Source: Gemmatimonadota bacterium
Lineage (GTDB): Bacteria; Latescibacterota; UBA2968; UBA8231
DNA: 10,750 bases
Assembly (NCBI GenBank): GCA_009845645.1
Contig: VXZF01000261.1
Location: 1 to 10,750, forward strand
Direction of reading: 5' to 3'
The position numbers were made by a program, and so were the translations under genes. Position 1 is the stretch's first letter. Every line of letters starts with the position of its first letter. Below, one piece after another: positions 1 through 10,750 of the stretch. The notes beneath the pieces are model-generated. The model was not told where the DNA came from. It saw only the letters and a program-made list of their open reading frames with translations, and searched no databases.

Positions 1-3000
1 ATGATGTCGGCGGAGCGAGGATCTTCGGCGATCAACGCTTCTTTAGTGTCGTTATTAATGACAAAGGCGTCGTTATAGCCAGTAAGAATTCCTCGATAAA
101 TCGCTATATCCCACTCTTTCAGTGGCGTTCCGACAGCTTCCATCTTGTCCATAATCGACTGTTCGATGCCCGACAGCGCACTCCACGGCTTTTCGCCCTG
201 CAGACGTAGTTCTCCCCAAAGGGATTCAGCGGGCGGGAAGGATTTATCGGACAAACGGTCCATATCCACGGCCCTGCCAGTTACGCCGTTGTGGCAATGG
301 CGCACTATCAGGATGTTGGTATCAACGATGGCGTTTTCAAAAACATCCTTGCCCATCTCCAGCAGGCGCAGCGGTGTGTGTTGCTCGGAGAGGTAGCGAC
401 GCAGGGCTTTACCGTATTCCGCCTTGAGCCAGCTATTGGAGGTGATATAGGCCAGCAAGCCTTGGGGCGCTCTGAGCAGCCGACAGCCGCGCTCGTAGAA
501 AAGCTGGTAGATATCGCCGGTGCGGGCGAAAGTTTCGTAGCCGGTATCCTTGTAGAGCTCGCCTAGTTCTCCGCCGTTTTTCTGCAACTGAATGTATGGT
601 GGATTCCCAATCACCACATCAAAGCCATCGTCAAAGCCGAACATATACTCGGCGTCGAACCAATCGGCAACAGCATTCTGGTCGTAGGGATTCCAATGGG
701 CGATTTTCTGAGCATCTTCAAGGCTAGAATTCAACTTTTCCTCACGTGCCTTGTAATCCTTCCATAGCTGTTTTCGTAGCTGCCTACGGTCCCGTTCCTT
801 CGGAAGTTGAGTCACTTTTCGATCTATTTCCCGTTGTTCTCTCTCTGCCCATTCTGCTCGCTTGAATTCCAATGCCTGCTTCAACCGTTTACGGCACTTC
901 TCTTCTTGGCGAATGTAATGGAGCTTTTGCGGCCGGTTGTTGGCAAGAAAATACTTTTCACGAATCGCTTCGATTTGCTTGCGATTTTGCTGTACAGCGT
1001 CGTCTTGGAGCAAAGATCTGACTTCGGATAGCTGCAACCCGATGAGCGTGTTTGCGGCGACAAATCGCGTTTCCAGATTCGGCAGTGGCTTGATGCCGAA
1101 ATTGTCGGCTGTCTCATATGCGTCCTGTTCAATGGCTAGCGAAATGAAAAAGCGCAGCTTGGCAATCTGGCAGGCCACGGACTGAATATCTATGCCAAAT
1201 ATGCTATTCTGGATTAAGTAGAGCTTACGCCCAAAATCGCCCGAATACCGCTCAAAGGTCTCGCTAATCTCCAGTAACTCAGCATCGCGTTCCTGTTGGT
1301 CTTGAGTCTCAAATGCCTTGTCCGCCCTTTTTTGGGCCTGTTCCTTTTGCAGCTTTTGCCAGCATTTGTTCTCAGGGTCAATTCGCTGCAACACCAAGGT
1401 CAGCTTGTGCAGTATGCCCATCGGAAAGGCACCGGAACCAACCGCCGGATCTAGCACCTTGATCTCCGCAATCGCTCGCACAATGCCCTCTGATTCGCAT
1501 TCCTCAAAAAGTTCATTGGCGTCGTTGAATGCGTCTTCATAATCCAGCAAATAGCGCAAACGCTCTTGCCAATACACCACGGCACCATCGTCAGGCTGCA
1601 CTTTTTTCTCCAACGTCGCCAACAAAACCTCGTCCACCATGTATTCCACCACGGCCCGGGGAGTGTAGTAGGAGCCTGTTTGCCTGCGTGCCGTCTCGCG
1701 CGTCTCCGGATTGTAGGCCGCCAGCAAGTTCTCAAAAACCTTGCCGAGCAATTCTGGGTCCAGAGCGACTTCCTGCTCTATAGGCGTGTTTTCCTCTACA
1801 GTGAACTTGTAGTGGTTGAACAGAGTAATCAGCCCGTCTTTATCGAAGAACAGCCTGTTGGGAATACTCAACTTTTTGTAATGCACATCGGAAAAGCAGT
1901 CAATGCGCCAGCCGCCATAGCTGGTCGCCTCCTCGCTGTCCAAACAGTCGAATAAGCCGCCGTTGATGAACGGAGTTTGGGATAACAGGTTCAGCAGCGC
2001 ATCGGGGTCGTTGATTTCCCGTTTGTAGCGATACCGCGAAAGATTGCGGTGCGTAGTGTTTCGCACTTTGCTGAAACCGCGTTTGTCGATCTCAGTATTT
2101 AGAGTGGCGAAAAACAGGTTTTGAAGCACCGCACGATAGTAGGAATCGCCGCCATCCGGGTCGTAATTTTTTAATAGGTCTGCAACTTGTTCCTCGACGA
2201 ACAAGTCTCCGGAGATCAGTCTCTTCTCCTTCATAAACCATACGAACAGCAGGCGTGTAATAAGACGGATGACGTGTTCTTCGGCGGTCAGAGTTCGGGC
2301 TTCATCGGTGGGGAACCGGGCCTCTTTGACAGCACGGTTAAACCAAGCGAATAGTTCCTGGTAGAACCGACGATTCAGTTCCTCGGTATTCAGTTTGTCC
2401 GACCAAGCGGCTAACAGGCCGTCAAAATTGTGTCTCCTCTTTTTAGCGTCCATCCACTCTACGCACTCGGACAGCGACAGTTCGGCCAAAATGTCCAGAT
2501 GGGCACGGTGGGTCTTGGCAGGGACAATCTCCCGTATCAGCGACACATGGCCCAGCACATCGCGCTTTGGATCGCGCTTGTGCTCGCGACGATGGACAAA
2601 GGACAGAGTGAGCCGATGATCGGCAGTTCTAAATAGGACGACAGTTGGTTGGCTCAGGCGCTTGTTGATCTCGCGGGTGAACTGCGCGTACTGGCCGCGA
2701 GTATAGGTTATTTCCTTCAGTTCCACGGCGAAGAAGAGAAAGCTCTGATGCTGTTCCTTGTCGAAAGAATCAGCCTCAAATCTAAGCGTTGGCTGGTTGG
2801 TCGAGGCGATTTCTTCACTTGTCACCTGAAAGATGAGTTGCACCGATTGGACATGCTTGCGGAATGCCTTTTCCGTTTGGGTATTCTGGTTCTCCGTCTG
2901 AAATTCTTGGATAAATTCATCCACACTGCCCGAAAGTTCCAGTATGCGATCACTCCTATATCCAAGGACATCCAGTAGCTTTTTAGTCCCCGATAGGAAA

Positions 3001-3065
3001 TCTCTGGCGGGTATGGCCTTCAGAGCCGGTCGAATCTGTTTCTTTGTTTGAGAATCGTTGCTCAT
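1..3065 (-). CDS. Eco57I/TaqI-class N6-adenine DNA methyltransferase, 3' end outside window
   Basis: The frame is open from ATG at 3065 to the left edge (1021 residues seen, no stop), so the gene is partial. It should transfer methyl from S-adenosylmethionine to adenine N6 in a specific DNA site. Residues 1-258 form an N-terminal domain shared with the upstream sigma fusion. About 230-450 is the helical linker usual in large type IIG-like methylases. GSYYTP (464-469) is motif X, DPAVGSGAF (539-547) is SAM-binding motif I, GIDI (624-627) lies at motif II, and NPPY (821-824) is the catalytic motif IV of gamma-class N6-adenine enzymes. RGILTGYNDAF (991-1001) is typical of the TaqI-like C-terminal specificity domain. 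A charged, probably coiled segment spans about 690-790. GGAG (3074-3077) lies 8 bases before the ATG. The gene is last in a helicase-sigma fusion-methylase order. The family is certain. Whether it also cuts DNA through its N-domain is unknown. Confidence 0.95.
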   Translation of the reverse strand, partial: MSNDSQTKKQIRPALKAIPARDFLSGTKKLLDVLGYRSDRILELSGSVDEFIQEFQTENQNTQTEKAFRKHVQSVQLIFQVTSEEIASTNQPTLRFEADSFDKEQHQSFLFFAVELKEITYTRGQYAQFTREINKRLSQPTVVLFRTADHRLTLSFVHRREHKRDPKRDVLGHVSLIREIVPAKTHRAHLDILAELSLSECVEWMDAKKRRHNFDGLLAAWSDKLNTEELNRRFYQELFAWFNRAVKEARFPTDEARTLTAEEHVIRLITRLLFVWFMKEKRLISGDLFVEEQVADLLKNYDPDGGDSYYRAVLQNLFFATLNTEIDKRGFSKVRNTTHRNLSRYRYKREINDPDALLNLLSQTPFINGGLFDCLDSEEATSYGGWRIDCFSDVHYKKLSIPNRLFFDKDGLITLFNHYKFTVEENTPIEQEVALDPELLGKVFENLLAAYNPETRETARRQTGSYYTPRAVVEYMVDEVLLATLEKKVQPDDGAVVYWQERLRYLLDYEDAFNDANELFEECESEGIVRAIAEIKVLDPAVGSGAFPMGILHKLTLVLQRIDPENKCWQKLQKEQAQKRADKAFETQDQQERDAELLEISETFERYSGDFGRKLYLIQNSIFGIDIQSVACQIAKLRFFISLAIEQDAYETADNFGIKPLPNLETRFVAANTLIGLQLSEVRSLLQDDAVQQNRKQIEAIREKYFLANNRPQKLHYIRQEEKCRKRLKQALEFKRAEWAEREQREIDRKVTQLPKERDRRQLRKQLWKDYKAREEKLNSSLEDAQKIAHWNPYDQNAVADWFDAEYMFGFDDGFDVVIGNPPYIQLQKNGGELGELYKDTGYETFARTGDIYQLFYERGCRLLRAPQGLLAYITSNSWLKAEYGKALRRYLSEQHTPLRLLEMGKDVFENAIVDTNILIVRHCHNGVTGRAVDMDRLSDKSFPPAESLWGELRLQGEKPWSALSGIEQSIMDKMEAVGTPLKEWDIAIYRGILTGYNDAFVINNDTKEALIAEDPRSADI

Positions 3066-3097
3066 GGGATCTGCTCCAGAGGGTTATATATTGCCAT
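3062..3097 (-). other. 11-codon leader frame overlapping the methyltransferase start
   Basis: ATG at 3097 is preceded by GGGAG (3105-3109) at 7 bases and reads MAIYNPLEQIP. Its TGA stop shares ATGA with the methyltransferase ATG. The frame is the same as the decayed helicase tail upstream of it, and the overlap copies the geometry of the true helicase stop over the sigma-fusion start at 4807-4810. I infer it is the surviving end of the duplicated helicase tail and may still couple translation into the methyltransferase. A chance frame is possible. Confidence 0.45.
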
Positions 3098-3208
3098 ATT
3101 TCCGCTCCCATCAATAGTAGTCTATATAATTCATCTCAGCCGCGTAGCCGTTCTCGGATCGGAATGTCACTTGCCAATCGTGGTGTTCAACAGTTTATCT
3201 TAACGGGC
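3066..3208 (-). pseudogene. Decayed duplicate of the helicase 3' end
   Basis: The 34 bases 3175-3208 match 4953-4986 inside the helicase gene at 29 positions with no gap. Read in the helicase frame the segment gives AR, stop, DKLLNTTIGK, stop, where the intact helicase has ARYDKLLNAVIAHI. Similarity fades toward 3100 but the frame returns at the very end as the 11-codon leader whose stop overlaps the next start. In-frame stops show it is not translated as a helicase tail. Its position directly before the methyltransferase is what a tandem duplication of 'helicase tail plus methyltransferase N-domain' would leave behind. Confidence 0.8.
3085..3114 (-). promoter_or_regulatory. Possible sigma-70-type promoter before the methyltransferase
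   Basis: On the minus strand TTGATG (3109-3114) and TATATA (3085-3090) are separated by 18 bases, inside the only AT-rich patch of the gap. Transcription would begin just before the methyltransferase ribosome binding site and skip most of the 11-codon leader. Matches are imperfect (4 of 6 in the -35 box) and such patterns arise by chance, so this is a candidate only. Confidence 0.2.
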
Positions 3209-3211
3209 GGG

Positions 3212-4810
3212 CTATGTGGTCAGCGTCTTCAGCGCTTGGTAAAATATCCGACGGCGTAGCTTGCTGAGTGCTTGATTCTTGATTTGGCGGATGCGCTCGC
3301 GCGTTAGATTCATCATGTCGCCAATTTCCTCAAGCGTCAGAGCCTGGTTACTATCAAGGCCAAAATAAAGCCTGATAACGCGCGATTCGCGCTCTTCGAG
3401 AAGCCCTAGGACCGTCTCTAACTGTATCAGCGCTGATTCGCGCAATATGTCGGCGTCAGGGGGAGCTGTCGTCTCATCAACCAAGATCTTGAGTTCGTCG
3501 AGGGAACACACCGTGCGATCGCTTCGGATAGTCTCTAGGATCTCTTTGGCTGGAACTTCAAGCTCAGCGGCGATTCTCTCTATGGCTTCTTCGGCCGTGC
3601 CTTCAGATTCGGCGTCGATTTCCTTTACGTCTGGCTCACTAGTCCGGTCCTGACTCAGTTTGCGCGCGGCTTTAGCAATATCTTTGAGTAAACTGACTCT
3701 GTTGAGTGGGAGGCGCACGATGCGCACATGCTCGGCGAGCGTCTGGAGGATGGACTGGCGAATCCACCACACCGCATAGGTAATGAATTTGCAACCCTTC
3801 GTCCCATCGAAGCGGTCGGCCGCCGTAATCAGCCCGAAATTACCAGCACTAATCAAGTCAGAGAGGGGCAGACCGCGATTTTGGTATTTCTTGGCCTCGT
3901 TAATGACAAAGCGCAAATTTGCCTGGATCATTTCGTCGCGTGCGCGCATGTCGCCATTTTTGATGCGGTCGGCCAGTTCTGCTTCGCGCTCCCTCGGAAG
4001 AGGTGTGGACTCTGCGATATCGTAGAAGTAAAGTCGTAGAGTTTGCTCCTCCCCTTCTGGGAATTTCTTCTCAAACACCGCCCGTTCAAACCAGTCGAAC
4101 GTATATCGGTAGAACTGCTGGTCGCGCTCTACGGTGTCCAGCTTGGCTTGCCAAGCTGCCAACAAACCTTCGCAATTATGCGGCTTGGCATTGGCCACCA
4201 TCCACGCGGCGCACTCCGGTAGCGATAGCTCGGACAGAACAGCGAGATCGGCGCGGCGCGGACTCTCTAGAGGAATATTCTTGCTCAACGACGTGACGCG
4301 CTCCAGCACATCACGACTATCATCGAGCTTGTGCGGACGACGTCCGATAACAGCGACGGTCAAGCGTGCTCCAGCTCGGAAGAAAACTACGGTTGGTAAG
4401 ATTGACCTCTTATCGATCTCCCGCGTAAATTCGTCATATACCCCTTGGGGGTAGTTGTCCTCCTTCAGTTCCACAGCGAAGAAGAGAACGCTCTGCTGCC
4501 GTCCCTCCTTAAAGGAAGCAGCCTCAAGCCCAAACGTCTGCTGATTAGCTGAGGCAATTTCATCATTTGTTATCTGAAAGGCGATTCGCACAGATTGGAC
4601 ATGCTTACGGAATGCCTGTTCAGTCTTAGTATCTGGTTTTAAGGCGGGAAATTCGTGGATAAAGCCATCTACGCTACCTGCAAGTTCTAGGGTGCGGTCA
4701 CTCTGATAGCCAAGAACTTCAAGTAGATCTTTAGTCGCCGCCAGAAAATCGCTGTAGGGTATGGCCGCTAAAGCGGCTCTAATGTCCTCTCGGATGTCGG
4801 TCGTGCTCAT
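3212..4810 (-). CDS. Fusion of methyltransferase N-terminal domain to a sigma-70 factor
   Basis: 532 residues from ATG 4810. The track of codons is open upstream to a TTG at 4831, but the ATG aligns with the methyltransferase start and overlaps the helicase stop as ATGA, so I chose it. Residues 1-258 match the methyltransferase N-domain, including FRKHVQSV (68-74 region) and LFFAVELKE (109-117). Residues 259-285 are sigma region 1.2. Region 2 spans about 290-370, with ANLRFVI, core-binding GLPLSDLISAGNFGL and TYAVWWIRQSI. Region 3 is about 370-450 and region 4 about 455-522, with helix-turn-helix LTLEEIGDMMNLTRERIRQI (491-510). Region 1.1 is absent. The sigma part resembles short Bacteroidota/Chlorobiota-type primary sigmas. 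It should bind core RNA polymerase and direct it to promoters. What the N-domain adds (DNA, helicase or polymerase contact) is unknown. No frameshift or missing core motif is seen, so it looks functional. Confidence 0.93.
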   Translation of the reverse strand: MSTTDIREDIRAALAAIPYSDFLAATKDLLEVLGYQSDRTLELAGSVDGFIHEFPALKPDTKTEQAFRKHVQSVRIAFQITNDEIASANQQTFGLEAASFKEGRQQSVLFFAVELKEDNYPQGVYDEFTREIDKRSILPTVVFFRAGARLTVAVIGRRPHKLDDSRDVLERVTSLSKNIPLESPRRADLAVLSELSLPECAAWMVANAKPHNCEGLLAAWQAKLDTVERDQQFYRYTFDWFERAVFEKKFPEGEEQTLRLYFYDIAESTPLPREREAELADRIKNGDMRARDEMIQANLRFVINEAKKYQNRGLPLSDLISAGNFGLITAADRFDGTKGCKFITYAVWWIRQSILQTLAEHVRIVRLPLNRVSLLKDIAKAARKLSQDRTSEPDVKEIDAESEGTAEEAIERIAAELEVPAKEILETIRSDRTVCSLDELKILVDETTAPPDADILRESALIQLETVLGLLEERESRVIRLYFGLDSNQALTLEEIGDMMNLTRERIRQIKNQALSKLRRRIFYQALKTLTT

Positions 4811-4986
4811 GCCTCTGCAACAATCAGCCAAGTTATTAGCTCAAAATCAGCATTACTCGGTTTTGAGGGTTTATTCGACAATCTGGAGTCGCGCTGACCG
4901 TGAATGCCCAGTTGCCGTATCTGCGTGGCTCTGTCCGCCCTGCCGATATGGGCAATCACGGCGTTCAACAGTTTGTCGTAACGGGC
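4037..4986 (-). repeat. Tandem duplication, copy 1 (helicase tail + sigma-fusion N-domain)
   Basis: Partner of 2289-3208. Here the helicase tail is intact and the methyltransferase-type N-domain is joined, at about residue 258, to a sigma factor instead of the methylase core. The homology to the methyltransferase stops within a few residues of where sigma region 1.2 begins (FPEGEEQTL then RLYFYDIAE), so the junction is sharp. Confidence 0.8.
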
Positions 4987-7900
4987 CATGTCTTGGCCCT
5001 TTTGGGTTTCGCGGTCAAACTGGTCGCACAGCTTTTGCAACGGCTCGGTCTTGCCGAGAGCTACCGATTCAAATAACTCCAGCACCTGCCGAGTATTGGC
5101 ACAACCGTAGCGGATATACTCGTTGTCGCGGATATAGACCGCATAATACGGATGAATCGGGCTAGCCCTTTTTTCTCTTTTGTCAGGGCTGGCGTTACGC
5201 TGACGCAGGAAAAATATTACGCCCGGCTGTGCAGTGTCGCCCTCCCCGTCGGTTACTGCATAGGCCCCATGAGGCATTGCTTCTAGTTCCGCCTTGTTTT
5301 GCTCCAAATACCGCAACAATTGGGCAAAAAAGTAATCGAGCGTAAAGTCGCTCATAACGACGCCATCGGACAGCTCGTCTAAGTCCAGCTCCCCTTCGCG
5401 CATTTTTTTTAGTTGCTCGTCGCGGAAATTTAGATCCATCTGGATCTGCTCAGACGGGTCTTCGTTCAATGGATCGTCGTCGCCGCTGGCTGTGGCATCC
5501 GCCAAGGCCATGCGTGCTTGCACACGACTTTGCAGGCGCAGATAGACCTCCATGTCCTTGGTGGGCCAATAGTTAATCATCCTCACTGACTGGTTGCGAC
5601 TGCCGATGCGGTCAATGCGCCCGAAGCGCTGGATGATGCGCACCGGATTCCAGTGAATGTCGTAGTTGAGTACGGTATCGCAATCTTGAAGGTTCTGCCC
5701 CTCTGAGATACAATCAGTAGCAATCAACAGGTCGATTCCGTTGGTGCTATTGGCCTGCCCATGTGCCCGTGGCGCGAAGTGGGTCAGAATGGCGTTGAAG
5801 TTGTTAGGGCCGGAAGCGGTGTGCGTTGTGTCCCCAGAGACCATCGCCATGTTCAATCCCAATTCGCTCGCCAAGTCTCCTAAGTTCTCATACAAGTACT
5901 CCGCCGTGTCCTTGAAGGTGGTAAACACCAGCATCTTACGATTGATTCGGCCATCCTTGTCGGTCGTCGGGTGTCGTACCCTGTCCCGAATATGCTCCTT
6001 GATCTCTCGCAGCTTGCCGTCCCGTTCCGGCGTGATAACACTGACCCGTTCATAGACTGTCTCCAAGGTCTTCTTATCCTTTAGCAAGTCCTCTTTCCAA
6101 CGGGGCAGATCCAACTCGCGCAGATGGTAAGGGGTGCGTGCCCGATTGATCTGAAATTCCTCGTCATCTTCCTCATCATCTGGGAGGATATCCGCTCGCT
6201 CGTCCAACAGCAGGCTTTGCTCATAGTGGTCTATCTTTTGTAGCAGGTCTTTAATTTTGCCGAGAGTGCGCTCGAGCGTTTCCGTCAGAGAATGGGCAGA
6301 ACTTTCTAGGCGTTTCAGAAAGTTGACTCGTATCATACCGATGAGGAAGCGCTCGCGATCTGCCTGATTAAACCGCAGTTGCTTCTTTTCGTCCGCCAAC
6401 CGTTTCTTGGCCTCTGCGCTGGTAACGTAGCTTGACGGCCGGTAGATGGATAAGGCGAACCGCTCGATCCGCTCGGATAAATTTTTATATGAAAGTTCGT
6501 CCTTTAAATCCGTCAGTGGGTATCGATTGTTCGGCTGTTGCCGCGTGGGGAATTGGCCGATTCTGTCCATTTCTTCGGCGTAGAACTGCTTGATCTGCCG
6601 CCGCGAGCGAGCAATGGAAACGCCGCCCAACAGCTTAAAAAAATCAGCGCCCAATGTCTCCAGTAATGTTGTCTTGTCCTTCTTGCCGCTCTTCTCCGCT
6701 TTCGTCTCCCATGTTTTAAACTCCTTTTGCGCCTGCCCCAGCAGAGTGCCAATATGGCCAACGCCTAGGCTTTCCCGAAACACGTCCTCGCGCTTTTCAG
6801 TCATCAGGTAAATCTGATTTCGGAGGTCAATAAGCGAAGTGTTGACCGGCGTCGCTGAAAGCATCAGCACCTTGGTTTGGGTACCAGCTTGGATAACTTC
6901 TTCCAATAACCGCGAGTAGCGGCTGTGGCGAATCTTACCGTCTTCTTCAAAACGGGACTTGGAGTCATTGCGGAAATTGTGCGATTCGTCGATGACCACC
7001 ATGTCGAAGTTACGCCATTTGAAGTCTGTCAGATCAATGTCACCAGCTTTCCCACTGCTGCGGGACAAGTCAGTGTGCGATAGCAAGGTGTAGCTAAAGC
7101 GATCATCTATGAAGGGATTACCGGCTTGGGCATTATAAACTGGATACAGTGCCCAATTTTCGCGCAATTTCTTGGGACACAACACTAGCACCCGCTCGTT
7201 GAGCAATTCAAAGAATTTGATGACCGCTAGCGCTGTGTAGGTCTTTCCTAAGCCTACAGCATCGGCCAAAATACAGCCGTTATGCCGCCGCAGGTAGGCA
7301 ATAACACTTTTAACTCCATCTTTTTGGAAGTCGTATAGGGTGTTCCAGATTGCGGTATCGTATAGGTTCGTATCTTTTAGGTGGCTTTCGCCGGCCTTTC
7401 TCGCTTCGATGTCCTCTTGGAACAACTCGTAAAGCGTTTTATAATAGATCAACTCCGACGCGTACTCTCTGCCTATCCGCGCCAGCGCGTCCAGCACGTC
7501 CTTTTTGACATCCTTGGTCAGCGTCTCATCTGCCCACAGATCGTCAAACCATTGTTGCAGTTCGGTGCAAGTAGCTGCGTTTTGGGTTGCCAAGTTGATT
7601 TCTACGTTGGCACTCGTCCCGCTGCCTAAGCCGCCGCGAGTGAAGTTGGAGCTACCGACCACCGCTGTGCCGCCATTGGCTGATTCGGTGAGATACATCT
7701 TGCCGTGCAGAAAGTTGGACTTGCCAATGGAGCGAATTTTGACGCCTTTGCTGCTTACCCATGCTTCGCATTGGCGGGCGAGGTATTTCTGTTGCAAGGC
7801 GTGTTGGGGAGATAGCCCGTCTTCGGTCAGGTTGAAGGCTTTTTGCGCTTTCTCTCCAGGGTCTAACTCGCCGACCGATGCCGGATCCCCAAAGAGGAAG

Positions 7901-8064
7901 CGCACATCCTTAACACCGCTCAATTCGCATCGCAGGGCCTCGTACCCATAGATGGTGAAATACGCCGAAACGAGGCGAAACACCTCGGTAGCGGACAGGT
8001 GCTGCCGCAAATAATCGACAACGCGACGCTGGCGATTGTCTAGGATGTGTTCGTATTCTGCCAT
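4807..8064 (-). CDS. PLD-like nuclease / SNF2-family helicase
   Basis: 1085 residues from ATG 8064. An in-frame TTG at 8097, touching the stop of the preceding stub, would add 11 residues. Neither start has a clear ribosome binding site, and I prefer the ATG because MAEYEHIL begins the folded part. Residue numbers from the ATG: a phospholipase-D-like domain with HGKMYL near 120 and GSSNFTRGGLG near 137-147; Walker A DAVGLGKT near 268-275; Walker B DESH near 359-362; SAT near 403; then the second RecA domain with LVFTTF near 712, ATDCISEGQNL near 782, and motif VI QRFGRIDRIG near 812-821. An acidic patch (DDEEDDEE) lies near 630. The motor likely translocates on duplex DNA using ATP, and the PLD domain may cut. 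Only one HxK motif is seen, so it may dimerise, as is known for single-motif PLD nucleases. Its stop overlaps the sigma-fusion start, implying coupled translation. Restriction-like or defence role with the methyltransferase is inferred. Confidence 0.93.
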   Translation of the reverse strand: MAEYEHILDNRQRRVVDYLRQHLSATEVFRLVSAYFTIYGYEALRCELSGVKDVRFLFGDPASVGELDPGEKAQKAFNLTEDGLSPQHALQQKYLARQCEAWVSSKGVKIRSIGKSNFLHGKMYLTESANGGTAVVGSSNFTRGGLGSGTSANVEINLATQNAATCTELQQWFDDLWADETLTKDVKKDVLDALARIGREYASELIYYKTLYELFQEDIEARKAGESHLKDTNLYDTAIWNTLYDFQKDGVKSVIAYLRRHNGCILADAVGLGKTYTALAVIKFFELLNERVLVLCPKKLRENWALYPVYNAQAGNPFIDDRFSYTLLSHTDLSRSSGKAGDIDLTDFKWRNFDMVVIDESHNFRNDSKSRFEEDGKIRHSRYSRLLEEVIQAGTQTKVLMLSATPVNTSLIDLRNQIYLMTEKREDVFRESLGVGHIGTLLGQAQKEFKTWETKAEKSGKKDKTTLLETLGADFFKLLGGVSIARSRRQIKQFYAEEMDRIGQFPTRQQPNNRYPLTDLKDELSYKNLSERIERFALSIYRPSSYVTSAEAKKRLADEKKQLRFNQADRERFLIGMIRVNFLKRLESSAHSLTETLERTLGKIKDLLQKIDHYEQSLLLDERADILPDDEEDDEEFQINRARTPYHLRELDLPRWKEDLLKDKKTLETVYERVSVITPERDGKLREIKEHIRDRVRHPTTDKDGRINRKMLVFTTFKDTAEYLYENLGDLASELGLNMAMVSGDTTHTASGPNNFNAILTHFAPRAHGQANSTNGIDLLIATDCISEGQNLQDCDTVLNYDIHWNPVRIIQRFGRIDRIGSRNQSVRMINYWPTKDMEVYLRLQSRVQARMALADATASGDDDPLNEDPSEQIQMDLNFRDEQLKKMREGELDLDELSDGVVMSDFTLDYFFAQLLRYLEQNKAELEAMPHGAYAVTDGEGDTAQPGVIFFLRQRNASPDKREKRASPIHPYYAVYIRDNEYIRYGCANTRQVLELFESVALGKTEPLQKLCDQFDRETQKGQDMARYDKLLNAVIAHIGRADRATQIRQLGIHGQRDSRLSNKPSKPSNADFELITWLIVAEA

Positions 8065-8097
8065 ATCGGATAGGGAAAGAAGTGAGCAGGCTTTCAA

Positions 8098-8280
8098 TTA
8101 CTTAGAGCCTATGAGGAAGATGAGGCCCAAGACAACGTGCTTGTACTCGGCAGCATCCATGCTACCGTGCAAGGCGTCGGCCATTTGCCATAGCTTGGCC
8201 TCGTAGCCGGTAGTGGCCCCATTGCCGGTCTGCTCACGCTTTGTGTTGGAGAGTGTCTGTTTCTGTCGCGTTGTCGTCAT
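8098..8280 (-). CDS. Truncated HsdM N-terminal stub (type I methyltransferase)
   Basis: 60 residues from ATG 8280, with GGAG (8285-8288) 4 bases upstream. Residues 27-55 read [20 protein letters not shown] followed by [11 protein letters not shown], which is the helical N-terminal domain of HsdM, the modification subunit of type I restriction systems. In the family this continues as KYISD and a methylase of 450-550 residues. Here it turns to IGSK and stops. The stop TAA abuts the TTG at 8097 of the helicase frame with no spacer. No methylase motif follows, so it cannot methylate. I infer a recombination joint where the helicase module replaced the rest of hsdM and perhaps kept its promoter and ribosome binding site. 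A -10-like TATGAT (8315-8320, minus) lies upstream without a convincing -35. Alternatively it is a small protein with its own role. Confidence 0.7.
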
Positions 8281-8825
8281 TGTGCTCCGCTTCTAACAGT
8301 AGCCTGTAAGGGCGATCATAAAAATCAGCAGAACAGACTAATACACCGGCAGGCTGTTGTCCACCGTCCCGGCGAATTCATCGACGATTGGTCCCGTGTA
8401 CGGAATTATGGCCCTCGGCGGGCAAAAATGCCCAGCACGGGTTTACCGTTCTTCCTTGTCCATGAACCTCTTTATATTTTTGCCATTACCCAAGGGCGCA
8501 CATGGACGGAAGCCATATCCGGTCTCGGCGGCTGTGTCAGCAAGCACACGAAGGCCCCCACCCCGGAATTTTCCCAGAGCGGGACCTGTCTAGCACCGTC
8601 TCTCTTGTCGGCGAGTGTGTATAGTTTGACCGCGGACTCAGGCCCGCGCTATTAATCGCTTGGCCCCGAGATGGTCAATTCGGACTGGTTGGACAGTTGC
8701 TTGCCATCGGCTTGGGATACTTAGCAGGCCTAAGCATGGACGCCCGAAAGCCTGAAAAACGGGCGCAGACGGCGGCCTGAACTTCCCTCCCCCATCTCAT
8801 ACTCCCGATAGGGCCTCGTCGTCTC

Positions 8826-8888
8826 GGGCTGGGCTACGGTCAGCGCTGGCTTTCGGCTTGCGCTGGGGCGTGGGCTGGTTGGTTGGTA
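8826..8888 (+). repeat. Imperfect G-rich direct repeat, copy A
   Basis: Pairs with 9541-9628. Three blocks are shared in order: GGGCTGGGCTACGG (14 of 14), a 21-base block beginning TCAGCGCTGGCTTT (20 of 21), and GGGCTGGTTGGTTGGTA (17 of 17), with an 11-base divergent spacer of equal length between the last two. Copy A lacks a 25-base insert present in copy B after the first block. The copies are 715 bases apart. Their origin is unknown. Confidence 0.75.
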
Positions 8889-8944
8889 TGGTTACGGCTG
8901 CTGGCTGCCGGTTGCGGCGACCACGGAGTCAATCGGAAGGTATG

Positions 8945-8986
8945 AGGACAAGGGGGTGGTTACACTGTAACTCGCTCCCTTGTCCT
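8945..8986. repeat. Long nested dyad able to form one hairpin
   Basis: Outer arms AGGACAAGGG (8945-8954) and CCCTTGTCCT (8977-8986) are perfect complements. In the centre lies GTTACACTGTAAC (8959-8971), a perfect 13-base palindrome about its middle C. As RNA the whole element would fold into a stem of 19 pairs with one bulged U (8972), two G-U pairs and a triloop. No T-run follows on either side, so it is a poor intrinsic terminator. A protein operator around the central palindrome, a cruciform site or a RNA structural element are all possible. Confidence 0.75.
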
Positions 8987-9025
8987 TGATTGGCGACAAA
9001 AATCCACTACACAGGTAACACTCCG

Positions 9026-9081
9026 CACCGCTGGCGGTGTTTAAGTAATACATCGCCAGATGGTATTACTATGAGGCGATG
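9026..9081 (+). promoter_or_regulatory. Palindrome and competing hairpins before the RGG protein gene
   Basis: CACCGC-TG-GCGGTG (9026-9039) is a perfect palindrome. Just after it GTAATACATC (9045-9054) pairs with GATGGTATTAC (9059-9069) with one bulge. A second pairing, CATCGCC (9051-9057) with GGCGATG (9075-9081), uses some of the same bases and excludes the first. The second stem ends 15 bases before the ribosome binding site AGGAGG at 9096-9101. This is the layout of a leader that can switch folds, but no ligand or protein is known to me. Confidence 0.35.
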
Positions 9082-9108
9082 AATCACTACAAGAGAGGAG
9101 GTGAGAAA

Positions 9109-9273
9109 ATGGCTAGATCAAGTGGTAATCGCGGTGGTAGAGGTGGGCACCAAGGTCGTGGTAGAGGCGGAGTCCTAGACAAGGCCGCCCGGGACAACCG
9201 GGCTAACCAGATGAACCCCAACAATGAAAGGTACGATCTGGCACGGCAGGGAAACACGCCTCCGCGTACATGA
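9109..9273 (+). CDS. Small RGG-rich protein with DNRANQ-NPN motif
   Basis: 54 residues. ATG at 9109 follows AGGAGG (9096-9101) at 7 bases, a very strong site, so I prefer it to the in-frame ATG at 9079, which lacks one. Residues 1-21 are glycine/arginine repeats (NRGGRGGHQGRGRGG), a composition typical of nucleic-acid-binding tails. Residues 22-54 include AARDNRANQMNPNNERYDLA, whose DNRANQ.NPN core I recall from other short bacterial proteins of unknown function. There is no signal peptide or membrane segment. It stands alone on the plus strand, so no partner is suggested. Folding hairpins in its leader hint at post-transcriptional control. RNA or DNA binding is an inference from composition only. 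Confidence 0.75.
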   Translation: MARSSGNRGGRGGHQGRGRGGVLDKAARDNRANQMNPNNERYDLARQGNTPPRT

Positions 9274-9649
9274 GCCAATAACCGTTTTAGGCAGTACCAC
9301 AGGCATGGACTGGCTCTGCGACCTCATCGACGAGGCGCAGCCTAAGCCACTTGGCTGATGGTTGCCGCAAGCGCGGCCGCTGAAAGTCAAAGGGAGGCAC
9401 TACCAAATAACTCAACAGCTTCTAAGCCTGGTACACTACCACTTTGGCAGTTCGATTGCAGTCTCACACTTAGACGGGTCAACGGGGGGCCTGCTCCGTC
9501 CTGTCCTGCGGGCCTCGACCTTCCCGGCTCTCCTCAATATGGGCTGGGCTACGGCGTGGGGCGGCCAGGTTCGGGCTGCTCAGCGCTGGCTTTTGGCTTG
9601 TGCCAGGATGCGGGCTGGTTGGTTGGTAACCCTACTATATGGGAAGCGA
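9274..9649. other. Intergenic stretch of 376 bases
   Basis: No supported gene. A plus-strand frame runs from ATG 9362 into the secreted protein gene, but its first 96 residues have no ribosome binding site and no recognisable domain, and they cross repeat copy B, so I treat them as non-coding. A 17-codon frame MDWLCDLIDEAQPKPLG (9304-9357) has no ribosome binding site. The G-rich repeat copy B fills the right end. Confidence 0.5.
9541..9628 (+). repeat. Imperfect G-rich direct repeat, copy B
   Basis: Partner of 8826-8888. It shares the three blocks of copy A but carries 25 extra bases (9555-9579) between the first and second. Because 25 is not a multiple of three, the two copies cannot encode the same peptide throughout. 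It ends 21 bases before the start codon of the secreted protein gene, so it could form part of that gene's promoter region. Confidence 0.75.
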
Positions 9650-10012
9650 ATGAATAAGGCGCTACTTGTCCTACTGCTAACGTTGCCGTCATGCTATGCT
9701 ATTAGCGGGGACGGAAAATCCGTGTTTGTATTTGATCCTACCGACAAGCACAAGAAGGAAAGGATCGTCTATACATGCTCTTACCGCGAGCCATTCACGC
9801 GCCAGCTAAAGATGCACGTATTCCGTGGTCGTGCTCCCTACCAATACAGGCTATTGGGAGAACTGCCAAACGGAATCGAGTTTGACGAGACAGGCCCGAC
9901 CATAAGGGGAAAGCCGATGGAAGTCGGCATCTTCGATTTGACGTATATAGTCCGGGACAGCGACGGCAAGACGGAAAGACAGTATATCAGGATCGTGGTA
10001 TTGGGGTGTTAA
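9650..10012 (+). CDS. Small secreted or lipoprotein with He_PIG-like Ig domain
   Basis: 120 residues from ATG 9650. The first 17 residues, MNKALLVLLLTLPSCYA, form an export signal: one lysine, a leucine core, then either a weak lipobox (LPSC, cysteine 15) or signal peptidase I cleavage after YA. The mature part begins ISGDGKS. Residues about 70-120 fit the putative-Ig (He_PIG, cadherin-like) pattern: LPNGIEFDETGPTIRGKP, then VGIFDLTYIVRDSDG, then a final strand IRIVV. The single domain suggests a small periplasmic or surface-anchored binding module. The upstream extension to 9362 is rejected because the signal peptide would be internal. The ribosome binding site is weak (GGGAAG, 9641-9646, close to the ATG). 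It converges with the minus-strand genes to its right and shows no operon partner. Function beyond adhesion or binding cannot be stated. Confidence 0.7.
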   Translation: MNKALLVLLLTLPSCYAISGDGKSVFVFDPTDKHKKERIVYTCSYREPFTRQLKMHVFRGRAPYQYRLLGELPNGIEFDETGPTIRGKPMEVGIFDLTYIVRDSDGKTERQYIRIVVLGC

Positions 10013-10367
10013 GTTGCGGATGTATTTTCATCGTTTTCTCCTTGGCAAAAAGCGTGCCAAACTACCCTCCTTTTTCAGTCGGACCCCGTTGACGTTTCGC
10101 AGACGCGACGGGGCACAAGCCAACCCATACCCTTCGCCGACGGCGATTTCCCTGCCCGCCCGATAAGCTGCAAACCAGTAGCGCGGCGGCTCCTGCCCAT
10201 CGTCGCCGACAACCAGCCGCTTGCCGTCTTCCCCCAAGCCAGCCGAATCATCTCCCAATCCGTTTAAGGGCACTCAAGCCTCGCCCACGCGATAGATTAC
10301 TCCAGGTTGCCTAGCCTCGGCCACGACGTTGAAGTCGCCCTACTTTGGCAACTCGTCAATCAGGCAC
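10013..10367 (-). other. Intergenic stretch with possible decayed minus-strand reading frame
   Basis: One minus-strand frame reads through the segment with stops at two places: ...CLIDELPK, stop, GDFNVVAEARQPGVIYRVGEA, stop, then 81 codons from GTG 10273 to 10028 containing EPPRYWFAAYRAGREIAVGE. A single frameshift near 10395 would join this to the small gene at 10368-10538. None of it matches a family I can name, and the last part has no ribosome binding site. TTGGCA (10042-10047) and TGCCAA (10055-10060) form a short stem after the plus-strand gene, with TTTTT 10 bases later, a weak terminator at best. Confidence 0.35.
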
Positions 10368-10538
10368 TCACAGTGCGGCGGTTGTCCGCCATCCACAGTC
10401 GGCCACGCGCACCATTGGGCCGTTTAGTGCCTTGGCAAGCAGGGACTCGAGTACGGCGATGGTCTCCGGGGTCACGTCGTCGCGCGGCACCAACCGGCAA
10501 TAGCCGGTGTCCAGTGTGATGTGCTGCAGCTTTTTCAT
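10368..10538 (-). CDS. Small hypothetical protein, possibly truncated
   Basis: 56 residues from ATG 10538, starting 10 bases after the stop of the substrate-binding protein, so probably in the same transcript. It begins MKKLQHITLDTGYCRLVPRD and continues with a helix-like ETIAVLESLLAKALNG. The opening (HITLDTG followed by a PRD/PRS motif) reminds me of short proteins of unknown function that are somewhat longer, so the stop at 10368 may result from a frameshift near the end (after MVRVAD). The overlapping TTG-started frame 10360-10542 is arginine/histidine-rich and looks like its shadow. No ribosome binding site is evident, so translation may depend on coupling to the upstream gene. Confidence 0.45.
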   Translation of the reverse strand: MKKLQHITLDTGYCRLVPRDDVTPETIAVLESLLAKALNGPMVRVADCGWRTTAAL

Positions 10539-10548
10539 TCAAGCCAAG

Positions 10549-10750
10549 CTAGGGCAAGAAGCGGTTGGTGAAGACCGCTGTGGGATCCACCACGCCGTCT
10601 TTGATTAGGCCAATGGTCACCATCTGCTCTAATAGCTCCTGCCAGCGCTGCAAGGTCATGCTACCGAGACCGTTCTGTTGCGCAACCGGGTCTAAAATCA
10701 TGGCGATGGATTCGGCGGCCCCATAGGCGAGAATGTCCATACCCATCTCG
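10549..10750 (-). CDS. ABC transporter substrate-binding protein, C-terminal end (NitT/TauT, NMT1-like)
   Basis: The frame is open from the right edge to TAG at 10549-10551; only the last ~66 residues are seen. The tail reads LQRWQELLEQMVTIGLIKDG then VVDPTAVFTNRFLP. A helix with a tryptophan, then LI.DGVVDP..VFTN.FL, closes many periplasmic binding proteins of nitrate, taurine/sulfonate and thiamine-precursor (NMT1/THI5) importers. Such proteins capture a small substrate in the periplasm and pass it to a membrane permease and ATPase, which would lie upstream outside the window. The substrate cannot be read from this fragment. It does not appear linked to the defence-type operon. Confidence 0.75.
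   Translation of the reverse strand, partial: EMGMDILAYGAAESIAMILDPVAQQNGLGSMTLQRWQELLEQMVTIGLIKDGVVDPTAVFTNRFLP

Follow-up and report, generated by a model that had tools for sequence, protein, structure and literature searches.

Which role could a sigma factor, the RNA polymerase component that selects promoters, play when it is fused to the N-terminal domain of a DNA methyltransferase and encoded in the restriction-type operon of that same methyltransferase? We approached this question in a window of 10,750 nucleotides, the whole stretch of DNA that was analysed, which is also an entire contig (G000:C384) of a 4.37 Mb bin comprising 769 contigs and judged 75% complete. Read along the minus strand, the gene for an HKD (PLD-like)-SNF2 helicase is followed by the fusion gene, a 146-nt leader and the gene for an N6-adenine methyltransferase (Table 1). 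The helicase stop codon and the fusion start codon overlap (ATGA, 4810-4807), and the reading frame of the fusion runs unbroken from an ATG at 4810 to a stop that ends at 3212. The methyltransferase, whose N-domain is made up of its residues 1-262, runs past the contig end.

Table 1. Features of the window, in window coordinates; PADLOC results for the helicase and the methyltransferase are from the best 25 of 44 rows for each.
Feature	Positions	Strand	Remarks
Fusion protein, 532 aa	3212..4810	-	N-domain + sigma-70; 57 homologous fusions among 120 listed proteins
N-domain, fusion residues 1-258	4037..4810	-	Paralogue of methyltransferase N-domain
Sigma-70 half, fusion residues 259-532	3212..4036	-	Part of region 1.2, regions 2, 3 (insert), 3.2 (shortened) and 4
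HKD (PLD-like)-SNF2 helicase	4807..8064	-	PADLOC HKD+Snf2 model, E 1.6e-109
N6-adenine methyltransferase, type IIG-like	3..3065	-	Eco57I, E 2.4e-34 (Pfam); type IIG model, E 4.1e-101 (PADLOC)
Leader, fusion-to-methyltransferase gap	3066..3211	-	HigB-tail-like remnant 3111-3194 and 11-codon frame 3062-3097
63-aa remnant of type I methyltransferase N-terminus (HsdM_N)	8098..8289	-	E 1.3e-7; immediately upstream of helicase

The fusion is real and recurrent. Searching proteins some 290-930 residues long for the N-domain gave 136 homologues, 120 of which were listed and classified: 57 carry a sigma half, 62 a methyltransferase body and one neither. The original prediction allowed for two ways in which the fusion might prove illusory, an assembly joint between its halves or its absence from every other genome, and we found neither. 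The frame is intact in the window and several of the homologous fusions sit on contigs of over 5 Mb. Among 64 genomes of the phylum, seven carry the fusion, all of them among the 47 genomes of the class and distributed over three families; some of the 57 listed fusion proteins are the same genes as those in the seven genomes. The fusion also stays beside its two partners, with the helicase upstream in all seven genomes and the methyltransferase downstream in six.

The sigma half is of the housekeeping type and belongs to the sigma-70 family, as both region 2 (Pfam E 2e-15, 56.8 bits against a cut-off of 24) and region 4 (E 2.8e-16, 59.2 bits against 24.1) exceed the curated cut-offs. Region 3 passes as well, at 26.6 bits against 25.3, and region 1.2 stays below its cut-off of 22 bits with a score of 19.5. 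The predicted model of the fusion fits region 2 of RpoS at 1.0 Å over 94 residues. Set against the free sigma factor of its own genome, the window fusion is 10 residues short in region 3.2 and carries an insert within region 3; P0005, which is 93% identical to it overall, shows the same loss. The earlier description of regions 1.2, 2, 3 and 4 complete with all hallmarks therefore stands for regions 2, 3 and 4, which pass Pfam, and has to be amended for region 1.2, for the shortened region 3.2 and for the insert.

Across its relatives, 57 fused rows extend as far as the recognition helix of region 4, and 54 of these 57 retain its motif RER(I/V)RQ. The fusion of G026 has RARIHQ in place of RERIRQ, and those of P0037 and P0050 have one change each in the motif. 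The WW pair of region 2 is retained in 50/59 fused rows, and its first W is replaced by H or Y in 8/59. At seven sites conserved in 90% or more of 40 free sigmas, half or more of 56 fused sigmas have a different residue. One such site is an alignment edge, another belongs to region 2.1, where 32 of 56 have E for V, and a further two close region 4.2. The regions to which we assign single sigma residues, and the roles that we give them, are those we presume them to have. Among the rows displayed, the fusions of L011 (7980-9689) and P0045 hold a short region 3 unit in several extra copies.

The other half of the protein is a relative of its neighbour. Over residues 5-258, the N-domain is 55% identical to that of the methyltransferase in the same operon (54% in another alignment), which bears out an earlier estimate of about 53%. 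Its predicted model (pLDDT 85) gives a weak match to the restriction-endonuclease-like fold, bearing on a possible membership of the PD-(D/E)XK nucleases, whose hallmarks are that fold and a catalytic acid-acid-x-lysine set. DUF4391, with a cut-off of 29.9 bits, was not reached, the best scores being 25.2 bits among six proteins and 26.9 bits in the methyltransferase frames of relatives. One inserted residue is common to all 60 fused N-domains and occurs in none of 76 methyltransferase N-domains. In a tree from which N-parts spanning fewer than 230 residues were excluded, one branch separates the same 60 from the same 76. Because the support of this split is only 63, we base the distinction between fused and methyltransferase N-domains on the inserted residue.

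We tentatively favour the reading that the fusion is the system's own dedicated sigma subunit, tied through its N-domain to the helicase/methyltransferase system and driving that system's transcription. The copied N-domain would dock the fusion on the helicase, or on DNA engaged by the methyltransferase, at the place where the methyltransferase itself would dock. The sigma half would form a holoenzyme and recruit RNA polymerase to a promoter of the system itself, which would most likely lie ahead of the methyltransferase gene, with the leader as the first candidate, so that the supply of methyltransferase would be coupled to assembly of the complex. The controller proteins of restriction-modification systems are small helix-turn-helix activators that offer a likeness in the transcriptional tie of enzyme supply to the state of the system, although they are not sigma factors. 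The fusion would in effect be such a controller, built from a sigma factor instead of a helix-turn-helix regulator.

A sigma half could also serve without choosing promoters, if the fusion were a tether that holds the helicase complex to RNA polymerase, so that incoming DNA is inspected as it is transcribed or its transcription is stopped. The helicase does show a weak match (48 bits, cut-off 576) to RapA, an SNF2 protein associated with RNA polymerase, of a kind that any SNF2 protein may give, and RapA-like architecture is described for BREX and BREX-related helicases in excerpts of one account (PMC12839542). The overlap between the helicase stop and the fusion start would suit a tether, as would the well-kept region 2, and the changes seen in the recognition helix of a few copies would matter less to it. 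Mere tethering, however, has no need of the recognition helix of region 4, which those 54 of 57 rows nevertheless keep. We regard a tether as rather unlikely.

The sigma half has a traceable ancestry. In the window it shares 80% identity with the same genome's free sigma, which itself has matches of 94-100% in nine of ten other genomes of the genus; in the exception, G005, the best match is shorter and 76% identical. We placed the fused sigmas in a tree of 59 fused and 23 free rows, from which sigma parts of listed proteins spanning 220 or less were excluded, and in a careful tree of 16 of the 56 first-type fused sigmas, three others and 40 free sigmas. The first-type fused sigmas form one group (94/97) that adjoins the window genus's free sigma and falls within the sigma family of the bacterial family f1. 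Carriers outside f1 include G026, G029 and G037 in family f3 and G040 and G041 in family f4, where the best identities to the carriers' own free sigmas are 55-56% and 52%, respectively. Since the fused sigma groups with the free sigma of the window's genus but is also carried by members of two other families, this nesting is most simply explained by horizontal spread of the fusion, and the tree suggests that the sigma was captured from the window's own genus and spread later.

Not all fused sigmas belong to this group. In P0055, P0060 and P0064, the same kind of N-domain is joined to a sigma half from another branch (100/100), and the hypothesis that all fused sigmas arose once is rejected (p-AU 0.0013). 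The N-domains of these three proteins have the inserted residue typical of all fused N-domains, and therefore two sigma lineages are worn by one kind of N-domain. With the low support of the split in the N-domain tree, it is possible that two separate fusions took place onto closely related N-domains. At the identity of P0055, no fusion of this second type was found in the 64 phylum genomes searched.

Purifying selection acts on both halves of the fusion. The seven genomic copies make 21 pairs, in which dN/dS ranges over 0.18-0.36 in the N-domain and 0.19-0.31 in the fused sigma half. The free sigma of the genus gives 0.01-0.04 in three pairs, the fourth pair being saturated; constraint is weaker on the fused sigmas than on the free one. 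A sigma half that evolves faster than its free relative and is still constrained would fit an arms race, one in which it acts as bait for phage proteins that seize host sigma factors and in which their binding triggers the helicase-nuclease. Phage anti-sigma factors are known, and the pairing of two sigma lineages with one kind of N-domain, like the altered positions of region 2.1 and of the last part of region 4.2, could be read as signs of such a decoy. That dN/dS lies well under 1 in every one of the 21 pairs argues the other way, and we consider a decoy improbable.

The place of the fusion in the operon is shared with other genes. The helicase directly precedes the fusion in four of the seven genomes, and in three a single module lies between them: HigBA in G026 and G029 (with the Pfam test made on the G026 pair) and AIPR in G037. 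In G029, the contig ends 122 nt past the fusion frame, which itself stops early, in region 3.2; the helicase of this genome is split. Relatives of the helicase-methyltransferase pair without a fusion occur in G007, G034, G052 and G027, whose helicase is 73% identical, and as second loci of G029 and G037, and the core therefore does not need the fusion. In G034, G052 and the second loci of G037 and G029, the methyltransferase comes directly after the helicase, in the place that the fusion occupies in three-gene loci. A second locus of G027 has a methyltransferase and no helicase match within the stretch taken. In the gap between helicase and methyltransferase of G027, a MazEF-like pair can be made out by eye (L088:8970-9620, minus strand), and thus the slot accepts varied toxin-antitoxin modules.

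These occupants raise the question of whether the fusion is itself cargo of an addiction type, one of several stabilising modules that gather between helicase and methyltransferase. The HigBA, AIPR and MazEF-like occupants fit this idea, as does the HigB-like remnant in the window, but the fusion has its N-domain in common with the methyltransferase, and no antidote gene was seen beside the fusion in the window; we think cargo of this kind very improbable. A chance joint without function, or an artefact of assembly, for which the fragmented window bin and the curtailed G029 locus might speak, keeps scarcely any probability and is refuted by the recurrence of the fusion (57 listed proteins, several on contigs of over 5 Mb, and seven genomes in three families), and the evolution of both halves is constrained.

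If the fusion is a dedicated sigma subunit, the leader is the first candidate for its target. In four of six loci, the leader consists, as judged by eye, of a remnant resembling the tail of HigB and a short frame that runs into the start of the methyltransferase. Across the six pairs of these four loci the leader is 80-94% identical, against 39-76% (1 minus pS) for the fusion gene's synonymous sites in those pairs; conservation of the leader exceeds that of synonymous sites. The leader occurs as one copy per genome in four of ten genomes searched and is absent from both loci of the third family (G040 and G041), and it therefore cannot be the sole target. A promoter scan of positions 3000-8700 returned seven sites, against 4.2 +/- 2.1 in shuffles, and identified no promoter. 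It thus lends no support to the suggestion of the original prediction that the sigma expresses this locus, a suggestion that is plausible all the same, as is the one that the N-domain may share a binding partner with the methyltransferase. Upstream of the helicase, comparison by eye of four loci revealed no block common to all of them.

Several lines of evidence thus argue for a dedicated sigma subunit: the recurrence of the fusion, its constant position after the helicase and before the methyltransferase, purifying selection, motifs of regions 2 and 4 that are mostly kept, two sigma lineages on one kind of N-domain, and a leader more conserved than synonymous sites. Others weigh against it. 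No promoter stands out in the scan, the leader is not universal, and the four loci compared share no block ahead of the helicase. The loss of 10 residues from region 3.2 in the window copy could weaken initiation, promoter-reading residues are changed in a few copies, and the free sigma is under tighter constraint than its fused counterparts. The helicase-methyltransferase relatives that do without a fusion and the support of only 63 for the N-domain split count on the same side.

A restriction system has to weigh production of its modifying enzyme against the arming of its effector. If our reading is true, the union of a sigma factor with the enzyme's N-domain would connect a defence complex directly to RNA polymerase, and it opens a clear test, namely whether the defence complex chooses what is transcribed. 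The fusion also suggests that sigma factors can pass from one family to another together with cargo of their own, and that one kind of docking domain can exchange its sigma half. We find it possible, if rather doubtful, that the fusion represents a new kind of immune regulator, in which the DNA- or partner-binding head of a restriction-type enzyme, placed on a sigma factor, recruits RNA polymerase according to the state of the defence complex (its assembly, or methylation of the DNA under it) and the module moves between families with its own sigma.

Sigma factors have other associations with immunity: dCas12f is paired with a sigma factor, and MzaA of the MZA anti-phage system resembles the fusion in that a defence operon encodes it and its sigma-70 part follows a long N-terminal extension. 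MzaA is the best NCBIfam match of the fusion and its only PADLOC match, but judged by its score, 216 bits against a cut-off of 800, the fusion is not MzaA. The sigma part alone matches (profile 434-712 of 726), leaving the fusion's extension unmatched. Where the MZA operon has MzaB to MzaE, the neighbours here are an HKD-SNF2 helicase and a methyltransferase (by Pfam, and within the best 25 of 44 PADLOC rows for each, with the contig ending inside the methyltransferase). AIPR, the gene type present in one related locus, that of G037, is named with MZA-like systems in excerpts of one report (PMC9523054).

The CalpL-CalpT-CalpS operon of type III CRISPR is, in the excerpted description, an immune operon with a sigma factor as its output, CalpS, which a protease frees from an anti-sigma (PMC12751052). 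The sigma of the window, by contrast, forms one chain with the N-domain of an enzyme, and there is no protease among its two operon partners. Type-2 BREX-related systems resemble the locus in their parts, since the excerpted account gives them an HKD-Snf2 helicase effector and an N6-adenine methyltransferase, both of which are present here, and it also lists DUF499 and DUF3780 (PMC12839542). Neither DUF499 nor DUF3780 was found among eight scanned flanking frames of L009, L011, L080 and L081; the window contig ends inside the methyltransferase. The sole sigma link in those excerpts is a sigma-like helical domain in BrxL, and they describe no fusion to a sigma factor (PMC12839542). DrmD of DISARM was rejected as the identity of the helicase, with 145 bits against a cut-off of 610.

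The methyltransferase core matches type IIG models in PADLOC and, through Eco57I, in Pfam (Table 1). Type IIG enzymes such as DrdV match weakly here, a likeness that carries no nuclease claim, and we know of no sigma fusion among them. A restriction-type domain joined to a sigma factor is described in no title or abstract opening among the literature matches listed. The original prediction, which knew of no restriction-type protein fused to a sigma factor, is tempered by MzaA and CalpS, with which sigma factors in immune operons were already known. The fusion to a restriction-type domain is a variant of these, with a fair chance of being more.

Some of the loci and contigs compared have further features of their own. 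In G026 (L009:12725-14313 and 14320-15393), an inverted second specificity piece of TaqI_C type (13532-14089, minus strand) stands behind the methyltransferase, flanked by 156-nt inverted arms of 71% and then by a tyrosine recombinase, and it looks like an invertible specificity cassette. In G034, which has no fusion, the methyltransferase ends beside an inverted piece that resembles its C-terminal portion, and the arms there are 51 nt long, at 80% (L090:13833-14847). Two RpoD-like sigma genes lie side by side on the viral contigs L107, L114, L121, L155 and L170.
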